The notes under the pieces: generated by a model
The model's input: only the letters and a program-made list of their open reading frames with translations
Database searches by the model: none
Told to the model about the DNA's origin: nothing
Shown here: positions 1 to 5,830 of the stretch, piece by piece
Position numbering within the stretch: the stretch's first letter is position 1
Layout of the letters: every line of letters begins with the position of its first letter
Assembly: GCA_900299205.1 (NCBI GenBank)
Contig: OMIW01000035.1
Coordinates: forward strand, 1-5,830
Source: Pseudomonadota bacterium
Lineage (GTDB): Bacteria > Bdellovibrionota_C > UBA2361 > OMIW01
Reading direction: 5' to 3'
Length of the DNA stretch: 5,830 nucleotides
Program-made: the position numbers and the translations under genes

Positions 1-21
1 GGCGAGCAGGGAGGCGAACAT
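1..21 (-). CDS. Possible start of a divergent gene (partial, 7 codons)
   Basis: On the - strand an ATG at 21-19 opens a frame (MFASLLA) that runs off the left edge. A Shine-Dalgarno-like TAAGGA lies at 31-26 on the same strand, four bases from the ATG, which is slightly close but usable. If real, this gene is divergent from greA and the inverted repeat at 36-86 lies between the two starts. The product cannot be identified from seven residues. The alternative is that 1-24 is the 3' end of a + strand gene: frame 1 reads GEQGGEH and then TAG at 22-24. The window cannot decide between them. Confidence 0.33.
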
Positions 22-35
22 TAGTTCCTTAGTGA

Positions 36-86
36 GCACTTTGAAAGTTTGACTGCATCTTCGTTGGCGTCAAACTTTCAAAGTGC
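36..86. repeat. Perfect 18-bp inverted repeat upstream of greA
   Basis: GCACTTTGAAAGTTTGAC (36-53) is exactly repeated in inverted orientation at 69-86, separated by 15 bases. Each arm contains its own short palindrome, ACTTT-G-AAAGT or ACTTT-C-AAAGT, so the site looks like two operator half-sites facing each other. Each arm also carries a TTGAC that resembles a -35 element, pointing rightward at 49-54 (TTGACT) and leftward in the other arm. No good -10 follows at 16-18 bases (best is CAAACT at 71-76). No T-run follows on the + strand, so an intrinsic terminator is unlikely. A regulator-binding site or structured leader is the best inference. Confidence 0.8.
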
Positions 87-123
87 CCAACAGGAGATCA
101 GTTTTCACCACTCTGCGAGGGAT
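63..123 (+). repeat. Upstream module, copy 1 (before greA)
   Basis: This stretch aligns without gaps to 749-809, with 48 of 61 positions identical by eye. The best conserved blocks are GTCAAAC-T-TCAAAGTGCC (69-87), ACAG (90-93), TTTT-ACC (102-109) and TGCGAGG (114-120). It includes the right arm of the inverted repeat and ends 75 bases before the greA start. A duplicated promoter or operator is the simplest explanation; a remnant of a small mobile repeat is the alternative. Confidence 0.7.
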
Positions 124-202
124 GCTCTGGTCTCTTCTCGCGTTACCCATCCCCATTTTTTGCCCCTGTCATTTTCTGTTCGCCGAGGTTTCTGTGCTAT
201 GA
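122..202 (+). CDS. Short ORF overlapping the greA start (26 aa, doubtful)
   Basis: ATG at 122 opens a 26-codon frame, MLWSLLALPIPIFCPCHFLF followed by AEVSVL, that ends at TGA 200-202. The stop overlaps the greA ATG as ATGA, the classic arrangement for translational coupling. The peptide is strongly hydrophobic. Against it, the GAGG at 117-120 lies only one base from the ATG, too close for a normal ribosome site. The frame is also open upstream to a GTG at 83, which has no visible ribosome site. The pyrimidine-rich stretch at 124-185 would give hydrophobic codons by chance. It is recorded because dnaG shows the same overlap. Confidence 0.2.
   Translation: MLWSLLALPIPIFCPCHFLFAEVSVL
185..189 (+). 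promoter_or_regulatory. greA ribosome binding site
   Basis: GAGGT lies nine bases before the ATG at 199. It supports this start over the in-frame upstream TTG at 49 and over the in-frame ATG at 211. Confidence 0.65.
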
Positions 203-699
203 GACGCCCAATGACCCCTCGAGGGTATGCTGCAATGAGGAAAGAGCTGATGAGACTCAAGGGGTTGCGGCCTGAGATAGCTAACCAGATAGAGGTGGCT
301 CGGGGGCATGGTGACCTTTCTGAGAACGGGGACTATGATGCGGCAAAAGAGCGCTCGGGAATGGTCGAGGCAAAGATTCGAGACCTAGAGGGTAAACTTG
401 CTGTCGCCGATATTATTGACCCTCGCCGTATCAGTGATACGACGAGGGTGGTGTTTGGCCTCACTGTTGTCATCGAAGATGTGGAATCGGGCGATTCGCG
501 CCGACTTTCAATAGTGGGAGAGGATGAGAGTGATGTCGACCAAGGATTAGTATCGGTTGCCGCTCCTCTCGGTAGGGCGCTCATTGGCAAGGAGGTTGGA
601 GATATCGCCCGGGTTAATGCCCCCGGTGGCGCCAAAGAATTCGAGGTGATTGAGATTTTGGTTGATTATCGAGAGGAAGAGGCGGTTGAGGTTGACTAG
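199..699 (+). CDS. greA: Transcription elongation factor GreA
   Basis: GreA inserts into the secondary channel of paused, backtracked RNA polymerase and stimulates cleavage of the extruded RNA 3' end. The 166-residue protein is close to the usual length of about 158. Residues 5-75 (PMTPRGYAAMRKEL through ADIIDP) form the N-terminal coiled coil. The tip motif GDLSEN keeps the two acidic residues, D39 and E42, that correspond to D41 and E44 of E. coli GreA and help position catalytic magnesium. Residues 120-154 (PLGRALIGKEVGD, then APGGAKEFEVIEI) match the C-terminal FKBP-like domain. A short acidic tail follows. The ATG at 199 is chosen because family similarity begins at PMTP and a GAGGT site precedes it; the frame is open back to a TTG at 49, but that segment is not GreA-like. 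GreB is less likely but not formally excluded. It stands 198 bases before dnaG, where many genomes carry rpsU. Confidence 0.95.
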   Translation: MRRPMTPRGYAAMRKELMRLKGLRPEIANQIEVARGHGDLSENGDYDAAKERSGMVEAKIRDLEGKLAVADIIDPRRISDTTRVVFGLTVVIEDVESGDSRRLSIVGEDESDVDQGLVSVAAPLGRALIGKEVGDIARVNAPGGAKEFEVIEILVDYREEEAVEVD

Positions 700-748
700 G
701 AGGCTGTTGAAAATGGTTCCGTAGCGGGCATCGGGGGGAGGGGACGAA

Positions 749-809
749 GTTGCAGTCAAACTATCAAAGTGCCGTACAGCATATTATTTTTTACCTCCCT
801 GCGAGGAAT
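749..809 (+). repeat. Upstream module, copy 2 (before dnaG)
   Basis: Second copy of the module at 63-123, ungapped, with 13 differences in 61 positions. The core GTCAAACTATCAAAGTGC (755-772) differs from the greA arm at one base. The opposite arm of the inverted repeat is not present here, so the large hairpin is lost and only one palindrome remains, itself imperfect (ACTAT-C-AAAGT). The A/T-rich part includes TATTAT at 782-787, a good -10 match, but no TTGACA-like element lies 16-18 bases upstream. A promoter is therefore possible but not shown. The module ends 88 bases before the dnaG start. Confidence 0.7.
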
Positions 810-814
810 AGGTG

Positions 815-901
815 ATGGCGGGCGGGTTTCGGAGGGGACTGCCTTGCGAGGGGAATTCCAGAGAAAGGTTGGGTGCTGTTAAGGAAGGACGGACATCGTG
901 A
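815..901 (+). CDS. Short ORF overlapping the dnaG start (28 aa, possible leader peptide)
   Basis: ATG at 815 opens MAGGFRRGLPCEGNSRERLG followed by AVKEGRTS, ending at TGA 899-901. The stop is embedded in the dnaG start cluster GTGATG (898-903). GAGG at 803-806, part of the conserved TGCGAGG block of the upstream module, sits eight bases before the ATG, a good ribosome-site spacing. A stop at 809-811 closes the frame just upstream, so only this ATG is available. The peptide matches no family I recognise. Translation of it could deliver ribosomes to the dnaG start; equally, it may be a chance ORF. Confidence 0.3.
   Translation: MAGGFRRGLPCEGNSRERLGAVKEGRTS
881..889 (+). promoter_or_regulatory. 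dnaG ribosome binding site
   Basis: AAGGAAGGA contains two overlapping AAGGA sites. The second (885-889) is eight bases from GTG 898 and eleven from ATG 901, so the spacing slightly favours the GTG. Confidence 0.6.
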
Positions 902-2739
902 TGATATCTCCCGAGAGCATTCAGAACGTACGGGAGCGGGTGAGATTGTCTGATCTCATGAGAGAGGAATGCGACCTCAAACGGTCGGGCAGCCGATGGG
1001 TTTGTGGTTGTCCCTTTCACGGTGAGCGGACGCCATCGTGTTTTGTTAATGATGATACGAACACCTTCCACTGCTTTGGGTGCGGTGAATCGGGTGACGC
1101 GATATCGTATGTGATGCGCTCAAAGGGGTTCGCTTTTGCGGAGTCGGTTGAGTATCTCGCGGCAAAAGCCGGTATAGATCTTGTGCGTATTGGCCGTGAG
1201 GGGAAGGCTGCTCATAGCCCCGACCACGAACGAAAAGAGCAGCTGGTGCGGGCTCTCACCGAGGCACACCGATATTTTCGATGGTGCTACGAACGGGCAC
1301 CAGAGGTAGTTCAATCGTATATAATGTCGCGCGGGCTGACACCAGCTGCGGTCGATGCATTTGGTATCGGGTTCGCCCCTGTTGGGGGAGATAGTCTGGT
1401 ATCGTGGCTCCGAAAGGCGGGAGTGTCAGATGATGTTGCGGTGATTTCGGGGCTCCTGAAGCGCGACCAAAGTGGTCAGCTTCGGCCCTCGTTTCGCGGA
1501 CGGCTTCAATTCCCGATCGTATCGGAGCGAAATCAAGTTGTCGGTTTCGGGGGACGACTCGTCCCTGCCCTCTATACCGATGGACGTGAGCGCCCAAAGT
1601 ATATCAACTCCCTTGAAAGTCCACTCTATCGTAAGCATAAGACGCTGTACGGCTTGCCGGTAGCAATGCGAGCGATACGAGAACGGGGAGAAGTGTACGT
1701 CGTCGAGGGATACCTCGATGTGGTGGGCTTATGGCAAGTCGGGGTTCGAAATGTTGTCGCGTGTTGTGGCACCGCTTTAACATCGGAACACGGGGACCGA
1801 CTTGCGCGGTTGGTGCGACGAGTCGTCCTGCTCTTCGATGGAGATGATGCTGGTCGAGTCGCAGCGGCTCGGGCGTTCAAGACAGTGGCAAATCTTGCGG
1901 TCGATGTTTGGGTGTCATTTTTGCCGGAAGGTGAAGATCCCGATGACCTTGCACGTCGGCTCGGAGCAGGGACAGAAGACTTTTTGTCGGCGCTCCCTCG
2001 GCGGTCGCTTCTCTCGGCTTTTCTTGACGAGCAATTTCGCCGTCATGGGGGTGAGGATATGACTGGTCCGGTCGCCCGGTCGGCCATCGGGGAGGAGATT
2101 CGGCAGGTGCTTGCTGGAGTAACGCGCGATGTGGTGAGGCACGATTTGGAGCGGGAGGCAGCATCGCGTTTGCGAATCGATCCCGGTTTGATGGCCTTGG
2201 GCGGGCGGACTGACGGAATCGAGTCGAGGGATAGGGTGTCATCCGAAGAGGGTGGGCGCTGGGTTGAAATGCCGTCAGAGACCTCGCGGGGTCGTCTCAC
2301 CGCGGTTGAGCAACAGCTTCTCCTGGCCGTCATGGCGCAGTGGGAGACCCTGCCCGCAGTCGTCCTAGCTGACCCTCGTGTTTGTGGAGTGATGAGCCCC
2401 TCGGTTCTCGAGTTTTTGGGGGAGCTCAGGGCGGTTGTGGCAGAGGAGTCAGGGCGGGATGCTGAGAAAAGAGCTCGAGTAAAGGATGTGCTTCGGAGTC
2501 GTGGAGGGGAATGGATCGAGCTGTGGCGTCGATCCCGAACGATGGCAGCTGCGTCGGGAACCGACCCGACGAAATGGTATGACGACTGCGTGCGGGCCTG
2601 CCGGCGGCAGCAGATGGTGGGGGTCCTTATCGAAATCGAGCGACAGATTGAGCAGTCGAACGACGAGAGTGCCCGAGCGGTCCTGCTGGGGAGAAAGCTC
2701 GATATGCGCCGTCAGCTTGACAGGCTGACGCCGAGATAG
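898..2739 (+). CDS. dnaG: DNA primase DnaG
   Basis: DnaG makes the short RNA primers that start leading-strand and Okazaki-fragment synthesis, recruited to the fork by the replicative helicase DnaB. The 613 residues fit the family. The N-terminal zinc ribbon shows C38, H41, C59 and C62 in CPFHGERTPS and HCFGCG. The catalytic core carries VVGFGGR (214-220) and KYINS (234-238). The TOPRIM fold follows, with E270 in VVEGYLD, D314 and D316 in LLFDGDDAG, and the acidic EGEDPDD at 344-350, all metal-binding positions. Residues from about 450 to the end form the divergent helical C-terminal region expected to bind DnaB; conservation there is too low to judge by eye. Two starts are possible, GTG 898 or ATG 901, differing by one residue. 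The zinc-site region reads PSCFV where PSF-V is usual, adding an extra cysteine (C48). Confidence 0.97.
   Translation: MMISPESIQNVRERVRLSDLMREECDLKRSGSRWVCGCPFHGERTPSCFVNDDTNTFHCFGCGESGDAISYVMRSKGFAFAESVEYLAAKAGIDLVRIGREGKAAHSPDHERKEQLVRALTEAHRYFRWCYERAPEVVQSYIMSRGLTPAAVDAFGIGFAPVGGDSLVSWLRKAGVSDDVAVISGLLKRDQSGQLRPSFRGRLQFPIVSERNQVVGFGGRLVPALYTDGRERPKYINSLESPLYRKHKTLYGLPVAMRAIRERGEVYVVEGYLDVVGLWQVGVRNVVACCGTALTSEHGDRLARLVRRVVLLFDGDDAGRVAAARAFKTVANLAVDVWVSFLPEGEDPDDLARRLGAGTEDFLSALPRRSLLSAFLDEQFRRHGGEDMTGPVARSAIGEEIRQVLAGVTRDVVRHDLEREAASRLRIDPGLMALGGRTDGIESRDRVSSEEGGRWVEMPSETSRGRLTAVEQQLLLAVMAQWETLPAVVLADPRVCGVMSPSVLEFLGELRAVVAEESGRDAEKRARVKDVLRSRGGEWIELWRRSRTMAAASGTDPTKWYDDCVRACRRQQMVGVLIEIERQIEQSNDESARAVLLGRKLDMRRQLDRLTPR
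2710..2730 (+). other. Hairpin in the last codons of dnaG
   Basis: CGTCAGC (2710-2716) pairs perfectly with GCTGACG (2724-2730) across a 7-base loop, just before the dnaG stop. No T-run follows (the next bases are CCGAGATAGGGAGG), so an intrinsic terminator is not supported. It could be an mRNA-stability or processing structure between dnaG and rpoD; E. coli has an RNase E cut in this interval. A chance stem within coding sequence is also possible. Confidence 0.4.
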
Positions 2740-2930
2740 GGAGGGTGCAGTCGCGATTGCTTGGACCCCGAGTGTGAAAGCTTGCTTTACCCAATCAAAG
2801 GAAATCGATAAGATGGGGCGCTTGGCTCCTCATTCCATTTGAGAGGAACATCAGATGGGGCGCTGTGTGCGCTGAGAGCAGGTCGAGTTGCGGAGCCACA
2901 AGGTAATTGAGGGGCGATTTTGGGGGAGTC
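2740..2930. other. dnaG-rpoD spacer with small repeats, no clear promoter
   Basis: No convincing gene lies here. Visible structure includes a near-palindrome GCAGTCGCGATTGC (2747-2760), a small stem AAAGC-TT-GCTTT (2777-2788, extendable with one bulge to 2774-2790), and a 12-bp direct repeat AGATGGGGCGCT at 2811-2822 and 2853-2864. Candidate -35 boxes (TTGGAC at 2761, TTGCTT at 2782) lack a proper -10 at 16-18 bases; TAAGAT at 2809-2814 is 21 bases from the second. An internal rpoD promoter of a non-standard type cannot be excluded. Confidence 0.4.
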
Positions 2931-3143
2931 GTGTCGCGTGAACTGGCGCAGGGATTAATCTGGGTAATGGGGGGGTACCTGATCTGCAAGGGGGTATTGG
3001 CCGGGTTTTGGTGGGTGAGGTTGAGGCGGCTATCCTCGGAAGTATCGGGCAAGGTGAACGAAGGGGCGTCGGAAACCGATGGGGAGGAGGACTCCTTGGC
3101 AAATGGAGACAGGCCAGGGAGGCTCGCAGAAGTGGGTGAATAA
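2931..3143 (+). CDS. Small hypothetical protein with one hydrophobic segment
   Basis: This 70-residue frame starts at GTG 2931 (or TTG 2907, adding eight residues; a TAA at 2904-2906 closes the frame upstream). Residues 5-29 are hydrophobic and rich in Leu, Gly and Trp, though interrupted by K20, and are followed directly by RLRR. That fits a single membrane segment with a cytoplasmic C-terminal side. Residues 34-70 are hydrophilic and rich in Glu, Gly and Ser. The frame ends 20 bases before rpoD, so co-translation is plausible. Weaknesses: neither start has an ideal ribosome site (GGGGGAG is only two bases from the GTG), and the frame crosses a G7 run at 2969-2975. I recognise no family. The organised hydrophobic-basic-hydrophilic pattern favours a real gene over chance, but only moderately. 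Confidence 0.42.
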
Positions 3144-3151
3144 TTCTAAAC

Positions 3152-3157
3152 GGTGGT
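3152..3157 (+). promoter_or_regulatory. Probable rpoD ribosome binding site
   Basis: GGTGGT, one mismatch from GGAGGT, lies six bases before GTG 3164 and supports that start over ATG 3179. It falls just after the stop of the preceding small ORF. Confidence 0.45.
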
Positions 3158-3163
3158 GTACGG

Positions 3164-4318
3164 GTGGCGACCAAAAAAATGACATCGAAGATATCATCGA
3201 TAAGAACGTCTCGACGGGTCACGTCCCGAGGTTCTTCGGGGCGATCAACATCAACGGGGTCGCGTTCGGGTAGGGAGGAAGCCAAGCGCGGAGGCTCGGT
3301 TGTGGGTCGCGGGACGGTTCGCAAAAAAGATGGGTCGCGCTCGACATCGGCGCAATCTCGAACTGCTCAAGCCACGAAGTCACGGTCAGTCGGGGGGCGT
3401 TCTGGGACGGCCCAAAAACCGGCGAAAGGTTCAACCCTCAGAGGTCGTGCCGGACGAACTGTGTCGGAGGTCCGCTCGACGTCGCGAGGTGTGAACTCCT
3501 CCGCTCGTGCTGCGGGCGGGGCTTCTCAGGGTTCGAAAAAACCATCGTTAAAGGGTGTCGCTGGTAAGGGTAACCTGCGTCGGTCAGTATCAGGTGCTCG
3601 ATTCATAAAGAGCAGGGGGTCGGAGTCTCGCTCAGGAGGAGCCAAGCGACCCGAGTCGAGGGCTCAAAAAGGGGCAGGTTCAACCCCCGGTGGGACTCGT
3701 GCCACGACATCCAAGGGGGCAGTCAGAACATCCGTGCCGAGAGTCTCAGCCAAGCCCCATTCTCCGTCAAACTCGCGGGGCAAACCGACTTCGGACAAAG
3801 CCTCAGGTAAAAGATCGGAGTCGCAAAAGGCAGTGCTCCGCTCTCCGACAAAGCGACCTGAACAGAGACGAATCGAGGCAAAACAAGAGACAAAAAAGGA
3901 ACAGAAGGGAGTGACCGCGTCTTCGGCGCGAATGGTAATCAACGAGCAGAAGGCTCTGGTTGGGAAGGGAGTCGGTCAAGTAGCCTCAAAGGGAAAGGAG
4001 AAGAATATCGTGCAGTCCGGGGGTGGGGAAAAAGGGTCGATAGAGGTGAGCGGTGCAACTCGGGCTCAGGTGGGTTTCGGTCTCGCTGGGGGAGAGTCGC
4101 GTCCGGAGGGATCGGTTGCGTCTTCTCGCCCACTTCGCAAGGCGTCCCGGAAGGACGATGTTGAGGACCTTCTCGGAGATGTCGAAGACATCGGTGGCGG
4201 GGATGAATTTGAAGAGGCCGAAATCGCTGGCGATGAGGAGGTAGATCTGGGGGGGATAGTAGCTCCCGTGGAGGAGGAAGAGCGGGTCGAAGCGGGGGAT
4301 GAAGCGGGAGAGGAAGAG
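3164..4318 (+). other. N-terminal extension of RpoD: disordered basic then acidic tail
   Basis: These 385 codons precede region 1.1 in the same uninterrupted frame. The first 83 residues hold 21 Lys/Arg against three acidic residues (E38, E39, D56). The only aromatic residue in roughly the first 300 is F147. From residue 331 ([19 protein letters not shown]) the charge flips to strongly acidic until region 1.1. Such composition predicts disorder. Degenerate internal repeats are visible (AQKPAKGST at 83-91, AQKGAGST at 167-174). A downstream start inside this stretch would give a normal-sized sigma factor, for example M256 at ATG 3929-3931, but no strong ribosome site stands out there. Nucleic-acid binding by the basic part is inference only. 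Confidence 0.7.
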
Positions 4319-5830
4319 GACACAATCAATTTAGAGAGTCTTCTCGAAATTGGGCGTGAACGGGGGTACGTGACTCTCCAGGAGCTGGGAAGGACCTTCG
4401 AGTCTGAGGAGGTTTCCGAAGAGCAGATGGAGGAGGTGATAACCCTCTTCAGTGAGCAGGATATCGATATTATCGATCAGGGCAGGGATAAGTATCTCGA
4501 AGAGCCGGAGGGTGCGGTGGTCGAGAGTCGGGTGCCTGAACTTCTTGATCCCTCAGCTCTCGGTAAAAGCACTGATCCCGTGCGGATGTATCTGCGAGAG
4601 ATGGGAAATGTGAGTCTCCTGACCCGAGAAGGTGAGGTCGAAATTGCAAAAAAGATCGAGGCGGGATTGCAGGTCGCTCGACGGGAATCTCTGCGACAGC
4701 CACTGGCTCTCGCCTATGCTCTCGACGTATTCGAAGGAGTAAAGGGGGGGACCATTCGACTTCGAGACCTTTTCACCGAGGATGACGCAGGAGAAGAGGA
4801 GTCGGAGGCTGCAGATGAGGGCGCCGATGATGAGGCAGGCGAGGATTTATCGGAAAAGAGGCCGGTGAGCCAGGAGGACGAGGAGGCAAAAGAGGCGTTC
4901 CTTCGGAAGCACCCCCTTTTCAAGAAGGCCCAAAAAGAGATCAGAAGTGCGTACGAACAATTTCGAGATGCGCGGAAAAGCTCGATTGAAGAGGGGAGGG
5001 TGGCGCAACTTAGGTACGAGCGGCTCCTCGAGAGGAATATCGAGCGGATGGAGGAGCTGAACTTTAATGCAAAGCAGCATGCGCGGATTGTATCGGTCAT
5101 CAAGGAGAAGCATGATCAGGTCTTGGCGCTCATTCGTCCGGCTCAAATGCTTGCGCGACCAACAGGAAAGCCTCTCCCTGAATTGGTAGGGATGATAGAG
5201 GAACTTATTACGGATGATCAGGCGTTAGCGAAGAAGGTGACGAAGCGCCTCAACCTGAAGGCGGGATCGGCCCGAGAACTTGGATTTAGACTTCAAAGGC
5301 TCATTGATGAGGCGACAGCGGTAGAAGAAGATATTCTCATGGACATCTTCTCTTTCAATCAGGCAGCGTACGCTCTCAAGGATGGAGAGATGCGAGCCGC
5401 CGATGCAAAGCGAGAGTTGGTAGAGGCGAATCTTCGGCTTGTCGTTTCGATAGCGAAGAAATACACGAACAGAGGCTTGCAATTCCTTGACCTGATTCAG
5501 GAGGGGAATATCGGTCTCATGAAGGCGGTCGACAAGTTCGAATATCAGCGGGGATACAAGTTTTCCACCTACGCGACGTGGTGGATTCGTCAAGCAATCA
5601 CGCGCGCTATAGCCGATCAGGCTCGTATCATCCGAATCCCGGTCCATATGATCGAGACGATTAACAAATTGATACGAACATCTCGCCAGCTTGTGCAGGA
5701 GCTAAGTCGAGAGCCGACGCCCGAAGAGATCGCCGCAAAAATGGAGATTCCTCTCGATAAAGTCCGGAAAGTACTCAAGATTGCTAAAGAGCCGATATCC
5801 CTCGAGACGCCAATCGGCGAGGAAGAGGAC
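3164..5830 (+). CDS. rpoD: Primary sigma factor RpoD (sigma-70), 3' truncated by window edge
   Basis: RpoD directs RNA polymerase to housekeeping promoters. The visible 889 residues have this order: a basic Arg/Lys/Ser/Gly-rich extension (1-330), an acidic stretch (331-385), region 1.1 (about 386-445, [20 protein letters not shown]), region 1.2 (471-502, [11 protein letters not shown]), a non-conserved region with an acidic insert (538-573) and helical segments, and regions 2.1-2.4 from about 747. [19 protein letters not shown] and [13 protein letters not shown] (800-812) are essentially invariant. Q810 and T813, equivalents of E. coli Q437 and T440 that read the -10 element, are kept. RIPVHM (824-829) and region 3.1 follow. 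The frame leaves the window at PIGEEED in region 3.2, so about 100 residues including region 4 are missing. GTG 3164 is preferred over ATG 3179; TGA at 3137 closes the frame upstream. The full protein should approach 990 residues, against 613 in E. coli. Confidence 0.96.

Follow-up and report, generated by a model that had tools for sequence, protein, structure and literature searches.

Genes and features of the locus

The window, that is, the whole stretch of 5,830 nucleotides analysed here (contig C35 of genome G000, which is 2.45 Mb and 89.75% complete), carries a gre-type gene, dnaG and the 5′ part of rpoD, the last reaching from 3164 to the contig end (Table 1). The gre-dnaG-rpoD order is common to nine named relatives, all of them uncultured genomes labelled Deltaproteobacteria, Oligoflexia, Dadabacteria or just bacterium. 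Because rpoD runs off the contig at 5830, about 97 residues at its end, a length estimated from relatives, are missing, including region 4. An earlier note on this DNA had described 3164–4318 as a primary sigma factor; the assignment to a primary sigma factor stood, but these coordinates span the extension only and the gene continues past the contig end.

Table 1. Features of the window (residue numbers refer to the RpoD protein)
Feature	Position	Strand	Remarks
GreA/GreB-type elongation factor gene	199..699	+	Upstream neighbour; ORF could begin at 49
dnaG primase	898..2739	+	Upstream neighbour of rpoD
RpoD basic disordered arm, residues 1–330	3164..4153	+	Net +59; Ser/Gly/Arg/Lys-rich; probable GTG start at 3164
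RpoD acidic disordered linker, residues 331–385	4154..4318	+	Net −25; first residues DDVEDLLGD
Sigma region 1.1 (PF03979), residues 389–443	4328..4492	+	Predicted fold (helices/strands 384–437)
Linker joining region 1.1 to region 1.2	4493..4573	+	Low confidence
Sigma region 1.2 (PF00140), residues 471–503	4574..4672	+	Pfam
Remaining sigma: non-essential region, region 2, part of region 3	4673..5830	+	Contig end cuts gene

The window protein matched Pfam models above cut-off in the order region 1.1 (from residue 389, 46.7 bits), region 1.2 (from residue 471), non-essential region, region 2 and region 3. It holds the one PF03979 match in all of G000, the remaining sigma matches in the genome being weak, and its gene adjoins dnaG. 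The order of these regions, the open frame and the charge thus agree with the earlier description of a primary sigma factor with a long extension before region 1.1. In a tree of regions 1.2 to 4, no end branch within the order is longer than that of this RpoD (0.71).

The 424-base gap between dnaG and rpoD (2740–3163) had no Rfam match and no plausible gene, and probably contains the rpoD promoter region. An Rfam search of the window returned no match, and scans for promoters and terminators gave no notable excess over shuffles. A dispersed repeat with the core TCAAACTNTCAAAGTG occupies 6–123 and 744–809, with three copies flanking the gre gene, two of which are a 48-nt inverted repeat. Nine matches to it were found over seven G000 contigs, and none with the reversed control; judged by these sequence features, the repeat appears to be REP- or MITE-like.

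Reading frame and translation of the extension

The rpoD frame is preceded by a TGA at 3137–3139 and then remains open from 3140 to 5830 with no stop, as the earlier note had stated for its upstream limit. The first start codon in this frame is the GTG at 3164. Over 3164–4318 the other five frames hold 5–15 stops each, and none of 2,000 base shuffles stayed open. GTG starts recur at the tail starts of relatives in the order; the tails of relatives usually begin with GTG, with Lys-Lys or Arg-Lys close behind. The start context of the window (GTG-GCG-ACC) resembles that of G017 (GTG-GCA-ACC), and purine-rich sequence lies upstream in several relatives. The earlier note had named stops or frameshifts in close relatives as a refutation; no stop was found within the corresponding stretch of any relative.

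In family f11 (eight genomes), the ratio of third-position to first-plus-second-position substitutions was 0.95 in the basic arm (neutral, 0.5), 3.0 in the acidic linker and 2.5 in both region 1.1 and the core. A comparison of codon usage between the extension and the remaining operon could not tell the frames apart, so the evidence for the frame rests on its openness, the relatives and the codon-position bias. Similar starts, the absence of stops and the third-position bias of f11 make translation of the tail in relatives well supported. The tail is almost certainly translated, and for G000 itself we infer its translation from these relatives.

Charge layout and predicted disorder

The charges fall into two blocks, as the earlier note had described: residues 1–330 carry a net +59 and consist of 18% Ser, 15% Gly, 13% Arg and 11% Lys, and residues 331–385 carry a net −25, with 31% Glu and 16% Asp. 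None of 500 shuffles of these residues gave so large a plus-to-minus split (p = 0.002). In an AlphaFold prediction from an alignment of 24 sequences, residues 1–384 had pLDDT values mostly below 50 and contained no helix or strand, values that are also expected from the few and variable tail sequences of such a shallow alignment; region 1.1 was folded at 384–437, with block means of pLDDT 70–82. The disorder prediction suggested earlier therefore yielded a tail without confident structure in front of a region 1.1 that folds. The content of large hydrophobic residues in the tail (14%) agrees with disorder, and we regard the tail as very probably disordered, as modelled. The window protein is RpoD, the primary sigma factor, and its two-part N-terminal tail is very probably both translated and intrinsically disordered.

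The arm of G000 is rich in Ser, Gly and Arg; nearly all relatives use Lys. A search by sequence for a second G000 protein with a similar tail found none. Comparison of the tail with PDB chains, SigA and HrdB included, gave no sequence match, and low-complexity sequence of this kind cannot show descent shared with the actinobacterial sigma-A-N.

The charge-segregated layout across the phylum

The nearest relatives compared with G000 belong to the same order but to other families, and the phylum genomes compared belong to a single class. Among 35 RpoDs with an intact 5′ end, for which start codons were chosen by hand, 34 have a basic arm of 18–330 residues at the N-terminus. These span 22 families, with G000 the longest and G032 the single protein without an arm. 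All 35 proteins, with or without region 1.1, carry an acidic module (net −11 to −51) that extends up to region 1.2, and the plus-to-minus split went beyond shuffles (p < 0.05) in 30 of them. For most families of the window's order this module consists of region 1.1, to which some add an acidic linker. Family f4 and 14 genomes outside the order, in which region 1.1 is undetectable, have a disordered acidic stretch as the module. About six families of the order possess the basic arm but lack a separate net-acidic linker before region 1.1. The longest frame before region 1.2 among the fetched loci is that of G000 (478 codons), followed by L057 (337 codons).

Within f11, identity was 79% in the acidic linker, 80% in region 1.1 and 51% in the basic arm. 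Taken with the codon ratios, these values indicate that the acidic part is strongly constrained and that the constraint on the basic part is mainly compositional. The comparison of orthologs that the earlier note had called for thus revealed a charge pattern that relatives retain although their basic sequence drifts. On this sequence evidence, the charge-segregated layout is not peculiar to the window protein but is phylum-wide, and the window tail is its extreme-length case.

States of region 1.1

PF03979 was detected in 19/45 phylum genomes, all inside the window's order, and PF00140 in 43/45. Region 1.1 was undetectable by PF03979 in f4 and in 17/17 phylum genomes outside the order. Within the order, the rpoD genes without it are those of f4 (G003, G012, G014 and G017) and f12 (G011, whose 5′ end is cut by the contig); G019, also of f4, is a fragment, and in the remaining genomes of the order that missed PF03979 the main rpoD had not been recovered. 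An acidic disordered stretch replaces region 1.1 at L023, L024, L026 and L027 (f4), and at L028–L033, L116–L121, L123 and L124. On the tree of regions 1.2 to 4, the region 1.1 label must change at least twice; the tree contains a long f14 branch, long outgroup branches and weak inner support, and does not fix the direction of change.

The region 1.1 profile picked out the last helix of the domain within the acidic stretches of L120 (14.9 bits, residues 32–60 of the stretch before region 1.2), L118 (9.7 bits, residues 47–68) and L121 (8.1 bits, residues 33–48), at a motif like DDLLSILGD, and none of about 190 local shuffles reached these scores. Weaker signals occurred in L028, L029, L033, L117 and L116, and the profile found nothing in f4. 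The DDLLSILGD-type motif is probably a relic of a lost region 1.1. These profile results suggest that region 1.1 was eroded to a short motif of this type outside the order, and that f4 lost the domain wholly. The generalisation that every protein without region 1.1 keeps a relic was rejected, the signal being absent in f4 and weak in some others. In the AlphaFold model of the f4 relative L039, nearly all of residues 1–268 had pLDDT values below 50, with two short low-confidence helices, and the f4 tail gave weak low-complexity matches only against the PDB.

This lineage therefore holds RpoDs with an intact region 1.1, with a relic and with none, and an acidic module stands before region 1.2 in all of them. 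Such a series is a natural swap experiment on whether region 1.1 functions through its fold or its charge, and is a more interesting result than the length of the tail. As a tentative reading, somewhat against the odds, the folded region 1.1 may have been replaced at least twice by a similarly charged acidic disordered stretch behind the basic arm; the gate discussed below would then need charge rather than fold, and the window protein, with arm, linker and folded region 1.1, would be an intermediate.

Comparison with known systems

The closest precedent is the mycobacterial sigma-A-N, which is charge-separated, with a positive first half and a negative second half, a property described as possibly unique to mycobacteria (PMC5511352). 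CD and NMR show it to be disordered, and a strongly acidic region follows its roughly 60 positive residues (PMC11656743). Its role as an equivalent of region 1.1 is disputed, as PMC5511352 sets out against the view of Lin et al. discussed there, and Hubin et al. proposed that it may never enter the cleft (PMC5511352). In M. tuberculosis, sigma-A truncated up to residue 132 supported transcription and growth, and truncation to 179 abolished function; the acidic part, in the authors' proposal, plays a role like that of region 1.1. Without the basic half, promoter DNA affinity by SPR was not significantly changed and complementation not measurably changed (PMC10011835).

Like sigma-A-N, the window tail precedes region 1.2 of the primary sigma factor, is predicted to be disordered and runs from positive to negative, and relatives in the phylum without region 1.1 match the sigma-A-N layout. 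Unlike sigma-A-N, the window protein keeps a folded region 1.1 after the tail, which mycobacteria lack. Its 470 residues before region 1.2 outnumber the 163 of M. smegmatis and the 225 of M. tuberculosis, and its phylum is unrelated to mycobacteria. We did not file it as a member of the sigma-A-N type because the absence of region 1.1 is one of the features that define that type.

In E. coli, region 1.1 occupies the main channel of the free holoenzyme until DNA displaces it (as summarised in PMC5511352). The window protein resembles sigma70 in its homologous folded region 1.1, linker and region 1.2; the E. coli domain, however, is N-terminal, with matches beginning at its residue 9, and has neither a basic arm nor an acidic linker in front of it. 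In the delta subunit of B. subtilis, a 1.1-like fold is linked to a long acidic disordered region that works at the main channel (PMC7749165), but delta is a separate subunit of 173 residues with the reversed order, fold then tail. G000 has no match to PF05066 (HARE-HTH), the domain searched for as evidence of a delta subunit.

Independent basic arms rich in Lys and Ala, of roughly 100–250 residues, also precede region 1.1 of RpoD in Desulfobacterales (L058, L060, L069, L071 and L074) and in mostly alphaproteobacterial metagenome-assembled genomes (L057, L061, L066, L076, L082, L087, L088 and L100). Those of L057, L058, L060, L071, L087, L088 and L100, which are rich in Lys, Ala and Thr and adjoin region 1.1 directly, differ from the window tail in being shorter, basic up to region 1.1 and mostly devoid of a separate acidic linker. 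Basic RpoD arms have thus arisen or persisted widely. A search of the open-access literature, with most subscription journals outside its scope, found no paper on the tails of this phylum or on those of Desulfobacterales and alphaproteobacteria. In another phylum, the RpoD frame of L126 (G046) has 784 codons; in it a Lys/Ala/Pro-rich arm precedes region 1.1 and an acidic linker follows that region.

Proposed function and alternative explanations

We propose that the acidic module serves as a gate and the basic arm as a nucleic-acid tether, both on a disordered tail, and put the probability of this reading as a whole at roughly 0.55. The acidic module, which in the window protein comprises the 55-residue linker and the folded region 1.1, would act as a displaceable gate or DNA mimic at the main channel of the polymerase, as E. 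coli region 1.1 does; where relatives lack region 1.1, this job would fall to an acidic disordered stretch whose net charge is similar. We read this module as a gate because it is the constant element of the phylum, folded or not, as in M. tuberculosis sigma-A, and by analogy with these systems the role is reasonably probable. Given the view of Hubin et al., the gate may operate where the channel opens rather than within it. The basic arm could serve as a non-specific tether to DNA or RNA, tolerant of changes in length, and so raise the local concentration of holoenzyme at DNA. To this assignment we give even odds; the unchanged promoter affinity of M. tuberculosis sigma-A lacking its basic half speaks against it. 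In free sigma the arm might also shield the acidic module for short periods, which we consider doubtful: the charges of arm and acidic module do not co-vary (rho = −0.08, p = 0.63), and the fold-back on region 1.1 suggested in the earlier note thus found no support from this comparison. G032, in which the acidic module stands without a basic arm, counts against the proposal as a whole.

Several other explanations bear on the same evidence. The basic arm might be a near-neutral, low-complexity accretion at a tolerant N-terminus, with the acidic module alone being of importance. Its length range of 0–330 residues over the phylum, its low identity and weak codon constraint within f11, and the dispensability of the basic half in the M. 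tuberculosis assays used (PMC10011835) would all fit; yet the arm is kept in nearly every surveyed protein, recurs in Desulfobacterales and alphaproteobacteria, and shows a third-position ratio above the neutral value, and we hold this explanation to be unlikely. Still less probable is that the tail is chiefly a platform for docking or regulation by partners or modification, like sigma-A-N with MoaB2 and Ser/Thr kinases. MoaB2 requires sigma-A-N and contacts its acidic part (PMC11656743), sigma-A phosphosites fall in the disordered part (PMC10011835), and nearly a fifth of the G000 arm is Ser (18%), but no conserved partner motif was found across families and no partner is known in the phylum.

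A basic arm that folds onto the acidic linker and region 1.1, locking free sigma in an autoinhibited state, is suggested by the opposite charges on one chain, but is improbable given that these charges do not co-vary and that about six families of the order combine a basic arm with no separate net-acidic linker. That the true start lies near region 1.1, the open frame upstream being accidental or misassembled, might be entertained for a contig as short as 5830 bp; it is very improbable in view of the uninterrupted frame in relatives, their similar GTG context, the codon-position bias and the gre-dnaG-rpoD synteny shared with nine of them.
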